NCBI RefSeq assembly: GCF_009663395.1
Contig: NZ_QKNW01000001.1
Location: 496,001-560,000, forward strand
Origin: Halosegnis longus
GTDB lineage: Archaea; Halobacteriota; Halobacteria; Halobacteriales; Haloarculaceae
Length of the DNA stretch: 64,000 nucleotides
Direction of reading: 5' to 3'
The position numbers and the translations under genes are program-made. The notes beneath the pieces are model-generated. The model was not told the DNA's origin, did no database searches, and was given only the letters and a program-made list of their open reading frames with translations. Of this stretch, positions 1 to 64,000 are shown piece by piece (positions within the stretch are counted from its first letter, which is position 1; every line of letters begins with the position of its first letter).

Positions 1-652
1 TCTCGGCGACGTGGTCGGCACGCTCCCGTGTCCGGTTCGCGACGACGACCTCGGCCGCGGAGTCGGTGAACGACTGGGCCGCGAGCGTCCCCATCTCGCC
101 GGCCCCGACGACGAGCGCGGTCGCGCTCGCGAGGTCACACTCCGTGCCGGCGAGTCGCGCGGCAGCGGAGCCGAGCGAGACGACACCTTCGTTGATTGCC
201 GTCTCGGTGCGGGCGCGCTCGCCGACGTGGAGCGCCTTCAGGAGTGCATCGTCGAGCACCGGGCCGACGGCACCGGCGGTGCGGGCGGTGTCGTATGCGC
301 TGCGGAGCTGGCCGAGAATCTGGTCTTCGCCGACGATGAGCGACTCCAGACCGCAGGCGACCCGGAGTAGCTGTTCGAGCGATTCCTCGTGGTCGAGCTC
401 GCGGGCGGCCTCGGCCGGGGCGTCGGTGGCGTACTCGTCGAGGACCTCGCGACCACGAGGTTCCTCCTCGGTCACGACGTACGCTTCCGCGCGGTTGCAC
501 GTCTGGAGGACGAACGCCTCCTCCACGCCCGGCTGAGCGGCGAGGTGTTCGACGGCCTCGCGTTCGCTCAGCGAACAGACGGCCTCGATATCGTCGATGG
601 AGGCGCTGGCGTGGGAGATGCTAACACCGGAGATGAGAGCGGAGTCAGTCAC
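1..652 (-). CDS. hemA: Glutamyl-tRNA reductase, C-terminus beyond window
   Basis: First committed step of C5-pathway tetrapyrrole synthesis: NADPH-dependent reduction of glutamyl-tRNA(Glu) to glutamate-1-semialdehyde. The visible N-terminal part has the catalytic-cysteine motif LQTCNRAEAYV, then GLESLIVGEDQILGQ, and the start of the NADPH domain with LVVGAGEMG and ANRTRERA. The start is a GTG at 652 whose bases overlap the upstream gene's TGA (GTGA), so it is translationally coupled to the siroheme synthase gene. The C-terminal dimerisation domain lies left of base 1. The identification is secure from these motifs. Confidence 0.95.
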   Translation of the reverse strand, partial: MTDSALISGVSISHASASIDDIEAVCSLSEREAVEHLAAQPGVEEAFVLQTCNRAEAYVVTEEEPRGREVLDEYATDAPAEAARELDHEESLEQLLRVACGLESLIVGEDQILGQLRSAYDTARTAGAVGPVLDDALLKALHVGERARTETAINEGVVSLGSAAARLAGTECDLASATALVVGAGEMGTLAAQSFTDSAAEVVVANRTRERADHVAE

Positions 653-1296
653 GTATTGTCACCTACTGTGTCACGAACGACGCGGTCGGCTCGTTGCCGT
701 GCGTTAGTTCCTCCTGTACCTAAATGCTTCCAAACCCCATCGTCTCGCACCACCGCCCGAACCGCATCCCGGCGGCGCGACGGGTCGACGCCGTCGGCCT
801 GTAGCTCGTCGCGAATCTCGCCCGCGAGCGCCGCCATCTCGCCCGCGTGCTCGATGTCCGTCTCTATCTGTTCGCGCAGATACTTCGAGAGCGCCGGTGC
901 GCTCCCGCCCGTCGAGATGGAGACGACCACGTCGCCGTCGCGCACGGTCGCGGGGACGACCACGCTCCCGAGGTCGCGCTGGCCGTGCGTGTCGGTCCGG
1001 TTCACGAGGACGTTCCGAGCGCGCGCGTCGGCCTCAATGCGGGCGTTCAGCGTCGCGTCGTCCGTCGCTGCGACCACGAGCGCCGGCTCCGTCCGGTCGA
1101 GCCAGCCGGCCACGTCCTCGGGCGCGGGGGCCTCGCGGACGAACTCCGCGCCGCCGAAATCGGTGTCGGCGAACTCCGGCGCGACGACGACCACCCGCGC
1201 CTCGCGGGTGAAGCGTCTGGCCTTGCGCGCGCCCACGCCGCCGCCGCCGAAGACGAGCACCGTCTCGCCGGCGAAGTCGTGTAACAGCGGAATCAC
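649..1296 (-). CDS. Precorrin-2 dehydrogenase / siroheme synthase
   Basis: About 215 residues. NAD-dependent oxidation of precorrin-2 to sirohydrochlorin, and probably iron chelation to siroheme, as in the Met8p/CysG N-terminal family. The N-terminus is a Rossmann motif (VLVFGGGGVGARKARRF), followed by LVVAATDDATLN and the family block VNRTDTHGQRDLGSVVVPA, with SISTGGSAPALSKYLR in the C-terminal part. The GTG start at 1296 overlaps the ahbAB stop (GTGA) and no better start exists upstream in frame. It sits between ahbAB and hemA, giving a compact siroheme/heme operon. No fused uroporphyrinogen methyltransferase domain is present. Confidence 0.9.
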   Translation of the reverse strand: MIPLLHDFAGETVLVFGGGGVGARKARRFTREARVVVVAPEFADTDFGGAEFVREAPAPEDVAGWLDRTEPALVVAATDDATLNARIEADARARNVLVNRTDTHGQRDLGSVVVPATVRDGDVVVSISTGGSAPALSKYLREQIETDIEHAGEMAALAGEIRDELQADGVDPSRRRDAVRAVVRDDGVWKHLGTGGTNARQRADRVVRDTVGDNT

Positions 1297-2378
1297 GCCG
1301 TCTCCTCTGTCTCGACCGTGTTCGCCTTCGCTCGCTCGTCCAGCCGGATGCCGGTCTTCTTCAGGATGCGCGTCGAGAACAGCGAGTCCCACTCGTCGTC
1401 GTCGACGTCCCAGTACTGTGCCATCACGTCCCGCACCTGCTGGATGCGGCGCTCGCTTTCGGCCTCGTCGCGGCCGTGCGTCATCGCGAAGAAGTTGTAC
1501 GGCCACACGCCCTCGTGGCGCGGGCGACGGTAGCAGTGGGTGACAAACTCCAACTCCGCGATTTCCGGCCCGACCTCGTCCACGAGGTCGTCGGGCACGT
1601 TCCAGACTGTCATCCCGTTTTCTGTGTAACCGAGCGCGTAGTGGTTCGGGATGACGCCGACCCGGCGTACCTTCCCCTCCTCGTTGAACCGTTTGACGGT
1701 CTCGAGAACCCACGAGACGGGCTTGTCGATGTCCGCTGCGATGTCGGCGTACGGCGTCCGCGTCGTCGGGAAGCCGCCCTGAATCGCCATCACGAGGTCG
1801 TACTCGTCGGGCGAAAGCGAGCGCCGGTCCGTCGGCGTCACGTCCGGGCCGAGTCCCGAGAGGTCGATATCGCCGTCGGGAATCGGCCCGTCGAGCAGGA
1901 ACTTCGCGCCGACGTGGAACTCCCGGAGCTTCGGCATATCGTACGTCTCCTGTCCGGTCCGTTCCTCGATGCGGTCGAGCACGTCCGCGACGCCGTCGCT
2001 GTCGGCGACGGAGACGACGAACCACATATTCAGATGCGGATGTTCCCGCTCGTAGTTGTGGGCGACCTCGCGGAAGTCGTTCACCTGTTCGGCGATTTCG
2101 TCGTAGCGCTCTTCGGGGGCGTGGAGGGCGACGAGCGAGGCCGCACCGCCGATCTCCTCGGCGTTGACGAGCGCGCCGTACCGCGAGAGCGCGCCGGCGT
2201 CGACCATCTCGGTGAGGCGGGCGTGGAGCTCGTCGGCGTCAATGTCGACGCCACGCTCCGTGAGCTCGTCGGCGGCCGGCTCGAAGGGGTCCTCGACGAC
2301 TGGAAAGCCACCTTGGAAGGCGTTCACGATTGCGCGGTCGAGACGGTCGAACTCGTAGTCGACGGGGCCGCGAGTCAT
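1293..2378 (-). CDS. ahbAB: Siroheme decarboxylase AhbA-AhbB fusion (NirDL-like)
   Basis: 361 residues made of two homologous Lrp/AsnC-like halves (about 1-170 and 185-361), each with a winged-helix segment beginning near AFQGGFP or AIQGGFP and a ferredoxin-like fold. AhbA and AhbB together decarboxylate siroheme to 12,18-didecarboxysiroheme in the alternative heme pathway. The C-terminal half has the typical PNHYALGYTENGMTVW stretch and CYRRPRHEGVWPYN. Such proteins are often annotated as AsnC regulators, but the position beside siroheme synthase and hemA argues for the enzyme. It is the first gene of the leftward operon. Confidence 0.85.
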   Translation of the reverse strand: MTRGPVDYEFDRLDRAIVNAFQGGFPVVEDPFEPAADELTERGVDIDADELHARLTEMVDAGALSRYGALVNAEEIGGAASLVALHAPEERYDEIAEQVNDFREVAHNYEREHPHLNMWFVVSVADSDGVADVLDRIEERTGQETYDMPKLREFHVGAKFLLDGPIPDGDIDLSGLGPDVTPTDRRSLSPDEYDLVMAIQGGFPTTRTPYADIAADIDKPVSWVLETVKRFNEEGKVRRVGVIPNHYALGYTENGMTVWNVPDDLVDEVGPEIAELEFVTHCYRRPRHEGVWPYNFFAMTHGRDEAESERRIQQVRDVMAQYWDVDDDEWDSLFSTRILKKTGIRLDERAKANTVETEETA

Positions 2379-2422
2379 TGCCGTAACTGGGGGCTACCGG
2401 GTGATAAGCCCCTCGCCGTCGG

Positions 2423-2827
2423 CTACTCGCCGAGGACGCTCGTCACGTCCAGCCCCTCGTCGTCGAGGGCCGCGACGATTGCGTCCTGGTCGGCGCTGGC
2501 CTCGTAGTAGAAGACGACCTCGTAGTGTTGGTCTCGCATCAGCTGCTGGCACTCCCAGACGAACTCGTCGCCGTCGAGGGTGCGTCCCTGGTGTTGGTTG
2601 ACGCCGAAGTCGGGGTCGTCGTTGCCCGAGTAGACGTACGTGTCGGCGGGGTCGAACCCCGCGTTCGCGGCGATGGTCTCGCCCACGTCGAGGGTGAGCT
2701 GGTGGAGCGTCGGCTCCTCCTCGCCCGTGAGGTCGGTGTGGACGATGAGACCGTTCAACTCGATGTCGCCGGGTTCGAGCAAGGCCTTCGCTCGCTGATA
2801 GAGGTCGCGGTCGGTCACGTCGCTCAT
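2423..2827 (-). CDS. Conserved haloarchaeal protein (DUF5778-like)
   Basis: 134 residues, acidic and soluble, starting MSDVTDRDLYQRAKALLEPG with no signal peptide or membrane segment. I recognise it only as a haloarchaeal conserved protein, probably the DUF5778 family; its function is unknown. It precedes ahbAB on the same strand with a 44-base gap, so co-transcription with the heme genes is possible but not shown. Regular codon bias and acidic composition support it as a real gene. Confidence 0.75.
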   Translation of the reverse strand: MSDVTDRDLYQRAKALLEPGDIELNGLIVHTDLTGEEEPTLHQLTLDVGETIAANAGFDPADTYVYSGNDDPDFGVNQHQGRTLDGDEFVWECQQLMRDQHYEVVFYYEASADQDAIVAALDDEGLDVTSVLGE

Positions 2828-2958
2828 ACACGAACCAGGAGTGTGGCCACTAAACAGCCACCGATACGCGCGAGGCGGCGCGGTGGCTGGGAGGGGTTGT
2901 ATCGACGCCGTAGAAACACGCCGCCGCAGTCTGAAACCGCTACCGTGACACTACCGAG

Positions 2959-3153
2959 TTACAGTCGGGTGACGTTCGTCGCGCGCGGGCCCTTCTCGGC
3001 CTGCTCGATGTCGAACTCCACTTCCTGTCCCTCTTCGAGGTCCGGACCGCCGACGTCTTCCATGTGGAAGAACACGTCCTCGTCTGCGTCCTCGGTGTCG
3101 ATAAAGCCGTAACCGCCAGTGTCGTTGAAGAAATCAACAGTTCCTGTCGCCAT
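2959..3153 (-). CDS. cspA: Cold-shock domain protein
   Basis: 64 residues, one complete cold-shock domain: an OB-fold RNA/ssDNA chaperone. RNP1 is visible as GYGFIDT and RNP2 as DVFFHMED, with the family ending KGPRATNVTRL. It starts at the ATG at 3153; a TATA-like stretch at 3180-3186 places transcription almost at the ATG, so it is probably leaderless. It is divergent from the prenyltransferase gene. Small one-domain CSPs are common in haloarchaea. Confidence 0.93.
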   Translation of the reverse strand: MATGTVDFFNDTGGYGFIDTEDADEDVFFHMEDVGGPDLEEGQEVEFDIEQAEKGPRATNVTRL

Positions 3154-3179
3154 TGCGTCTGAACGAAGAGTGGACGTAG

Positions 3180-3186
3180 GTAAAAA
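3180..3186 (-). promoter_or_regulatory. TATA-like element of cspA
   Basis: On the minus strand this reads TTTTTAC, 27-33 bases before the cspA ATG, the spacing expected for a leaderless haloarchaeal transcript. It is called from position and AT content only. Confidence 0.5.
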
Positions 3187-3252
3187 CCCACCGGCTACAC
3201 TCGCCGGCGGACGGTCACAAGACTGATACGGGTACGCGGCAGAGCAAATCCA

Positions 3253-4161
3253 ATGACGACGCCGCTGCGTCGCGTCGCGAGCTCGCTGTACGAGCGGCTC
3301 TTGGCCTACGGTATCGACGCGACCCCCAGTCACGTCGCCGTCATCCAGGACGGCAACCGCCGGTACGCCCGCGAGCAGGGCGACGACGAGACGGACGGCC
3401 ACCGCGCGGGCGCTGAGACCACCGAATCGGTGCTCCGGTGGTGTCGCGACCTCGACATCGAGGAGCTCACGCTGTACGCGTTCTCGACGGAGAACTTCGA
3501 GCGCCCCGACGACGAGCTCGAATCGCTGTTCGACCTCATCGAGTCGAAGCTGTACGAGTTCGCCGACAGCGACGAGATTCACACGGACGAGGTGCGGATT
3601 CGCGCCATCGGCGAGACCGACCGGCTCCCGCCGCGGGTGCGTGCGGCCGTCGAGTACGCCCACGACCGCACCGCCAGCTACGACGGGCTCCAGTTGAACA
3701 TCGCGCTCGCGTACGGCGGCCGCGCGGAACTGCTCGGGGCCGCCCGCGAGGTCGCCCGCGACGTGCAGGCGGGCGAGCTTTCGACCGACGACATCGACGC
3801 CGCCGAACTCGACCGCCGGCTCACCACCCAGCCGACCCGGGACGTGGACCTCATCATCCGGACCGGCGGCGACGAGCGCACGTCGAACTTCCTGCCGTGG
3901 CACGCCAACGGCAACGAGGCGGCCGTCTTCTTCTGTACCCCGTTCTGGCCGGAGTTTCGCCGCATCGACTTCCTGCGCGCGATTCGCACCTACGAGTCGC
4001 GCGAGGCGTCGTGGCGGACGACCCGGACCCGGCGCGCCCGCACGCTCGTGGAGTCGCTGCGCGACAGCGAGCTTCGGGAGGCGAAGCGCGTCCTCGGTCG
4101 AAGCGAGTCGGGCAACCCGGAACTCGACGTCGAGGGCGACGTAGAGCCGACCGCCGACTGA
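3253..4161 (+). CDS. uppS: cis-Prenyltransferase, catalytic subunit (UppS family)
   Basis: 302 residues. Condenses isopentenyl diphosphate onto an allylic primer to make the long polyprenyl diphosphate used for archaeal dolichol and N-glycosylation. The catalytic block QDGNRRYA is present with Asp33, followed by LTLYAFSTENFERP, LNIALAYGGRAEL and LIIRTGGDERTSNFLPW. The protein continues about 60 residues past the usual end and lacks the C-terminal RRFGR-type RxG motif that contacts substrate in homodimeric enzymes. That motif is found in the second, non-catalytic homologue at 5775-6383. Divergent from cspA; the ATG is the first residue of the conserved reading frame. Confidence 0.93.
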   Translation: MTTPLRRVASSLYERLLAYGIDATPSHVAVIQDGNRRYAREQGDDETDGHRAGAETTESVLRWCRDLDIEELTLYAFSTENFERPDDELESLFDLIESKLYEFADSDEIHTDEVRIRAIGETDRLPPRVRAAVEYAHDRTASYDGLQLNIALAYGGRAELLGAAREVARDVQAGELSTDDIDAAELDRRLTTQPTRDVDLIIRTGGDERTSNFLPWHANGNEAAVFFCTPFWPEFRRIDFLRAIRTYESREASWRTTRTRRARTLVESLRDSELREAKRVLGRSESGNPELDVEGDVEPTAD

Positions 4162-4323
4162 CGGCGCACATCACTACCACATTGGCCTATCACTGGCACA
4201 GCGTCGGGTGTACTCACCGCAGACTCTCGGTGCGTGCCCGTCGTCGTACTCGTGGGGGACTCGATTATGCCCCGCTCTGGCCGGACGGAAACAATTTCAG
4301 TCTCGGACGCGGTCATTCAACGA

Positions 4324-5637
4324 ATGAGTGATGTGGCCGATGACCGGGTTTATTATGTTATCAGCGACCTCCACATCGGCGGCGACGAGCAGCTGGAGGA
4401 GGTCGAGTTCCGCGAGGAGCTGCTGGAGTTTTTACAACGGCTGGAAGAGACCGACGAGAACGCCGAACTGGTGATTAACGGCGACGCGTTCGGGCTGTGG
4501 GAGTTCACGACTGTCGACGGCATCGAGAAGTTCGACACGCTGGAGGAGGCGTATCCGACGCTGTTCGAGCAGTTCCGTCGGACGGGAGCGAACGTCCAGA
4601 TTACGCTGCTTCCGGGCAACCACGACCACGAACTGGCCGCGTACGACGAGTACGTCGAACGGTTCGGTGCGTACAACGTCGACCTCGTCCAAGACGAGTC
4701 GATTTCACGCCGCGTCGGAACGCAGGCGATTCACTTCGAGCACGGCCACCAGCAGGACCCAAATAATCGAATCGAAGACTGGGGGAATCCACACGCGACG
4801 CCGCTCGGCTACTTCTACAACACGCTCATCACCAGCCGTGCCGGCCAGCTGTCCGACCGCGGGCGGTACAACTGGCTGCGGGATGTCCAGACGGTCACCC
4901 CGACCGAACGAATGCCGATCTGGTTGTTCTCGAAGTACTTCTATCGCGAGATGAACCCGCTCCTTCGGTACTCGCTCGTGCCGTTTCTACTGTTGTTCAA
5001 CGTGAGTGCCGTCTTGGCAGTGCTCGCCGCCCTCGATTTGACGGGCGTCTGGTCGATGCCCGTCGCACAGGCCAGCGCATTTCTCGGGCAGTTCGGCTGG
5101 ACCGGAACTGCGATTTGGTTCCTGTTCGCCATCAACGTGGCAGTGACCGGCCTCCTCCTACTGATTGGGATTCCGCTGTACTTCCTCCGCAGGGACGTTC
5201 GCAAGACCATCAATCGGTTCGGCGTTTTTGAGACCGCACTGACCGTCGACACTGAAGCACCGTACGAGGAAGCCGCCCGTGAGGTGTTCGACGACCGGCC
5301 GGAGACGGCGGTGTTTTGCTACGGCCACACCCACCGCCCATCGGTTCGGGAGGTCGACGGCGGCCTGCTGGTCAACACCGGTACGTGGCTCAAACGGCTC
5401 CACCGACGCGACGGGATAATCGGGCTTCTGCCGCCGGTGTTCTATCCGTCGTACCAGTTGACAGCGGTCCGCATCGCCAGCGAATCCGAGGGCGTCTCCG
5501 TCGAGTATCAGACGATCAGGAAGCCGAGTCCGGCAGCCGAGGAGCTGACGCTTACCGAGCGTCTCCTTACCATCGGTCGAGGGCCAGACTTTGCCGTCCC
5601 CGACCGGCACGTCGTGGAAACGGAGACCGAAGAGTAG
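4324..5637 (+). CDS. Membrane-inserted calcineurin-like metallophosphoesterase
   Basis: 437 residues from the ATG at 4324; an in-frame GTG at 4234 would add 30 poorly conserved-looking residues. Metal-binding motifs occur in order: DLHIGGD (about 15-21), NGDAFG (52-57), GNHDHE (98-103), FEHGHQQD (138-145) and YGHTHRPS (333-340). Two hydrophobic segments (about 217-238 and 262-287) lie between the fourth and fifth motifs, so a membrane hairpin interrupts the phosphoesterase fold. It should hydrolyse a phosphate mono- or diester or a diphosphate; the substrate is unknown. It lies between two cis-prenyltransferase homologues, which makes a polyprenyl or other lipid phosphate a reasonable guess, not a demonstrated substrate. 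Confidence 0.85.
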   Translation: MSDVADDRVYYVISDLHIGGDEQLEEVEFREELLEFLQRLEETDENAELVINGDAFGLWEFTTVDGIEKFDTLEEAYPTLFEQFRRTGANVQITLLPGNHDHELAAYDEYVERFGAYNVDLVQDESISRRVGTQAIHFEHGHQQDPNNRIEDWGNPHATPLGYFYNTLITSRAGQLSDRGRYNWLRDVQTVTPTERMPIWLFSKYFYREMNPLLRYSLVPFLLLFNVSAVLAVLAALDLTGVWSMPVAQASAFLGQFGWTGTAIWFLFAINVAVTGLLLLIGIPLYFLRRDVRKTINRFGVFETALTVDTEAPYEEAAREVFDDRPETAVFCYGHTHRPSVREVDGGLLVNTGTWLKRLHRRDGIIGLLPPVFYPSYQLTAVRIASESEGVSVEYQTIRKPSPAAEELTLTERLLTIGRGPDFAVPDRHVVETETEE

Positions 5638-5774
5638 CTTCAGAGCGACCGACTGGATTCGGACGGTCGTTGCACGCCTCCGTCGAGTCCAACCCAACGG
5701 AATGAGTGACAGTACCGGACGAGCTACCGGCCAAACCGGAATCAGACTCACAGGCTCGTCTGATAGGATTCGGA

Positions 5775-6383
5775 CTATCGTCCGAATCTCCGCTGACGGT
5801 CCTGGTACTCCCGGAGCGCGCGCAGATACTCCCGTTTCCGGAAGTCGCGCCAGTTCACGTCCGTGAAGTACAGTTCCGAGTACACCGACTGCCAAATCAT
5901 GAAGTCAGAGAGCCGCTCGGCTCCCGTCTTGATGAGGAGGTCGGGCGCCTCGGGGAACAGCAGTCGGTCCTCGATGGTCTCCTCGTCGATATCCTCGGGC
6001 GCGAGGTCGCCGTCCTCGACCGCCTCCGCGACGCCCCGAACGGCAGTAGCGAACTCCTCGCGCCCGCCGAGCCCGATAGCGACCTGGACGGGCGCGTCGG
6101 CCGGCGTGTCGTCGTCGGGACCGCGAATCGCCATCTTCCGAGGGACATCGAGTGATTCCAGCGAGGTGCGCAGCGTCGGAATCGCGTCGGCGTCGAGCAC
6201 GCTGACGGAGACGGTGACGCGGGCCGCGCCGTAGTCGAACGCCCACGCGAACAGGTCGGTGAGCGTGTCGTACGCGCCGGGTTCCAGCAGGTCCCGTTCC
6301 GTGATGACGAGCGCGACCTGTGCTGGCAGCGGGGCGTCAGCGAGCCGGAGCCGCGCCGAGAGATACCGGTCGTACAGTCCCAC
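5775..6383 (-). CDS. Non-catalytic cis-prenyltransferase homologue
   Basis: 202 residues from a GTG at 6383. It aligns with the UppS family over its whole length (VALVITERD, LLIKTGAERLSDFMIWQ, YFTDVNWRDF) and ends in RRFGR, the typical C-terminal RxG motif. The catalytic DGNRR block is missing: the aligned positions read ITERDLLE, so the essential Asp is absent. This is the pattern of the accessory subunit in heteromeric cis-prenyltransferases (eukaryotic NgBR/Nus1, and an archaeal heteromer reported in Methanosarcina). It is convergent with the phosphoesterase gene and divergent from the Vms1-like gene. A partner role with the enzyme at 3253-4161 is inferred. Confidence 0.85.
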   Translation of the reverse strand: MGLYDRYLSARLRLADAPLPAQVALVITERDLLEPGAYDTLTDLFAWAFDYGAARVTVSVSVLDADAIPTLRTSLESLDVPRKMAIRGPDDDTPADAPVQVAIGLGGREEFATAVRGVAEAVEDGDLAPEDIDEETIEDRLLFPEAPDLLIKTGAERLSDFMIWQSVYSELYFTDVNWRDFRKREYLRALREYQDRQRRFGR

Positions 6384-6433
6384 GGCCGTACTCCCGCGTC
6401 GCGTGGCGTAAATCTCGTGGTCTCCCGCCAGCG

Positions 6434-6440
6434 TTTTTAT
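6434..6440 (+). promoter_or_regulatory. TATA-like element of the Vms1-like gene
   Basis: The stretch TTTTTAT ends 23 bases before the ATG at 6463, matching leaderless haloarchaeal promoter spacing. Confidence 0.5.
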
Positions 6441-6462
6441 CGAGAGCCGGCGAACCCCGAGT

Positions 6463-7344
6463 ATGCTTGATGACCTGCTCGGCCGGACGAAGCTGAAAGA
6501 GCGAATCGAGGAACTCGAAGAGCAGGTCCACCACCTCGAACGCGAGCGCGACGCCGAAAGCGAGCGCCGCAGCGACGCCGTCGCCGCCAAACAGGAGGCC
6601 GAGCGCGAACTGAATCGCCTGCGCGACCGCATCGCCGACCTCGAGGGGCGCGTCGAGGAGGAGGGCGACGATGAACGGGAGTTCCGGCGGACGGAGACGC
6701 TCACCGGCGACCGTCGCGACGAGGTACTCGCGCGGCTCCAGCGCGTCGAGACGGATCGGGAGGGCGCGCTCACGGCCGTCGTCACGGACGAACACGACGT
6801 TCCCGAGGCGGTGCGCGCGCAGTTCGGCGACCGCACGCCGCTCGTCGCGCGGGCCGCGCCGTGTGTCGTCTACGCCGACGACGCCGACCTCGTGAACGTG
6901 GCACTGCGCCCGGCACTCGTGCCCGAGGAGCGCGTCGCGTGGAGCGAGTCGTTCGACGTGGACGAGTCGTGGTTCCGGCCGACCGGCCGGTTCGCGTTCG
7001 CGCTCGTGCGCTCGGACCTGTTCGCGCTCGGCGTGTACGAAGACAGCGAGCGCGTCTCGCTGACCGGCTTCACGACGGACGTGAAATCCGACCACTCCAA
7101 GGGCGGCTTCTCGCAGGGGCGGTTCGAGCGCATCCGCGACGGCCAGATTCGCGACCACGTCAGTCGGTGTCGCGAGGCGATTGCCGAGACAGATGTCGAG
7201 AGACGCTACGTCGCCGGCGAATCCACGCTGTTGGGGGAGTTCGACGCCGACGCGACGGCGAGCGTCGACGCGACGGGCAAGCCCGAAGCCGCACTCGACA
7301 GCGCAGTCCGGGACTTCTGGAGCGCGCGGCTGTTCGCGCTGTGA
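6463..7344 (+). CDS. Vms1/Ankzf1-family peptidyl-tRNA hydrolase
   Basis: 293 residues. The N-terminal coiled coil (about 9-66, rich in EELEEQ and RERD heptads) is followed by a release-factor-like VLRF1 domain. The core motif KGGFSQGRFER contains the catalytic-type Gln (Q218) in the Gly-Gly-Phe-Ser-Gln loop, analogous to the GGQ of eRF1. Family members cleave nascent chains from peptidyl-tRNA stuck on ribosomal large subunits. The ankyrin and zinc-finger parts of eukaryotic Vms1 are absent, as in archaeal members. Neighbours are not quality-control genes. The start is fixed by the promoter spacing and coiled-coil onset. Confidence 0.85.
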   Translation: MLDDLLGRTKLKERIEELEEQVHHLERERDAESERRSDAVAAKQEAERELNRLRDRIADLEGRVEEEGDDEREFRRTETLTGDRRDEVLARLQRVETDREGALTAVVTDEHDVPEAVRAQFGDRTPLVARAAPCVVYADDADLVNVALRPALVPEERVAWSESFDVDESWFRPTGRFAFALVRSDLFALGVYEDSERVSLTGFTTDVKSDHSKGGFSQGRFERIRDGQIRDHVSRCREAIAETDVERRYVAGESTLLGEFDADATASVDATGKPEAALDSAVRDFWSARLFAL

Positions 7345-7386
7345 GCGATAGCGAGATTTTTGTCCGGCGCTTCAGTCTGTGAGACT

Positions 7387-8412
7387 ATGACACGACGGAT
7401 TGCGGTACTCGCTCACGGCGGGTTCCCCGACGGCGCGAAGACGGCCACCGGCGTTCTCCGGTACGCCGACGCCGAGGTCGTCGCCGTGCTCGACCGCGAC
7501 ATCGCGGGCGACGACCCAGACGCTCGCATCGCCGACCACCTCTCGGGCGTGGCCGACGCGCCAATCGTCGCCAGCAGCGCCGACGCCCCCGAGTTCGACG
7601 CGCTCGTCATCGGCATCGCACCCATCGGCGGCGGCTTCGACGAGACGTGGCGCGCGGACGTGACCGACGCCATCGAGTCCGGCGCTGACGTGGTGTCGGG
7701 ACTCCACTACTTCCTCGCCGACGACCCGGAGTTTGCCCGCCTCGCCGGCGAGCACGACGTGGAACTGTGGGACGTGCGCCGTCCACCCGAGGATGTGACC
7801 GTCGCGGAGGGTATCGCACGCGAGCTCGACACCGAGATTATCACGACCGTCGGCACGGACTGCTCGACGGGGAAGATGACGACCACCCGAGAACTGTACG
7901 AGGCGGCCGTCGACCGCGGCGTCGACGCCGGCTTCATCCCCACGGGACAGACGGGCATCATCATCGAGGACTGGGGCATCCCCATCGACCGCACGGTGAG
8001 TGATTTCACCGCCGGCGCGGTCGAGCGCATGGTACGCGAGCGCAGCGACCACGACTACCTGTTCGTCGAAGGACAAGGGAGCATCGTCCATCCGGCGTAC
8101 TCGCCGGTGACGCTCGGCATCCTCCACGGCTCGATGCCCGACTCGCTCGTGTTGTGTCACGAGGCGGGCCGCGAGGCGATTCACGGCTACGAGGAGTTCG
8201 AGATACCGAATCCCGGCTACGTCGCCGAACTGTACGAGTCGCTCGCGGAGTCGGTCGCCCCGACGGAGGTCGTCGCCGGCGCACTCAACACCGCCCACCT
8301 CACCGAGAGCGGGGCTGACGACGCCAAGGCCCGCTACCGGTCACAGCTCACCGCACCCGTGGCCGACCCGATTCGCGACGGCGTGGACGAACTGCTGGAG
8401 GCGGTTCTGTGA
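7387..8412 (+). CDS. dgcN: DUF1611 protein, D-glutamate N-acetyltransferase DgcN
   Basis: 341 residues from the ATG at 7387. The second half has a P-loop-like VGTDCSTGKMTTT and the family block YLFVEGQGSIVHPAYS. DUF1611 proteins were long unassigned; DgcN N-acetylates D-glutamate in a catabolic route described in marine Proteobacteria and halophilic archaea. The next gene overlaps by GTGA and encodes the enolase-superfamily partner expected for that route, which is the main support for the assignment. An upstream in-frame start at 7360 would reach back close to the preceding gene and looks less likely. Confidence 0.8.
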   Translation: MTRRIAVLAHGGFPDGAKTATGVLRYADAEVVAVLDRDIAGDDPDARIADHLSGVADAPIVASSADAPEFDALVIGIAPIGGGFDETWRADVTDAIESGADVVSGLHYFLADDPEFARLAGEHDVELWDVRRPPEDVTVAEGIARELDTEIITTVGTDCSTGKMTTTRELYEAAVDRGVDAGFIPTGQTGIIIEDWGIPIDRTVSDFTAGAVERMVRERSDHDYLFVEGQGSIVHPAYSPVTLGILHGSMPDSLVLCHEAGREAIHGYEEFEIPNPGYVAELYESLAESVAPTEVVAGALNTAHLTESGADDAKARYRSQLTAPVADPIRDGVDELLEAVL

Positions 8413-9425
8413 ACGCCGAGTTCGAGCGCGTCACGATGGCGCTTTCCGAGCCGTTCGAAATCGCGCGCGGCGTCCAAACGGAGAGCGAGAACGTCGTCGT
8501 GGAACTCACCCACGAGGGGGAGACGGGCGTCGGCGCGGCCGCACCGTCGACCCACTACGGCGAGACGGCCGACACGGTCGAGGCGGTTTTGCCCCGGCTG
8601 TTCGACGTTCTGCCGGCGGACCCGCACGATATCGACGCGGCACACGCAGCGATGGATGAAGCTGTCGGAGAAAATCCGGCGGCGAAGGCGGCCATCGACA
8701 TCGCGATGCACGACCTCGCGGCGACGCTGCACGACCTTCCACTCTACCGGTATCTCGGACTCGACCCGAGTTCGACCCCGACCTCCTCGTTCACCGTCGG
8801 GCTCGCGTCGACCGCAGAGATGGCCCGGAAGGCCGAGGCCGCGAGCGACGCCGGCTACGACGTGTTGAAAGTGAAGCTCGGCACCGACAGGGATACCGAG
8901 ATTGTCGAGACGCTCGCCGAGACGGCTCCGGACGCCCGGCTTCGAGTCGACGCGAACGAGGCGTGGACGCCCAAACAGGCGATTCGACTGTGTCGGAAGC
9001 TAGAGGGTCTCGTCGAGTTCGTCGAACAGCCCGTCCCGGCGGCAAATCCCGACGGCATGCGACGCGTGACCGAGCAGTCCCCGCTCCCGATTGCGGCCGA
9101 CGAGTCGCTCGTCGACCCCTCGGACGTGCCCGCCGTCGCCGATATCGCTGATATCGCGAACGTGAAGCTGATGAAATGCGGCGGGATTCGCCCGGCAATC
9201 GAGGCGTTTCACGCCGCCCGCGCCCACGGGCTGGAGACGATGCTCGGCTGCATGATCGAGTCGAACGCCGCCATCGCGGCGGGGGTCCAGCTCGCGCCGC
9301 TGCTCGATTACGCCGACCTCGACGGGGCGCTCCTGCTCGCAGAGGGGACAGACCCGTTCGACGGTCCGCCGGTCCCGTCCCTCGACCCGACGGGCGTCGT
9401 GGGCACGGGTGCGCGCCGGAACTGA
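8409..9425 (+). CDS. dgcA: Enolase-superfamily racemase, N-acetyl-D-glutamate racemase DgcA
   Basis: 338 residues from a GTG at 8409 that overlaps the dgcN stop. It belongs to the muconate-lactonising/dipeptide-epimerase group: catalytic VLKVKLG (K-x-K), metal ligands in RVDANEAW, VEQPV and AADESL, and the second-side KLMKCGG lysine. Such proteins are commonly annotated L-Ala-D/L-Glu epimerases. Coupling to dgcN argues that it racemises N-acetyl-D-glutamate to the L form. A muropeptide substrate is unlikely because haloarchaea have no peptidoglycan. Confidence 0.82.
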   Translation: MNAEFERVTMALSEPFEIARGVQTESENVVVELTHEGETGVGAAAPSTHYGETADTVEAVLPRLFDVLPADPHDIDAAHAAMDEAVGENPAAKAAIDIAMHDLAATLHDLPLYRYLGLDPSSTPTSSFTVGLASTAEMARKAEAASDAGYDVLKVKLGTDRDTEIVETLAETAPDARLRVDANEAWTPKQAIRLCRKLEGLVEFVEQPVPAANPDGMRRVTEQSPLPIAADESLVDPSDVPAVADIADIANVKLMKCGGIRPAIEAFHAARAHGLETMLGCMIESNAAIAAGVQLAPLLDYADLDGALLLAEGTDPFDGPPVPSLDPTGVVGTGARRN

Positions 9426-9431
9426 TTTTTA
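9426..9431 (+). promoter_or_regulatory. TATA-like element of the thioesterase gene
   Basis: The stretch TTTTTA lies 22-27 bases before the ATG at 9453, directly after the dgcA stop, suggesting a separate leaderless transcript. Confidence 0.4.
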
Positions 9432-9452
9432 CTGGTCGTCGGTGTCACCCGT

Positions 9453-9878
9453 ATGGGCCACTACGAGAAGCTCGAACGGATGTATCTCTCCTCGCCGACC
9501 AGCGAGGACTACGACGCCGATATCGACATCACCGAAGGGGAAGCAACGGTGACCGTCCCGGTACAGGAAAAGCAGTTCCACGCCGCCGGCGGCGTCCACG
9601 GCTCGGTTTACTTCAAAGTGCTCGACGACGCGGCTTTCTTCGCCGTGAACTCCCTCATCGAGGACGTGTTCGTGTTGACGACGAACTTCAACGTCCACCT
9701 GACGCGGCCCGTCTCGGAGGGGGAGATTCGCGCCGAGGGGCGGGTCGTCAACGAGAACCCCCGACAGCTCATCGGCGAGGCGGTCGCGTACGACGACGAC
9801 GGCAACCAGATTGCCCGCGGCTCGGGGACGTTCGCGAAGTCGAACTCGGAGCTGCGGCCGGAAATCGGCTACGAGTAG
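9453..9878 (+). CDS. PaaI-family hotdog thioesterase
   Basis: 141 residues, a single hotdog fold of the PaaI/acyl-CoA thioesterase type. The motif HAAGGVHGSVYFKVLDDAAF carries the HGG-like helix start and catalytic Asp, and NFNVHLTRPVSEGEIRAEG is the usual central strand pair. It probably hydrolyses an acyl- or phenylacyl-CoA; the substrate cannot be read from the sequence. It starts 27 bases after dgcA with its own promoter-like element, so it need not belong to that pair. Confidence 0.85.
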   Translation: MGHYEKLERMYLSSPTSEDYDADIDITEGEATVTVPVQEKQFHAAGGVHGSVYFKVLDDAAFFAVNSLIEDVFVLTTNFNVHLTRPVSEGEIRAEGRVVNENPRQLIGEAVAYDDDGNQIARGSGTFAKSNSELRPEIGYE

Positions 9879-9883
9879 CCGGG

Positions 9884-9903
9884 CGACGGCGAGACCGCCG
9901 TCG
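9884..9903. repeat. Inverted repeat after the thioesterase gene
   Basis: Perfect 8-base arms CGACGGCG and CGCCGTCG around a 4-base loop, six bases past the thioesterase stop. It has no T run, so it may be a weak terminator or an mRNA-end stabiliser. The rest of the 233-base gap to thrS holds no recognisable gene. Confidence 0.5.
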
Positions 9904-10081
9904 TCTGCTGGTCGGCGTCGAGTGTCGGGGCCGCGCTTCGAGCTCGGCAACCGCCCCGGAGCCGACCGGGTCCCGCAAGCGACGTGGTCGGCCGGCGTCG
10001 CCGGTGCTGGCTCGCCCCGCACTTCGCTCGTCGGGCGAACAGAGCGTGGGAAGTTCTAGCACGCGGCGCGCTCTCTAAACG

Positions 10082-10088
10082 CTTATAC
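10082..10088 (+). promoter_or_regulatory. TATA-like element of thrS
   Basis: CTTATAC sits 24-30 bases before the thrS ATG, consistent with a leaderless transcript. Confidence 0.5.
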
Positions 10089-10111
10089 GGCGCGTCCGGC
10101 TTCACGAACAC

Positions 10112-12055
10112 ATGAGCGACGTGACGGTCACGCTTCCCGACGGCTCCGAGTTGACGGTGCCCGAGGGGTCGAGTGTCGAGGACGTAGCATACGAAATCGG
10201 TCCCGGACTCGGGGCCGACACGGTGGCGGGGGTCATCAATGGCGACCTCGCAGACAAGCACGACGAGGTCGAGGACGGCGACCGGCTCGTCATCGTCACC
10301 GACCAGAGCGACGAGTATCTGCAGGTGTTGCGCCACTCCGCGGCCCACGTCTTCGCGCAGGCCCTCCAGCGGCTCCACCCCGAGGCGAAACTCACCATCG
10401 GGCCGCCGACCGACGACGGCTTTTACTACGACGTGACGAACGTCGACCTCGACGAGGAGGACCTCGCGGAAATCGAAGTCGAGATGGAAGAAATCATCGA
10501 GGCCGACTACGACATCGAGCGGGTCGAACGCTCGCGTGAGGACGCGCTCGCGACCTTCGAGGACAACGAGTACAAACGCGAGATTCTCAACGACGAGGCC
10601 GCAGACGCAGACACCGTCTCCTTCTACGTGCAGGACGACTGGGAGGACCTCTGTCAGGGGCCACACGTCGAGTCGACGGGCGAGATCGGCGCGGTGAAGC
10701 TGCTCAACGTCTCCTCGTCCTACTGGCGCGGCGACGAGGACAACGACACCCTCACGCGCGTCCACGGGACGGCCTTCGAGTCGGAAGGCGACTTGGAGGA
10801 GTTCATCCAGATGCGCGAGGAGGCAGAAGAGCGCGACCACCGGAAGATCGGCTCGGAGATGGACCTGTTTTCGATTCCGGACCACTCGCCCGGCTGTGTC
10901 CACTTCCACCCGCCCGGGATGGCGATTCGCCGCGAACTGGAGGAGTATATCCGCGCCAAGAACGACGAACTCGGCTACGAGGAGGTGTGGACGCCCGAAC
11001 TCAACAAGGCGGAGCTGTGGAAGCCGACGGGCCACTACGAGAACTTCACCGAGAACGGTGAGATGTTCAACTGGGAGCAGGACGACACCGAGTACGGCCT
11101 GAAGCCGATGAACTGCGCGAACCACGCGCACATCTACGACGACACCACCCACTCGTATCGCGACCTCCCGATTCGGCTCTCGGAGTTCGGCACCTGCTAC
11201 CGCAACGAGCAGTCTGGCGAGCTGTCGGGACTGCTCCGCGTGCGCGGGTTCACCCAAGACGACGGCCACGCGTTCATCCGCACGGACCAAATCGAAGGCG
11301 AGATTCGCGACGCGCTCCGCATCGTCCAGACCATCTACGGCGACTTCGGCTTCGACATCAGCTACAAGCTGGAGACCCGCGGCGAGGGAGCCGTCGGCAG
11401 CGAGGCGGTATGGAACAACGCGACGGACGCGCTGAAGGCCGCGATGGAGACGGAGAGTCTCGATTACGACATCGAGGACGGCGAAGCCGCCTTCTACGGG
11501 CCGAAAATCGGTATCGACGTGCACGACGCCATCGGCCGCGAGTGGACCGTCGGCACCATCCAGCTCGATTTCAACATCCCCCGCGAGCTCGACTTGACGT
11601 ACGTGGGCGAGGACAACGACGAACACCACCCGGTGATGGTGCACCGGGCGCTGCTCGGCTCCTTCGAGCGGTTCATGGGCGTGTTAATCGAGCACTTCAA
11701 GGGGAACTTCCCGACGTGGCTCGCGCCCGAGCAGGTCCGGATTCTCCCCATCTCGGAGGACCAGCTCGGCTACGCCCACCGCGTCAAAAACGAGCTCGGC
11801 GACCACCGCGTCGAGGTCGACGACCACGACTGGACCATCGGCCGGAAGATTCGCGCGGCCCACGACGACCGCGTGCCGTACATGCTCATCGTCGGTGGGA
11901 ACGAGGCCGAGGCCGGCACCGTCTCCGTGCGCGACCGCTTCGAGAACGAGCGCGACGACGTGGCGACCGACGAGTTCGCCGCCCACCTCGAGACTGAAAT
12001 CGAGTCGCGAACGATCGAGCCGGACTTCATCGCCGACAGCGAGTCCACCGAGTAG
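10112..12055 (+). CDS. thrS: Threonyl-tRNA synthetase, bacterial-type architecture
   Basis: 647 residues. Domains in order: TGS (about 1-62), a second additional editing domain with zinc-type residues His75, His79, Cys181 and His185, the class II catalytic core (about 240-540, with YGLKPMNCANHAHIY, FGTCYRNEQSGELSGLLRVRGF and QLDFNIP), and an anticodon-binding domain with the conserved APEQVRILPIS. The TGS plus HxxxH/CxxxH editing module is the bacterial-type N-terminus; many non-halophilic archaea have a D-aminoacyl-tRNA deacylase-like editing domain instead. It charges tRNA(Thr) and clears Ser-tRNA(Thr). It stands alone, convergent with the membrane gene at 12057. Confidence 0.95.
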   Translation: MSDVTVTLPDGSELTVPEGSSVEDVAYEIGPGLGADTVAGVINGDLADKHDEVEDGDRLVIVTDQSDEYLQVLRHSAAHVFAQALQRLHPEAKLTIGPPTDDGFYYDVTNVDLDEEDLAEIEVEMEEIIEADYDIERVERSREDALATFEDNEYKREILNDEAADADTVSFYVQDDWEDLCQGPHVESTGEIGAVKLLNVSSSYWRGDEDNDTLTRVHGTAFESEGDLEEFIQMREEAEERDHRKIGSEMDLFSIPDHSPGCVHFHPPGMAIRRELEEYIRAKNDELGYEEVWTPELNKAELWKPTGHYENFTENGEMFNWEQDDTEYGLKPMNCANHAHIYDDTTHSYRDLPIRLSEFGTCYRNEQSGELSGLLRVRGFTQDDGHAFIRTDQIEGEIRDALRIVQTIYGDFGFDISYKLETRGEGAVGSEAVWNNATDALKAAMETESLDYDIEDGEAAFYGPKIGIDVHDAIGREWTVGTIQLDFNIPRELDLTYVGEDNDEHHPVMVHRALLGSFERFMGVLIEHFKGNFPTWLAPEQVRILPISEDQLGYAHRVKNELGDHRVEVDDHDWTIGRKIRAAHDDRVPYMLIVGGNEAEAGTVSVRDRFENERDDVATDEFAAHLETEIESRTIEPDFIADSESTE

Positions 12056-12056
12056 C

Positions 12057-13058
12057 CTACGCCTCGGGATCGTCGTCCGCTCTGAGCATGAACGGGCCGG
12101 TCGTCAGCGTCCGCTGCGTGATGGTGACGATACGGAGCACGTAGGAGACGAGCAACAGGAACGGGAGAACCGCGAGTGTCACCGCGGCCGAGACGCCGAG
12201 CAGGAGATTCGAGACGCCGAGCGTCGCCCCCGGGATGTCGCCTGTATCGACGAACAGGAGCACCGCGACCGTGACGCCGAGTGCCGGCACGGCGGCCGAG
12301 AGAATCACGCGAGAGAGCCGGACGAGTTCGTTCTGGAAGTAGAGCCCGCGGACGTGTTCGCGGGCCGGGCCGAAGAACGTGAGCGCGTCGATGAAGGCGT
12401 CGAGCGCCTCGGTTCCCTCCTCGGTGAGCGCGTCGCCGTGCTCGCGGCGGAGCCGCCGGGCCTGGTGGACGCGGTAGGCGTAGTTGTAATCGAGGGCGGC
12501 CCGCAGCGCCGAGAACTCCAGGTAGCGTGCGCCTTCCAGTTGGGCGGCGACGGTGTCGGCGTTGGCGTCGTGTTCGCGGGTGAACTGCGCGACGCGCTCG
12601 CCGGTGATGCCCTCGGTGACGGTCTCGCGGAGCGTCTGTGCGCGGGCGTTCGTCTCACCGAGCAAGGCGCGCAGGAACTGTGCCGGCTCGGCGGGGGAGA
12701 CTCCACCGAGCAGTTCCTCCACGTCGCGGCGGAAATCGAGGGAGTCGCCGAGTCGCGTGCGGTGGTCGTCGAGGGTTCCGAGCTGCTGGGACAAGACGAG
12801 CTGGTCGATGGTGACGACGAGCGTCACGCCCGTGATGATGCCGGTAATGAGCCCCTCGAACACCGTCTCGACGGGGTCGGAGCCGGACATTACCACGCCG
12901 AGCGGCGAGGGGTCGAGCGTGCCGACGAGGATGAAGAAGGCGAACAGACAGCCCGCGAGCAGCCCGGCGACGGCCCACCGGTTCCCGTCGAGCAGGAGCC
13001 AGCGGCGCAGCCGCGTCTGTCCACCGGTCCGGGCCGTCCCGTTCGACGCCTCGGTCAT
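12057..13058 (-). CDS. Haloarchaeal four-helix membrane protein, paralogue A
   Basis: 333 residues, family not recognised. Two hydrophobic segments near the N-terminus (about 27-47 and 70-95, including TGVTLVVTIDQLVLSQQLG), a soluble helical central region of about 130 residues, and two more hydrophobic segments near the C-terminus (about 245-270 and 280-310). It is clearly homologous along its length to the next gene upstream (13105-14106), sharing VTLVxTxxQLVLSQxLG, FGPAREH and SYVLRIxTxTxxTLxxGPFxLR. The pair looks like a tandem duplication. It is one base past the thrS stop, in convergent orientation. Confidence 0.75.
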   Translation of the reverse strand: MTEASNGTARTGGQTRLRRWLLLDGNRWAVAGLLAGCLFAFFILVGTLDPSPLGVVMSGSDPVETVFEGLITGIITGVTLVVTIDQLVLSQQLGTLDDHRTRLGDSLDFRRDVEELLGGVSPAEPAQFLRALLGETNARAQTLRETVTEGITGERVAQFTREHDANADTVAAQLEGARYLEFSALRAALDYNYAYRVHQARRLRREHGDALTEEGTEALDAFIDALTFFGPAREHVRGLYFQNELVRLSRVILSAAVPALGVTVAVLLFVDTGDIPGATLGVSNLLLGVSAAVTLAVLPFLLLVSYVLRIVTITQRTLTTGPFMLRADDDPEA

Positions 13059-13104
13059 GCGAACCCGTTCGCGGGCGGACGCGAAAAAGTGGGGTGGCGC
13101 GGCG

Positions 13105-14106
13105 TCAGTCGTCGGTGCCCCGGAGGATGAACGGGCCGATCGAGAGGGTGTGTTTCGTCACCGTCGCGATGCGGAGCACGTACGACAGCAGGATGGCGAA
13201 GGGGACGAGTCCGATTGTCGCGCCGAGCGCGAAGACGAACACCAGCCCGTCGACGCCGAACGCGGCGGCCTCGAACGTCGCGACGTTGAAGTACGCCACC
13301 ATGAACAGCGAGACGACGAGGGCCGGAATCGCGGCCGTGAGAATCGTCCGCGACAGCGCCGTCAGCTCCCACTGGAAGTAGAGCGTCTTGAAGTGTTCAC
13401 GCGCGGGCCCGAACAGCGTCAGCGTGCGCCGCAGCGAGTCGAGCTGGTCGCTGGTCTCCTCGTCGAGTCGGTCGCCGAACTCGGCGTCGATGCGCTGGGT
13501 CTCGTACACCTTCCACGAGTAGTTGAAGTCCAACGCGGCGGACACCACGTCGAACTCGCCGAACGAAGCTCCGTCTAAGTCCTCGGCGACGGAGTCGGCG
13601 TTACCGACGATGCTCTCGGTGAGCGACTCGATTGCCTCGCCGGCCTCGCCGTCGGGCGCGTTCTGGCGGAGCGCCTCAGCCTGTTCGCCCGCCGTGCGGA
13701 CGAACGAGCCGAGAAACTGCGCGGGCTGTGCGGGCGCGACGGTGGTGTCAAGCACGTCGGCGGCGTCGCGGTGGAAGGTGACGGCCCCGTCCATCCGGTC
13801 GCGCTGGTCGCCGACAGCGCCGAGCTCCTGGGATAAGACGAGCTGGTTCAGCGTCAACACGAGCGTCACGCCGGTGATGGTGGCCGTGAGCAGCCCCTGG
13901 AACATCGTGTCGACGGAGTCGGTCTCGCGGAGCGTCACCTCCGCGCCCGGATACGCCTCACCGGCGACGAGCAGCGTCAGAAACACCAACAACAGCAACA
14001 CACCGGCGACGACCCGACGGTCGGCGTTCATCACCAGCCACAGCCGCCACTTCCCTTCGTCTGCACGCTCGCGCAGCGTGTCGTCCGGTCGGTTCTCCTC
14101 GTCCAT
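13105..14106 (-). CDS. Haloarchaeal four-helix membrane protein, paralogue B
   Basis: 333 residues, the same length and topology as its neighbour at 12057-13058: hydrophobic pairs at about 30-52 and 70-95, a soluble middle, and about 245-310 at the C-terminus. Conserved blocks include GVTLVLTLNQLVLSQELG, LTLFGPAREHFKTLYFQWEL and LLSYVLRIATVTKHTL. Function unknown. It follows the pspA gene with a short gap on the same strand, so a membrane-stress or transport accessory role can be suggested from context only. Confidence 0.75.
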   Translation of the reverse strand: MDEENRPDDTLRERADEGKWRLWLVMNADRRVVAGVLLLLVFLTLLVAGEAYPGAEVTLRETDSVDTMFQGLLTATITGVTLVLTLNQLVLSQELGAVGDQRDRMDGAVTFHRDAADVLDTTVAPAQPAQFLGSFVRTAGEQAEALRQNAPDGEAGEAIESLTESIVGNADSVAEDLDGASFGEFDVVSAALDFNYSWKVYETQRIDAEFGDRLDEETSDQLDSLRRTLTLFGPAREHFKTLYFQWELTALSRTILTAAIPALVVSLFMVAYFNVATFEAAAFGVDGLVFVFALGATIGLVPFAILLSYVLRIATVTKHTLSIGPFILRGTDD

Positions 14107-14142
14107 GTCGCTACTCCAGACGCCGACGAGAAAAAGCCCGGC

Positions 14143-14973
14143 CTACTTCGACTCGTCGTCCTGCAGCTCCGCGAGTTCCGCCTCCACGTCCGCGTCCGAC
14201 GACTCGGTCGCGTCGAGGTCTTCGAGCGCGTCGTCCTCGGTCTCTGTCGTCTCGGCGCTCGATTCGCTTTCGGTCTCCACGCCCTCCTGCTGGCGGAGCG
14301 TGTCGAGTTCGGACTCGATTTCGGCGTCGGCACGCCCGCTGTCGAGTTCCTTCTCGATGTCCGAGCGGTCGTCCATCGCGTTCTCCAGCGCGCCGGAGCC
14401 TTCGAGTTCGTCCATCGCCTCGGCGCGGGCCTCCATGTCTTGGGTCTGTTCGCGCGCCCGCTCGATGGAGCGGGACACGTCTTCCATCTCGTCGCCCGCG
14501 CCGGTCATCGCCTCGGAGACACGGGTGCTGGCCTCTGCGGCCTCGTAGCGCGCCTTCATCGTCTCCTTTTCCGTCTTGAACCGCTCGATCTGCTGTTGGA
14601 GTTCGTCCTTCTTGGAGACGAGGTTGTCCTGCGTCTGCTGGAGGTCGGCGATCTGTGTCTCCAGGTCCTCGATTTGGCTCATCTTGCTCTTCTTTTTTTC
14701 CAGTGCGCGCCGCGCGAGGTCCTCGCGGTCCTGCCGGACGGCTTCACGCGCCTGCTCGTTGTGTTTCTCGACGTTCTCCTCGAGCCGGCGCTTCTGGATT
14801 TCGAGCCGTTTCTTCTGAGTCGTCAGGTCGGCGATGCCCTGTTTCACGTCCTGCAACTCGTCGCGCATCTGCTCGTAGGAGTAATCGAGCTGTTCGCTGG
14901 GGTCTTCCGCGCTCGAGATGAGCGTGTTGAGCTTCGACCGGATGACGTACGACGCCCGCGAGAGGATTCCCAT
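14143..14973 (-). CDS. pspA: PspA/IM30 family membrane-associated coiled-coil protein
   Basis: 276 residues from the ATG at 14973. It opens with an amphipathic MGILSRASYVIRSKLNTLIS and continues as a long coiled coil to about residue 190 (QKKRLEIQKRRLEENVEKHN and similar), then a very acidic, Ser/Glu-rich tail. PspA/Vipp1 proteins are ESCRT-III relatives that polymerise on membranes and respond to membrane stress. The extended acidic tail is typical of halophilic adaptation. It is between the membrane paralogues and the trkH genes, all reading left. Confidence 0.88.
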   Translation of the reverse strand: MGILSRASYVIRSKLNTLISSAEDPSEQLDYSYEQMRDELQDVKQGIADLTTQKKRLEIQKRRLEENVEKHNEQAREAVRQDREDLARRALEKKKSKMSQIEDLETQIADLQQTQDNLVSKKDELQQQIERFKTEKETMKARYEAAEASTRVSEAMTGAGDEMEDVSRSIERAREQTQDMEARAEAMDELEGSGALENAMDDRSDIEKELDSGRADAEIESELDTLRQQEGVETESESSAETTETEDDALEDLDATESSDADVEAELAELQDDESK

Positions 14974-15017
14974 ACCATCCCTATGTGTCGGACAACTAAA
15001 ATCCTCAGCACCGGCCG

Positions 15018-16625
15018 CTACGACCGCCAGTACGAGGAGGTGAGCAACACGAGCACCGGGATAATCTCGAGTCGTCCAATCCACATCAGGAAGGTCATGA
15101 GCAGTTTCGAGGGGACGGGGAAGAACTCGTACGAGCCCATCGGTCCGAGCCGACCGAAGCCCGGCCCGACGTTCCCGACGGTGGAGGCGGCGGCGGCGAT
15201 ACCCTCAAACGCGCTCAGGTCGACCCCGGTGCGAGCCGCATCGAGCATCAACAGCGCCGCGCCGAAGCCGAAACAGAGCATATAGACGAGCGTGAACGTC
15301 TGGATACCACGGACCGCACGCTCGTCGATTGCGTTCCCGCCGAGCCGAACCGGCGAGACGGCCTCGGGGTGGACCGAGGTGAACAGCTCTCGTTTGATGC
15401 TCTTGATGATGACAATCCACCGGACGATTTTGATACCACCACCGGTTGATCCGGCGGAGCCGCCGACGAACATCGCAAACAGGAGGAGATACTTCAGCGG
15501 CTGTGACCACGCGTTGAAGTCGATGCTCGCGTAGCCGGTCGTCGTCACCATCGCGAGCACTTGGAAGATGGCGTGGCGCAGCGACGCCTCGATGTCGCCG
15601 GCGATACCGGAGTAGAAGTCGAGGGCACCCGGTCCAACGTCGGCACCACCGGTGAACAGCAGGGCCGCGAGGACGACCGAGAACACGCCGATGATACCCG
15701 AGTACGCACGAAACTCGATATCGTTGAGCAGCGCGCGCGGCTCACCCGAAAGCAGCCGCCACGTCAGCGCGAAGTTGACGCCCGCCGCGAACATGAACGG
15801 GATGATGAGCCACTGGACCGCCGCCGAGAACGCCTCGATGGAGCGCGCCTCGGGCGAGAAGCCGCCGGTCGGCATCGTCGTCAGCCCGTGGGCGACGGCG
15901 TTGTACGCGGCCGCGGCGTGGTCGGTGCCGGCCACGAGATTATCCATCGCAGGCGCGAGTCCGACGAGATGGAAGACGAAGAGCAGGACGATTTCGAGGG
16001 CGGTGATGCCGGCGTAGACGAGCCAGAGGACGCGGGCCGTCTCGGCGATGCGAGGCGTGAGCTTCTCGATGCCGGGGCCGGGGGCCTCGGCGTCCATCAG
16101 CTGTGCACCACCGACGGAAAGCTCAGGGAGGATGGCGATAGCGAGCACGACGATACCCATCCCACCGAGCCACTGGGTGAGCTGTCGCCACAACAACAGC
16201 GCGTGGGAATGTTGCTCGAAGGAGATATCCCCCATGACGGTCGCGCCGGTCGTGGTGAAGCCGGACATCGACTCGAACAGCGCGTTCACCGGATGGGCGA
16301 GCGTGCTGTCGGTTCCCATCCCGGCGATGAGATACGGAAGGGTGCCGACGGCGGCGATGGCCAGCCACGTGAGCGCGACCATGAGCAGCGCTTCGCGCCC
16401 GCCGAGGTCGGGGTCGGGGTCAAGCTGTTCGATAGCGAAGCCGAGGAGAAACGTCGCGACGACGGCGATAGCGAAGGTGAGGATATCGTCGCCGTACAGC
16501 AGGGCGACGACGAGGGGGACACACAGCGGGACGGCGAGATACTTGAGGACGCGCCCGGTCAGGGCGACGCTGGTCCGCCACTCGACGCGGACGCCCCCAC
16601 CAGAGCCGATACTCAGGAGTGACAC
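15018..16625 (-). CDS. trkH: TrkH-family potassium transporter subunit 1
   Basis: 535 residues from a GTG at 16625; the later V codons near residue 12 are GTC, so this is the usable start. Multi-pass membrane protein with repeated M1-P-M2 units. Selectivity-filter-like segments are visible as SGFTTTGATVMGD, GLTTMPTGGFSPE, MVTTTGYASID and TVGNVGPGFG. It forms the K+ pore of the Trk system and needs a TrkA-type regulator, present two genes upstream. It is paralogous to the adjacent 16668-18152 gene. Confidence 0.93.
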   Translation of the reverse strand: MSLLSIGSGGGVRVEWRTSVALTGRVLKYLAVPLCVPLVVALLYGDDILTFAIAVVATFLLGFAIEQLDPDPDLGGREALLMVALTWLAIAAVGTLPYLIAGMGTDSTLAHPVNALFESMSGFTTTGATVMGDISFEQHSHALLLWRQLTQWLGGMGIVVLAIAILPELSVGGAQLMDAEAPGPGIEKLTPRIAETARVLWLVYAGITALEIVLLFVFHLVGLAPAMDNLVAGTDHAAAAYNAVAHGLTTMPTGGFSPEARSIEAFSAAVQWLIIPFMFAAGVNFALTWRLLSGEPRALLNDIEFRAYSGIIGVFSVVLAALLFTGGADVGPGALDFYSGIAGDIEASLRHAIFQVLAMVTTTGYASIDFNAWSQPLKYLLLFAMFVGGSAGSTGGGIKIVRWIVIIKSIKRELFTSVHPEAVSPVRLGGNAIDERAVRGIQTFTLVYMLCFGFGAALLMLDAARTGVDLSAFEGIAAAASTVGNVGPGFGRLGPMGSYEFFPVPSKLLMTFLMWIGRLEIIPVLVLLTSSYWRS

Positions 16626-16667
16626 GGCGGGTCAGACTTGCGGCGTGAGCAAGAATCCATCGTCTCT

Positions 16668-18152
16668 CTACGACCGCCAGAATCGCGGCGTCAACAGGAC
16701 GAGCACGGGAATAATCTCGATTCGACCCACCCACATCAACACCACCATCGCCGTCTTGCTCACCGTAGGAAAGTCGGCGTAACTCCCGTAGGGGCCGGCC
16801 GCGCCGAATGCGGGCCCGATGTTGAGGAACGTCGACGCGGCCGCACTCATCGCGTCGAACTCACCGACGGCGAGTCCAGACCGCGTCGAGTCCACGACAA
16901 CGATGACCGTCAACAACACGAAGATGACGATGCTCAACAGGATGTACATCGTGGTGTCGTGGACCGTCTCCTCGTCGACGATGTCGCCACCGAGTCGCAC
17001 CGGGCGGATGGCCTCCGGGTGGAGTTCGGTGAACAGTTCCCGGCGGAACGACTTCACCACGACGAGCCAGCGGAACGTCTTGATGGAGCAGGTGGTCGAG
17101 CCGGCCATCCCGCCGACGAACATACACAAAAAGAGGACGTGTTTGACCGCCGGCGACCAGAGGTTGAAGTCGACGGTCGCGTAGCCGGTCGTCGTCAGTA
17201 TCGAGACGACCTGAAACAGCCCGTGGCGTATCGTCGGCTCGGCGCCGGTGAACTCGCCGTCGATAGCGAGGATTGCCGTCGCGAGCGCAGTCACGCCGGC
17301 GACGAGCAGCGCGTAGAAGCGAAACTCCTCGCTCTCGCGCAGGGCTTGCGTGCGTCCCTGCGTGAGCGCGTACAGGATGACGAAATTTGTCGCGCCGACG
17401 AACATGAACAGCGTGATGAGATACTGGGCGGCGGGCGCGAACGCGCCGACGCTGTCCGGCTCCGGCGAGAAGCCGGCGGTCGCGAGCGTGGTGAGCGCGT
17501 GCGACACGGCGTTGAACGGGTCCATGTTCGGCGCGATATCCAGCAGAAACAGCAGGTACAACAGGACCGCGAGCAGGAGCGTCAACCCGACGTACAGCGA
17601 GCCGAGGAGCCGTGCGGTGCGTGACATCCGAGGGGCGAGCTTCGTGAGGTCCTCGGTCTGCGTCTCCGTCTCCATCAGCCGTGCGCCACCGACGGAAAGC
17701 TGCGAGAGCAGGCCGACGGCGAGCACCAGAATACCGAGCCCGCCGAGCCACTGGAGCAGCTGTCGCCAGAACAACAGCCCCCGTGAGTGCGCCGAGAAGT
17801 CGTCGATGACGGTCGCGCCGGTCGTCGTGATGCCGGACATCGACTCGAACAGCGCGTTCAGCGGCGACGTGAACACGCCGGTGCCGGCGAGCAGGAACGG
17901 GATGCTCCCGACGAGGGCGACAGCCAGCCAGGTGAGCGCGACCATCAGAAACGCTTCGCGGGGGTACAGCTCCTGTTGGGGGAACCGTTCGAGCGCGAAG
18001 CCGGCAAGCAGCGAGCCGGCGGCGGAGATGAGAAACGGCGTCGGCGGTTCGGCGTAGACGACGGCGACGAGTGCGGTGACCGCGAGCGGGACCGCGAGGC
18101 CCTTCAGGACGGCACCGACGAGACTCACACTCGTTCGCCAGTCGACTCTCAT
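16668..18152 (-). CDS. trkH: TrkH-family potassium transporter subunit 2
   Basis: 494 residues, beginning MRVDWRTSVSLVG. The four filter-like segments are SGITTTGATVIDD, ALTTLATAGFSPE, ILTTTGYATVDF and TFLNIGPAFG. The start ATG overlaps the trkA stop (ATGA), so TrkA and this TrkH are translationally coupled. Having two adjacent trkH genes with one trkA suggests alternative pores sharing one regulator or a recent duplication. High K+ uptake fits the salt-in strategy of haloarchaea. Confidence 0.93.
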   Translation of the reverse strand: MRVDWRTSVSLVGAVLKGLAVPLAVTALVAVVYAEPPTPFLISAAGSLLAGFALERFPQQELYPREAFLMVALTWLAVALVGSIPFLLAGTGVFTSPLNALFESMSGITTTGATVIDDFSAHSRGLLFWRQLLQWLGGLGILVLAVGLLSQLSVGGARLMETETQTEDLTKLAPRMSRTARLLGSLYVGLTLLLAVLLYLLFLLDIAPNMDPFNAVSHALTTLATAGFSPEPDSVGAFAPAAQYLITLFMFVGATNFVILYALTQGRTQALRESEEFRFYALLVAGVTALATAILAIDGEFTGAEPTIRHGLFQVVSILTTTGYATVDFNLWSPAVKHVLFLCMFVGGMAGSTTCSIKTFRWLVVVKSFRRELFTELHPEAIRPVRLGGDIVDEETVHDTTMYILLSIVIFVLLTVIVVVDSTRSGLAVGEFDAMSAAASTFLNIGPAFGAAGPYGSYADFPTVSKTAMVVLMWVGRIEIIPVLVLLTPRFWRS

Positions 18153-19480
18153 AAAACGCCGGTGACGGCGTCGACGGCGCTGGCGCTGGCGAACACCACC
18201 ACGTGGTCGCCGGCTTCGAGGACCGTGTCACCGCGGGGCGTCGTGAGTTCGCCGTTGCGCGTGATTGCGCCGAAGACGACACCGTCCGGCAACTTACCGG
18301 CCAACTCGCGGATGGTACAGCCGACGGCGTCGCCGGCTTCGTCCACCTCGAACTCCAGCACCTCGGCGCGGTTCCCCTCGATGAGGGCGATATTCTCCGC
18401 GTGGCGGCCGCGCGTGAACCGCGTAATCTCACCGGCGGTCGCCTTCCGGGGCGAAACGGCCACGTCGACGCCGACCGCCTCGAAGATGTCCGCAAACTGG
18501 ACGGTGTCGACGACCGCGACGGTTCGGTCGGTGCCGAGCCGCTCGGCGAGCAGACACGCGAGGAGGTTCTGTTGGTCGTTCTCCAGCGTCGAGATGAGCA
18601 CGTCGGCGTTGCCGACGTTTTCGCGGTCGAGGAACTCGCGGTCGGTCGCGTCGCTTTGCATCACGGTCGTCCCCGGCAGTTGCTCGGCGAGCCAGCGCGC
18701 GCGGTCGGGGTCGTGTTCGACGAGTCGGGGCGAGAAGCCGCGGGATTCGAGCAGCTTCGCCGTCTGATAGCCGACCTCGCTCCCGCCGACGATGACGATG
18801 TCGTCGGGGCCGGTGCGCTCGGGCGCGATGGCGGCGCTGAACGCGCGGGTCGAGTCGGGACTCCCGATGACGATAACGTCGTCGTCGGCCTCGATGCGGG
18901 TCTCCCCCCGCGGAATGATGATAGCGTCGTCGCGGAGGATGGCCGCGAAGGTGAGCGAGTCGAAGCGGTCTGCTTCCTCGATGGTTTGGCCCGCGACGGG
19001 GCTTTCTGCCGGAATCTCGAACTCGGCCATCTGGACGACCCCGTCTGCGAAGGTGTCCACGTCCTGTGCGGTGGCGAGGCCGATGACGCCGGTGATGGTC
19101 TCGGCCGCGAGCAGGTCGGTACACACCATGAAATCCGCGCCGAAGACGCGGGAGCCGCGCTCCCACGTGCGGAGATACTGCGGGCTCTTCACGCGGGCGA
19201 TGGTGAACACGTCCGAGAACACGCTCGCCGTGCCGCAGGTGACGATGTTCGTTCGGTCGTCGTTCGTCGAGGCGATGAGCATATCCGTCTCCTCGATGCC
19301 CGCCTCTTCGAGCGTCTCCACGTCGCTTCCGTCGCCCTTGACGCCGAGTACGTCTTCGCCGTAGCTGATTGACTCGACCTGTCCGCCGTCGATGTCGACG
19401 ACCGTGACCTCGTGGTCGCTGGACAGATCGGCGGCGATACTGGAGCCGACCTCGCCCGCTCCGACGACGATTACGCGCAT
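18149..19480 (-). CDS. trkA: TrkA potassium uptake regulator (two RCK units)
   Basis: 443 residues with two tandem RCK_N/RCK_C units. The first Rossmann motif is VIVVGAGEVGSSIA at the N-terminus with the acidic end VVDID; the second is IVIVGGSEVGYQTA at about residue 230. Each is followed by a TrkA-C type ligand-binding domain (PRGETRIEADDDVIVIG and PRGDTVLEAGDHVVVFA). It is a cytoplasmic NAD(H)/nucleotide-sensing gate of TrkH and the first gene of the trkA-trkH-trkH run. The upstream intergenic region is shared with the divergent tfb gene. Confidence 0.93.
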   Translation of the reverse strand: MRVIVVGAGEVGSSIAADLSSDHEVTVVDIDGGQVESISYGEDVLGVKGDGSDVETLEEAGIEETDMLIASTNDDRTNIVTCGTASVFSDVFTIARVKSPQYLRTWERGSRVFGADFMVCTDLLAAETITGVIGLATAQDVDTFADGVVQMAEFEIPAESPVAGQTIEEADRFDSLTFAAILRDDAIIIPRGETRIEADDDVIVIGSPDSTRAFSAAIAPERTGPDDIVIVGGSEVGYQTAKLLESRGFSPRLVEHDPDRARWLAEQLPGTTVMQSDATDREFLDRENVGNADVLISTLENDQQNLLACLLAERLGTDRTVAVVDTVQFADIFEAVGVDVAVSPRKATAGEITRFTRGRHAENIALIEGNRAEVLEFEVDEAGDAVGCTIRELAGKLPDGVVFGAITRNGELTTPRGDTVLEAGDHVVVFASASAVDAVTGVL

Positions 19481-19580
19481 CTGTCCGGACCTCTCATTAC
19501 CTGGTACTCACTCGCCCGCGATAAGTGGATTTTCATCCGAGAGCGAGGGCGTTCTGGTATCTGTCGGGACCATAGACAAA

Positions 19581-19588
19581 TTATATAA
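19581..19588 (+). promoter_or_regulatory. Strong TATA box far upstream of tfb
   Basis: TTATATAA preceded by an A-rich BRE-like ACAAA. It is the clearest TATA box in this part of the window, but it lies 163 bases before the tfb ATG, implying a leader of about 140 bases rather than the usual leaderless start. Confidence 0.65.
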
Positions 19589-19633
19589 GAGTGTGGGCTA
19601 ACTACGTTAGCTACAGTCGGACAGTCAGGCGTC

Positions 19634-19724
19634 GTGTCGAGCTGTGCCCCTCGACACGTCGATACGGCACGCGGTGGTTCGACTCGGGGTCAGGGTCCGA
19701 GTCGGCGACGACCACCGTGTACCG
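19634..19724 (+). promoter_or_regulatory. Structured 5' leader of tfb: two hairpins
   Basis: Hairpin 1 has perfect 8-base arms at 19634-19641 (GTGTCGAG) and 19650-19657 (CTCGACAC) with an 8-base loop. Hairpin 2 has an outer stem 19665-19678 with 19711-19724 (14 positions, one G-U and one C-A mismatch) and an inner perfect 7-base stem 19681-19687 (GACTCGG) with 19697-19703 (CCGAGTC). Together they fill most of the predicted leader between the TATA box and the ATG at 19751. This could be a regulatory leader or a separate small RNA; it matches no riboswitch I know. Confidence 0.55.
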
Positions 19725-19750
19725 TCGTTACCACCCCTCGACCGGAGCCA

Positions 19751-20695
19751 ATGACACGAATCTCAAAACGGCAGGACAAAACCGACGCACAGACAGACAA
19801 ACAGACCGACGACATCGACCCGGAGAACCTCGTCCGGACGGCCAACGGCGAGTTGATGGACGAGGAGACCGGTCTCATCGTCGAAGAGGACAACATCGAC
19901 CGCGGCCCGGAGTGGCGCGCGTTCTCACACCAGGAACAACAGCAGAAGTCCCGCGTCGGCGCGCCGACGACGCGCACGATGCACGACAAGGGACTGACCA
20001 CGAACATCGACTGGCAGAACAAAGACGCCTCGGGCCGCACGCTCTCACAGGAAAAGCGAAGCCAGATGCAGCGGCTCCGAACCTGGCAAGAGCGCATCCG
20101 AACCCAGGAGAGCGGCGAGCGCAATCTCCAGTTCGCGCTCTCGGAAATCGACCGGATGGCGAGTGCGCTCGGCGTTCCGCGGTCGATTCGCGAGGTCGCC
20201 TCCGTCATCTACCGACAGGCGCTCGACCGCGACCTCATCCGCGGGCGCTCAATCGAGGGCGTCGCGACCGCGTCGCTGCACGCCGCGTGCCGACAGGAGT
20301 CGATTCCCCGCTCGCTCGACGACATCACGGAGGTCTCACGCGTCGAGCGGCGCGAAATCGGCCGGACGTACCGCTACATCTCACAGGAACTGGAGCTGGC
20401 GTTAGAGCCGGTCGACCCCAAGTCGTATCTCCCGCAGCTCGCGAGCCAGCTCGAGGCGAGCGACGAGATTCAACAGGAGGCGGTCCGAATCGTCGAGAAG
20501 ACGACCGAGCTCGGGCTCCACTCCGGAAAGTCGCCGTCGGGATACGCGGCCGCCGCGCTGTACGCCGCCTCGCGCATCGTCGGTCCGAAGCTGACACAGC
20601 GTGCCGTCGCCGACGTGGCAGACGTGACCGTCGTGACGATCCGCAACCGGTATCAAGAACAGATGGACGCGCTCGACGTGAGCGTCACCCACTAA
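19751..20695 (+). CDS. tfb: Transcription initiation factor TFB without zinc-ribbon cysteines
   Basis: 314 residues from the ATG at 19751. The B-finger linker (DRGPEWRAF, SRVGAPTTRTMHDKGL) and two cyclin-like repeats (about 125-205 and 215-300, with REVASVIYRQAL and SGKSPSGYAAAALYAASR) are intact. The N-terminal zinc ribbon is not: where TFB normally has two CxxC pairs, this protein reads ENLVRTANGELMDEETGL, with no cysteine. TFB bridges TBP-DNA and RNA polymerase, and the ribbon contacts the polymerase dock, so this paralogue should differ in recruitment. Haloarchaea carry several TFBs, and ribbon-less members exist among them. Confidence 0.92.
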   Translation: MTRISKRQDKTDAQTDKQTDDIDPENLVRTANGELMDEETGLIVEEDNIDRGPEWRAFSHQEQQQKSRVGAPTTRTMHDKGLTTNIDWQNKDASGRTLSQEKRSQMQRLRTWQERIRTQESGERNLQFALSEIDRMASALGVPRSIREVASVIYRQALDRDLIRGRSIEGVATASLHAACRQESIPRSLDDITEVSRVERREIGRTYRYISQELELALEPVDPKSYLPQLASQLEASDEIQQEAVRIVEKTTELGLHSGKSPSGYAAAALYAASRIVGPKLTQRAVADVADVTVVTIRNRYQEQMDALDVSVTH

Positions 20696-20832
20696 ACCCC
20701 GACCGTGCTACGGTCGTCGCGCGTGACACCCTTTCCTCCCCCCAGTTTTAATTCATCGCCGGTAGTTCCGTGAGATAGCCGACCGACACGTTGACGACTG
20801 CGTCAGGGGCAGCGTGATTACGTCGGTACGGC

Positions 20833-20851
20833 CCACACCCTGCAGGTGTGG
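20833..20851. repeat. Inverted repeat downstream of tfb
   Basis: Perfect 7-base arms CCACACC and GGTGTGG around CTGCA. It lies in the 244-base gap between tfb and the convergent small membrane gene; it may be a bidirectional terminator. A T-rich stretch occurs nearer tfb at about 20744-20751. Confidence 0.4.
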
Positions 20852-20939
20852 CGGTCGTTGCGGCTCGCACCTCGGTGTGGGCTGGACGCCGGCGGTCGCG
20901 GGACGGCCGCCGGACACGCGACCGGTTTTCACCAGTGGT

Positions 20940-21134
20940 TCAGTGCTGTCGAGCGTCGCGGCCGTACCAGTAGACACCGACGGCGAGCACGGCGAGACTA
21001 CACGTCGTCGCGACCAGACTGCTCGCGGACAGCGAGATACCGACGCCGATGCTCCCGGTCGCGATGGCGACAACCGAGAGTGTCCCGACCGGCCAGCGGC
21101 TCCTCGTGTCGGGCCACTCGACGTCGCGTGACAT
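20940..21134 (-). CDS. Small two-helix membrane protein
   Basis: 64 residues, beginning MSRDVEWPDTRSRWPVG, then two hydrophobic segments (about 17-37 and 40-58) and a short charged tail YGRDARQH. No family recognised. Real-gene status rests on the coherent membrane topology, an ATG with a short acidic N-terminus, and its place between convergent tfb and the secY end of the ribosomal operon. It could be a tiny membrane regulator; there is no direct evidence. Confidence 0.5.
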   Translation of the reverse strand: MSRDVEWPDTRSRWPVGTLSVVAIATGSIGVGISLSASSLVATTCSLAVLAVGVYWYGRDARQH

Positions 21135-21250
21135 GTTCGTGTGGAAGCCGCGACTGCTACTAAAATAGTGGGCGGCGTTTCAGTTTCCGAAACCGAGGAG
21201 CGACAGGGTTGCCACTGGCGACCGAAGAAAGCGGAAGGAAATTCGCCGGC

Positions 21251-22723
21251 TTAGGAGTCGCCGAACATCTGGCGCATCATCGGGTGCATCTCCATCATCT
21301 GCTCTTCTGCGATCTCCTCGTACAGCTTGTACGTGATGGAGACGGTGAGCAGCAGTCCCGTGCCGGAGACGTTACCGATGGTCCCGAGCATGTTCGCCAT
21401 CACGGCGAGTGCGCCGACGAGCGCACCGCCGATGACGGTGACCTGCGGGATGTAGCGTTCGAGTACCTTCTCGATGACGCCGGGCGACTGCCGGAACCCG
21501 GGAATCTGCATCCCCGAGTTCTGAATCTGCTGGGCGGTCGCCTCCGGTCCCATGCCGGTGGTCTCCACCCAGAAGATGGCGAATATCGCGCCGCCGATGA
21601 CCATGAACGTCAGGTCGATGCCGATACGCAGGAACACCTGCCACAGCTCCACCGGCAGGTCGGTGATGAAGAACATCCAGTCCTCGTAGTTGTAGATGGG
21701 CGCGACGTAGTAGAAGAACCCATCAATCGCTTGGCCGTTGGAGTTGAAGTCTCCGAGCCAGGTCGGCATCCCGTCTCCCATCTGAGAGTGGATGATGCGA
21801 CCGAGGAACTGCAGGTTCGTCTGGAGTGCGCGGACGAGAATCATCGGCAGGACGGACGCGTAGATGAGCTTCACGGGGAAGCGACCGCGTGCGCCCTTGA
21901 CCCGCGCGTGCGAGAGCGGAATCTCGACGCGGACGGACTCGGCGTAGACGACGACCACGAAGATGAACACCGTGGTGAACAAGAACAGGAGCTGTCCCTG
22001 TTCGAGCAGGAGTCCCTGTAGTCCAGCGCCGCCGAGCACCGACCCGAGATTCGCGTTGGTGAAGATGATCTGATACCAGCCGAAGAGGAAGCCGCTCTGT
22101 CCGGTGATATCCGGAACGCCGAAGAAGCCACCGACGAGTCGCTGGCTGATGCCGGCGATGATGAACAGCCCGACACCGGAGCCGACGCCCCACTTCGAGA
22201 TGACCTCGTCCATGAACAGGATGAGGAGACCGCCGACGAAGATCTGGGCGAACATCAGCCACCTGACGCCGCCGAGACCGATGCCGAGGCTGTTCGCGAC
22301 GGCGTCGCTGGCCGGCAGGAAGTTGCCGGCAAACACCATCGGCAGCCCGGTCAGACAGATCATCACGACCACCAGCAGCTTCTGGAGCCCCTGGTACAGC
22401 ACCTGGTCGCGCGGGTCGTTCGTGTCCAGCCCGAGCAGGTTCGCACCGCCGAGCAGCTGCAGGACGATGGATGCCGTAACAATCGGGCCGATACCCAACT
22501 GCAGAATGGTTCCCTGTCCACCCGCGAGGATGGAGCGGAACTGACCGAACGCGTCTGAACCCTGCCCCGCGAGGCCGTAGACGTAGACGTTCGTCAGGAA
22601 GAAATACAACACGAGCACGCCTGCCGTCCAGGCGAGCTTCCGGCGGAACGGCACGTGGCCCTCTGGCCGGGTGACGCCCGGCATTCGCGTGAGCAGCGGT
22701 TCTGCGGTCTCCTTCCAGCCCAT
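21251..22723 (-). CDS. secY: Protein translocase subunit SecY
   Basis: 490 residues, ten membrane segments of the SecYEG channel. The N-terminus MGWKETAEPLLTRMPGV leads into TM1; the plug-region helix follows at about 60-70 (FGQFRSILAG), and the cytosolic loops VRVEIPLSHARVKGARGRFP and ETTGMGPEATAQQI that bind ribosome and SRP receptor are visible. It is the last gene of the super-operon, one base after uL15, as expected for archaea. The 116 bases downstream show no gene. Confidence 0.97.
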   Translation of the reverse strand: MGWKETAEPLLTRMPGVTRPEGHVPFRRKLAWTAGVLVLYFFLTNVYVYGLAGQGSDAFGQFRSILAGGQGTILQLGIGPIVTASIVLQLLGGANLLGLDTNDPRDQVLYQGLQKLLVVVMICLTGLPMVFAGNFLPASDAVANSLGIGLGGVRWLMFAQIFVGGLLILFMDEVISKWGVGSGVGLFIIAGISQRLVGGFFGVPDITGQSGFLFGWYQIIFTNANLGSVLGGAGLQGLLLEQGQLLFLFTTVFIFVVVVYAESVRVEIPLSHARVKGARGRFPVKLIYASVLPMILVRALQTNLQFLGRIIHSQMGDGMPTWLGDFNSNGQAIDGFFYYVAPIYNYEDWMFFITDLPVELWQVFLRIGIDLTFMVIGGAIFAIFWVETTGMGPEATAQQIQNSGMQIPGFRQSPGVIEKVLERYIPQVTVIGGALVGALAVMANMLGTIGNVSGTGLLLTVSITYKLYEEIAEEQMMEMHPMMRQMFGDS

Positions 22724-22724
22724 T

Positions 22725-23219
22725 TTACTCTCCTTGCTCGTCGTCGTCGGCTTCCTCGGCTTCTTCGAGCAGTTCCTCGCCGAGTTCCGTCAGGACGGCC
22801 TCGCCGCCCGCGGCGTCGAGGGCGTCTGCGGCGTCGTCCGAGAAGGCGTCAGCGGTGACGGTGAGCGCCGTGTGACACTGGCCGCCGCCGAGCACCTTCA
22901 CGCGGTCGACGTCGTTGCGGCCGTCGACGACATCGCGGGCGTCGACGGCGTAGCCGTCGTCGGTCTCCTCCGCGACGCCGTCGGCCGCGAGCAGGACGAT
23001 ATCCTCGTCCAGCTCGCGGAGGTTGACGGTCTCGACGACGCGGTCCGTCTTCTGGGGCCGCTTGAAGCCGTGCTTCTGTCGAGGGGGATACAGATTCTTC
23101 TCGTGTTTCTTGCGACCGGCGCGACCGCGACCACCGCGGTGGCCTGCGCCGCGTCGCTTCTTGTGCGAGCCGCCGCCGTGCGTGCGCGAACCACGCTGTC
23201 GTCGTTTCTTACTCGTCAT
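22725..23219 (-). CDS. rpl15: Ribosomal protein uL15
   Basis: 164 residues. The basic N-terminus TSKKRRQRGSRTHGGGSHKK and GAGHRGGRGRAGRKKH are the uL15 signature. The C-terminal 15 residues are strongly acidic (EEAEEADDDEQGE). It abuts uL30 upstream by one overlapping base and secY downstream by one base. It binds 23S rRNA in the central protuberance region. Confidence 0.96.
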   Translation of the reverse strand: MTSKKRRQRGSRTHGGGSHKKRRGAGHRGGRGRAGRKKHEKNLYPPRQKHGFKRPQKTDRVVETVNLRELDEDIVLLAADGVAEETDDGYAVDARDVVDGRNDVDRVKVLGGGQCHTALTVTADAFSDDAADALDAAGGEAVLTELGEELLEEAEEADDDEQGE

Positions 23220-23683
23220 TATCGCATCGCCTCCAGGAGCGAGTCGAGCGCTTCGGTCTCCTGTTTGCCGAGCATCCCACCCTCCTTGCCGGGGTGTTTG
23301 ATGCCGTCGTGCCCGCCGCGTGGCGGGTGGAGTCGGAGCGTCGGGGAGAGTCCCTGCTCTTTGAGCGTCGTCTCCTCGTCGACGAGGGCCGACGCGAGCG
23401 CGTCGATGTCGTCGTACTCCGTGTTCGATTCGACCCAGTCATCGTCGATGTCGGCCTCGCCCTTTGCGGGCTCGGCGCGCTTCGCGATGAGCAGGGCGAC
23501 CGTCTCCTCAGACGGGGTCCCGTGTGCGACCCAGTCGTTCACCTTGGTAATCATGCCGCGGTAGGTGTCCGTCTCGGGGACGAACGTCAGGTGGTTCACC
23601 TTGTGCAGATTCAGCATCGAGAGCGTGTCCCGAACTGCGTGGCTCTGATTCACCTCGCCGCGGAGTTGCACGATTGCTTCCAT
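23219..23683 (-). CDS. rpl30: Ribosomal protein uL30, long archaeal form
   Basis: 154 residues, beginning [20 protein letters not shown], with LNLHKVNHLTFVPETDTYRGM in the core and the archaeal C-terminal extension LRLHPPRGGHDGIKHPGKEGG. It is twice the bacterial length, as usual in archaea and eukaryotes. Start and stop each share one base with a neighbour. Confidence 0.96.
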   Translation of the reverse strand: MEAIVQLRGEVNQSHAVRDTLSMLNLHKVNHLTFVPETDTYRGMITKVNDWVAHGTPSEETVALLIAKRAEPAKGEADIDDDWVESNTEYDDIDALASALVDEETTLKEQGLSPTLRLHPPRGGHDGIKHPGKEGGMLGKQETEALDSLLEAMR

Positions 23684-24318
23684 TACTCGATCACCTCACG
23701 CTTCTCGAAGGCTCGCTGTGGGACGCGGGCCTCGCTGGTCGCGCGAAGGGCGTTGAACGTCGCCTTCGCGAAGTTGACCGTCGTCCGGGTGTTGCCGGAC
23801 GAGCGAGTCCAGATGTCTTCGATGCCGGCGAGATCGAGGACGTGTCGGACGGTCTCACCGCCCGCGAGTCCGAGCCCGCGCGGCGCGGGACGGAGTTCGA
23901 CCTCGACGGAACCGGCCTTGCCGGTCGTGCGAAGTGCGACGGTGTGGGGACGCCCACAGCCACACTCCCACGACCCGCAGCCGCGCGACACGTCGATGAC
24001 GTTCAGCTTGGCCACCTCGATGGCCTTCTGGATTGCGCCGCCGACCTGCTCGTCGCGGCCCTCGGCGTAGCCGACGAAGCCGTCGCGGTTCCCCACGACG
24101 ACGACACACCGGAACTTCACCCGGCGGCCGGAGTCGGTCATCCGCTGGACCATGTTGATATCGAGCACCTCGTCGTCCATCCCCGGGAGGAGCTGGTCGA
24201 CGATTTCGGGCTCCTTCAGCGGGAGTCCGCTGTTCAGGGCCGCCCGCATGTCGGTGATCTCGCCCTCTACGACCTTGTTTCCGAGCCGCGTTCGCGGCTC
24301 CCAGCCTCTGTCGCTCAT
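23683..24318 (-). CDS. rps5: Ribosomal protein uS5
   Basis: 211 residues. The dsRBD-like motif [20 protein letters not shown] and the C-terminal [20 protein letters not shown] identify S5. An archaeal cysteine-rich insert (CGSWECGCG) follows the N-terminal domain. It contributes to the mRNA entry site and decoding accuracy. Its start ATG overlaps the uL18 stop. Confidence 0.97.
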
Positions 24319-24860
24319 TCTAGTAGTTCCTCACGGAGTTCGTCGAAATGCTCGGGCAGTTCGGTGGCGTCGAAGTCGCCGCTGTAGAGACCGCCCTCCT
24401 GCTCGGCGTAGTCGGCGATGTGGGTGCCGCGCGTGCGGTCCCAGTCGGCGAACACGTCGTCGTTGTGGGGAATCTCCAGACCGGCGTCGATTGCGCCCTC
24501 CTGCACCGCGAACACCTTGTTGCCGGGCGTCGCCGTGTTGAGGCCGATATCGAGCACCGCCTCCTCGACGCCCGCCTCGACGGCGCGCGTACCGAGCAGG
24601 AGCCCGGTGAGGTACGCCGCCGGCAGATTGCCGGTGGGTGCCTCCCAGCCGTACTCGTCGAGGTCCTCGGAGGTTGCCTCGACGACCGTTTCGTCACCGT
24701 TCTGTCCTCGCGTGACCAGCTGCGCCGTAGTGTGCTGGTTGCTCTTGCGGGCGACCAGCCGGGGTTTCCCGGATTTCAGCAGGCGCAACCTCTGATGGTA
24801 ATTCGTTCGTGCCTCGCGGCGACGCCGCATCGGCACTTTGTATCGTGGTCCGGTTGCCAT
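24315..24860 (-). CDS. rpl18: Ribosomal protein uL18
   Basis: 181 residues, beginning [20 protein letters not shown]. Core motifs are [20 protein letters not shown] and [13 protein letters not shown]. It binds 5S rRNA with uL5 in the central protuberance. It overlaps uS5 by ATGA and follows eL19 by two bases. Confidence 0.97.
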
Positions 24861-24862
24861 TG

Positions 24863-25303
24863 TTAGTAGTTGTTCTCGATGTATCGTTCGAGGTCAGCGA
24901 CGGAGTCGAACTCGCCACCGGACGCCATGTCGTAGACGTCGCGGTAGGTGGAGCGGTCGATGTCGCCGTCCTCGCGGAGCTGTTTGAGTGTGGAACGCTG
25001 GGCGCGGATCTTCGACTGCCACGCCTCTTTCTCGTTTTGTCGACCGCCGGCTTTCCCCTTGCGGGAGCCGGCACCCTTCTTGTGACCGTAGGCGCGCTTT
25101 GCCGCGCGCTCGCGGGCACGGCCGCGCGAGTTGGACTTGGCGTCCTCCGCGCGAATCGCGCCCTCGTCGATGAGGTCACGGACGTCGTCGCGGGTAATCG
25201 CGTCCGCGAGGTCCTCCTGTCGGTCGGGGTCGAGCCAGATGCGGTTCTTGCCGACGTCGAGGATGTCGGCGGCGAGTCGCTTCTGTGCGGTGAGGTCACT
25301 CAT
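24863..25303 (-). CDS. rpl19e: Ribosomal protein eL19
   Basis: 146 residues, starting [19 protein letters not shown]. The signature [19 protein letters not shown] and the basic [19 protein letters not shown] segment are clear. It is an archaeal/eukaryotic large-subunit protein without a bacterial counterpart. It overlaps the end of eL32 by eight bases. Confidence 0.97.
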
Positions 25304-26003
25304 TCACTTCCACCTCCTCGTAGGTCGGGTTGAGAACGCGAATCTCGCGTTCTTCAGCCACGTCTTCGATGTCCTCGCGCTTGCGACCGCCGACGGTCGA
25401 CCCGATGCGGACGGCCTGCGTGTCGCCGTCGACGTCCTCGAGGTCGTCCACGTTGTGGACGTGGACCTCCTCGAAGCCCGACGGGTGCAGTCCGCGCGCC
25501 TCAACCGGCGAGCGGAAGCCCGCCTCGACCTTCTGTCCCTTCCCCTTGATGCCACGGCGCTGCTTCGACAGCGCGCCGCGGGGCTTGCGCCACGAGGTCG
25601 GGGTGCGCTTTTTCTTGTGGTAGTCCTGTCGGTTGAACTGCGGCGTGGAGACGCGGCTCCGCTCGCCGAGCAGTCGTTCGGTCTCCTCGTCGAGCTCGGG
25701 CGTCTTGTCCGCGTGCCCGCGTGCGACGAGTTCCGTCTCGACAGTCGTTTCCTCTTCGTCCGGCTCGGAGTCGCTCTCGTCTTCGACCTCCGCCTCGGTC
25801 TCCTCTTCGACTTCGAGACCGCCGACGTCGGCCTTGATTCGGGCCGCGAGGGCGTTTCCGATACCGTCGATGTCGGCGAGCTCAGACTGCGAGGCGCGTC
25901 GCACGTCCTCGACAGTCTCGAAGCCCGCGCCCTCGAGGGCCGCGGCCTTCGCGTTGCCGACACCGGAGATGTCTGTCAGCTCTTGTGGTTCGTCGTCTGC
26001 CAT
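25296..26003 (-). CDS. rpl32e: Ribosomal protein eL32 with helix-hairpin-helix extension
   Basis: 235 residues. The C-terminal ~130 residues are eL32 ([38 protein letters not shown]). The N-terminal ~55 residues are a helix-hairpin-helix module with [20 protein letters not shown] and [17 protein letters not shown], joined by a very acidic linker. The extension is a known oddity of haloarchaeal eL32; its nucleic-acid target is unknown. It shares one base with uL6 and overlaps eL19. Confidence 0.95.
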
Positions 26004-26539
26004 CAGGCGTTACCTCGTTCCGGTTCGCTGGTGATGTACACGCCGTCTTGGAAGACGCGGGTGTCTTTCCCAGAGACGCGTGTTCGCTGTTCGATGTCCG
26101 CGGCCGTCTGGCCGACGTCCTCGATGCTGGGGCCGGAGACGGTGAGCTCCTCACCGTCGACGGAGACCTGCGTGTCGCCGTGGATGGGGACACGCCGCGG
26201 CTCCCGCTCGCCGATGAAGTTCTCGATGACGACGGTGCCGTCCTGCACGGAGACCTGCATCGGGAAGTGAGAGTAGAAGACTTCCATCTCGTACTCCCAC
26301 CCGTCGGTGACGCCCTGAACCATGTTCTGGACGTGGCTCGCGAACGTGCCGACGGTGGCGTTCGTCTTGGCGTCCGACTCCTCGGACGCGATGACGACGT
26401 CGCCGTCTTCGATGTCGACGCTGATGTTCGGATACCAGAGCCGGCGCGTGACGGAGCCGTTCGGCCCCTCGACTGTCACGTCGAGGTGGTCGATGCTCGC
26501 GGTCACGTCGTCCGGCACGGTGATACGTTCAGTAGACAT
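26003..26539 (-). CDS. rpl6: Ribosomal protein uL6
   Basis: 178 residues from the ATG at 26539 (a start two codons earlier is possible). Two repeated L6 folds; [21 protein letters not shown] and [16 protein letters not shown] are the family C-terminal blocks. It binds near the sarcin-ricin loop. Its beginning overlaps the end of uS8 by 11 bases. Confidence 0.96.
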
Positions 26540-26921
26540 ATGCAATCACCTGTCCGCCGATGCCCTGTTCGCGGGCCTCGTAGTGGCTCATCACGCCGTG
26601 GCTCGTCGTGACGACGAGCGTCCCGTAGTCGCGGGCGGGGAGGAACCGCTTTTCCCACTTCTCGTAGTCGTCCGCGGTCACGGAGTAGCGCGGCTTCACC
26701 GCGCCACAGGCGTTGATGGAGCCTTTCAGTTCGACCTCGAAGCGGCCGGCCTTCCCGTCGTCTACGAACTGGAAGGTGTCGACGTACCCGCGGTCTGCGA
26801 GCACTTCGAGCACGGAGCCGATTTCGTTCGAGGCGGGCTCTACTGTGTGGTCGAGATGGCCGACGCTTTCCGCGTTGTCGATACCCGAAAGCGCGGCGGC
26901 CAGTGGATCGTTTGCTGTCAT
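26529..26921 (-). CDS. rps8: Ribosomal protein uS8
   Basis: 130 residues, starting [20 protein letters not shown], with the C-terminal [20 protein letters not shown] typical of uS8. It binds helix 21 of 16S rRNA and, in other organisms, represses its own operon; no such operator is recognised here. Confidence 0.97.
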
Positions 26922-26924
26922 GGT

Positions 26925-27086
26925 TTAGCTGTACTTCTCGAAGCCCATGTCGCGTGCGATCTCGCGGAAGCACTGTCGGCACAGCCAGATATCGTACTTG
27001 CCGACAAGCCCCTGCTTGCGACCACACCGCTGACACTCTTCGGTCTGTCCGGTCGGGACAGACTCCTCTGTTTCAGTTTCGCTCAT
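26925..27086 (-). CDS. rps14: Ribosomal protein uS14, zinc-binding form
   Basis: 53 residues: [11 protein letters not shown], then [10 protein letters not shown] and [14 protein letters not shown], the four cysteines (CxxC...CxxC) of the zinc-type S14. The start ATG at 27086 overlaps the uL5 stop (ATGA), and the stop is 3 bases before uS8. Easy to miss because of its size; gene order and the cysteine pattern make it secure. Confidence 0.96.
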
Positions 27087-27601
27087 TCGTTCACCTCAAC
27101 GTCGTACTCAGCTTCGAGGTACGCGACTGCGTCCTCGGGGGTGAGTCGGTGGCTCCCCGGAATCTGTGTGCTGGCCTTGTCGCGCTTGTGGACACGGTAG
27201 CCCGGTCGCACGAGGTTGACCGTCACGTCCAGCCCGTAGATACCGATTTCGGGGTCGTACTCCTGGCTCGGGAACGCCGTGTGTTCCTCGACGCCGAACG
27301 AGAAGTTCCCCGTCTCGTCGAACTGCGACGCGTCGATGTCTGCAAGCGGGAGCGCCGTCGCGAGGAACTCCTCGGCGAGGTCACCACGGAGAGTCACCTT
27401 CGCGCCGATCGGGTCGCCCTCGCGGACGTTGAACTCCTGGATGGTGCGCTTTGCGGTCGTGCGGACCGGCGTCTGGCCGGCGATTTCGGCGAGGATGTCC
27501 TCGGCGTTCGCCAGCTCGCGGCCACCGCGACCGACGCCCATGTGGACGACGACCTTCTCGACCTGCGGCGTTCGCATCTCGTGGAGGTCACTCACGCTCA
27601 T
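27083..27601 (-). CDS. rpl5: Ribosomal protein uL5
   Basis: 172 residues, starting [40 protein letters not shown] and [18 protein letters not shown] are family blocks. It binds 5S rRNA and contacts P-site tRNA. It overlaps eS4 upstream and uS14 downstream by ATGA. Confidence 0.97.
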
Positions 27602-28296
27602 GCATCATCACCCGTGAAGTTCTCGTCGATGACGACGACGTAATCTTCGACCGTCTCGAAGCGGCCGTCGTCCTGGTCGACGAGGACGTTGTTCTGTGAG
27701 GAACCGGTCGTCACCTGAATCTCGTCGACGGTGCCGATTTCGCCGGCGTGTTCGCCGTCGACGGCCGTGACCAGCGCGCCCTCCTCGTACGAGAAGTGCG
27801 CGACGACCGACTTGTCGTCGTTCGAGACGACAATCGAGTCGTTTTGCGTGATGGTGTCGTCGTCGGCAAGCAGCGTCGTTCCGTCGTGGAGCGTGAGCTG
27901 CGTGTCGCCGCCGGCGACCTGCTGTTTCTTCACGACCTTGCCGAGCCGCGAGTCCGCGGCGTCGGCGTCGATTTCGGTGAGCGCGAGCCGCCCACCCTCG
28001 TCGGGGAACACGCGGTAGTACTCCTCGCGTTCCACGAAGGCGAGAATGTCGAACATGCCGATCGGGCGCTGTTCGTCGCTCAGCGCCTTCCCGTTCACGA
28101 GGACGGAGTCCTGTTCGAGGGCGTAGCGCGCCTCCTTCTTCGAGTCGACGTAGCCGAGCACGTCGCGCAGAACGATGAGGAGAGGAACTCCCTCTTCACC
28201 GTGCGGGCCCGCACCCGCCTTCACCGTGTAGGTCTGCTCCTTGCGCTCGACGGGCCACGAGTTCGGTACCGAGAGTCGTTTCTGGTGTCGCGTCAT
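27598..28296 (-). CDS. rps4e: Ribosomal protein eS4
   Basis: 232 residues: [20 protein letters not shown] start, then an S4-like RNA-binding segment ([20 protein letters not shown]), and a central KOW-type region. It is the archaeal/eukaryotic small-subunit protein and its position between uL24 and uL5 is canonical. It overlaps both neighbours by ATGA. Confidence 0.97.
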
Positions 28297-28646
28297 TCGT
28301 TGTCCTCCAGGCGCGCTTCGCGCCGGTCGTCTTCGAGGTCGAGGTCCGTCACGACGAGGTTGGACGCGTCGAGCGGCCGCGGCACTTCTTCGCCGTCGGC
28401 CGTCTCCTGGGTCACGTCCTCGACGTGGATGTCGGTCGAGCGGAGGTCGACGTTGACGACCTCGCCTTCCTCGCCGGCGTAGTCGCCGCGCTGGACCTCG
28501 ACGGTGTCGCCCGCGTTCACGCGAACGCTTCGCTGGTCGTACTCCTCGCGGAGATCCTCCGAGAGGTGGGCACGGACCTGCTTTTGCTTCTCGTGAAGCG
28601 GGGCACGTCGCTGTCTGCTTCGTTGTTTCTCTGGCTGTCGTGTCAT
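28293..28646 (-). CDS. rpl24: Ribosomal protein uL24
   Basis: 117 residues: [20 protein letters not shown] followed by the KOW motif [20 protein letters not shown]. The C-terminus is an acidic extension. It is an assembly initiator of the large subunit. Overlaps uL14 and eS4 by ATGA. Confidence 0.97.
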
Positions 28647-29041
28647 ACTATCATCGTCGCCGTGCTGGCGATTGCGCCGAATCGTTCGGCGACCTCACGC
28701 GCGATGGGGCCTTTCAGCTCCGTCCCGCGCGGGTCCTCGTTCTCGTCGATGATGACGGCGGCGTTGTCCTCGAACTTCAGTCGGGTGCCGTCCGGACGGC
28801 GGATGGATTTCCGCTGTCGGATGACAACCGCTTCGAGCACCTGCCGTCGCATCTCCGGGGTTCCCTTCGTGACCGAGACGGTGATCTTGTCACCGAGGCC
28901 GGCCTTCGGGTGTCGGTTCTTCGCGCCCGAGTAACCCGAAACGGAGGTCACCTTCAGCTGTCGTGCGCCCGTGTTGTCGGCACACGTGATGAGCGAGCCC
29001 TTCTCAAGGCCCTGCGTCACGTCTGCGTTGAGCGCTTCCAT
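28643..29041 (-). CDS. rpl14: Ribosomal protein uL14
   Basis: 132 residues. [20 protein letters not shown] and [20 protein letters not shown] are diagnostic, as is [16 protein letters not shown] at the C-terminus. It lies at the subunit interface. It shares one base with uS17. Confidence 0.98.
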
Positions 29042-29370
29042 TAGTTCTCACCCTCCGTATCCGTCGCGACGACGACGTGCGACTTCGTCTTCGATAGTGG
29101 GCGGGTCTCTGCGATACGAACCGTATCGCCGACCGAGATGTCGAGACAGTCAGGGTGGTGTGCAGAAATACGGGACCGTCGCTTCATGAGACGGTCGTAT
29201 TTCGGCACTCTGACGTCGTACTCTCGCTCGACGACGACGGTTTTGTCCATGTCGGTGGAGGCGACTTCGCCCTCGACCGTCTGTCCGCGCACGCTCAGCG
29301 TGCCGTGGAACGGACAGTTCGGGTCAGAGCAGCCGGCCTCCGGTTCCGGTACGTTCAGTCCTAGCGCCAT
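29041..29370 (-). CDS. rps17: Ribosomal protein uS17
   Basis: 109 residues: archaeal N-terminal extension with [10 protein letters not shown], then the OB-fold with [20 protein letters not shown] and the C-terminal [20 protein letters not shown]. Binds 16S rRNA helix 11. Its start lies 10 bases inside the end of the Rnp1 gene. Confidence 0.97.
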
Positions 29371-29636
29371 GTGTGTGGTGTTGTCAGTTCGGTTCGCCGG
29401 GCGGGACGAGCAACGAGCCGTTCGCCCTCGATGATGACCGTCTCATCCTCAAGAGTGACACGGAACGTCGCCGCCGCCTTCGGAACCTGTTTCGTCCCGT
29501 CGCCGGCCACGAGCAGGGTGTGCATCGTCTCATCGACGATGTCTCCCTCGATGCCGACGAGGTCGGCGTTCGACGACTCGATTACCTCCGCGTGGAGGCC
29601 CGCGAGTTCGTGTCGTGGCAGGGTCTGGGCGTTCAT
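29361..29636 (-). CDS. rnp1: Ribonuclease P protein component 1 (Rpp29/Rnp1)
   Basis: 91 residues from the ATG at 29636. It matches the archaeal Rpp29/POP4 family: LHAEVIESSNADLVGIEGDI, VDETMHTLLVAGD and TFRVTLEDETVIIEGERL. It is a protein subunit of the tRNA 5'-processing ribozyme. Its location between uL29 and uS17 is the conserved archaeal position, and its end overlaps uS17 by 10 bases. Confidence 0.95.
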   Translation of the reverse strand: MNAQTLPRHELAGLHAEVIESSNADLVGIEGDIVDETMHTLLVAGDGTKQVPKAAATFRVTLEDETVIIEGERLVARPARRTELTTPHTWR

Positions 29637-29640
29637 TGCG

Positions 29641-29850
29641 TTATTCCTCGTTGTCGCCTTCTTCCGCCTGGATCGTCTTGATCTGGGCGATGGTGCGGCG
29701 CAGCTCCTTCGTGCGACCCGGGTTGTCCGGGGCGCCACCGGCGGCCTGCACTGCCTTCGCGTTCAGCAGTTCCGTCCGAAGCTCCTCGATTTCCGCCTCG
29801 CGCTCTGCGGGCGTCATGTCGCGGATCTCCTCGACGTGCAGGATAGCCAT
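29641..29850 (-). CDS. rpl29: Ribosomal protein uL29
   Basis: 69 residues, starting [20 protein letters not shown], with [16 protein letters not shown] and the family end [14 protein letters not shown]. It sits by the polypeptide exit tunnel, where SRP docks. It shares one base with uS3. Confidence 0.97.
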
Positions 29851-30779
29851 TATTCGTCACCCTCCTCGGACTCCTCGTCCATCTCGTCGAGCAGCTCCTC
29901 GGCTTCCGCCTCGGTCTCCTCGTCGAGGTCGTCGACCTCTGCTTCGAGGTCGTCGATTTCGGACTCGATGTCGTCGTCCGACGGTGCCGACGGTGCAGCA
30001 CCCTCTTCGGACTCGATGTCCTCGTCGACAAGCTCCTCTTCGGCGAGGTCGAGGGCGTCTCCCTCGACTTCCGTCTCGTCGGCGGCCGGCTCCTCGTCGA
30101 GGTCGCCCTCGATCGCCTCGTCGGCCTCCGCGAGCAGCTCGTCCACGTCGTCTTCCGCTTCCTCGATGAACGACTCCACGTCGGCATCTTCGGTGATGGT
30201 GAAGTCGTCGGGAAGCTGGGTGTTCGGCGGGATGATCTTCACCTGCACCCCGATGGTGCCGAGCTTCATCACGGCCGTTCCGACGCCGGAGTCGACGATC
30301 TCCTCTGCCGGCTCACCGTTGTGCTTCACGTAGCCACGGTTGAACTTCTCCACGCGCGAGCGTGCACCCGTGACCTTCCCGCTCAGGATGATTTCGGCAC
30401 CGCGTGCGCCGGCATCCATGATGCGGTCGATGGTGGTGTGGCCGGCCTTCCGGAAGTACCAGCCGCGTTCGAGCGCGTTCGCCAGTCGGTCGGCGACGAT
30501 CTGCGCGTTGAGGTCCGGCTCGTCGACCTCCTGCACGTCGATCTGGGGGTCGTCCATGCCGAACCGCTCTTCGATTTCGGTGGTGAGCTTCCTGATGTTC
30601 TTCCCGCCCTTGCCGATGACCATCCCTGGCTTCTCGGCTTTGAGGACGATCTGGGTCCCCATCGGCGTCTGTGCGAGCTCCATCCCGCCGTAGCCGGCTC
30701 GCGCCAACTCGTCGGCGAGGAACTCGTCGATCTGGGTTCGTTCGAGCCCCTGCTCGATGAACTGGTGTTCGTCTGCCAT
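29850..30779 (-). CDS. rps3: Ribosomal protein uS3 with long acidic tail
   Basis: 309 residues from the ATG at 30779. The first ~205 residues are uS3: the KH motif [20 protein letters not shown] and [19 protein letters not shown]. The last ~100 residues are almost only Asp, Glu, Ala and Ser (for example [20 protein letters not shown]). Such tails occur in haloarchaeal S3 and may protect a basic protein at high salt. An upstream in-frame start at 30833 would overlap uL22 and is not used. Confidence 0.96.
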
Positions 30780-31240
30780 TATTCGGATACCTCCTCGGTG
30801 ACGATTTCGACGTCGACCTGCGGTGTGTTCCACGCGGACGCGCGGCCCATCGCGCGGGGCTTGCGACCCGGCGACTCGCCGACCTTGTGGGCGGCGACGT
30901 GGATAATCTCCATCGACTCGCCGTCGAAGCCCTGGTGGTCGGCGTTGTTCGACACGTTCTCGAGCAGATCGAGGAACGCTTCGCTGGCCTTCTCCGGGAA
31001 ACGCCCAGCGTCCCAGCCGTCGATGTCGGACCGGTGTGCGACACCGCTGTTGTGGGACTTGAACGGAACCGACCGCTCACCGGCGATGACGGCGTCGAGA
31101 TACTCGGACGCCTCGCCGACGGTCATCCCCTTGATTTCCCGGGCGATGGCCTTGCTGTGCTTGTGGCTCATATGACGCTCTCGGAGCATGGCTTTCGCCG
31201 TCGTGTCCGAGTCTGCGTCGATGCTGTAGCTGATTCCCAT
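30779..31240 (-). CDS. rpl22: Ribosomal protein uL22
   Basis: 153 residues. RERHMSHKHSKAIAREIKGM and the C-terminal GRKPRAMGRASAWNTPQVDV identify it. Its beta-hairpin lines the exit tunnel. It shares one base with each neighbour. Confidence 0.97.
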   Translation of the reverse strand: MGISYSIDADSDTTAKAMLRERHMSHKHSKAIAREIKGMTVGEASEYLDAVIAGERSVPFKSHNSGVAHRSDIDGWDAGRFPEKASEAFLDLLENVSNNADHQGFDGESMEIIHVAAHKVGESPGRKPRAMGRASAWNTPQVDVEIVTEEVSE

Positions 31241-31662
31241 TATTTGAGCGGGACGAACTTCGAGGACCGAGTCGCCCCAATACCGGCCTGCCCGTGTTCG
31301 ACGGAGTTGCGCGTTAACACGAACTCACCGAGATAATGGCCCAGCATCTCCGGCTCGACACGGACGCGTTCGAACTCGTGGCCGTCGTAGACGGCGAACG
31401 TGAGTCCGACGAACGACGGGAGCACCGGCATGTTGCGCAGGTGCGTGCGGATCGGGTTGTTGGCCGTCTCCTCCTCGCCGCTCTCGCGTGCGTTCTCGAG
31501 CAGCTTCTGCTGTTGCTCGGTGAGACCACGGGTGATACTTCGCCGCAGACGTGCGGGGAACAGTTCGGCAACCTCGTCGAGCTCCATCGACTGGAGTTCG
31601 TCGAGCGTGTGGCCGCGGTAGGTGAACTCACCCTCGCGGCCGGTCTGGTACTCTGTACTCAT
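31240..31662 (-). CDS. rps19: Ribosomal protein uS19
   Basis: 140 residues. Archaeal N-terminal [20 protein letters not shown], then [20 protein letters not shown] and the family signature [20 protein letters not shown]. It sits in the head of the small subunit. Two bases separate it from uL2. Confidence 0.97.
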
Positions 31663-31664
31663 TG

Positions 31665-32393
31665 TTAGTTACCTCCCTTGCCGCCACGGCCCGTGGAGCG
31701 CGACGCGATGTCACCGACCTTGCGGCCCGGTGGCGCGTTGCGCGAAACGGACTTCGGCTTGCCGGGGTGTTGACGGCCGCCGCCACCGAACGGGTGGTCG
31801 ACGGCGTTCATCGCGACCCCGCGCACGTTCGGCCACTTCGTGCCGCGTGCGCGCATCTTGTGATGCTTGTTGCCGGCCTTGACGAACGGCTTTTCCGTTC
31901 GTCCGCCGCCCGCGACCGCGCCGATGGTGGCGCGTGCCTCGGGGCTGAGACGGCGAACCTCACCGGATGGGAGCTGGACGACCGTCACGTTGCGGTCGTG
32001 GGTCATCAGCGTCGCGTTCACGCCGGACGCGCGAGCGAACTTCCCACCGTCGCCGGGCTGTCGCTCGACGTTACAGATGGGGATCCCCTCCGGAATCTCC
32101 GCGAGCGGGAGCGTGTTCCCGACCGCGATTTCGGCGGAGACACCCACCTGCAGGGTGTCGCCGACGGCCACGCCCTCGGACGCGAGGACGAGCCGCTGGT
32201 CGCCGTCCTCGAACTCGACCGCCGCGAGCGGGGCCGAGCGGGCCGGGTCGTGTTCGATGTCGACGACGGTCCCGCTGACCACGTCACCGTCTTCGATCGT
32301 GCGGTGCGACAGATCTGCCTTGTAACGGTGTGACGGCGCTCGGAACGTCGGGCCACCACGACCGCGTCGTTGTCCTTGGATTCGTCGTCCCAT
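31665..32393 (-). CDS. rpl2: Ribosomal protein uL2
   Basis: 242 residues: [20 protein letters not shown] start, and [20 protein letters not shown] containing the conserved His near the peptidyl-transferase centre. It ends in a basic GKGGN tail. It directly follows uL23. Confidence 0.98.
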
Positions 32394-32642
32394 TTAGAAC
32401 ACCCCGATGCGCGAAGCGACTTCCTGCGCGTCGTCGTCCTCAGAGAGGGAGACGACGGCCTTCTTCGTCCCTTGCGGCGTTACCTGTGTGTTGACGCTCG
32501 TCACGTCGACCTCGAAGCGGCTCTCGACCGCTTCGCGAACGTCCGGCTTCGCGGCGTCCGTGTCGACGATGAACTGCAGCGTGTTGTTGAAGTCCATGTC
32601 GTTCATGGCCTTCTCCGTCACGAGCGGATACTTGATCGTCAT
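32394..32642 (-). CDS. rpl23: Ribosomal protein uL23
   Basis: 82 residues from the ATG at 32642: MTIKYPLVTEKAMNDMDFNN and VESRFEVDVTSVNTQVTPQG. It docks chaperones and SRP at the tunnel exit. The start overlaps the uL4 stop (ATGA), which fixes it over the longer in-frame start at 32678. Confidence 0.97.
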   Translation of the reverse strand: MTIKYPLVTEKAMNDMDFNNTLQFIVDTDAAKPDVREAVESRFEVDVTSVNTQVTPQGTKKAVVSLSEDDDAQEVASRIGVF

Positions 32643-33385
32643 CGGTCGGCCACCTCCTCGAGTGCCGACTCGGTCCACACGGTCAGTCGCCCCGGGTGCG
32701 TCCCGGGCGCGAGGTCCTCAGCGGAGACGTTCGCCGCGGTGGCGACCGTCGCGCCCGCGAGGTTGCGTGCGGCCTTCGACGGCTCCTCGCTCGTCACGAA
32801 CAGCACGGACGATGGCTCCTTGTGCTTGCGGCCACGGGTCGTCCCGCGTCCGGCACGCACTTTCTTGCCCTCGTCGGCGCGCTCGATGTCGGCGTGTGCG
32901 CCGACGGCTTCGAGGAAGGAGACGACCTCCTTGGTTTTGAGCAGCTCCTCGAACTCGTCGCTCACGACGAGCGGCAGTTCGAGGTCGTCGTCGAAGTTGT
33001 GACCGCGCTCCGCGACGCGCTCGGCGTCCGTGGTGGCCGCGATGGCCGACCGGACGGCGAGCTTTCGCTCCTTCGTGTTGATGTCGAGTCCGCGGTCCTT
33101 CTCGGCCTTCGGCGGGTGTGCCGGACGGCCCTTGACCGCCTGCGGGACGCGGCGACCCTGACCGTCCTGTCGGGGGACGTGGGCCATGCCGCGACCGGAG
33201 CCTTGCGACTCTGCAGGGGTGCGGAGTCCGGCGAACTCGTCTGCGCCGTAGTCCTGTTGTCGATTCGCCTGTGCGGCCTGAACGGCGCGCTTGATGAGGT
33301 CGGGCCGGTAGTGGGTCTCGAAGACCTCCGGCAGCTCGACCTCGCCAGCGTCCGAGCCGTCGAGATTACGTACTGTCGCGTTCAT
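32639..33385 (-). CDS. rpl4: Ribosomal protein uL4
   Basis: 248 residues. Archaeal L4 with the tunnel loop GLRTPAESQGSGRGMAHVPR and the C-terminal region VVSFLEAVGAHADIERADEG. Starts MNATVRNLDGSDAGEVELPE. Overlaps uL3 and uL23 by ATGA. Confidence 0.97.
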   Translation of the reverse strand: MNATVRNLDGSDAGEVELPEVFETHYRPDLIKRAVQAAQANRQQDYGADEFAGLRTPAESQGSGRGMAHVPRQDGQGRRVPQAVKGRPAHPPKAEKDRGLDINTKERKLAVRSAIAATTDAERVAERGHNFDDDLELPLVVSDEFEELLKTKEVVSFLEAVGAHADIERADEGKKVRAGRGTTRGRKHKEPSSVLFVTSEEPSKAARNLAGATVATAANVSAEDLAPGTHPGRLTVWTESALEEVADR

Positions 33386-34392
33386 TGTCCTTGGTTAGAC
33401 GCCGTAGAGACGTAGCGCACCTCGGGGTCGAGACGCGGCTGGTCGTTCGGTCGCACGGCGGGGCGAAGACGGAGCAGACGCTTGTTCGGGCCCGGGAGCG
33501 AGCCTTTCACGAGCGCGTAGTCACCGTCGACCTCGCCGTAGTTGACGAAGCCGCCGTCCGGGGTCACGTCCTCGTCACCGAGCGCGATGAGCCGCTTGTT
33601 CAGCTCCGTGCGCTGGTGGTAGCCCGTCTGGCCCAACTGCGGGACCGTCGACCGGACGCGCGATGGGTTCCACGGGCCGAGGTTGCCGATGCGTCGGCGC
33701 CATCCCTGGCGTGCGTGTTTGCCCTTTCGCTTCTGGACGCCCCATCGCTTGACGGGACCTTGGGTTCCTTTCCCCTTCGTGATGCCCGCAACGTCGGTGT
33801 ACTCGCCCGCGCGGAACACGTCCGTCGCGGAGTGTTCACCGCCGTCCTCGACGAGGTCGAGCGCGAACTCGACGCGGTCGGCGATGGAGCCACCGCCGAC
33901 GCGCGTCTCCATCACGTCGGGCTTGTCCTTCGGCACACCGCCGAGCACGCTCGGCGTGGTGTGCGTGACGACGCGAACGTCCGCGATGTCGCCCGCTTCG
34001 AGCGCATCGTGGATGGCGTCGGTGTCGGTGCTCTGTTCGTCCGGGGCCGAGAGCGCTCGGTCGAGGTCGTCGTGAAGCTCGGTGCTCCACGCCTCGGTGA
34101 GCGGTCGCAGCCCGTAGTTCGTTTCCTCGTAGACTCGAAGCGCTGCGGCGCGCATCGGTGGCGTCTCAACGACGGTGACAGGGACCGTCTCCTCCATCCC
34201 CTCGCGCGGGGAATTCGGTTCGTCGTTGATGGCCACGACGTGGGACATGCCAGCCTTGTATCCGGCAAAGCCCTGGAGTCCCGGCTGCCCGTCGTCGTCG
34301 GGCCAGCTATTGAACCGCGGCACCTCGCTGGCGGCGCGGACGCGCGGGCCGAAGCCCATCGAGCCTTTTCGTGGTCTGCTTGGTTGTGGCAT
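33382..34392 (-). CDS. rpl3: Ribosomal protein uL3
   Basis: 336 residues from the ATG at 34392: MPQPSRPRKGSMGFGPRVRA, GFAGYKAGMSHVVAINDEPN, and GKGTQGPVKRWGVQKRKGKH of the peptidyl-transferase-reaching loop. It starts seven bases after the methyltransferase stop. It nucleates 23S folding. Confidence 0.97.
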   Translation of the reverse strand: MPQPSRPRKGSMGFGPRVRAASEVPRFNSWPDDDGQPGLQGFAGYKAGMSHVVAINDEPNSPREGMEETVPVTVVETPPMRAAALRVYEETNYGLRPLTEAWSTELHDDLDRALSAPDEQSTDTDAIHDALEAGDIADVRVVTHTTPSVLGGVPKDKPDVMETRVGGGSIADRVEFALDLVEDGGEHSATDVFRAGEYTDVAGITKGKGTQGPVKRWGVQKRKGKHARQGWRRRIGNLGPWNPSRVRSTVPQLGQTGYHQRTELNKRLIALGDEDVTPDGGFVNYGEVDGDYALVKGSLPGPNKRLLRLRPAVRPNDQPRLDPEVRYVSTASNQGQ

Positions 34393-34399
34393 TCTGGTC

Positions 34400-35266
34400 T
34401 CACTCCATTGTGAGGACAGCAAGGGAGGCGAACATCGCTTCCTCAGTTCGCACGACCTTGCTGCCTTGATTCGGGACCGTGTTGAGCCAGAGGTCGAACC
34501 GCGAGAGCGGTTCGTCTGTGTCGCAATCAGAGCCGGGCCCGTCGCCCGACCCGTCGGTTACGTCGCTCGGTTCGACACCGAGTATCTCCGGCAGCCCCCG
34601 CTTGGGAGCGCCGAAGACGACGGTACTGTCTCCACGCGCGGGCTCGATATCCTCGAGCAGTCGCGTAGAGACCGGCTCGCCGTGTCGCGACGCAGCGATA
34701 CGAACGCCGGCGTCGGAACGAGCGAGCACGGTTTGCAGGTCCGCGCGTTCCACCTGATACCCCGACGGCGGGGTTGCAAGCAGTCGCGCGCGCACCGGTC
34801 GTCGCGAAGTAACCCTGACTGTGACGCGTTCTCCCTCCCGTGGCGTCGCCATCGTCGGCGGCACGGGCAGCGAGACCGGGTGTTGCATGCCGCAATTGAC
34901 CCGAACGCGGTCGTCAGATCCGACCTCGGTCACGATTCCCTGTCTTAACGACCCCGAATCGTCTGATTCGGAGCCGGTCTGTGAAGCGACGCGGAGCGGC
35001 GGCAGGACGCCAACGTACGCCAGTTCGTCACGCCTCCCCCACAACTCCTTTCGGAGTTCCGGGGGCGTGGCCGCGTACCGTAAGACGGTATCGACGAACC
35101 CGTCGCCGAACCGCCCGTCGTCGCCCGACGAATCGGGGTAGACGACGAGACGGTCCACCCGAAAGATGACCGCCGCGCGTGCGACGTAACCGAGTTTGCG
35201 AGTCGCCTCGCGTTTGTCCTCGGCCTCTCGGGTCAGAGACGACGGCACGAGTACGGTGCGTGTCAT
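34400..35266 (-). CDS. SPOUT-family RNA methyltransferase (Mth1/SPOUT1 type)
   Basis: 288 residues. The N-terminus TRTVLVPSSLTREAEDKREA and VARAAVIFRVDRLVVYPD, then GVLPPLRV, match the archaeal DUF171/SPOUT1 family, with an OB-fold-like insert (GIVTEVGSDDRVRVNCG). The C-terminal trefoil-knot region has VFGAPKRGLPEILG and LNTVPNQGSKVVRTEEA. It is probably an rRNA uridine-N3 methyltransferase. It is the conserved first gene of the archaeal uL3 operon; the ATG at 35266 agrees with the promoter position. Confidence 0.88.
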   Translation of the reverse strand: MTRTVLVPSSLTREAEDKREATRKLGYVARAAVIFRVDRLVVYPDSSGDDGRFGDGFVDTVLRYAATPPELRKELWGRRDELAYVGVLPPLRVASQTGSESDDSGSLRQGIVTEVGSDDRVRVNCGMQHPVSLPVPPTMATPREGERVTVRVTSRRPVRARLLATPPSGYQVERADLQTVLARSDAGVRIAASRHGEPVSTRLLEDIEPARGDSTVVFGAPKRGLPEILGVEPSDVTDGSGDGPGSDCDTDEPLSRFDLWLNTVPNQGSKVVRTEEAMFASLAVLTME

Positions 35267-35321
35267 GCCGAATCGCTTCCGTGTCTGCTCACTAGACTGT
35301 GACAACGATACCGAACCCGGA

Positions 35322-35329
35322 CATAAAAG
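35322..35329 (-). promoter_or_regulatory. TATA box of the ribosomal super-operon
   Basis: On the minus strand this reads CTTTTATG, about 55-60 bases before the ATG of the SPOUT gene, predicting a leader of roughly 30 bases. No other strong promoter is obvious within the next 14 kb of tightly packed leftward genes. Confidence 0.55.
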
Positions 35330-35474
35330 TGGCCCGCTTTGCGCGCCGGCTGTCGCCCGTTCACAGGCGTTTCAGCGTGTGTCGCCGTCACACGGTACGG
35401 CGTGGCGACCGACCCGCCCTCCCCCGTTTCGGAAGCCTTTTACTCATCACCGCTCTCGCTTGGAATGCAGACGT

Positions 35475-35545
35475 GCACCGATAGTGTAGTGGTATCACGT
35501 GACCTTGCCATGGTCACAACCCGCGTTCAAATCGCGGTCGGTGCA
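35475..35545 (+). tRNA. tRNA-Gly (anticodon GCC)
   Basis: 71 bases. Acceptor stem GCACCGA pairs with TCGGTGC plus discriminator A; the anticodon arm reads GTGACCTTGCCATGGTCAC with GCC in the loop; the T arm contains GTTCAAATC. No intron and no encoded CCA. A T-rich promoter-like stretch (CCTTTTACTC) lies about 35 bases upstream. Confidence 0.96.
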
Positions 35546-35546
35546 T

Positions 35547-35569
35547 CCCTACCTATAGTTTTTGTAGGG
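35547..35569 (+). terminator. Hairpin after tRNA-Gly
   Basis: Arms CCCTAC and GTAGGG enclose an 11-base loop holding CTATAGTTTTT, starting two bases past the tRNA. The T run fits a tRNA terminator; the TATA-like part of the loop might also serve the following operon, whose first ATG is at 35599. Confidence 0.45.
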
Positions 35570-35598
35570 TGTACTGACATGTCTCGGGGGTGCTCGCC

Positions 35599-35946
35599 AT
35601 GAGCACCGTCGAGCGTGACGTCGACGTCTACCTCGACGAAGACGGCAATGCCGCCGTCGCGAGAGTAACCGAGCGCACTCAGTTGCGACTGGATGACCTG
35701 TTCCAAGACGGCGAGCTTCGGCTGTGGGAAGACACGGCGGGCTGGAGTGGCTTCCTTCGCGAAGAGACTGACGACGGCGACGTTGTCTACTACAGCGTCA
35801 ATCGCCTCGAGGACGGTAGCAGCGAGGAGTGGATTCGGAAGGTCCGTTGCGGAGAGAAGGCTGTTCGCGACGGTATCCAGAAACACATCAAGGACCCAGA
35901 GGCAGGAGAAGCTGGGCAGTTTGTCCGGAGGTGTTCGCCACCATGA
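35599..35946 (+). CDS. Uncharacterised small protein, first gene of three-gene operon
   Basis: 115 residues from the ATG at 35599. Acidic and soluble, with no signal or membrane segment; MSTVERDVDVYLDEDGNAAV start and a basic, Lys-rich stretch near the end (RCGEKAVRDGIQKHIKD). Not recognised. Its stop overlaps the next ATG (ATGA), so the three genes 35599-37504 form one translationally coupled operon directly after tRNA-Gly, a common place for integrated elements. Confidence 0.7.
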   Translation: MSTVERDVDVYLDEDGNAAVARVTERTQLRLDDLFQDGELRLWEDTAGWSGFLREETDDGDVVYYSVNRLEDGSSEEWIRKVRCGEKAVRDGIQKHIKDPEAGEAGQFVRRCSPP

Positions 35947-36887
35947 GCGCGTCCGCCACTCCGGACGATGTCGATCCCGACGAGTACGAAGTCGAAGATG
36001 TCGACTGGCTCGAACGCAACGCCGGGCCTGTCGATATCGCTAGCGCTCGCGAAGACAACCTCGGTGCGTGGGAGCGTGGAAAGTCGAGCGCTAGCGAAGC
36101 AGCGGTCGACATCCGGGAGGCAACTGGCGCTGCAGTCGTCCGACTCCCAGACGGAGATCCACACGCGACACTCCTCGTAGAGGCCGCCGGCGACGACCGT
36201 GGACCGTGGACCGGTGCGTGCGACTGCGAGGGTTGGCGATATAACAACATATGCGCGCACGTGGTCACGCGTGCGTGTAGGTCGGTCATCCGCTCCGGGG
36301 AGGTGCCGACGAACGTGGACTACTACGAGCAGCTACTCACCGACGACCAAGAGGACGCCGACGGTCAGGATGGCCCGCTCTCCGATATCGGTGGGCTGGA
36401 AGCAGACGGCGGTGAGTCGAAGCCGACCGTCGACAACACCGAAGAAGACGATTCTCCCGACGTGGTCGACGTTGAGCCGCGAGGCAAAGATGCACAGACG
36501 ACCATGCCCCACACCGCAGGCGATCCATTCGCTTCGGAACTCGCGACGAACGTTCCCGAGCGGTTCGTGATGGACATGGGTGGCGAGCCGTACATCCGCC
36601 GTGCTGGGTACGCCGCCATCGCGAGAAATGCAAATCTGCGTGTGACGGTCGACCCCGTCACTGCTGCAGAGGAGACCGAGTTCGAGCACGCTCGGTACAA
36701 GGCGACTGTTCGCGATGCCGACGGCGAAGTGTTGGGCGAAGACTTCGGCACTGCCCACCTGGAAGGCGAGGACCTCGCCGGAGCCGAGTACCAGCTCGAC
36801 GAACTGGCTTCCACCCGCGCCATTCGCCGCGCACTCGAGTGGGCTACTGGTGCCGGGTCGACACTCCAGCGAGGTGGTGGAGCATGA
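35943..36887 (+). CDS. SWIM zinc-finger protein
   Basis: 314 residues. A SWIM-type zinc finger is seen as CDCEGWRYNNICAHV: Cys93, Cys95, Cys104 and His106 (CxC-x8-CxH). It is followed by a long acidic linker (about 125-200) and a C-terminal domain containing GGEPYIRRAGYAAIARNANL and STRAIRRALEWATGAG, a pattern that reminds me of plasmid and virus single-strand-annealing-type proteins, though I cannot assign the family. SWIM domains bind DNA or proteins and occur in mobile-element and recombination proteins. Coupled by ATGA to both neighbours. Confidence 0.8.
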   Translation: MSASATPDDVDPDEYEVEDVDWLERNAGPVDIASAREDNLGAWERGKSSASEAAVDIREATGAAVVRLPDGDPHATLLVEAAGDDRGPWTGACDCEGWRYNNICAHVVTRACRSVIRSGEVPTNVDYYEQLLTDDQEDADGQDGPLSDIGGLEADGGESKPTVDNTEEDDSPDVVDVEPRGKDAQTTMPHTAGDPFASELATNVPERFVMDMGGEPYIRRAGYAAIARNANLRVTVDPVTAAEETEFEHARYKATVRDADGEVLGEDFGTAHLEGEDLAGAEYQLDELASTRAIRRALEWATGAGSTLQRGGGA

Positions 36888-37504
36888 GCCAGCGCACCCT
36901 CTCTCCCGAGATCGAGGAGCGGTTCGAGGAGCTTGAGGAAGAGGTCGAGCGGATCGACGCGAACACGAACGGTGTGTTTCCGAAGCTCTCGTCGCTAGGT
37001 GATGCCATCGAGCAACTGGAGAGCCGGTTCGATGATATCGAGCAGCGGCTCGACGGCGTGGAGAGCAACGCAGAGATGGCTTACGCGCTCTCTGCCCGTG
37101 GGCCTGCGGAGACAGACGGCGGTCAGACGAAGGCAGGTCGTGCTCGACGACTCTCTCGTGACGAGGTGATCAGGGCGACCGCCGACGGGAAGAGTGCCGG
37201 TGCGAAGGACTTCGCGACCGGCGAACGCTCGGACGCTGTCGGCTCGGTAACGGTGGCCGACGTGCAAGACATGGCGAAGCCACGAACGGAGCTGAAGTGG
37301 AAGACCGTCGCGAAGGACGCGTGGCCTGCACTCGTCGAGGAGTTCCCATGCTTCCGCATCGAGAATCCTGACGACGGTTCGAAGCGGCTGACGGTGAATG
37401 CGTCAGAGATTCCACCGGAGCTAGCGCGGGTCGTCGAGCGGTCGTTGGAGCGTGACGACATCGCCAACCGGGTTGTAGGTGACCGCGGGTCTGGAGGGGC
37501 CTGA
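36884..37504 (+). CDS. Uncharacterised coiled-coil protein, third gene of operon
   Basis: 206 residues from the ATG at 36884. The N-terminal ~75 residues are a coiled coil (EIEERFEELEEEVERIDANT, AIEQLESRFDDIEQRLDGVE); the rest is soluble with KWKTVAKDAWPALVEEFPCF. Family unknown. It may oligomerise and act together with the SWIM protein, judged only from the overlapping genes. No membrane segments. Confidence 0.7.
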   Translation: MSQRTLSPEIEERFEELEEEVERIDANTNGVFPKLSSLGDAIEQLESRFDDIEQRLDGVESNAEMAYALSARGPAETDGGQTKAGRARRLSRDEVIRATADGKSAGAKDFATGERSDAVGSVTVADVQDMAKPRTELKWKTVAKDAWPALVEEFPCFRIENPDDGSKRLTVNASEIPPELARVVERSLERDDIANRVVGDRGSGGA

Positions 37505-37725
37505 GTATGCTTGGAACCATCCGCGGAGTTCCACCACCGATTGCACGCGACTAAACCTCGCTTGCAGCACGCTGTGCAAACAACACTTGATTACTGCTGG
37601 GTAAATCTGCTGTAGCGGTGCGGAGCGGTGCGGATGTCGGATTACATAGTCAGTAGAGACGCCTCAGGCGACCTACAACCGAGTTGACCGGAACTGACTT
37701 GATATACCCTACTAATCGAGAAATA
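37505..37725. other. Intergenic stretch between the operon and the kinase
   Basis: 221 bases with no credible gene. It contains a direct repeat GCGGTGCGGA twice in a row at about 37616-37635 and a partial palindrome around GCAGCACGCTGTGC (37565-37578). No copy of the tRNA-Gly 3' end was found here. Confidence 0.4.
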
Positions 37726-39159
37726 ATGGAAGATGACGTTTTACCTGGAGAGAACGATACGCATGGAGTTGAGTGGTATCAGACGCTTGTCGAAGAGGTA
37801 AACGACCTCGCTACCGTCGTCGATACCGACGGCACCATAACCTACGTCAGCCCTGCTGTCACGCGGATTCTCGGCTACGAGCCAGAGGAACTGACTGGGC
37901 GTGAAGGCTATGAGTTCGTCCACCCCGACGACCGGGAACGGAATGCCGACGCGATGGAGGCTTTACTCTCAGATCCGTCCACGTCAGAGACCGTCGAAGT
38001 CCGATTCCGTCACGACGACGGCTCCTGGCGCTGGATCGAAGCTACAATCCAGAACCGACTTGACGACGACATCATCAGCGGTATCCTCATCAGTAGCCGA
38101 GATGTCACGGAGCGGAAAGAGTATGAACTCAAAACAGAGGAACTCGCTGAGGAATACGAAGCGCTCCTCGGCAACGTAGAAGACGCTATCTTCCTCATCA
38201 ACGTCGAAGATGATGGTAATTACCAGTTCAGGTTCGAACGGCTCAGCCCATCATATGAGGACGCTACCGGTATTACGACCGAGGAAGTCAGGGGGAAGAC
38301 GCCACAGGAGGTGTTCGGCGAGGAGCAGGGGGCTGAGTTGGCAGAGAACTATCACCGCTGTGTCAGGGCTGGCAAGCCGATTTCATACGATGAAGAGCTC
38401 CGGGTCGACGCCGGAGCGAGGTTCTGGCAGACGAAAATCGCACCCGTCGTTAATGATGGTGAGGTTACCCGTCTCGTCGGCATCACGCGGAACATCACCG
38501 AGCGCGTTGAGCAAGAACGACGGTTACGTCAGCAGAACGAGCGTCTTGATGAGTTTGCAAGTGTCGTCTCCCACGACTTGCGGAACCCGCTCAACATCGC
38601 TCAGGGTCGGGCGGCGCTGATTGCCGAGCAGAGGGAAAGTGATCACCTCGATTCACTTCTTGACGCGCTCGATCGTATGGAAGCTATCGTCGAAGACACG
38701 CTAACCCTCGCTCGCCAAGGTGAGACAATCCGCGAAACAGAGGTGGTCAGTTTGACTGATCTCGCGGGAAAGTGCTGGGTCACAGTCGAGACAGGGAACG
38801 CCTCCATCGAGATTGTCGACGAGGTTACGTTCCAGGCCGATTCAGATCGGTTACGCCATGTGTTTGAGAACCTGTTTCGGAACGCTGTCGAACACGGCGG
38901 GTCCGATATAACAGTCCGTGTTGGGTCTCATCATGAACAAGGGATCTTTGTCGAAGACGACGGGCCAGGAATTCCAGCCGAAAAGCGTGAAGAAGTGTTC
39001 AAAGCGGGATACTCGTCGACAAATGGTGGTACTGGCTTCGGGTTGACAATCGTCAAGCGAATCGTGGAAGCCCATGGCTGGGAGCTCTCTGTAACTGATG
39101 GAATTGATGGTGGAGCACGGTTTGAGTTCCAATTGACAGAAGATATAGAGGTTGAGTGA
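37726..39159 (+). CDS. PAS-domain sensor histidine kinase
   Basis: 477 residues from the ATG at 37726; an in-frame TTG at 37684 is less likely. Two PAS domains (about 15-130 and 145-262, each ending in the DVTER or NITER PAC motif) with no membrane segment, so it is a cytoplasmic sensor. The kinase core has the H box VVSHDLRNPLN (phospho-acceptor His283), N box FENLFRNAVEHGG, and ATP-lid motifs VEDDGPGIP and GTGFGLTIVKRI. No response regulator is adjacent, which is usual for haloarchaeal kinases. The region is visibly more AT-rich than its surroundings. Confidence 0.92.
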   Translation: MEDDVLPGENDTHGVEWYQTLVEEVNDLATVVDTDGTITYVSPAVTRILGYEPEELTGREGYEFVHPDDRERNADAMEALLSDPSTSETVEVRFRHDDGSWRWIEATIQNRLDDDIISGILISSRDVTERKEYELKTEELAEEYEALLGNVEDAIFLINVEDDGNYQFRFERLSPSYEDATGITTEEVRGKTPQEVFGEEQGAELAENYHRCVRAGKPISYDEELRVDAGARFWQTKIAPVVNDGEVTRLVGITRNITERVEQERRLRQQNERLDEFASVVSHDLRNPLNIAQGRAALIAEQRESDHLDSLLDALDRMEAIVEDTLTLARQGETIRETEVVSLTDLAGKCWVTVETGNASIEIVDEVTFQADSDRLRHVFENLFRNAVEHGGSDITVRVGSHHEQGIFVEDDGPGIPAEKREEVFKAGYSSTNGGTGFGLTIVKRIVEAHGWELSVTDGIDGGARFEFQLTEDIEVE

Positions 39160-39261
39160 GCAGTCTGCTACATTCGCTCCCTCTATGGAGCACGTCTGTA
39201 ACAACATATTACTGATTGAGGATTTCACCAGAAGCGAAATGTTGTAACAAGACGTAGGTTT

Positions 39262-39525
39262 TCACCGCCAATCAGACTCAATAGATGTACGGTAGCGAAG
39301 CCCCAAAACAGACGTACTTGCGATTTCTTTTATTTCATTCGCCGGATACTCACCACGAGCAGTATTGAGATTCTCGTGTGATTCAATCAGGTGCGTTAAA
39401 GCGGCATCAATCACGTCTGAACGTGGAGGATCGTCATCTGGACCTGCGGCCACGATTTCGCCGGCTTGGTCAAGCAGTCGCTTCCGTTCGTCGCTGAGTC
39501 TGAGAGTTGTTTGGTCGGTTCTCAC
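39262..39525 (-). CDS. Small ribbon-helix-helix-like protein
   Basis: 87 residues: TTLRLSDERKRLLDQAGEIV followed by PPRSDVIDAALTHLIESHEN, the strand-helix-helix pattern of RHH DNA-binding proteins of haloarchaea. The C-terminal third is not conserved-looking. It may be an orphan regulator or the remains of a mobile unit; no toxin partner is adjacent. Its codon use is less G+C-biased than neighbouring core genes. Confidence 0.65.
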   Translation of the reverse strand: MRTDQTTLRLSDERKRLLDQAGEIVAAGPDDDPPRSDVIDAALTHLIESHENLNTARGEYPANEIKEIASTSVLGLRYRTSIESDWR

Positions 39526-39861
39526 GGTTACTTACCTATCCGTGTCCGTACAGGGCTCGAACTGCGTTGTGCTGGAGTCGGGAAGGCGAAACGATGCACA
39601 CGAAATGACCGGCCGTCACACGGTTTCGGTACCGATAGCCGGGGGAATCCAGTGTGGACCGACGGCAGTTGCTGACACTCGGGTCGGCAGTCGGACCCCA
39701 GCCAGACCGCGTCTTTAGTCGCGTATAATCACCTTCCATCGCTTGCAGACATCCCAATCAACAGTTAACCGTTTGCAGTTGATTTCGCTTAGTATGTACA
39801 TACGCGTCCAAAAGCAGTCGCGTTCGCGTGACGAACGCCTTGCAATTGCCGTAGAGAGTCA
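39526..39861. other. Gene-free stretch before the NAD-synthase-like gene
   Basis: 336 bases without a convincing coding region. The distal half is AT-rich, with GTATAATCACC near 39723 and a palindromic TATGTACATA at about 39793-39802. It could hold promoters for the flanking divergent genes; I see no RNA gene. Confidence 0.4.
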
Positions 39862-40668
39862 ATGACTCAGATGGAAGCGTCGCTGCCGACCGACCGGACG
39901 CCGGCGACGCTGCACGAGCAGGCCGAGCAGTTCGTGCTCGACACCGTGACCGAAGCGGGAGCCGAGGGGGTGGTGCTCGCACTCGACGGGAGCGTCGAGA
40001 CGGCGACGCTCGCCGCGGTCGCGACGGACGCGCTCGGTCCCGACAACGTGACCGCGCTCGTCATGCCGGCGTTCCTGACGAGCGAGGCCGCCGCCCGCGA
40101 CGCCGAAATCATCGCACAGGGGCTCGGCCTGACCCCGCAACGCGTCCAGCTTCAACCCCTACTGGGCGCGTTCCGCGAGGCGATGGACGAGACGGGCGTC
40201 CCTGCCGACGACACCGTCGCCGTCGAGAACGCACTGGCGCGGTTCCGGATGGTGTGTCGCTACTACGTCGCGAACACGAGCGACCTGCTTGTCGCCGGGG
40301 CGGTGACGCGCACCGACCGCCTGCTCGGAACGGTGACGAAACACGGGACCTTAGGCGCTGACCTGCTCCCGTTCGGCGCGTGCTACCGGAGTGAGGTGAT
40401 GGCAATCGCCGAGCGACTCGACGTGCCCGCGTCGTCCCCGGCCGGCTTCGAGTCGAGTCCGACCGACGCCGAACGGCTCGGCGTCGACCACGCGACCCTC
40501 GATACCGTGCTCGTCGGGCTGGTCGAAAGGGAAGAGTCACCCGCGGCCGTGGCCGAGCGCGTGGGCGTCGACACGGCCACCGCTGAACGGGTCGCCGACT
40601 GGGTCGCCGCGACGGCGCACAAGCGCCGGCCGCCGAAGGTGCCCGACTACTCCCACGAGTCCCACTGA
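39862..40668 (+). CDS. NAD-synthase-like protein with altered active site
   Basis: 268 residues aligning with NadE along the whole length (TALVMPAF; GADLLPFGACYRSEVMAIAE; KRRPPKVPDY). NadE makes NAD from deamido-NAD, ATP and ammonia. The PP-loop SGGxDSS is replaced here by DGSVETA (about 42-48), and the GTGNRSE region reads GAVTRTDRLLG. Key ATP-binding residues are thus missing or conservatively swapped. It may be a degenerate paralogue with a different or regulatory role rather than the cell's NAD synthase, which would be encoded elsewhere. Confidence 0.8.
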   Translation: MTQMEASLPTDRTPATLHEQAEQFVLDTVTEAGAEGVVLALDGSVETATLAAVATDALGPDNVTALVMPAFLTSEAAARDAEIIAQGLGLTPQRVQLQPLLGAFREAMDETGVPADDTVAVENALARFRMVCRYYVANTSDLLVAGAVTRTDRLLGTVTKHGTLGADLLPFGACYRSEVMAIAERLDVPASSPAGFESSPTDAERLGVDHATLDTVLVGLVEREESPAAVAERVGVDTATAERVADWVAATAHKRRPPKVPDYSHESH

Positions 40669-40837
40669 ATCACGAGTTCGCCGGACTCGCGGTTTCCACT
40701 CAGGACCGACGGGCGCTCGACGGTTCGGACCGAGACGCGCGGTCATGGGTCGAAGTTGCTGTATCCAGGATAGACCAAGGGAAGAGAAGTAGCTGGCTCC
40801 CACCAGAAGATAAGAGCCGCCGGCGCGAACGCAGGGT

Positions 40838-41155
40838 ATGACAGTCGTTGCACTGCTGAGTGTCGCCCCGGTCATCGAGGGGAGCATGGCGAGTGAGGTG
40901 GCCAAGGCCGTCGCCGCGCTCGACGCCTTCGACGTGGAGTACGAGACGAATCCGATGGGGACGGTCATCGAGGCCGACGACATCGACGAGCTGATGCTCG
41001 CGGCCACGGCCGCCCACAAGGCCGTCGACGGCGACCGCGTCAGCACGTTCCTCAAAATCGACGACAAGCGCACCGCGGACACCACGGCGGAGTCGAAGGT
41101 GGACCGCGTCGCCGAGGAACTCGGCCGCGAGCCGCGAAGCGACCCCGACGAGTAG
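40838..41155 (+). CDS. MTH1187-family thiamine-binding protein
   Basis: 105 residues: LLSVAPVIEGSMASEVAKAV, VEYETNPMGTVIEADDIDEL and a C-terminal Lys-containing RVSTFLKIDDKR are the MTH1187/YqgV/Ecm15 pattern. Ferredoxin-like fold; members bind thiamine as tetramers. The physiological role is not settled. It follows the NadE-like gene by 169 bases with its own probable promoter. Confidence 0.85.
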   Translation: MTVVALLSVAPVIEGSMASEVAKAVAALDAFDVEYETNPMGTVIEADDIDELMLAATAAHKAVDGDRVSTFLKIDDKRTADTTAESKVDRVAEELGREPRSDPDE

Positions 41156-41197
41156 CCCCGCCGCCACAGTTATTGTCTGGTGGTACAACCGACCAAT

Positions 41198-41932
41198 ATG
41201 CGCGTGCTCGTGACGGGCGGAAGTCGCGGTGTCGGCCGAGCGACGGCCATCGAACTGGCAACGGACCACGACGTCGCGGTCGGCTACGTCGACAACGAGA
41301 CGGCAGCCGAAGAGACCGTCGCGGCGTGTCGCGACCGGGGCGCGACCGCGGTCGCCGTCGGCGGTGACGTGCGGGATTCGGCCGACGCGGACCGACTCGT
41401 CGCCGAAACCGTCGACGCGCTCGGCGGCCTGGACGCGCTCGTCTCGAACGCCGGTATCGTTCGCCCGAACCGCGTCGAGGAGACGACCGACGAGGCGTGG
41501 CGCGACGTGCTCGGTGTCAACCTCGACGGGGCGTTCTACGTGAGTCGGGCCGCGACCCCGCATCTGCGCGAGAACGGCGGCGCGCTCGTCTACGTCTCCT
41601 CGGTCGGCGGGACCGCCGGCACGGTCGATGCGGCCTACGCCGCCTCGAAGGCCGGGCTTCACGGGCTGACCCGCGCGCTCGCGCGCGAACTCGGCCCCGA
41701 CGACGTGCGGGTGAACGCGGTCGCGCCCGGCCCGGTCGAGACGACTATGAACGACGCCATCATCGAGTATCTCGAAGCCGAGTCGTTCCGCGGCCACGAG
41801 AACGTCGACACCCACCTGCCGGCGTACGCCTGCACGCCCGAAACCGTCGCCGAGAGCGTCCGCTTCCTGTTGGAGACGGAGTACGTCCACGGGGAGATAC
41901 TCAGACTCGACGGCGGGATGAGTCTCGGCTAA
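41198..41932 (+). CDS. SDR-family oxidoreductase (FabG-like)
   Basis: 244 residues from the ATG at 41198. Classical SDR: cofactor motif TGGSRGVGRA (TGxxxGxG), NAG as SNAGIV, catalytic Ser in SSVGG and YxxxK in YAASKAG, followed by PGPVET. An acidic residue or Arg after the second strand is not clear, so NAD/NADP preference is open. Substrate unknown; haloarchaeal paralogues act in PHA synthesis or sugar oxidation. It is followed 39 bases later by mch. Confidence 0.9.
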   Translation: MRVLVTGGSRGVGRATAIELATDHDVAVGYVDNETAAEETVAACRDRGATAVAVGGDVRDSADADRLVAETVDALGGLDALVSNAGIVRPNRVEETTDEAWRDVLGVNLDGAFYVSRAATPHLRENGGALVYVSSVGGTAGTVDAAYAASKAGLHGLTRALARELGPDDVRVNAVAPGPVETTMNDAIIEYLEAESFRGHENVDTHLPAYACTPETVAESVRFLLETEYVHGEILRLDGGMSLG

Positions 41933-41971
41933 AACGGACATTCCTTTCCTGTCGCCCGCACAGAAGGGTGT

Positions 41972-42904
41972 ATGGAGAGTCTCAATCGGATGGCCCTCGA
42001 ACTCGTCGACGAGGCCATCGACTTCGCGGACGAACTCGCTATCGAAACCGAGACGCTGGACAACGGCGCGACCGTCCTCGATTTCGGGGTGAACACGGCC
42101 GGCGGCTACGAGGCCGGCTTGCTGCTCGCCGAGCTCCAGACCGGCGGGCTGGCGACGGTTCAGACCGAATCCGGGGAAATCGACGGGGTCCCGATTCCCC
42201 ACACAACCCTCCACACCGACCACCCCGCAATCTCGCTGCTCTGCTCACAGAAGGCCGGCTGGGAGGTCTCCGTCGGCGACTTCGAGGGGCTCGGCTCCGG
42301 GCCGGCGCGCGCGCTCGTCGCCGAGGAAGACGAGTTCCGGCGCATCGGCTACGCCGACGCCTCCGACTTCGCGACGCTGTGTCTCGAATCCGACGCCCTC
42401 CCCGACGCGGCCGTCGCCGACCACGTCGCCGACATGACGAACACCGACCCCGGCTCCGTCTTCCTACCGACCTTCCGCACGGACTCGATTACGGGGAGCG
42501 TGACGCTGGCGGCCCGTGCCGGCGAGATGGTCGCCTTCCGGCTCGCCGAGCTCGGCTACGACCCGCTGGATATCATGACCGTCCACGCCAGCGCGCCAAT
42601 CGCGCCCGTCGCCGACGGGTATCAGGCCGCCATCGCACGGACGAACGACGCGCTCGCGTACGGCGGCAAGGTCCACGTCACCGTCGACAGCGACTTCGAC
42701 CGCTTCGACGAACTGCCCTCGACGGCGGCAGACGAGTACGGCCGCCCCTTCGCCGACATCTTCGAGGCGGCCGACTGGGACTTCTACGACGTGCCGACGG
42801 ACGTGTTCGCGCCCGCACAGGTGACGGTCGACGTGGTGGGCGGTGAGACGTACAGCCACGGCCGGGCCGACGAGGCCCTGCTCGCGGAGTCGTTCGGACT
42901 GTGA
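41972..42904 (+). CDS. mch: Methenyl-tetrahydromethanopterin cyclohydrolase
   Basis: 310 residues: MESLNRMALELVDEAIDFAD, LDFGVNTAGGYEAGLLLAEL, and LPTFRTDSITGSVTLAARAG and TVHASAPIAPVADGYQAAIA match Mch. It interconverts methenyl- and formyl-tetrahydro(methano)pterin. Haloarchaea are not methanogens; Mch is thought to serve one-carbon metabolism with folate or pterin. The GTGA overlap with the next gene couples the two. Confidence 0.95.
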   Translation: MESLNRMALELVDEAIDFADELAIETETLDNGATVLDFGVNTAGGYEAGLLLAELQTGGLATVQTESGEIDGVPIPHTTLHTDHPAISLLCSQKAGWEVSVGDFEGLGSGPARALVAEEDEFRRIGYADASDFATLCLESDALPDAAVADHVADMTNTDPGSVFLPTFRTDSITGSVTLAARAGEMVAFRLAELGYDPLDIMTVHASAPIAPVADGYQAAIARTNDALAYGGKVHVTVDSDFDRFDELPSTAADEYGRPFADIFEAADWDFYDVPTDVFAPAQVTVDVVGGETYSHGRADEALLAESFGL

Positions 42905-43386
42905 GGTTCAAGATCGTCCCGCCGGTGCCCGACTCGCCGGCGCGCATCGAGACGGTGTGGAAGGCCGTCCCCATCGTCCCCGACCCGGAGGACTCCTGTT
43001 GTCAGCGGCTGATGGCCGACGCCGGCGTGCCCTCACAGGACGAGGCGAAGGAGTGGCTCACCTTCTGTCGCGCGCTCGAACTCGCCGAGGAGGGGCCACG
43101 CGGCTACGCCCGGGTTCGCGACGGCTACGACCCGGCCGCCTTCCCCGAGCGGTTCCGCGAGCGCGTCTACGCCGTTCCCGAACTGCTCGCCGTGCTCGCC
43201 GATGCCGACGAACCGCTTTCGCCCAAACAGGTGTTCGACCGCCTGCGCGAGCGTGTGCCCGCGTGGGAGCGCGCGCGGACCGACGACTGGGAAGGGACGT
43301 GGACACGGCGGGTCGAGCGACTGCTGGAGTGGGCGGTGTTGTTCGGTCTCGCAAAGCGGGCGGGCGACGGCTACCGCGCCGCCTGA
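42901..43386 (+). CDS. Conserved haloarchaeal protein coupled to mch
   Basis: 161 residues from a GTG overlapping the mch stop. MRFKIVPPVPDSPARIETVW, then CCQRLMADAGVPSQDEAKEW and a C-terminal helical part (LEWAVLFGLAKRAGDGYRAA) that resembles a winged-helix region. I do not recognise the family. Overlap with mch suggests a related role, but nothing catalytic is seen. Confidence 0.7.
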   Translation: MRFKIVPPVPDSPARIETVWKAVPIVPDPEDSCCQRLMADAGVPSQDEAKEWLTFCRALELAEEGPRGYARVRDGYDPAAFPERFRERVYAVPELLAVLADADEPLSPKQVFDRLRERVPAWERARTDDWEGTWTRRVERLLEWAVLFGLAKRAGDGYRAA

Positions 43387-43392
43387 CAGAAC

Positions 43393-43400
43393 GGTTATAC
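43393..43400 (+). promoter_or_regulatory. TATA-like element of the HAD gene
   Basis: GGTTATAC lies 23-30 bases before the ATG at 43423, as for a leaderless gene. Confidence 0.5.
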
Positions 43401-43422
43401 CCGTTCAGTGATACCGCCGACC

Positions 43423-44085
43423 ATGTACGACGCCGTCCTGTTCGATATCGACGACACGCTGTGTCGCTACCGACGCGACGCCGACGAGGTGCTCGCCGAG
43501 GCGTTCGCGGACGTGGGCGTCGACCCCTACTTCGGACAGGACCACTACCACGACCGCTATCCGGAGTTCGTGGACTCGACGGACGGCATCGACCACCTGC
43601 GCGAGGAGTGTTTCGCCGCCATCTCCGCCGACGCCGGCCGGGACCCCGATCTCGGGCGCGCGGTGGCACGTGCCTTCGCCGCCGCCCGCGACCACTCCAA
43701 CGTCGAACCCCTTCCCGGCGTGCACGACGCCGTCGAGACCATCGCGCGCGACCACCGCGTCGGCGTCGTGACGAACGGCGCACCCGAGATGCAACGGGCC
43801 AAGCTCCGTGGTCTCGGCCTCGATGACGCCTTCGAGACGGTGGTCCATGCCGGCTACGACGCGCGCGCGAAACCGCACCCCGAGCCGTTCGAGCGGGCGC
43901 TCGACGCGCTCGACGCCGACACGACGCGGGCCGTCCACGTCGGGAACTCGCTCGCCTCTGACGTGGCCGGTGCACACGCCGCCGGCATCGACTCGGCGTG
44001 GCTCGACACCGGCACGACGCCCGACCCGACGCCGACCCACACGCTCACCTCGATGTCAGACCTGACGACCCCGCCGTGGCGCTGA
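43423..44085 (+). CDS. HAD-superfamily hydrolase
   Basis: 220 residues from the ATG at 43423. Motif I DIDDTLC with nucleophile Asp, motif II VVTNG, motif III Lys in AKPHPEPF, and motif IV HVGNSLASDVAGA. A helical cap between motifs I and II makes it subclass C1 (phosphatase or haloacid dehalogenase). Substrate unknown. The last 30 bases overlap the convergent M48 protease gene. Confidence 0.9.
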   Translation: MYDAVLFDIDDTLCRYRRDADEVLAEAFADVGVDPYFGQDHYHDRYPEFVDSTDGIDHLREECFAAISADAGRDPDLGRAVARAFAAARDHSNVEPLPGVHDAVETIARDHRVGVVTNGAPEMQRAKLRGLGLDDAFETVVHAGYDARAKPHPEPFERALDALDADTTRAVHVGNSLASDVAGAHAAGIDSAWLDTGTTPDPTPTHTLTSMSDLTTPPWR

Positions 44086-44988
44086 GTCGCGCTGCCGGAG
44101 CCGTTCGATGCGCTCGTCCATCGGCGGGTGCGTCGCCAACAGCCGGGTGAGCGTTCCCGTCTCGTCGCCGTGGATGTACAGCTGCGCGAGCGGGCCGGAG
44201 GGCGTGCTCGCCCGCCGAATCCTCGACAGCGCCGAGGCCAACGCCCGCGGATTCCCCGTCAGCTCCGCGGCGGTGTCGTCGGCCGCGAGTTCGCGACGCC
44301 GGGAGTACGCCCGCAGGAGCGCCGTCAGCCCGAACAACAGGACGACGGCGAGCGAGCCGACCGCCGCCTGTGCCCACGCCGCAGTCGCCTCCATCTCTGC
44401 AGGGGAGTCGCCGCGCGCAAGCGCAAGCGACCGCGCGACCCCGACCGCGAGCAACGCCGCCGGCAACAGGAGCAGTCCGAGCAGGCCGGCGACCGTCGAG
44501 GTGGCCGTCGCCCCGAGCGTCCCCACGAGCCCGTCGCGGGCACGCAGGTGGGCGAGCTCGTGCGCGAGGATGCCATCCAACTCCGGCCCGGAGAGGAGCC
44601 GGAAGAGTCGCACGTCGAGCACGAGCACGCCGTCGCGTCGACCCCCGAGCGCGAGCGCGTTCGGCGTCTCCATCCGCGCGACACACACTGTCGGCGGGTC
44701 GATGCCCAGTTGGTCGGAGAGGTGTGCGACCCGGCGGTGGAGTTCGGGACTGCGCTCGGGAGCGAGCGGCTCCGCGCCGAGCGACTCCACGATAACGCGC
44801 GTTCCGACACGGTAGGAACCGTAGCCGAAGGCGATAGTCACGCCGGCAATGATGAGCACCGTCGCCACCGGATCGGGCCGGTGGCTCCACACGGCGAGGA
44901 GTGCGGCCCACGCGAGTGCCGCCGCAGCCGCGTAGAAGACGAGCGTGGCGAGTGCGGCGAGCAGCCAGGCCGGTCCCCGCTCCATCAC
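44056..44988 (-). CDS. M48-family membrane metalloprotease (HtpX-like)
   Basis: 310 residues. Two N-terminal membrane segments (about 8-33 and 40-60), zinc motif HELAH (His143, Glu144, His147) and the downstream RELAADDTAAELTG bearing the third ligand Glu. Two more hydrophobic stretches lie between (about 155-180 and 205-225). HtpX-like proteases cut misfolded membrane proteins. The start ATG overlaps the GTPase stop (ATGA); the 3' end overlaps the HAD gene by 30 bases. Confidence 0.92.
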   Translation of the reverse strand: MMERGPAWLLAALATLVFYAAAAALAWAALLAVWSHRPDPVATVLIIAGVTIAFGYGSYRVGTRVIVESLGAEPLAPERSPELHRRVAHLSDQLGIDPPTVCVARMETPNALALGGRRDGVLVLDVRLFRLLSGPELDGILAHELAHLRARDGLVGTLGATATSTVAGLLGLLLLPAALLAVGVARSLALARGDSPAEMEATAAWAQAAVGSLAVVLLFGLTALLRAYSRRRELAADDTAAELTGNPRALASALSRIRRASTPSGPLAQLYIHGDETGTLTRLLATHPPMDERIERLRQRDSAPRRGRQV

Positions 44989-46601
44989 TCGACGCTGGTG
45001 ACGGTGCCGACGCCCTTGCTCGACCCCTCGCGGAAGACGAACCGCTGGCCCTCCTCCACCAGATACGGGCGGAACTTGAATCGGACCGTCGCCTCGCCGG
45101 AGTCACCGGGGAGCAGTTGTCCACCCTCCGGGTGGATGGAAGCGGCCTCGCTCACGGTTTCGAGGTGGACGACCGGCTCGTAGCCGTCGTCGATGCGCGT
45201 CGGATGGTTGAGCACCATCACCTCGGCCTCGAACTCACGGACCGGCGTCGGGTCGCGCTCGCGGGGGACGAGCACCATCCCGCGCTCGATCTCTTCTTCC
45301 TTCACGTTCGAGAGCGCGATACCGACGATGCGACCGGCCTGGGCCTCCTCGACCTTGTGGTAGTGCATCTCGATGCTCCTGGCTTCGACCTCCCGAAACT
45401 GGCCGTCGGCCATCGGCCCGAGCAGGAGTTCGTCCCCGACCTCGACGGTGCCGGACCTGACGGTGCCGGAGGCGACGGCCCCCACGCCCGTGACCGAGTA
45501 GCTCCGGTCGATGTACATCGAGAAGTCGCCGGCGGTCTGGGCCGTCTTGGGGAGCCGCTCGAAAATCTCATCGAGCAGGGGCAGCCCGTCCATCGTGACG
45601 GCGCTCGTCTTCAGTACGGGGACGACCTGCGGGGAAATCTCCTCGACGGCGGCGTCCACGCCGTGGCGCTCGACCGACAGCGGCGTCTTCTCGGCGTTGC
45701 GGAGCAGTCGCTCCACCTCGCGTTCCACCTCGGCGACCCGTTCGTCGGACACCATATCCGTCTTGGTGACTGCGACCATCGTCGGCAGGTCGGTCGCGAG
45801 CAGGATGCCGAGGTGTTCGCGGGTGGTCTTGGTCGGGCCGTCGTCGGCCGCGACGACGAGGAGTCCGTAGTCCAGCTTCTGGCCGACGATGCCCCGAATC
45901 GTGGTGCGGAGCCACGGCTCGTGGCCCACGGTGTCGACGAAGGAGACGAGCCGTTCTGCCTCCTCGACGACGCCCGCGCGGTCGCTCTTGCGGTCGGGGT
46001 TGTCCATCCGGACGGCCATCCCCTGCTCGTCGAAGCCGTAGACGCCGTACGAGAGGTCGGCCGACAGCCCGCGTTCCATCTCGTGGGGCTGTACGTCGAG
46101 AAACGACCGCGTGCCGCCCTGGCCGTCGTCGGGGTCGCCGGTGACGAGCGAGCCGACGAGCGTCGACTTGCCGTGGTCGACGTGGCCGGCCGTCCCGACG
46201 ACGATGTGGTCGTCGTCGCTGTCGAAGACGGCTCCCTCCTTGAGGGTCGCGACGCCGATGAGCCCCTCGGTGTCGCTGTCGTCGGCGTCGCCGGCGTTCC
46301 ACGTCTGGACGTCGTCGATATGTGCACCCGCTTCCTCGGCGAGGACGGAGAGCACATCCATCGTCTCGGAGAAGGCGTCGGGGTCGATACCTGCGATGCC
46401 GCCGTCGTCGGTGACGCCGACGGCATACGTCGCCTCACCGTCGCCCGAGAGGACGCGGTGGCGAAGCTGTGCGGCGAGCGACTCCATGCGGCCGTCGGCG
46501 AGGTGGACGCCGCGGGTGAGCCGCTCTTTGAACTCCACGCTTCCGTCCTCGCGTTCACCGTGTTCGAGGGCGAAATCGAGCGTACCGCGGTCCGCACTCA
46601 T
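44985..46601 (-). CDS. GTPBP1-type translational GTPase
   Basis: 538 residues from the ATG at 46601. An N-terminal domain of ~130 residues precedes the G domain: G1 GTAGHVDHGKST (136-147), G3 DTVGH, G4 TKTD, followed by EF-Tu-like domains 2 and 3 (VGDELLLGPMADGQFREVEA). This matches GTPBP1/GTPBP2 relatives known in archaea and eukaryotes, implicated in mRNA surveillance or tRNA delivery. It is the first gene of the pair with the M48 protease. A longer in-frame start would run over unrelated sequence. Confidence 0.88.
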   Translation of the reverse strand: MSADRGTLDFALEHGEREDGSVEFKERLTRGVHLADGRMESLAAQLRHRVLSGDGEATYAVGVTDDGGIAGIDPDAFSETMDVLSVLAEEAGAHIDDVQTWNAGDADDSDTEGLIGVATLKEGAVFDSDDDHIVVGTAGHVDHGKSTLVGSLVTGDPDDGQGGTRSFLDVQPHEMERGLSADLSYGVYGFDEQGMAVRMDNPDRKSDRAGVVEEAERLVSFVDTVGHEPWLRTTIRGIVGQKLDYGLLVVAADDGPTKTTREHLGILLATDLPTMVAVTKTDMVSDERVAEVEREVERLLRNAEKTPLSVERHGVDAAVEEISPQVVPVLKTSAVTMDGLPLLDEIFERLPKTAQTAGDFSMYIDRSYSVTGVGAVASGTVRSGTVEVGDELLLGPMADGQFREVEARSIEMHYHKVEEAQAGRIVGIALSNVKEEEIERGMVLVPRERDPTPVREFEAEVMVLNHPTRIDDGYEPVVHLETVSEAASIHPEGGQLLPGDSGEATVRFKFRPYLVEEGQRFVFREGSSKGVGTVTSVE

Positions 46602-46645
46602 TGATAACTGGTAGCGCCCGCCGGGACTAAAGCCTTCCTCGGGCC

Positions 46646-47533
46646 TCAGGCTGTCGAAACAAGCCCGACGCCGACGGCGAGGACGACCCCGCCGGCGACG
46701 AGCGCCGGACCGATAGCCTCGTTCAACAGTAGCCCGCCGAGCGCGATACCCACGACCGGCTGTGCGAAGAAGGCGACCGCCGTCGTCGATGCGGCCGCCC
46801 GCTCGATACCCTTGTACCAGAGATACCACGCCAGCGCGGTCGAGACGACGCCGAGATACGCGACCGCCGCGACCAGCGCCGGCGACCACACGATAGCGCC
46901 GAGCGAGGCGTCCGTGAGCGTCAGCTCCGCGAGCGCGCCGAGTGCGAACAGCGGGACGGCGAGCGCCGTCGCGTACGTCGCCGTCTCCAGCGCCGAGTAA
47001 GTCCGAATCAGTCGCTTGCCGAATGCCGTGTAGCCGGCGAAGGTGGCGGCCGCGACAACGAGCAGGGCGGGGCCGACGAGCGCGTCCGAGGCGAGCTCCG
47101 CGAGCGTGTACCGGCCCGCGAGGACGATTCCCGTGCCAGCAGTCGCGAGCAGGATACCGACGGCCTTCCGTCGGCCGAGCGACTCACCGAGCACCGTCAC
47201 CCCGAGCGCGACGGTGAACACCGGCGTCAGGACGGTGATGAGCGACCCCTGTGCGGCGGTCGTGAGGTCGGTCCCGAGAAACTGGGCCGCGAGCGAGACA
47301 GCGAGCAGAACCCCCAGGGCGGCGAAGCCGCGCCAGTCGCGCCGCGAGAAGGAACGCGTCGGCTTCACGACCCGGACGAGCGGGAGTAGGACCGCCGCCC
47401 CGAGGACGGCCCGCATCGTCACGAGGGTCAGCGGCGGAATCTGGGCGAACCCCCACTTGGAGACGACGTACATCCCACCCCAGATGCTCGCGGCCAACAG
47501 CGGCGCGAGCAGCGGGGAGTTACGCAGCGCCAT
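46646..47533 (-). CDS. EamA/DMT-superfamily transporter
   Basis: 295 residues, ten predicted membrane helices in two EamA repeats. The first begins APLLAASIWGGMYVVSKWGF, the second near FAGYTAFGKRLIRTYSA; ALAWYLWYKGIERAAASTTA is typical of the family C-terminal half. Probably an exporter of metabolites or amino acids; substrate unknown. Its start overlaps the end of the phosphatase gene by 14 bases. Confidence 0.88.
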   Translation of the reverse strand: MALRNSPLLAPLLAASIWGGMYVVSKWGFAQIPPLTLVTMRAVLGAAVLLPLVRVVKPTRSFSRRDWRGFAALGVLLAVSLAAQFLGTDLTTAAQGSLITVLTPVFTVALGVTVLGESLGRRKAVGILLATAGTGIVLAGRYTLAELASDALVGPALLVVAAATFAGYTAFGKRLIRTYSALETATYATALAVPLFALGALAELTLTDASLGAIVWSPALVAAVAYLGVVSTALAWYLWYKGIERAAASTTAVAFFAQPVVGIALGGLLLNEAIGPALVAGGVVLAVGVGLVSTA

Positions 47534-48212
47534 CGACCGAGGCGTGGTCCAGCGCCTCTAAGAAGCCGTCGGCAAAGCCCGCCTCGGTGACGGTGTCGGC
47601 CGCCGCCTTCGCGGTGTCGTCGGCGTTGGCGACGGCGTACGACTCCCCGGCGATGTCGAACAGTTCGGCGTCGTTCTCGCTGTCGCCGATAGCGAGGAAC
47701 TCGCTCGGCTCGTAGCCGAGGTCGGCCGCCATGGTCTCTAAGCCGGTTCCCTTGTCGACTTTCGGAGCCTTGACGTGGTAGGCATAGCCCGTGTCGACGA
47801 CCTCCAGTCCGTGTTCGGCGGCGAGCGACTCCAGCGGTTCGAGGGGTTGGTCGATGGCGACGGCGACCTCCGTCTCGCGCCAGTAGTTCGCGAGGTCGGG
47901 CGTCCCCCAGCCGAGGTCGTAGCCGGCCGCGCGGTAGGCGTCGGCGACGGCGGTCGCCGCCTCGGGGTCGCCGTTGTGGGTGATTCCGACCGACTCACAC
48001 AGCGTGACGCCGCCGTTCTCGGCGATGACGCGGTTGGGAAGATTCAGATACCGACACAGCGCGGTGGGAAACGGGAACGCCTTCCCCGTCGCGATGACGA
48101 CCGGCGCGCGCTCGGCGTAGGCGCGCAGCGCGTCGAACACCCGCGGGTCGAGGCCCACGTCGTCGTGCGTTCTGGTGAGGGTCCCGTCGATATCGACAGC
48201 GAGCGGTCGCAT
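47520..48212 (-). CDS. pgp: Phosphoglycolate phosphatase, archaeal HAD type
   Basis: 230 residues from the ATG at 48212; a GTG at 48224 would add four residues. HAD motif I DIDGTLT near the N-terminus, VVIATGK for motif II, a conserved Lys in HVKAPKVDKGTG, and motif IV AIGDSENDAELF. The order and cap type (C2B) match the archaeal phosphoglycolate phosphatase/sucrose-phosphatase-like family (TA0175 group). It removes 2-phosphoglycolate formed during DNA repair or metabolism. Confidence 0.82.
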   Translation of the reverse strand: MRPLAVDIDGTLTRTHDDVGLDPRVFDALRAYAERAPVVIATGKAFPFPTALCRYLNLPNRVIAENGGVTLCESVGITHNGDPEAATAVADAYRAAGYDLGWGTPDLANYWRETEVAVAIDQPLEPLESLAAEHGLEVVDTGYAYHVKAPKVDKGTGLETMAADLGYEPSEFLAIGDSENDAELFDIAGESYAVANADDTAKAAADTVTEAGFADGFLEALDHASVDGAA

Positions 48213-48241
48213 GCGTTCGCTCACACCGGGAGCAACAAAAG

Positions 48242-48811
48242 CTACTCCGTCAGGCGGTCGTACGCCGCGGTCACGTCCTTGAACTCCTCCTCGTCGCCCC
48301 CGCGGTCGGGGTGTTTTTCCTTGACCGCTTCGCGGTAGGCTCGCTTGATGGCCTGTTCGTCGGCGTCGGGCGCGACCCCGAGGATGTCTGCCGCCTCGGT
48401 GCGCGAGGGACCGGAGGGCGTCGACGGGTCGATACGCTGGCCCTGCTGTGTCCGACCGCCGGCGCGGGATTGGCGACCGAACCGGCTGTTGGCGTCGCCG
48501 AAGCGCGGCCCGGCACCGAACCCACCGGTCTCACCGCGCGTCCGTCCCTGTTCGCCCGGCTGCGTGCCACCGGCCTGTCGGCGGCGCTGTTCGTTCGCCA
48601 TCCGGGCCTGTCGCGCCTGCTGTTCGATGCGTTCGCGCATCTTTCCCGACGCCTGCTGGTAGAACAGATACGTCGCCGCGGCAAACGGGGTCGCGAAGAT
48701 GAAGACGACCGGGCTCCCCAGCGTCAACGCCAGCAGGACCATCACCACGGTCATGCCGGCGAAGACGCCCATGAGCCCGACGACGAGCGACGAGCGATTC
48801 ACACCCGCCAT
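48242..48811 (-). CDS. Membrane-anchored J-domain protein
   Basis: 189 residues from the ATG at 48811. Two adjacent hydrophobic segments at about 8-50 (VVGLMGVFAGMTVVMVLLAL, VVFIFATPFAAATYLF), a Gln/Gly/Arg-rich linker, and a C-terminal J domain with ADILGVAPDADEQAIKRAYR and the HPD tripeptide in KEKHPDRGG. J domains stimulate DnaK ATPase; here it would recruit DnaK to the membrane. Typical short haloarchaeal DnaJ-like protein, not the full-length chaperone. Confidence 0.88.
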   Translation of the reverse strand: MAGVNRSSLVVGLMGVFAGMTVVMVLLALTLGSPVVFIFATPFAAATYLFYQQASGKMRERIEQQARQARMANEQRRRQAGGTQPGEQGRTRGETGGFGAGPRFGDANSRFGRQSRAGGRTQQGQRIDPSTPSGPSRTEAADILGVAPDADEQAIKRAYREAVKEKHPDRGGDEEEFKDVTAAYDRLTE

Positions 48812-48887
48812 ACGGCCGTGGGTGTGGTAAGTCACTCGCCCGATCCACCCGCCCCAAGCTTTTGACTGCACACAGTGTAACGCCGGT

Positions 48888-49100
48888 ATGAGCATCTCCG
48901 GTGGCTGTGAGCTGTGCACGACCGGTGACGCATCGTTCGGCTGTGACCGCTGTGGCAAACTAGTGTGCGACGAGCACTACGACCGCGATTCGGGCTACTG
49001 CACCGAGTGTGCCGCGGAGCTTCGTCGTCCACACGACCCCGTCGAGGAGCGCGACGACGACGGGTTCGACGACGGCGTCGACACCTACCGGGTCGACTAG
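48888..49100 (+). CDS. Small zinc-finger protein
   Basis: 70 residues with CELC, CDRC, CDEH and CTEC in succession, an arrangement for two zinc ions like HIT, B-box or LIM-type fingers. The C-terminal half is acidic. Function unknown. A T-rich stretch (GCTTTTGAC) about 28 bases upstream could be its promoter. Its stop overlaps the convergent pyrF by four bases. Confidence 0.75.
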   Translation: MSISGGCELCTTGDASFGCDRCGKLVCDEHYDRDSGYCTECAAELRRPHDPVEERDDDGFDDGVDTYRVD

Positions 49101-49894
49101 CGGTACTCGTTGAGCCGGCGCTTGAGCCGGCGTGCAGCGTCACCGGCCGCGTCGAAGTACGCCGACTCCTCGCTCGTTTCCTCGCCCGCGAAGATGATGC
49201 CACGCGAGGAGTTCACCAGTCCGACCCCGTCGGCGAGTCCGTGCTCGACGGCGGCCTCGGCGTCGCCACCCTGTGCGCCGACGCCCGGCACGAGGAAGGG
49301 GAGGTCGGGCACGAGCTCACGCACCGCTTCGAGTTCTTCCGGAGCCGTCGCACCCACGACGAGACCGACGTTGCCGTCGCTCCACTCGGCGGCCCGCTGA
49401 GCGACGTACTCGTACAGCCGCTTGTCGTTGCCGACTTCGAGATTCTGGAAGTCGCGGGCACCCGGATTCGAGGTGCGCGCGAGGACGAACACCCCCGCAT
49501 CCGACCGGGAGAGGAACGGCTGGAGCGAGTCCTCGCCCAGATACGGATTGACGGTGATCGCGTCGACGGTATCGAGGACGCTCGCGTACTGGCGCGCGGT
49601 GTTGCCGATGTCGCCGCGCTTGGCGTCGAGCAGCACGGGGACGCCCTTCCCGTGGGCGTACGCGACAGTCTCCTCCAGCGCCCGCCAGCCGTCGGGGTCC
49701 TCGTAGAAGGCGGCGTTGGGTTTGTAACAGGCCGCGTGCTCGTGGGTCGCATCGATGACCCGACGGTTGAACCCCCACCGCGGGAGGTCGCCGTCGAGGA
49801 AGTCGGGGATTCGGTCCGGGTCGGGGTCGAGACCGACGGAGACGACGCTGTCTGCCGTCTCGATGCGCGCGGCCAACTCGTCGAAGAACGCCAT
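49097..49894 (-). CDS. pyrF: Orotidine-5'-phosphate decarboxylase
   Basis: 265 residues of the longer PyrF group: VSVGLDPDPDRIPDFL, catalytic LLDAKRGDIGNTARQYA (Asp90, Lys92, Asp95), VLARTSNPGARDFQ, LVPGVGAQGGD and the phosphate-binding SSRGI. Final step of UMP synthesis. No other pyrimidine genes are nearby. Confidence 0.95.
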   Translation of the reverse strand: MAFFDELAARIETADSVVSVGLDPDPDRIPDFLDGDLPRWGFNRRVIDATHEHAACYKPNAAFYEDPDGWRALEETVAYAHGKGVPVLLDAKRGDIGNTARQYASVLDTVDAITVNPYLGEDSLQPFLSRSDAGVFVLARTSNPGARDFQNLEVGNDKRLYEYVAQRAAEWSDGNVGLVVGATAPEELEAVRELVPDLPFLVPGVGAQGGDAEAAVEHGLADGVGLVNSSRGIIFAGEETSEESAYFDAAGDAARRLKRRLNEYR

Positions 49895-49936
49895 ACCGGG
49901 AGCGCGCGAGGCGACTACTACAACGTTGTGTTCTGG

Positions 49937-50509
49937 TCACTCGGCCTGCGTCGAGGCGGTCTGGTTCGTCCACTTCTTTTCCACGTCGCGGTTCGCGACG
50001 ACGACGAGGTCTCCGTTGTCGGCCCGAATCCGCGTCTTCCGCAGGTCGATATCCACAATCGTGCCGGTGACGGAGGCGGTGTTGACGGCGTCGCCGTGGT
50101 TGAAATCCGGGTCGCGGAGCAGATACACGCCCGCGACCGTGTCGGCGATCATCTCCTTGAGCGCGAAGGCGACGCCCAAGCCGATGAAGCCGGCCGCGGT
50201 CCCGAGACTGGCCGCGATATCGCCCAGCCCGACGATTTTGAGCAGAGCGAGCGCCGCACCGAACCACAGGAACAGGCCGATGACCGCGACCGAGAGGTCC
50301 ACGATGAGTTTCTGCTCGGCGGGCAACAGCCGACTGAGGACGAACCGGGTGACGGTCAACGCGAGTTTGATGACGAGATACGAGCCGAGGAGAAAGACGA
50401 CACCCGAGAGGATGCGCGGAACCGCACCGACGAGTCCGTCGAGGAACTCGACGAAGACCGCCCGCGCGACGGATTCACTCCCCGGTTCGGGCGTAGCTTG
50501 CGAGAGCAT
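49937..50509 (-). CDS. MscS-type mechanosensitive channel, short form
   Basis: 190 residues from the ATG at 50509. Three hydrophobic helices (about 33-57, 67-90, 95-120); the last, with SLGTAAGFIGLGVAFALKEM, is the Gly/Ala-rich pore-lining TM3 of MscS. It is followed by the start of the beta domain (GVYLLRDPDFNHGDAVNTAS). The C-terminal cage is mostly absent, so it is a minimal member. It would release solutes on osmotic downshock. Confidence 0.85.
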   Translation of the reverse strand: MLSQATPEPGSESVARAVFVEFLDGLVGAVPRILSGVVFLLGSYLVIKLALTVTRFVLSRLLPAEQKLIVDLSVAVIGLFLWFGAALALLKIVGLGDIAASLGTAAGFIGLGVAFALKEMIADTVAGVYLLRDPDFNHGDAVNTASVTGTIVDIDLRKTRIRADNGDLVVVANRDVEKKWTNQTASTQAE

Positions 50510-50553
50510 ACCGTGCCCGTACAGGGACCACGCGTAAATCCGTTCGGTTGACG

Positions 50554-50922
50554 TTACGCGAGCGCGACGAGCAGGTCCGTCGCGCGTTTGACTTCCGCGC
50601 CGTCCTCGATGAAGACGAGCGTCTGTGGCGGCTCGACGGCCTTCGGCCGGACCCGCAGACCGAGGTCGCCGGCCAGTTCGGTGACGCGGTCGGGAGTGGT
50701 CGCGATTTCGAGGTGAATCCGGTCCGGGTGGATGTGGACCGTCGCGACCGGCGCGTCGTCCCGCGAGACGGTGAACGCGTACGCGCCGTCCTCCCGCGGT
50801 TCGACCTCGCGGTCGGCGTCCGTAACGGTGAGTGAGCCGAGCGCCCCGGACTCCCGGCCGTGAATCTCCGAGGAGAGCAGCTCGGCGATGCGGGTGCCGT
50901 CCGTGGTGCGGTCCTCGACCAT
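50554..50922 (-). CDS. Conserved haloarchaeal protein next to DUF2240 gene
   Basis: 122 residues, soluble, acidic, no recognised domain; MVEDRTTDGTRIAELLSSEI start and VEPPQTLVFIEDGAEVKRAT near the end. It shares one base with the DUF2240 stop, so the two are co-translated. Found beside the same partner in haloarchaea as far as I recall, but the function is unknown. Confidence 0.7.
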   Translation of the reverse strand: MVEDRTTDGTRIAELLSSEIHGRESGALGSLTVTDADREVEPREDGAYAFTVSRDDAPVATVHIHPDRIHLEIATTPDRVTELAGDLGLRVRPKAVEPPQTLVFIEDGAEVKRATDLLVALA

Positions 50923-51362
50923 CAGAGCTCCTCCAGTGCGGCGTCCGCCTCCGACTGTACGTCGATACCGCGCTTGTGGGCAAACAGGACGGCCGCGGCC
51001 TCGATGGTGACCGCGAGGTCCGCCTGTAGCTTGTTGATGCCGGCGACTGCGGTCTGTTTCTCGATGCCGTGGTCGAGACAGCGGTCGAGGACGGTCTCGA
51101 AGACGGAGCGCTGCTGGAGGATGGACTCGTCGGGCCGGAAGCCGTCGGGGACGGTGACCGTCTCCGGGTCGAACGTGGGACGGAGGTCGCCGTCCTCGCG
51201 GGAGAGCAGCCCCTCGCCGGTGGCGACATCGACGAGCCGCTTGGCCTGGTCGGGGGAAAACCAGTCGCGGTCGAGCGACAGGTCGACGACGAAGCTGCTT
51301 TCTGGCATCGACCGCGAGCCGGCCGCGAGGAACGGGGCGGCGACGGCGATACGGATGCTCAT
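50922..51362 (-). CDS. DUF2240 family protein
   Basis: 146 residues. MSIRIAVAAPFLAAGSRSMP, then DRDWFSPDQAKRLVDVATGE and the helical C-terminus TAVAGINKLQADLAVTIEAA match the archaeal DUF2240 family of unknown function. Single-base overlap with the following gene. Divergent from the eS8 gene. Confidence 0.8.
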   Translation of the reverse strand: MSIRIAVAAPFLAAGSRSMPESSFVVDLSLDRDWFSPDQAKRLVDVATGEGLLSREDGDLRPTFDPETVTVPDGFRPDESILQQRSVFETVLDRCLDHGIEKQTAVAGINKLQADLAVTIEAAAVLFAHKRGIDVQSEADAALEEL

Positions 51363-51451
51363 GTCCCTCCAGAGATGGCGAGCCGTTTTATTCCCGTCGC
51401 TGTCGGAGTCGGAGTCGAACGATTCAAGTCTGCGAGCGGCGAGTTCGGGGT

Positions 51452-51826
51452 ATGAAGAGCCACGGACGTTCCACGACGAAGCGAACCGGCGGACGGCGAC
51501 GCACGACCCACAAGAAGCGGAAACACGAGCTCGGCAACTCCCCGACGGAGACGACCGTCGGCGACAAGAAGCTGAAGGTCGTCGAGACGCGCGGCGGCAA
51601 CACGAAGGTTCGCGCCATCAAGAGCGACACCGCCACCGTCGCCACCGGCGACGGTGAGACCGTCTCGACCACCATCGAGAACGTGACCGAGAACGACGCC
51701 GACCCGAACTACGTCCGACGAAACATCATCACGAAGGGTGCCATCATCGAGACGCCGGAGGGGAACGCCCGCGTCACCTCCCGCCCGGGACAGGACGGAC
51801 AGGTCAACGCCGTTCTCGTCGAGTAA
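51452..51826 (+). CDS. rps8e: Ribosomal protein eS8
   Basis: 124 residues: MKSHGRSTTKRTGGRRRTTH, KRKHELGNSPTETTVGDKKL and the family tail RNIITKGAIIETPEGNARVT. Archaeal/eukaryotic small-subunit protein located outside the main operon. A T-rich stretch about 60 bases upstream may be its promoter. Confidence 0.96.
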   Translation: MKSHGRSTTKRTGGRRRTTHKKRKHELGNSPTETTVGDKKLKVVETRGGNTKVRAIKSDTATVATGDGETVSTTIENVTENDADPNYVRRNIITKGAIIETPEGNARVTSRPGQDGQVNAVLVE

Positions 51827-51856
51827 GCGCAGCGTTTCTGCTTTTCCGTCGGTGAG

Positions 51857-52852
51857 CTACGGCTTCGGCGCGGCCTTCTGGAGCGCCGATTCGGCGATGT
51901 TGCCGCCGTAATCGCCCGCCCGCGACAGCGAGTCCACGACGAGTCCGAGCAGCTGCGCCTGCTGTGGCTCCAAATCGAGCAGCAGCGTGTCCGCCTCGCG
52001 GACGTGGTCGTCGACGGCGGTGACGGCCTCGTGGGCCTCGGTCGCGATGCGGGTCGCCTCCTCGGAGTCGTCGGCGAGCATGGCGTCCATCGCCTGCTCG
52101 ATGACGGTGTCTGCGGCCTCGTGGAGCTGTTGGAGCTCCGACGCCACCTCCTCGGGCGGGGCATCGAGCGTCTGTGCGTTGGCGGCAATCTTCGAGGCGT
52201 GGTCGGCCACGCGTTCGAGCTGGCGGGCACACGAGTGGTAATCAAAGGTGGTCTCGCGGTCGAAGCCGATTTCGGCGGCCGCAGAGGGGTCACGCAACAC
52301 GGACCGGAAGACCCGCGACACCATGTAGTAGAGCCGGTTCACGTCGTCGTCGCGCTGGCTCACGTCGGTCGCGAGGTCGTCGTCGTTCTCGACGAGCGCC
52401 TCAACGGCGTCGGAAAGCATCGTCGTCGCGACGAGTCGCATCCGGGTGACGGCGTTGTGAATCGACAGCTCCGAGGAGTCGAGCAGGTCACGCAGTTGGA
52501 CGTGTTCGCTCGTCTCGCCGATGACTTCCAGTCCGACGAGGCCCTGTGCGGCCCGGCGGATGGTTCGCCGCTGGTCGGCGGTGATGCGGGGCGTTTCGAG
52601 GGTGATGATGTCGAAGCCGCTCACGTACATCATCATCACCGCACGCGTCAGTTGGTCGTCGGTGAGTCCCGTGATGTCGAGCGTCCCCTCGGTGTGTTCT
52701 TCCTCCTTGCGCGGGGTGAGCAACAGCGACCCCTCCTCCGGGTGGAACTCCACGACGCTCCCCCCCGAGATGCCGTTGGCGGTCGCCCACTCCTTCGGAA
52801 GACTCACCGTGTACGTCGACCCGCCGGTCACCTGCACCTTCCGTGTCTCCAT
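51857..52852 (-). CDS. AbrB-PhoU family regulator
   Basis: 331 residues. The N-terminal ~50 residues form an AbrB/SpoVT swapped-hairpin DNA-binding domain (METRKVQVTGGSTYTVSLPK, WATANGISGGSVVEF). The remainder is two PhoU helical bundles, with DYHSCARQLERVADHASKIA and SLSRAGDYGGNIAESA as the metal-binding E/DxxxD-type motifs. This architecture is common in haloarchaea and probably links phosphate status to transcription. It is divergent from the second phoU gene at 53122. Confidence 0.9.
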   Translation of the reverse strand: METRKVQVTGGSTYTVSLPKEWATANGISGGSVVEFHPEEGSLLLTPRKEEEHTEGTLDITGLTDDQLTRAVMMMYVSGFDIITLETPRITADQRRTIRRAAQGLVGLEVIGETSEHVQLRDLLDSSELSIHNAVTRMRLVATTMLSDAVEALVENDDDLATDVSQRDDDVNRLYYMVSRVFRSVLRDPSAAAEIGFDRETTFDYHSCARQLERVADHASKIAANAQTLDAPPEEVASELQQLHEAADTVIEQAMDAMLADDSEEATRIATEAHEAVTAVDDHVREADTLLLDLEPQQAQLLGLVVDSLSRAGDYGGNIAESALQKAAPKP

Positions 52853-52875
52853 ACCACGAGTGTACGGGGCACAAC

Positions 52876-52882
52876 CATAAAT
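52876..52882 (-). promoter_or_regulatory. TATA-like element of the AbrB-PhoU gene
   Basis: On the minus strand ATTTATG, 24-30 bases before the ATG at 52852. A second AT-rich box (CTATATA) lies about 17 bases further upstream. The 269-base region to phoU holds no gene. Confidence 0.5.
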
Positions 52883-53091
52883 CGTGTGCGTACTATATAG
52901 TCAAAGTTAGCAGTACCCACATCTACCCGGGACAACAGTCCGGTACGGGCCGCACAGAGCAATGCTTTTTATTCTCATCGGCGCAGGCTGACGTGGAAAC
53001 CGCGTCGGTGCGGCGCGACGACGTGACACCGCGGTCCACTGCGGCCAGCCCCGGCCATAGGATACCGTGATATATATTGACATACCCAAAG

Positions 53092-53098
53092 GTATTTT
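53092..53098 (+). promoter_or_regulatory. TATA-like element of phoU
   Basis: GTATTTT, 24-30 bases before the ATG at 53122. An additional TATATATT at 53071-53078 could be an alternative promoter or an operator in this divergent region. Confidence 0.45.
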
Positions 53099-53121
53099 CC
53101 GTCGCCTGCGGTCGTACCAGT

Positions 53122-53802
53122 ATGGCACGTGAGGGGTACCAGATGAAGCTCGGTCAGCTTCAGGAGGACGTACTGTACATGAGCGAACTCGTGCTCGAAC
53201 GGCTCCGCACGGGACTGTCGGCGCTCGACGAGAAAGACGACGACCTCGCGTGGGAGGTCATCGACGGGGACGACGAGATCAACGAGCTGTATCTCGAGCT
53301 GGAAAGCGACTGCATCGACCTGTTGAGTCTCCAACAGCCCGTCGCCGGCGACCTGCGGTTCATCGCCGCGTCGTTCAAAATCATCACCGATCTCGAACGC
53401 ATCGGCGACCTCGCCACGAATCTCGGGGAGTACACGCTCGACGCGGAGCAGGACCGCTACCCGGACGTTGATATTCAGGCAATCGGCGACGCCGTCATCG
53501 AGATGGTCGAAACGGCGATGACCGCATACGCCGACGAGGACGCCGAGCGGACCTTCGAGGTGGCCGACCGCGACGACGAAATCGACCAGCAGTGTGAACG
53601 CGCATCCACAATCGTGGTGCGTGACCTCATCGAGACGGAGATGGACGCCGACAGCGACGAGAGGGAAATCGAGGCGCTGATGGCCGACGTGTCCCGGTTT
53701 CTGCTCACCGTGCGCGACCTCGAACGCGTCGGCGACCACGCCGTCAACATCGCGGGTCGGACCCTCTACATGGTCGAGTCCGACGACGAGCTCATTTACT
53801 GA
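53122..53802 (+). CDS. phoU: Phosphate signalling regulator PhoU
   Basis: 226 residues from the ATG at 53122: two PhoU repeats with DLRFIAASFKIITDLERIGD and LLTVRDLERVGDHAVNIAGR, both carrying the ERxGD metal-binding motif. PhoU restrains Pst phosphate uptake and PHO signalling. No pst genes lie in the window, so the transporter must be elsewhere. The last 11 bases overlap the convergent membrane gene. Confidence 0.93.
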   Translation: MAREGYQMKLGQLQEDVLYMSELVLERLRTGLSALDEKDDDLAWEVIDGDDEINELYLELESDCIDLLSLQQPVAGDLRFIAASFKIITDLERIGDLATNLGEYTLDAEQDRYPDVDIQAIGDAVIEMVETAMTAYADEDAERTFEVADRDDEIDQQCERASTIVVRDLIETEMDADSDEREIEALMADVSRFLLTVRDLERVGDHAVNIAGRTLYMVESDDELIY

Positions 53803-54136
53803 ACTCGGCCGCGAGCTCGTCCGCGCGGTGTTCGCCGACGTTCTCGACCGCAAACCGGTACAGTTCGTCGTCGGCGACGACGACGAGCACCGCCTTTGAG
53901 GAGCGGAGCCACAGGTAGAACGCGGCCGGCGAAATCACGAACAGGCCAGCACCCAGCGGCGCGACCGTCCAGAAGTCGACGCCGACGGCGACGCCGGCCG
54001 TCGGGACGAGCACGGCGAGGAGAATCAGGCTCATCCCGGCGACCAGCGGACGGAAGTCGCGGCGACCGTGAGAGATGTGTGCGTCGGAGATGGCGTCGGG
54101 GTCGAACGTGCGGTCGCCGATAGTGACCTCATCCAT
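53792..54136 (-). CDS. Small membrane protein (DUF6232-like)
   Basis: 114 residues from the ATG at 54136. A soluble N-terminus with strands, two hydrophobic segments (about 30-50 and 55-78, including VAPLGAGLFVISPAAFYLWL), then a short domain with AVLVVVADDELYRFAVENVG. Resembles DUF6232-type bacterial and archaeal membrane proteins; low confidence in the family. Overlaps the potassium-channel stop by eight bases, so co-translated with it. Confidence 0.65.
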   Translation of the reverse strand: MDEVTIGDRTFDPDAISDAHISHGRRDFRPLVAGMSLILLAVLVPTAGVAVGVDFWTVAPLGAGLFVISPAAFYLWLRSSKAVLVVVADDELYRFAVENVGEHRADELAAEFSK

Positions 54137-55355
54137 CCTCGTCAACCTCGATTTTGTCTTCGTCCGGCACGTCCATTATTTGTGCGGCGAGGGATTCCAT
54201 GTCGCCGGTCTCCATGGCGCTCTGGACGAGCAGGTGGCCCCCGATGACGGCCGGCGAGATGACCGTGTCGGCACCGGCCCGCCGGAGCTTCTTGGCGTTC
54301 TCGCGTTCGGTCGCGGCCGCCACGATGTTGAGTTCGGGGTTGAGCTCGCGGGCGGTGAGGATGGCGAGTGCGTCCTGTGCGTCGTCGTCGGTCGCGGCCA
54401 CCAGAGCCCGGGCACGTTCGATACCGACGCGGGAAAGGGGTTCCTCGTCGGAGGGGTCGGCGACGACCACCTCGATATCTTTCGTGCGCAGTTCCTGTGC
54501 CCGGTCGGGCGAGCGCGTGATGACGACGAACTGCGGCGGCGCCGTGGCGGTGGCGAGTTCTTCGATAACCGGTTCGGTGAGGTCTGAGACCCCGACCACG
54601 ATGATGTGGTTGTCGAGGATGTCGAGTGTGGAGTCGTTCATGATTCCGAGAGCGTTCGTGAAGCGGGCCTCGATGGCCGGGCCGACGAGGGTGGTGATGG
54701 CGACACCGAAGCTGGCGACGCCGAGCACGACGAGCGACATGGTGAACAGCCGTGCTTCGGGCGAAGTTGTGGCGGGGATGGCGTCACCGTAGCCGACCGT
54801 GGAGGCAGTGACCAGCGTGAAGTAGAAGGCGTCGGTGACCGACTGGATGCCGGTGAACTCCTCGCGGAGCACGTACGAGCCGATGGTGCCGTACGCCTGC
54901 GTGCCGACGACGGCGAGCAGCGCCGCGAGCTGGGCGGTCGAGAGGTCGAACTCGCGGTCGAACAGCCGGTGGTTCGCGAGCACGGTCGGGATGGAGACGA
55001 GCGAAACCACGACCAGCGGGTAGGAGTACTGGCTCGCCTGCGCGAGCCCCTGGACCGCCGTGACCGGCAGCAGGACGACCGTGAGAAGCCACGCGACCCG
55101 CAGCCGGTTCCGGAGCCCGTAGGCGGCCGCCATCATCAGGAAGCCGGTGAGCACGCCGGTGAACCCGACGGTCCGTTCGACCGTCGGCGGAACGTACGGC
55201 GCGAGCGGCCCGGAGACGTTCATCGAGCCGATGTTGACGATACCGGTGACGACGGACAACACGGCGACGAGTGCAGGGAGCCACAGCGCAGCCTGTGCGC
55301 CGAGAACGCGTGCCAGCCGCTTCGGTCGCGTCGACGGTGCGGCCCCCTCGCTCAT
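54129..55355 (-). CDS. Potassium channel with TrkA-N (RCK) domain
   Basis: 408 residues from the ATG at 55355. Several hydrophobic helices in the first ~200 residues, ending in a pore loop with the K+ selectivity filter TVGYGD (in VTASTVGYGDAIPA). The C-terminal half is a TrkA-N NAD-binding domain (HIIVVGVSDLTEPVIEEL) with downstream ALVAATDDDAQDALAILTAR. More helices precede the pore than in a minimal two-helix channel, so it may be six-helix. Divergent from the two TrkA-C membrane genes. Confidence 0.9.
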   Translation of the reverse strand: MSEGAAPSTRPKRLARVLGAQAALWLPALVAVLSVVTGIVNIGSMNVSGPLAPYVPPTVERTVGFTGVLTGFLMMAAAYGLRNRLRVAWLLTVVLLPVTAVQGLAQASQYSYPLVVVSLVSIPTVLANHRLFDREFDLSTAQLAALLAVVGTQAYGTIGSYVLREEFTGIQSVTDAFYFTLVTASTVGYGDAIPATTSPEARLFTMSLVVLGVASFGVAITTLVGPAIEARFTNALGIMNDSTLDILDNHIIVVGVSDLTEPVIEELATATAPPQFVVITRSPDRAQELRTKDIEVVVADPSDEEPLSRVGIERARALVAATDDDAQDALAILTARELNPELNIVAAATERENAKKLRRAGADTVISPAVIGGHLLVQSAMETGDMESLAAQIMDVPDEDKIEVDEDG

Positions 55356-55426
55356 ACCCGCTGGAACCGCGGGCGTCGGCATAAACCGTCCGATAGCTGT
55401 ATTTGGTTCCCGCGCGAGTGGCGCGT

Positions 55427-56650
55427 ATGGCTGCGCTTCCCGTCGAGATACTCCAAGGTATCTATCTCGGTATCCTCACCGGGCTGTTGCCGACGCTGAT
55501 TGCCTTCAGCCTCGGCTTCGGCTTCAAGTACATCACCGGCGTGACAATCCCCGGTTTCGGTGTCGTCGTCTTGTCGCTCGCGCTCGCGGGCGTCAACGGG
55601 GGACTGCTCGCGCTCACCGACCAGACCATCACGCAGTCGGCGACCGGCCCGGTCGTCGTCACGGCGATTCTCGTCATCCTGATGTTGTCGCTGTACGCCC
55701 ACGCCAAGGGCGACGCGCTGGGGGCGACGTTCCCGCGACGGTTTAGTCTCTCCGCGCTTCGGGCCCAGACGCTCTCGAACGACGTGGTCGAGTTCGTCGG
55801 CGGGCGCGGGCAGGTGACGCTCGAAATCGTCGGCGACATCGCCGACATGGAGGCGTATCCGCCGCTTCCGGACGACATCCGTACCAGCATCAAGGCGGAG
55901 ACGTGGAAGCTGCCAGCCGACCTCGGGCTCGATGAGCTGGAAGCGCGATTCAGAGAACGGCTCCGGACGGAGTTTGACCTCGCGGACGCGGCCGTCACAA
56001 TCAACGCGCAGGGGCAGGCGACGATCGCCGCCGCGCCGCCCGTTTCGGCGCTCTCGAAGCGGATTCCCGCCGGGAAGCGAGCCGTCTCCGTCGACGCGCT
56101 CGTCCCGACCGGACTGGCGCGAGGCGATATCGTCACCCTCCACACGAACGAGGCGACTATCGAAGGAACGCTCGTCAGCGCACGCTCCAGCGGCAAGAGC
56201 GACCCCAAGCCGGTCGCGACGGACGGCGGTACCGCGACCGAACCGGCACAGCCGCCGACCGGCGCACCCGACGCGACCACGACCGGCGGTGACGGCCGAG
56301 TGACGGTGGCGGTGAGCCGGAGCGACGCGCGGACGCTGTTGGCCGCGACGACCGCCCACGTCGTCGTTCAGCCGCGCGGTACGAGCCGGGAGTTCGAGCT
56401 CCTCTCCCTGTTGCGACGTTCCGGCAAGCGCTTTCGGAAGTTCACGCTCGCCGCAGACGCGCCGCTCGTCGGAGAGACCGTCGGTACTGCCGGGCTGCGA
56501 GACACCCACGGCGTCGGTGTGCTCGCGGTTCGGTCCGACGGGACGTGGCGGTTCGTCCCGCCGCAGGAGCAGCCGCTGGCCGCGGGCGATGAGCTGTTCG
56601 TCGTCGGGCCGCGCGAGGGACTCGACGCGGTCGCCGGGGTGGTTTCGTGA
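55427..56650 (+). CDS. Membrane protein with TrkA-C-like C-terminus, gene 1
   Basis: 407 residues from the ATG at 55427. Three hydrophobic segments in the first ~90 residues (from GIYLGILTGLLPTLIAF), a soluble region, and a C-terminal regulator-like domain (LVGETVGTAGLRDTHGVGVL, QPLAAGDELFVVGPREGLD) of TrkA-C/RCK-C type. It looks like the ligand-sensing part of a K+ system without a pore. Its stop overlaps the GTG of gene 2 (GTGA). Pairing with the adjacent channel is likely from context. Confidence 0.8.
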   Translation: MAALPVEILQGIYLGILTGLLPTLIAFSLGFGFKYITGVTIPGFGVVVLSLALAGVNGGLLALTDQTITQSATGPVVVTAILVILMLSLYAHAKGDALGATFPRRFSLSALRAQTLSNDVVEFVGGRGQVTLEIVGDIADMEAYPPLPDDIRTSIKAETWKLPADLGLDELEARFRERLRTEFDLADAAVTINAQGQATIAAAPPVSALSKRIPAGKRAVSVDALVPTGLARGDIVTLHTNEATIEGTLVSARSSGKSDPKPVATDGGTATEPAQPPTGAPDATTTGGDGRVTVAVSRSDARTLLAATTAHVVVQPRGTSREFELLSLLRRSGKRFRKFTLAADAPLVGETVGTAGLRDTHGVGVLAVRSDGTWRFVPPQEQPLAAGDELFVVGPREGLDAVAGVVS

Positions 56651-57807
56651 CCCAGCAAGAGGTCGCCATCCTCGCCCGGATCATGGACAATCTGTTGCGA
56701 ATCGTCGGTCTGAGCCTACTCTCGGGACTGCTCGCGGCGCTGCTCGCGGTCGGATACCGCTGGTACGCCCGGATGCAGGTGCCGACCGGGCTGTCGATGC
56801 TCGTCGGTCTCACGGGCGTCGCGCTGGTGTTGAACCTCGACACGACGCTGGCGTCGCTGCTGGAGCCGACCGGCGGAGCGGACGACGTGTTCGCCACTCC
56901 GACAATCGTCGTCAACACGCTCACCCTCGCCGTCAGCGGCGTCACCGCGACTGCGGGCGGGCGCGTCGGCGACCGCATCGCCGGCACCACCGGTGCGCTC
57001 TCCGGCGGTGGCGGTGCCAACGTCGACGTATCTGCGGTCGTGAAGGCCGTCGGGCGCGTCATCACCGTCGAACTCCCCGAGGACATCGAGGACATGGACG
57101 GCCACGACCCGGTGGCCGCGAACGTGAAGGAGCGCATCGCCGGGCTAACGTTGGTCTTCCCGCGGCGGCTGACGGTCGAGGAGCTCCGGAACCGGCTCGT
57201 CGCCCGGCTCCGGGAGGAGTACGGCGTCGGCGTCGTGGACGTCGACATCGAGGCGGACGGTACCGTGACGTATCTCGCGGTCGGCTCCCGCGAGATCGGG
57301 CTCGGGACGACGCTCCCGCCCGAGACCTGTGCGGTCGCCATCCGTGCAGACCCGGCGTTCAGCGCGAGCGCCGGCGACGTGGTCCACATCTACGACACCA
57401 CGGGCGAGGAGTCGAAACGCGTCGCCGTCGGCGAGGTGCGCGGCACCGCCGACGAGGTGGTAACCGTCGCCGTCGACGCGGACGACGCCACCCGGCTGAA
57501 CAGCACCCAGCGGTACCGGCTCGCGACACTCCCCGTCGAGCCGCGGGTCGACCGCGAGTTCGCGTCGCTGTTGCGCGCGGCCGACGAGACGGTCACCACG
57601 ATTACGCTCGCGGCCGACTCGCCGCTCGCCGGCCAGACCGTCGGGGCGCTCAATGCAACAGTCATCGCAGTTCACGGGCAAGCCGGCACCGAGCCGCTCG
57701 TTCCCAACACGCGGACGCTCACCGCCGGCGAGACGCTGTACGTCATCGCCAAGCCCGACGCGGTCCGGCGGCTCGAAGCCGCGGCCACCGGAGCCGACAC
57801 CGACTAA
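56647..57807 (+). CDS. Membrane protein with TrkA-C-like C-terminus, gene 2
   Basis: 386 residues from a GTG overlapping gene 1. Similar plan: three hydrophobic segments at the N-terminus (LLRIVGLSLLSGLLAALLAV, GLSMLVGLTGVALVL and one more), then soluble domains (VTVELPEDIED-like region, RRLTVEELRNRLVARLREEY) and the tail LAGQTVGALNATVIAVHG with TLTAGETLYVIAKPDAVRRL. Clearly related to gene 1 in layout; the two may form a hetero-oligomeric regulator. Confidence 0.8.
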   Translation: MTQQEVAILARIMDNLLRIVGLSLLSGLLAALLAVGYRWYARMQVPTGLSMLVGLTGVALVLNLDTTLASLLEPTGGADDVFATPTIVVNTLTLAVSGVTATAGGRVGDRIAGTTGALSGGGGANVDVSAVVKAVGRVITVELPEDIEDMDGHDPVAANVKERIAGLTLVFPRRLTVEELRNRLVARLREEYGVGVVDVDIEADGTVTYLAVGSREIGLGTTLPPETCAVAIRADPAFSASAGDVVHIYDTTGEESKRVAVGEVRGTADEVVTVAVDADDATRLNSTQRYRLATLPVEPRVDREFASLLRAADETVTTITLAADSPLAGQTVGALNATVIAVHGQAGTEPLVPNTRTLTAGETLYVIAKPDAVRRLEAAATGADTD

Positions 57808-57830
57808 TCCCGTCGGCTCCACGTACCCGT

Positions 57831-58172
57831 ATGGCAGACGACGCCCAGACGATCGACCCGAGCGAAATCGGCGAGACAGACGCTCCGCCCGTCGACGAGG
57901 CACCGTACAAGCTCGTCTTCGAGGCCAACAAGTGTATCGCCGCCGGGAAATGTGCCGAGGTCTCGACCAACTGGGAGATGGAGCTTTCCACCGGGATTGC
58001 AAAGCCCAACACCTACTTCTTCGCCGAGGAGGACCTCGACCACAACGTCCGGGCAGCGGAGGTGTGTCCGGCGAAGAAGGACCGCGGCGTCATCCACGTC
58101 ATCGACCGCCGGACGAACGAGGAAATCGCTCCCGACCCGGAGGGAGACGGCACGCTCTCCGTCGACTGGTAG
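57831..58172 (+). CDS. Ferredoxin, three-cysteine single-cluster type
   Basis: 113 residues. NKCIAAGKCAEV (Cys35, Cys41) and AAEVCPAKKDRGVIHVI (Cys79) form the pattern C-x5-C...C-P of single-cluster [3Fe-4S]- or [4Fe-4S]-like ferredoxins, as in P450-partner ferredoxins. The N-terminal ~25 residues are acidic. It is the haloarchaeal short form, distinct from plant-type 2Fe-2S ferredoxin. It follows the TrkA-C genes but probably has its own role. Confidence 0.82.
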   Translation: MADDAQTIDPSEIGETDAPPVDEAPYKLVFEANKCIAAGKCAEVSTNWEMELSTGIAKPNTYFFAEEDLDHNVRAAEVCPAKKDRGVIHVIDRRTNEEIAPDPEGDGTLSVDW

Positions 58173-58324
58173 CGAACAGGCGACCCCTCGCTGTCCCGGA
58201 CCGTGGGTCACGCTCCTGCCGTGGCGGCCCGGGGCCGTGTCGTTACATCGACGGGGGTGGTGCGGCATCCGTGTTAAACGCCGACCGTAACGGCTTTTCG
58301 ACGCGCGCGACCACAGAGTGGTAG

Positions 58325-58409
58325 GCGGGGATGGCTGAGTCTGGCCAAAGGCGGCGGACTTAAGATCCGCTCTCGTAGGAGTTCGTGGGTTCGAATCCCT
58401 CTCCCCGCA
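58325..58409 (+). tRNA. tRNA-Leu (anticodon TAA)
   Basis: 85 bases, class II with a long variable arm. Acceptor GCGGGGA pairs with TCCCCGC plus A; the anticodon arm is GCGGACTTAAGATCCGC with TAA in the loop; the T arm has GGTTCGAATCC. No intron and no encoded CCA. A T6 run follows immediately. Confidence 0.97.
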
Positions 58410-58410
58410 C

Positions 58411-58475
58411 TTTTTTGCCGACTCGGGCTTCCTCGCGCGCCTTCGGCGCGCTGTGGGAGCCACTCGCGGCAAAAA
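58411..58475. terminator. T run and nested palindrome after tRNA-Leu
   Basis: T6 at 58411-58416 is the expected tRNA terminator. It also starts an imperfect larger palindrome: TTTTTGCCG (58412-58420) pairs with CGGCAAAAA (58467-58475), enclosing a perfect hairpin GCGCGCC-TTC-GGCGCGC (58435-58451). The rest of the 191-base gap to 58601 shows no gene. Confidence 0.6.
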
Positions 58476-58600
58476 CCTGCACTAAAAACCGCAGCCGCGC
58501 CTCCCGTCGGTCGGCGCGGTGAAACGCCTCGCTCCGCTCGGCGTATGCGCTAGAGTACGGCAACGTGCGGCTTTTCTTCCTGTCTCGCCAATCGCCCGTA

Positions 58601-59098
58601 ATGACGATTCCCGAGAGTGCCGAACGCGCGTTCGACGCACACGATGCTTACGACCGCGACGGCGACGAGTACGAACTGACGACGATTACGTTCGAGAGCC
58701 GCGTCGAGGCGGCCGAAACCGACGACTGGGCACACGAGTACACCATCGTCGTCCGCGCGCCGATGCTGTCGTCGGTCGTAGATGGCGAGGTCGGCCCGGA
58801 CCTCGAAGCCGGCTGGTTCGACACCTTCGCGCTCCGGATGGAAGACGCCCCCGACGCCGTCCGCGACAATCTGGAACTGGACCGGCTCGACGTGCACGAG
58901 GAACTCGGCGATGCGGTCGTCGTCTTCGAGTTCACGTGGGGGAACGCGGACCGCGCGCCCGCGATTGCGAAGGCGCTGGCCGAGTACGTCGAGGGCACGT
59001 ACATGGAGGGTGTCGTCCCGGGCTTCGACTACACCGACCCCGTCGATTCGCTGCTCGCGTCCGCGAGCCAAGGCGACGGGACCGGCACCCCGCTGTAG
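58601..59098 (+). CDS. DUF5813-like haloarchaeal protein
   Basis: 165 residues from the ATG at 58601. AERAFDAHDAYDRDGDEYEL start, TFESRVEAAETDDWAHEYTI and DYTDPVDSLLASASQGDGTG. I recall this as DUF5813, a haloarchaea-specific family with no known function. Soluble and acidic. Meets the convergent zinc-finger gene with no gap. Confidence 0.75.
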   Translation: MTIPESAERAFDAHDAYDRDGDEYELTTITFESRVEAAETDDWAHEYTIVVRAPMLSSVVDGEVGPDLEAGWFDTFALRMEDAPDAVRDNLELDRLDVHEELGDAVVVFEFTWGNADRAPAIAKALAEYVEGTYMEGVVPGFDYTDPVDSLLASASQGDGTGTPL

Positions 59099-59290
59099 CT
59101 ACTCGATAACGAGCGCCCGCGAGCCGCAAAACAGGCAGTTGTCCCCGTGTTTGATGGCGACGAGCTGTCGACCACAGTCCAGACAGTGACACAGCTTCCG
59201 GTCGCCGGTGGTGAGTCGTCGCGCAATCGCCGTCGACTGTGGTGGAATCGCCCGGTCGGTCTTGCGAAGCGGCGGCTCGTCGTCGCTCAT
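59099..59290 (-). CDS. Small four-cysteine zinc protein
   Basis: 63 residues with CHCLDCGRQL and CLFCGSRA, two CxxC pairs of a zinc ribbon, after a basic N-terminal half. Function unknown. It begins 41 bases after the YchF stop on the same strand, so it may be co-transcribed with it. Confidence 0.75.
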   Translation of the reverse strand: MSDDEPPLRKTDRAIPPQSTAIARRLTTGDRKLCHCLDCGRQLVAIKHGDNCLFCGSRALVIE

Positions 59291-59331
59291 ACCACCAGTA
59301 CGAACCGGACCCGCTTGAACTGTCTGCCGAA

Positions 59332-60522
59332 TCAGGCCGTCGTAATCAGTTCGATGACGTCGCGCTCATCGAGCACGTGGTCGCCGCCGACCTGTCGCTC
59401 GGTCCGGCAGTCGATGCCGTGGAGCAGGCCGTCGCCGATATCCGAGTGGATGTGGTAGGCGAAATCCGAGGTGGTCGACCCGCGGGGCAGGAGAAAGCAG
59501 TCGCGGAACTCACCCTCCTCGTCGGCCTTCCCGTTCGCGCTCCCCGGAAAGACGGGCATCACGCCGAGCACGTCGAACAGCGCGCGCTCGATTGCGCCCT
59601 GAACGCCGGTTCCGTCGTACTCGCTCGTGAAGTCGGCAATGGCCTCCAGCCCCTGCTCTTGCTCGTCGGAGATGTCGCCGACGATATCGAACTCGGCGTC
59701 ACCGGGCGTGTAGTCGACGACGCCGCCCTCCGCGGCGTTCTTGAGTGCCTTCTCCGCGTGCGCGCTCGTCGGGACGAAGGTGAGGTGCTCGTAGTCGTCG
59801 TCCGTGGTCACTTCCTCCCAGTTTGCCTGTGCCTCCGGCGTGTCCATCTTGTTGGCCGCGATGAGGATTGGCTTCGTCTCCTTGCGAATCTCGCGAGCCA
59901 GTTCGAACCGGTCGTCGTCGTCCCACTCTCCGGGTTCGAGCGAGAGGTCACACCGGAGGATGAGCTTCTTGATTTCGTCTTTGTTGGTGCGGAACGCCGA
60001 CATCTGTTCGGCGAGGACGACCTCTACGTCGGTGTTTTCCTTGTCGTAGGCGTCGGCGTACTTGTCGAGTCCCTTGCCGAGAATCTCCAGATACCACTGG
60101 TCGAGTTCGTCTTCGAGGAAGTCGATGTCCTCGCGAGGGTCGTGACCCTCGGTGCGTTCACCCTCGGCGTCGGTCGTCCCGGAGAAGTCGACGACGTGGA
60201 CGAGCGCGTCGGCCTCGTTCAGGTCGGTGAGAAACTGATTGCCCAGCCCCTTCCCTTCGTGTGCGCCGGGGACGAGTCCGGCCACGTCGAGCAGTCGGAC
60301 GGGGACGAATCGCGTGCCGTCGTCGCAGTAGCCGACGCTCGGGGTGCAGGTGGTGTCGAACTCGGGGGCCGCACAGTCGACGCGCACGTACGCCTCGCCG
60401 ACGGAGGGGTCGATTGTCGTGAACGGGTACGCGCCCTCAGGCACGTCGTTCATCGTCGCCGCGTTGAAGAACGTGGATTTGCCGACCGACGGCTTCCCCA
60501 CGAGACCGATAGTGTAGCTCAT
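59332..60522 (-). CDS. ychF: YchF/OLA1-family GTPase
   Basis: 396 residues from the ATG at 60522. G1 GKPSVGKST near the N-terminus, G3 LDVAGLVPGA, G4 NKMD (which would favour GTP, unlike the NMxE of bacterial YchF), and a C-terminal TGS domain ending RDVIELITTA. The family binds ribosomes and acts in translation and redox stress. A TATA-like element precedes the ATG by about 25 bases. Confidence 0.93.
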   Translation of the reverse strand: MSYTIGLVGKPSVGKSTFFNAATMNDVPEGAYPFTTIDPSVGEAYVRVDCAAPEFDTTCTPSVGYCDDGTRFVPVRLLDVAGLVPGAHEGKGLGNQFLTDLNEADALVHVVDFSGTTDAEGERTEGHDPREDIDFLEDELDQWYLEILGKGLDKYADAYDKENTDVEVVLAEQMSAFRTNKDEIKKLILRCDLSLEPGEWDDDDRFELAREIRKETKPILIAANKMDTPEAQANWEEVTTDDDYEHLTFVPTSAHAEKALKNAAEGGVVDYTPGDAEFDIVGDISDEQEQGLEAIADFTSEYDGTGVQGAIERALFDVLGVMPVFPGSANGKADEEGEFRDCFLLPRGSTTSDFAYHIHSDIGDGLLHGIDCRTERQVGGDHVLDERDVIELITTA

Positions 60523-60543
60523 TATCTGTCTCCGGCGATTCGC

Positions 60544-60549
60544 GTATTT
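60544..60549 (-). promoter_or_regulatory. TATA-like element of ychF
   Basis: On the minus strand AAATAC, 22-27 bases before the ATG at 60522. Confidence 0.4.
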
Positions 60550-60689
60550 CAATGTTGTTGCCGCGCCGTCCAGTGGTATGTGTTGTCGTGGTAGGGTTGA
60601 TGAGGCGTGTTTGACTCTCTTGCTCGGCGTGTCTGCTTCGACACCGTCTCGGAGGAACTCGTCTGTCGTTCCGGTCACTTCGACAGTAC

Positions 60690-61050
60690 CTCGAAAGCCC
60701 CCGCGCCGCTACGGTCGCACGGCGAGCGGTGCGGTATGGGCCACGGCTTCGATTGCCTATTCAGTCGATGCGGTGGCGTGGTCCGAGCGCGCCTCGTGCG
60801 CGCGAGTCAGCGCGAGGGATGAGCGACTGAAAGGAGCGAATCGGTTGGGGAGGCTCGTGGTGCTGCTGCTGTCGGGTGGACTGAAAGGGGCGGGCGTGTC
60901 GCGCCTGCGTGGTCGGTTCCGTGACCACTATCGGGAGCGAGCACCGCGAGCGACCGATATGTCACGGAGAGGCCGCGACACGCCCGGGGCTTTCAAGCCG
61001 TACTCACCAACGTAGTTGCGGTCACCAGACGACACGCCGGGGATTTCAAA
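60690..61050. repeat. Repeat mosaic with large nested inverted repeat
   Basis: Within the 645-base gene-free stretch 60523-61167. Short motifs of one type recur: GAAAGCCCC near 60696, CTGAAAGGAGCG at 60827, CTGAAAGGGGCG at 60881, GGGGCTTTCAA at 60986 and GGGGATTTCAA at 61039. The arms at 60881-60903 and 60974-60995 pair (TGAAAG with CTTTCA, then a 4x4 internal loop, then 12 perfect pairs GGGCGTGTCGCG). Inside are TCCGTGAC (60918) with GTCACGGA (60961) and ATCGG (60930) with CCGAT (60954). Left-arm copies lie 54 bases apart, as do right-arm copies. No coding evidence supports an open frame here. It may be a haloarchaeal repeat family or a structured RNA. Confidence 0.65.
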
Positions 61051-61167
61051 CTGAAACCAACAGAGCAGTCAGAGTAATCGAACACAAAGCCAAATCCACA
61101 CCTCCAGACAGACCACTTTCACCACGCTTGGCGAGCACCCTTACCCCAGCCGACCGACGCGAATTCC

Positions 61168-61707
61168 ATGCAGTCACCGAGCACAATCACGGCAGACGAG
61201 ACGTACTGGCTCCGGGGGAGCGCGGTCACGGACGCGGACACCGCGACGGACGCGTACTTCGAGGACCACGACGTACTCCGCCCCGCGGAGACGACGAAAA
61301 CCGACCTCCCGCCGACGGACGACGAGGCCGTCGCGCGAATCGACCGGGACGCACTCGGTGAGGAGAAGTTCATCGGCAAGTGGCAGGTCACGGGGTCGGC
61401 CGACCGCATCGACGCGCTGTGGCCGGATATCGTGGCGAGCGTCGAGTCCCAGACCATCTGGGCGGCGAAGGCGATGACGGGATTCGGCTTCGACGCGCTG
61501 GAGATGTACGACGAGTACGTGCTCGCGGTGTACACGCCGAACTACGTCGACACCGACGACGTGTATCGGGTGCGCGAGCACCTCCGCGAGGCTCACGGGG
61601 TCACGGAGCCGTGTTACTACAAGCCGGATATCTACACGGCGAACGGAATCGTCGCCGACAACATGGATGAGTTCGGACTGGAGAAGCCAGCGCGCTACGT
61701 CGAATAG
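61168..61707 (+). CDS. Putative phosphothreonine-lyase-domain protein (DUF1917/Bles03)
   Basis: 179 residues: ETYWLRGSAVTDADTATDAY, FIGKWQVTGSADRIDALWPD, WAAKAMTGFGFDALEMYDEY and VLAVYTPNYVDTDDVYRVRE match the haloarchaeal Bles03/DUF1917 group often called putative phosphothreonine lyase domain. The enzymatic role is unproven. Soluble. Convergent with purQ, 12 bases apart. Confidence 0.78.
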   Translation: MQSPSTITADETYWLRGSAVTDADTATDAYFEDHDVLRPAETTKTDLPPTDDEAVARIDRDALGEEKFIGKWQVTGSADRIDALWPDIVASVESQTIWAAKAMTGFGFDALEMYDEYVLAVYTPNYVDTDDVYRVREHLREAHGVTEPCYYKPDIYTANGIVADNMDEFGLEKPARYVE

Positions 61708-61719
61708 CGTCGGAACGGG

Positions 61720-62409
61720 TTACTCGAAGGCGCGCAGGACGCCGGCGCCGTCCGTCCCGGCACCGTTCGACATACCGATATCGTCGAGCGTGGCGCGCTC
61801 TGGGTGGGGCATCAACACGGCGACCGTCTCGCGTTCGCCGAGCACGCCCGCGACGTTGTCGGTCGAGCCGTTCGGATTCGCCGCGTCGGTGACGGTGCCG
61901 TCGGGCGCACAGTAGCGGAACAACACGCGGTCGTCCTCGCGAATGGTGTCGAGTCGGTCGGACTCGATTTCGAATCGCCCCTCGCCGTGGGCAATCGGTA
62001 GCGAGATGACCTCGCCCTCCGAGAACGCGCTAGTGAAGGGCGTGTCGGCGTTCTCGACGCGCAGGTGGACGTGTTCACACTGGAAGCGCGCCGACCGGTT
62101 CGTCGTGAACGCGCCGGGCGTCAGGCCGGACTCGGAGCCGATTTGCGCGCCGTTGCACACGCCGAGCACGGGAGTGCCTTCCTCGGCGAGGGCGCGCACC
62201 TCGTCCATGATTGGCGAGCGGGCGGCCATCGCGCCGGCGCGGAGGTAATCGCCGTAGGAGAACCCGCCGGGGATGACGATGCCGTCGGGCGATTCCGGCA
62301 GGCCGTCCTCGTGCCAGACGATGTCGGCGTCGATGTCGAGCGAATCGAGCGCGAGCGCGGCGTCGCGGTCGCAGTTCGAGCCGCCGAATCGGATGATGGA
62401 GACGGTCAT
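61720..62409 (-). CDS. purQ: FGAM synthase glutaminase subunit PurQ
   Basis: 229 residues: IRFGGSNCDRDAALALDSLD start, VIPGGFSYGDYLRAGAMAAR, catalytic Cys in LGVCNGAQIGSESGL and MPHPERAT with the His of the triad. It feeds ammonia to PurL in purine synthesis. Overlaps purS by ATGA. PurL is not in the window. Confidence 0.96.
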   Translation of the reverse strand: MTVSIIRFGGSNCDRDAALALDSLDIDADIVWHEDGLPESPDGIVIPGGFSYGDYLRAGAMAARSPIMDEVRALAEEGTPVLGVCNGAQIGSESGLTPGAFTTNRSARFQCEHVHLRVENADTPFTSAFSEGEVISLPIAHGEGRFEIESDRLDTIREDDRVLFRYCAPDGTVTDAANPNGSTDNVAGVLGERETVAVLMPHPERATLDDIGMSNGAGTDGAGVLRAFE

Positions 62410-62660
62410 TCCGCCTCGACCACGTCCACGTCGTAGTCGTGGATGGTGGGGTTCGCGAGGAGGCGTTCTGCCATCTCGTCGGCGCGCTCGCGGGCGCTTC
62501 TCGCGTCGTCTGCATCGAGGTCGATATCGAAGCGGTCGGCGCTCCGGAGGCCGTCGAGGTCGAAGCCGAGCCGTTCGAGCGCCTTGCGCGTCTGGTCGGC
62601 CTCGGGGTCGAGCACCCCGTGTTTGAGCCGAACCGTCACCGTCGCGGTGTAGGCTGTCAT
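62406..62660 (-). CDS. purS: FGAM synthase subunit PurS
   Basis: 84 residues from the ATG at 62660: ATVTVRLKHGVLDPEADQTR and ALERLGFDLDGLRSADRFDI are diagnostic. It bridges PurQ and PurL in the FGAM synthase complex. Translationally coupled to purQ. Confidence 0.95.
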   Translation of the reverse strand: MTAYTATVTVRLKHGVLDPEADQTRKALERLGFDLDGLRSADRFDIDLDADDARSARERADEMAERLLANPTIHDYDVDVVEAE

Positions 62661-62780
62661 ACGCGGGGGTGCGTATCCGTGGATGAAAACGGTTCCGGGT
62701 TCGGTGGCCTGTACACGGAGATGCACAGCGATGCTTGCGCGGAGCGCGCGGCTTTTGCCCGCCGGTGAACGTTGGCCGGT

Positions 62781-63719
62781 ATGACCCGCGAGTACACCCA
62801 GATAACCGTCATCGGCGAGGACACGACGGGTATCATCGCCCGCGTGACCACCCTCCTGTACGACCGCGCCATCAACATCGAGGACCTCGACCAGGCCGTC
62901 CGCGAGGGGCTGTTCCGGATGACCCTCCACGTCGACACGAGCGAGATGACCTGCTCGCAGGAAGAGCTCCGCGAGGCGCTCGACGAACTGGGCGAGGAAA
63001 TCGGCCACGAGGTCCGGGTTCGGTTCCCCGACGACCGCGACACGCAGACGATTGCCGTGCTCGCGACGAAGGAGACCCACGCGCCGGAGGCGCTGTTTGC
63101 CGCCCACGAGGAGGGGAGTCTCGACGCCGACATCTCCGTCGTCATCTCGAACCACAGCGACCTCGACGACCTCGCCGCCGACTACGATGTCCCCTTCCAC
63201 GACATCGGCGACGAGAAGGGGACCCCCGACGAGGACGAACTGCTCACCCTCTTGGAAGAGTACGACGCCGACCTCATCGTCCTCGCGCGGTACATGCGCA
63301 TCATCGGTCCGGAGGTCGTCTTCCGCTACGAGGACCGCATCATCAATATCCACCCGAGCCTGCTCCCCTCCTTCCCCGGCGCGCGCGCCTACCAGCAGGC
63401 CCGACAGGAGGGCGTCCGCGTCGGCGGCGTCACCGCCCACTACGTCACGACCGACCTCGATCAAGGGCCGATTATCGCCCAGCGCGCCTTCGACGTCCCT
63501 GCCGACGCCACCGTCAAGGAACTCGAACAGCGAGGCCAGCCGCTCGAAGCCTCGGCGCTGCTCGAGGCCGTTCGACTTCATCTGGACGACGCGGTCTACG
63601 TCCACCAGGGTCGCGTCGAACTCCGCGACGGCGTCGAGGCCGACGACTACCAGCTCGGTCTCCCGGAGAAGATGCGCGAGTGGAACCCCTCGACGCCGGT
63701 CGACGGCGAACCGCTCTAA
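62781..63719 (+). CDS. purU: Formyltetrahydrofolate deformylase
   Basis: 312 residues from the ATG at 62781 (a TTG at 62772 is less likely). An N-terminal ACT domain (VIGEDTTGIIARVTTLLYDR), then the formyltransferase-like domain with ISNHSDLDDLAADYDVPFHD, NIHPSLLPSFPGARAYQQAR (catalytic His of HPS) and VTTDLDQGPI. It releases formate and THF from 10-formyl-THF. Near purQ/S, and supplies formate for purine synthesis. The stop overlaps the last gene by four bases. Confidence 0.93.
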   Translation: MTREYTQITVIGEDTTGIIARVTTLLYDRAINIEDLDQAVREGLFRMTLHVDTSEMTCSQEELREALDELGEEIGHEVRVRFPDDRDTQTIAVLATKETHAPEALFAAHEEGSLDADISVVISNHSDLDDLAADYDVPFHDIGDEKGTPDEDELLTLLEEYDADLIVLARYMRIIGPEVVFRYEDRIINIHPSLLPSFPGARAYQQARQEGVRVGGVTAHYVTTDLDQGPIIAQRAFDVPADATVKELEQRGQPLEASALLEAVRLHLDDAVYVHQGRVELRDGVEADDYQLGLPEKMREWNPSTPVDGEPL

Positions 63720-64000
63720 CGCAGGTCGCGCACGGCCTCGACCGCCTCGGAGAGCGGTGGCGCGTCGAACAGGTCCCGGCCGAGATACGCGTTTGCACCC
63801 GAACGGTACATCTCGCTTGCCGTCTCCAGGACGGTCTCGGGGAGCGACTCGGGGTCGTGCTCGCACAGCTCCCGCCAGTCGGCAACGTCCTGTTTTTGTG
63901 CTCGCACCTTCGCCTCGCTCACGGCTTCGACCCACGCCTGCTGCTCGCGCTTGTGGTACTGTCGGATGACCTCCTTCGAGAGCTGTTGGCCGTCGTAGGA
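63716..64000 (-). CDS. Partial uncharacterised protein, N-terminus beyond window
   Basis: About 94 C-terminal residues are visible, reading in from the right edge (SYDGQQLSKEVIRQYHKREQ at 64000, ending SEAVEAVRDLR). Helical and charged, with no recognised domain; an internal GTG (MSEAK...) at 63922 is not the likely start because the frame stays open to the window edge. Convergent four-base overlap with purU. Confidence 0.65.
   Translation of the reverse strand, partial: SYDGQQLSKEVIRQYHKREQQAWVEAVSEAKVRAQKQDVADWRELCEHDPESLPETVLETASEMYRSGANAYLGRDLFDAPPLSEAVEAVRDLR

Follow-up and report, generated by a model that had tools for sequence, protein, structure and literature searches.

A dispersed haloarchaeal repeat family with a strand-specific fold, a candidate mobile element acting as single-stranded DNA

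The intergenic interval analysed here belongs to a family of repeats that occurs as dispersed copies in Halobacteria, keeps a fold conserved on one particular strand, swaps modules between copies and, in one case, is present in some and absent from other members of the same genus. We give an even chance to this family being a non-autonomous mobile repeat of Halobacteria, akin to BIMEs and PATEs, that folds as single-stranded DNA. Our confidence is equally divided over the interval itself, which we read as an old, decayed composite copy in which an inverted remnant of one module (A) is followed by a second module (B) and then by A, with tandem end units. The main rival to a mobile single-stranded DNA is a structured RNA. 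The family appears to be uncurated, with no Rfam family and no description in the searched literature.

The interval lies in the window, a stretch of 64,000 nucleotides of the Halosegnis longus chromosome. The initial annotation correctly saw a repeat structure here, but its unit (60690-61050) was drawn too small: the copy resembles others of this genome over 60620-61093, and at least two separable modules can be told apart within it. The hosting gap measures 645 bp and was rightly described as gene-free; the two ORFs that cross the interval (145 and 71 aa) have frames that are kept in none of the other copies compared by eye. The features are as follows.

59332-60522, minus strand: left neighbour gene, 396 aa, presumably a YchF/OBG-type GTPase judging by sequence motifs, divergent from the right neighbour
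60620-61093, plus strand: entire composite copy of the repeat, which the genome carries about 20 times (similarity to L009:2021-2494)
60620-60689, plus strand: left flanking unit, seen as a tandem unit CTTCGACAGCACCGCGACCACTCTCGTTGCTTGGC... in other copies (copy comparison)
60690-60718, minus strand: inverted A-type remnant CTCGAAAGCCCCCGCGCCGCTACGGTCGC, kept as a full inverted hairpin at the orthologous locus of H. rubeus
60786-60881, plus strand: B core, with P1/H1 stem, GAGGGATGA, GA-ladder hairpin and GAATCGGYTGGGGAGGYNYGTGG (R1 covariance model, 64 bits, E = 1.3e-15)
60818-60842, plus strand: GA-ladder hairpin GAT-GA-GC-GA-CT-GAA-AG-GA-GC-GA-ATC with a GAA triloop, a pattern also in 53 + 14 other copies
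60838-60860, plus strand: most conserved stretch of B, GAATCGGTTGGGGAGGCTCGTGG (pattern search)
60878-60996, plus strand: A module, a nested hairpin, GGACTGAAAGGGGC...GGGGCTTTCAA, its frame shared by 26 fetched copies from several genera
60882-60903, plus strand: 5' arm of the A outer stem, TGAAAG + GGGCGTGTCGCG (repeat finding)
60919-60925 / 60961-60967, plus strand: A second stem CCGTGAC:GTCACGG, 7-8 bp (sequence)
60929-60934 / 60954-60959, plus strand: A third stem TATCGG:CCGATA, 6 bp (sequence)
60974-60995, plus strand: 3' arm of the A outer stem, CGCGACACGCCC + CTTTCA (repeat finding)
61030-61050, plus strand: tandem second occurrence of the A 3' arm, CGACACGCCGGGGATTTCAAA, 54 bases downstream of its first
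61168-61707, plus strand: right neighbour ORF, 179 aa, present in H. rubeus and missing at the matching place in genome G004

The window copy is thus a composite, its left half being the B core and its right half the A module. In the B core, the P1 stem with its inner hairpin H1 is followed by GAGGGATGA, a second hairpin and GAATCGGTTGGGGAGGCTCGTGG; scanning of the window with the R1 model gave 60786-60881 as the sole convincing match. A weak match at 43244-43322 (plus strand; 10.5 bits, E = 0.27) is probably due to chance. To the left, the complementary strings first noted as flanking the structure are indeed present, and GAAAGCCCC at about 60690 is complementary to A strings because it is what is left of an inverted A-type element; similar A ends also occur in genomes G003 and G005. 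By eye (locus L037 and genome G107), the left flanking unit resembles an inverted form of a further module, D, which elsewhere lies 3' of B. Neither terminal inverted repeats nor a target duplication is evident for B or for the window composite, the alleles lacking the element being too diverged to fix its ends.

The inverted repeat with three nested stems reported in the initial annotation is real and corresponds to the A module. Its outer arms, of 22 nt each and 86% complementary, form a 6-bp stem (TGAAAG:CTTTCA), a G-rich internal loop and a 12-bp stem (GGGCGTGTCGCG:CGCGACACGCCC), inside which lie the second (7-8 bp) and third (6 bp) stems. Folded as DNA, the block has a z-score of -4.3, equalled by none of 200 shuffles. 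Among the copies, the outer 3' arm of locus L021 carries a compensatory GC-to-CG change and others show wobble pairs; Halosegnis A modules contain G·T wobbles, and in some copies the third stem is swapped for an unrelated CTCTC/GAGAG stem. The A frame encloses at least two unrelated inner sequences, and its relatives are present in other families. Both arms had also been said to recur at 54 bases, and both recurrences are there. That of the right arm is meaningful, the 3'-arm unit being in tandem (one to three units) in most copies and, in another family, at locus L374, where tandem copies (about 50 nt) of the A 3' end resemble those of the window copy. On the other hand, the left-arm recurrence (60825-60838) is the apex of the B hairpin at 60818-60842; other copies are unrelated there, and we regard it as a coincidence. 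A-type elements of G003 and G005 (loci L042, L046, L047, L050, L051, L053 and L054) have, by eye, apparent GTGTTCAGNTA / TANCTGAACAC inverted ends reminiscent of MITEs.

A search of the H. longus genome (2.77 Mb) with the interval returned 34 matching pieces at about 20 places, all chromosomal, which bears out the earlier suspicion of a repeat family. Comparison of the sequence around each place showed elements of roughly 450-650 bp, together with partial, decayed and truncated copies, filling intergenic gaps irrespective of the direction of the neighbouring genes. H. rubeus holds about 22 places, and at 16 of the 20 H. longus loci one or both flanks align to an H. rubeus locus. Shared places differ in their hairpin modules, which are gained, lost or swapped: twin hairpins of the form TCCTGAAGTCTGCC...GCGTCTTGC or GGGAGAGCG...GCCGGC are found in one Halosegnis species and missing in the other, and in the ychF intergenic region of G004 the left unit is fused directly to the right unit, without B and A.

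These copies also bear on a role as a chromosomal DNA site, in which folded or extruded copies would, like some E. coli BIMEs, bind a host protein (a topoisomerase, nucleoid or replication factor). The copies at most places are common to H. longus and H. rubeus, GA-ladder hairpins (see below) would be confined to one strand, and 15 of the 18 B copies of the H. longus chromosome face the orc1/cdc6 cluster (1.100-1.115 Mb; p ~0.008, on a small number). However, the counts are small and the two Halosegnis species do not provide independent copies, most sampled genomes are without B, and G107 and G177 show a mixed orientation, on which ground a replication-oriented function was rejected. We consider a chromosomal DNA site improbable.

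The impression that similar blocks occur in other haloarchaeal genomes proved correct. Of 394 genomes of the order, 61 (from 20 of 95 genera) contain the exact 23-nt B pattern; the reversed control pattern occurs in none of the 394. In a sample of 394 genomes of the phylum, the R1 covariance model detected B in 44, the positives listed all belonging to the same order; since eight candidates were scored per genome, these hits are not copy counts. Five genomes (G029, G052, G060, G146 and G123) gave many R1 hits although the exact pattern found none. Exact-motif copies reach 75 per genome in other genera, and named hosts include Halosegnis, Halosimplex, Haladaptatus, Halococcus, Halorussus, Salinibaculum, Halolamina and Haloterrigena; the distribution is nevertheless patchy. 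The order B then A recurs across genera and families: in Halosimplex, in metagenome-assembled genomes and at loci L371, L373, L374 and L376. The conserved module D (...CGATAGCAGGACGCT) was seen 3' of B at L361, L358, L365 and others of family f7, as well as at L033 and L036, in some cases as tandemly repeated units some 40 nt long. A phage origin was rejected, no match being found in phage records; plasmid matches were few, short and unannotated. The literature, searched by sequence string and by topic, yielded no description of the family. Rfam gave no match over the interval at the gathering score nor at E values up to 1, in agreement with the first reading that this is not a known RNA. In the rest of the window, Rfam recognised an L4-Archaeoglobi ribosomal protein leader (RF03135) at 34815-34917 (minus strand, 67.7 bits), here in a haloarchaeon, and tRNA genes at 58325-58409 and 35475-35545 (both plus strand).

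The fold of B was assessed in two alignments. The first (A1) comprises 54 copies from many genera; its columns 1-9 and 125-147 were fixed by sequence selection, so that their invariance partly reflects sequence picking and is not evidence, while their partners were unselected. The 23 proposed pairs are paired in 89% of cases, compared with 74% in shuffles, and 168 cells are changed on both sides, compared with 50 in shuffles; none of 500 shuffles did as well, and slid controls scored far lower. The second (A2) comprises 22 copies found by the model and not by the pattern, and yields 91.7% paired cells against 72.8% in shuffles (0 of 500), although, being fitted to the structure, it leans toward it. 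In the P1 stem, G·T exceeds A·C by 40 to 1 in A1, where one of the six pairs is barred from A·C by the selection, and by 15 to 1 in A2 (24 to 1 for P1 and the ladder together). Therefore, one particular strand is selected; the B stems covary, and B folds on that strand only. It does not follow, as had been suggested, that the family is without a function, for a one-strand fold is kept by compensatory change across families; instead of a single unconserved copy lacking such changes, we find about 20 copies, relatives elsewhere that amount to thousands of bases, and strong compensatory change. A neutral duplicated sequence with an unselected fold would account for the decayed and truncated copies, but is contradicted by the covariation and the GA ladder kept across several families, and is almost certainly not the explanation.

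Strand-specific covariation is also what a structured non-coding RNA would produce. Here the copies would be transcribed from neighbours or cryptic promoters, and their fold would act in trans or stabilize transcripts, with possible spread by reverse transcription. Consistent with this, G·U-type pairs are frequent (pair 6-61 of A1 is G·T in 22 of 54 copies), variable stems surround invariant loops, and the predicted RNA fold is stronger for the plus strand (-163.5 kcal/mol) than for the minus strand (-135 kcal/mol). The lack of an Rfam match counts against an RNA, as do the loops and the genomic context described below, and taken together we find it a rather doubtful account of the family.

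The second hairpin of B is a GA ladder, which in most copies reads GAT-GA-NN-GA-NN-GA-NN-loop-NN-GA-NN-GA-NN-GA-ATC, with covarying Watson-Crick doublets alternating with unchanging tandem G·A doublets; the window copy has a perfect two-rung ladder. In A2, where the G·A positions were not modelled as pairs, the first two rungs are retained in 14 of 14 scored hairpins, and inner rung positions are G·A in 48 of 54 cases against 24% in shuffles. Three copies have rungs exchanged for Watson-Crick pairs (GATTCGCGA...TCGCGAATC), evidence in favour of the helix. The apex could be resolved in 98 hairpins: it is a triloop in 78, of the GNA type in 63 of those, and a GNRA tetraloop in none. The tandem GA stands in 387 of 542 cases in the 5'-Py-GA-Pu-3' context, the classical DNA rule for tandem GA. 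As RNA, mini-hairpins of the GCGAAGC type are much weaker. Their d(GCGAAGC)-type DNA counterparts, with a sheared G-A pair, are very stable according to a passage of PMC6582339 that cites Hirao 1994. The ladder with its many GNA triloops and no GNRA thus suggests a strand folded as single-stranded DNA over an RNA; this is not proof, as GNA triloops occur in RNA too.

The context of the B copies argues further on the same question. In other genera they are rarely inside ORFs, and the four possible gene orientations are about equally represented (19, 18, 13 and 12); therefore a cis-regulatory leader or terminator was rejected. If transcribed, one copy in two would run antisense to an adjacent gene, and the window block, lying between divergent genes, is outside both coding transcripts. 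Upstream of B no TATA-like enrichment was found, and neither was a T-rich end, both of which speak against an RNA.

Signs of mobility come from the genus of G107, where three species (G107, G046 and G119) have a B copy that is missing from the corresponding gene gap of five others (G063, G192, G124, G142 and G071). No clean insertion with a target duplication was seen; the intergenic flanks are too diverged to fix the ends, and therefore loss by deletion can also explain the absence. Close B pairs number nine in G107 and are without exception head-to-head, at distances of 198-281 bp (for example at 352340/352557 and 2739232/2739440 of its contig C1). Tail-to-tail B pairs were observed instead at loci L359 and L365 of family f7.

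Among known sources of such elements, decayed ends of IS200/IS605-type transposons, that is, PATEs as in Haloquadratum walsbyi, were considered. PATEs are without terminal inverted repeats and have near-terminal palindromes (PMC3119063), and the only TnpA-Y1 subclass that a survey reports from Archaea is the IS200 type (PMC6006769). However, B lies within about 1.5 kb of 0 of 50 Y1 loci and 0 of 30 TnpB loci, on which basis an origin through Y1/TnpB linkage was rejected, and Y1 transposases (PF01797) are lacking in H. longus and in 5 of 16 B-rich genomes. This origin is therefore very unlikely, and the earlier statement that the interval is no IS end agrees with these counts as regards known transposases.

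Returning to a mobile repeat folding as single-stranded DNA, we propose that the family spreads as DNA and that its top strand would fold while single-stranded. A putative enzyme would recognise the GA-ladder hairpin together with the adjacent unpaired G-rich loop CGGYTGGGGAGG; insertions next to one another, or joint processing, may give rise to inverted doublets and composites, and recombination between copies could then exchange modules. That this amounts to an undescribed class of archaeal mobile elements, moving via a folded DNA strand and recognised through a ladder of Watson-Crick and sheared G·A pairs with GNA triloops, is a tentative idea. Whatever its nature, this is a structured element with tens of copies in many Halobacteria. 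The one-strand GA-ladder hairpin is a testable signature of the family, which the R1 covariance model finds and which explains the recurrent GAGCGAACGNAGTGAGCGA-type strings of these genomes as foldable hairpins. If mobile, the family points to a novel mobilising enzyme in archaea, a domain in which RAYTs are not known; if an RNA, it would rank among the most repeated structured RNAs of this domain.

Several known systems offer a comparison. The window copy has no regular identical repeats with unique spacers; a CRISPR array was rightly dismissed from the start, as there are two imperfect pairs only and the sequence between them is also conserved from copy to copy. No curated Rfam covariance model matches the interval, and yet covarying stems on one strand are what B shares with structured non-coding RNAs. 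Large structured bacterial RNAs such as HEARO are, like B, multi-copy, structured, intergenic and strand-specific, but B has no linked IscB/TnpB and has DNA-type loops. MITEs are likewise short non-coding mobile repeats, and the apparent inverted ends of the G003/G005 A-type elements resemble theirs; in B and the window composite, whose ends could not be fixed, no terminal inverted repeats or target duplication are evident.

REP/BIME/REPIN sequences are closer: they too are short, folded, dispersed and mostly intergenic repeats forming inverted doublets and mosaics, with a strand-specific fold that includes mismatches and G·T pairs (PMC3733652, PMC3116915). The family shares with them dispersed, multi-copy, intergenic palindromes in inverted groupings, and the head-to-head pairs of G107 resemble BIME/REPIN-type doublets. 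In contrast, B-family cores span 110-130 nt (20-40 for REP), no GTAG/CGTC foot is found at the hairpin feet in A1, where only GTGG occurs, at the 3' end of the conserved loop, and no RAYT (Y1) gene was found linked to B at the 50 Y1 loci. PATEs and SMRs of Haloquadratum walsbyi are, like our family, haloarchaeal, transposase-free, multi-copy mobile repeats, PATEs having palindromes and no target duplication (PMC3119063). PATEs have their ends in common with IS605-type transposons, a feature that B lacks at the loci examined, and SMRs have inverted terminal repeats, of which none was seen for B (PMC3119063). Likened and set apart by their descriptions, PATEs and SMRs are the nearest described haloarchaeal kinds.
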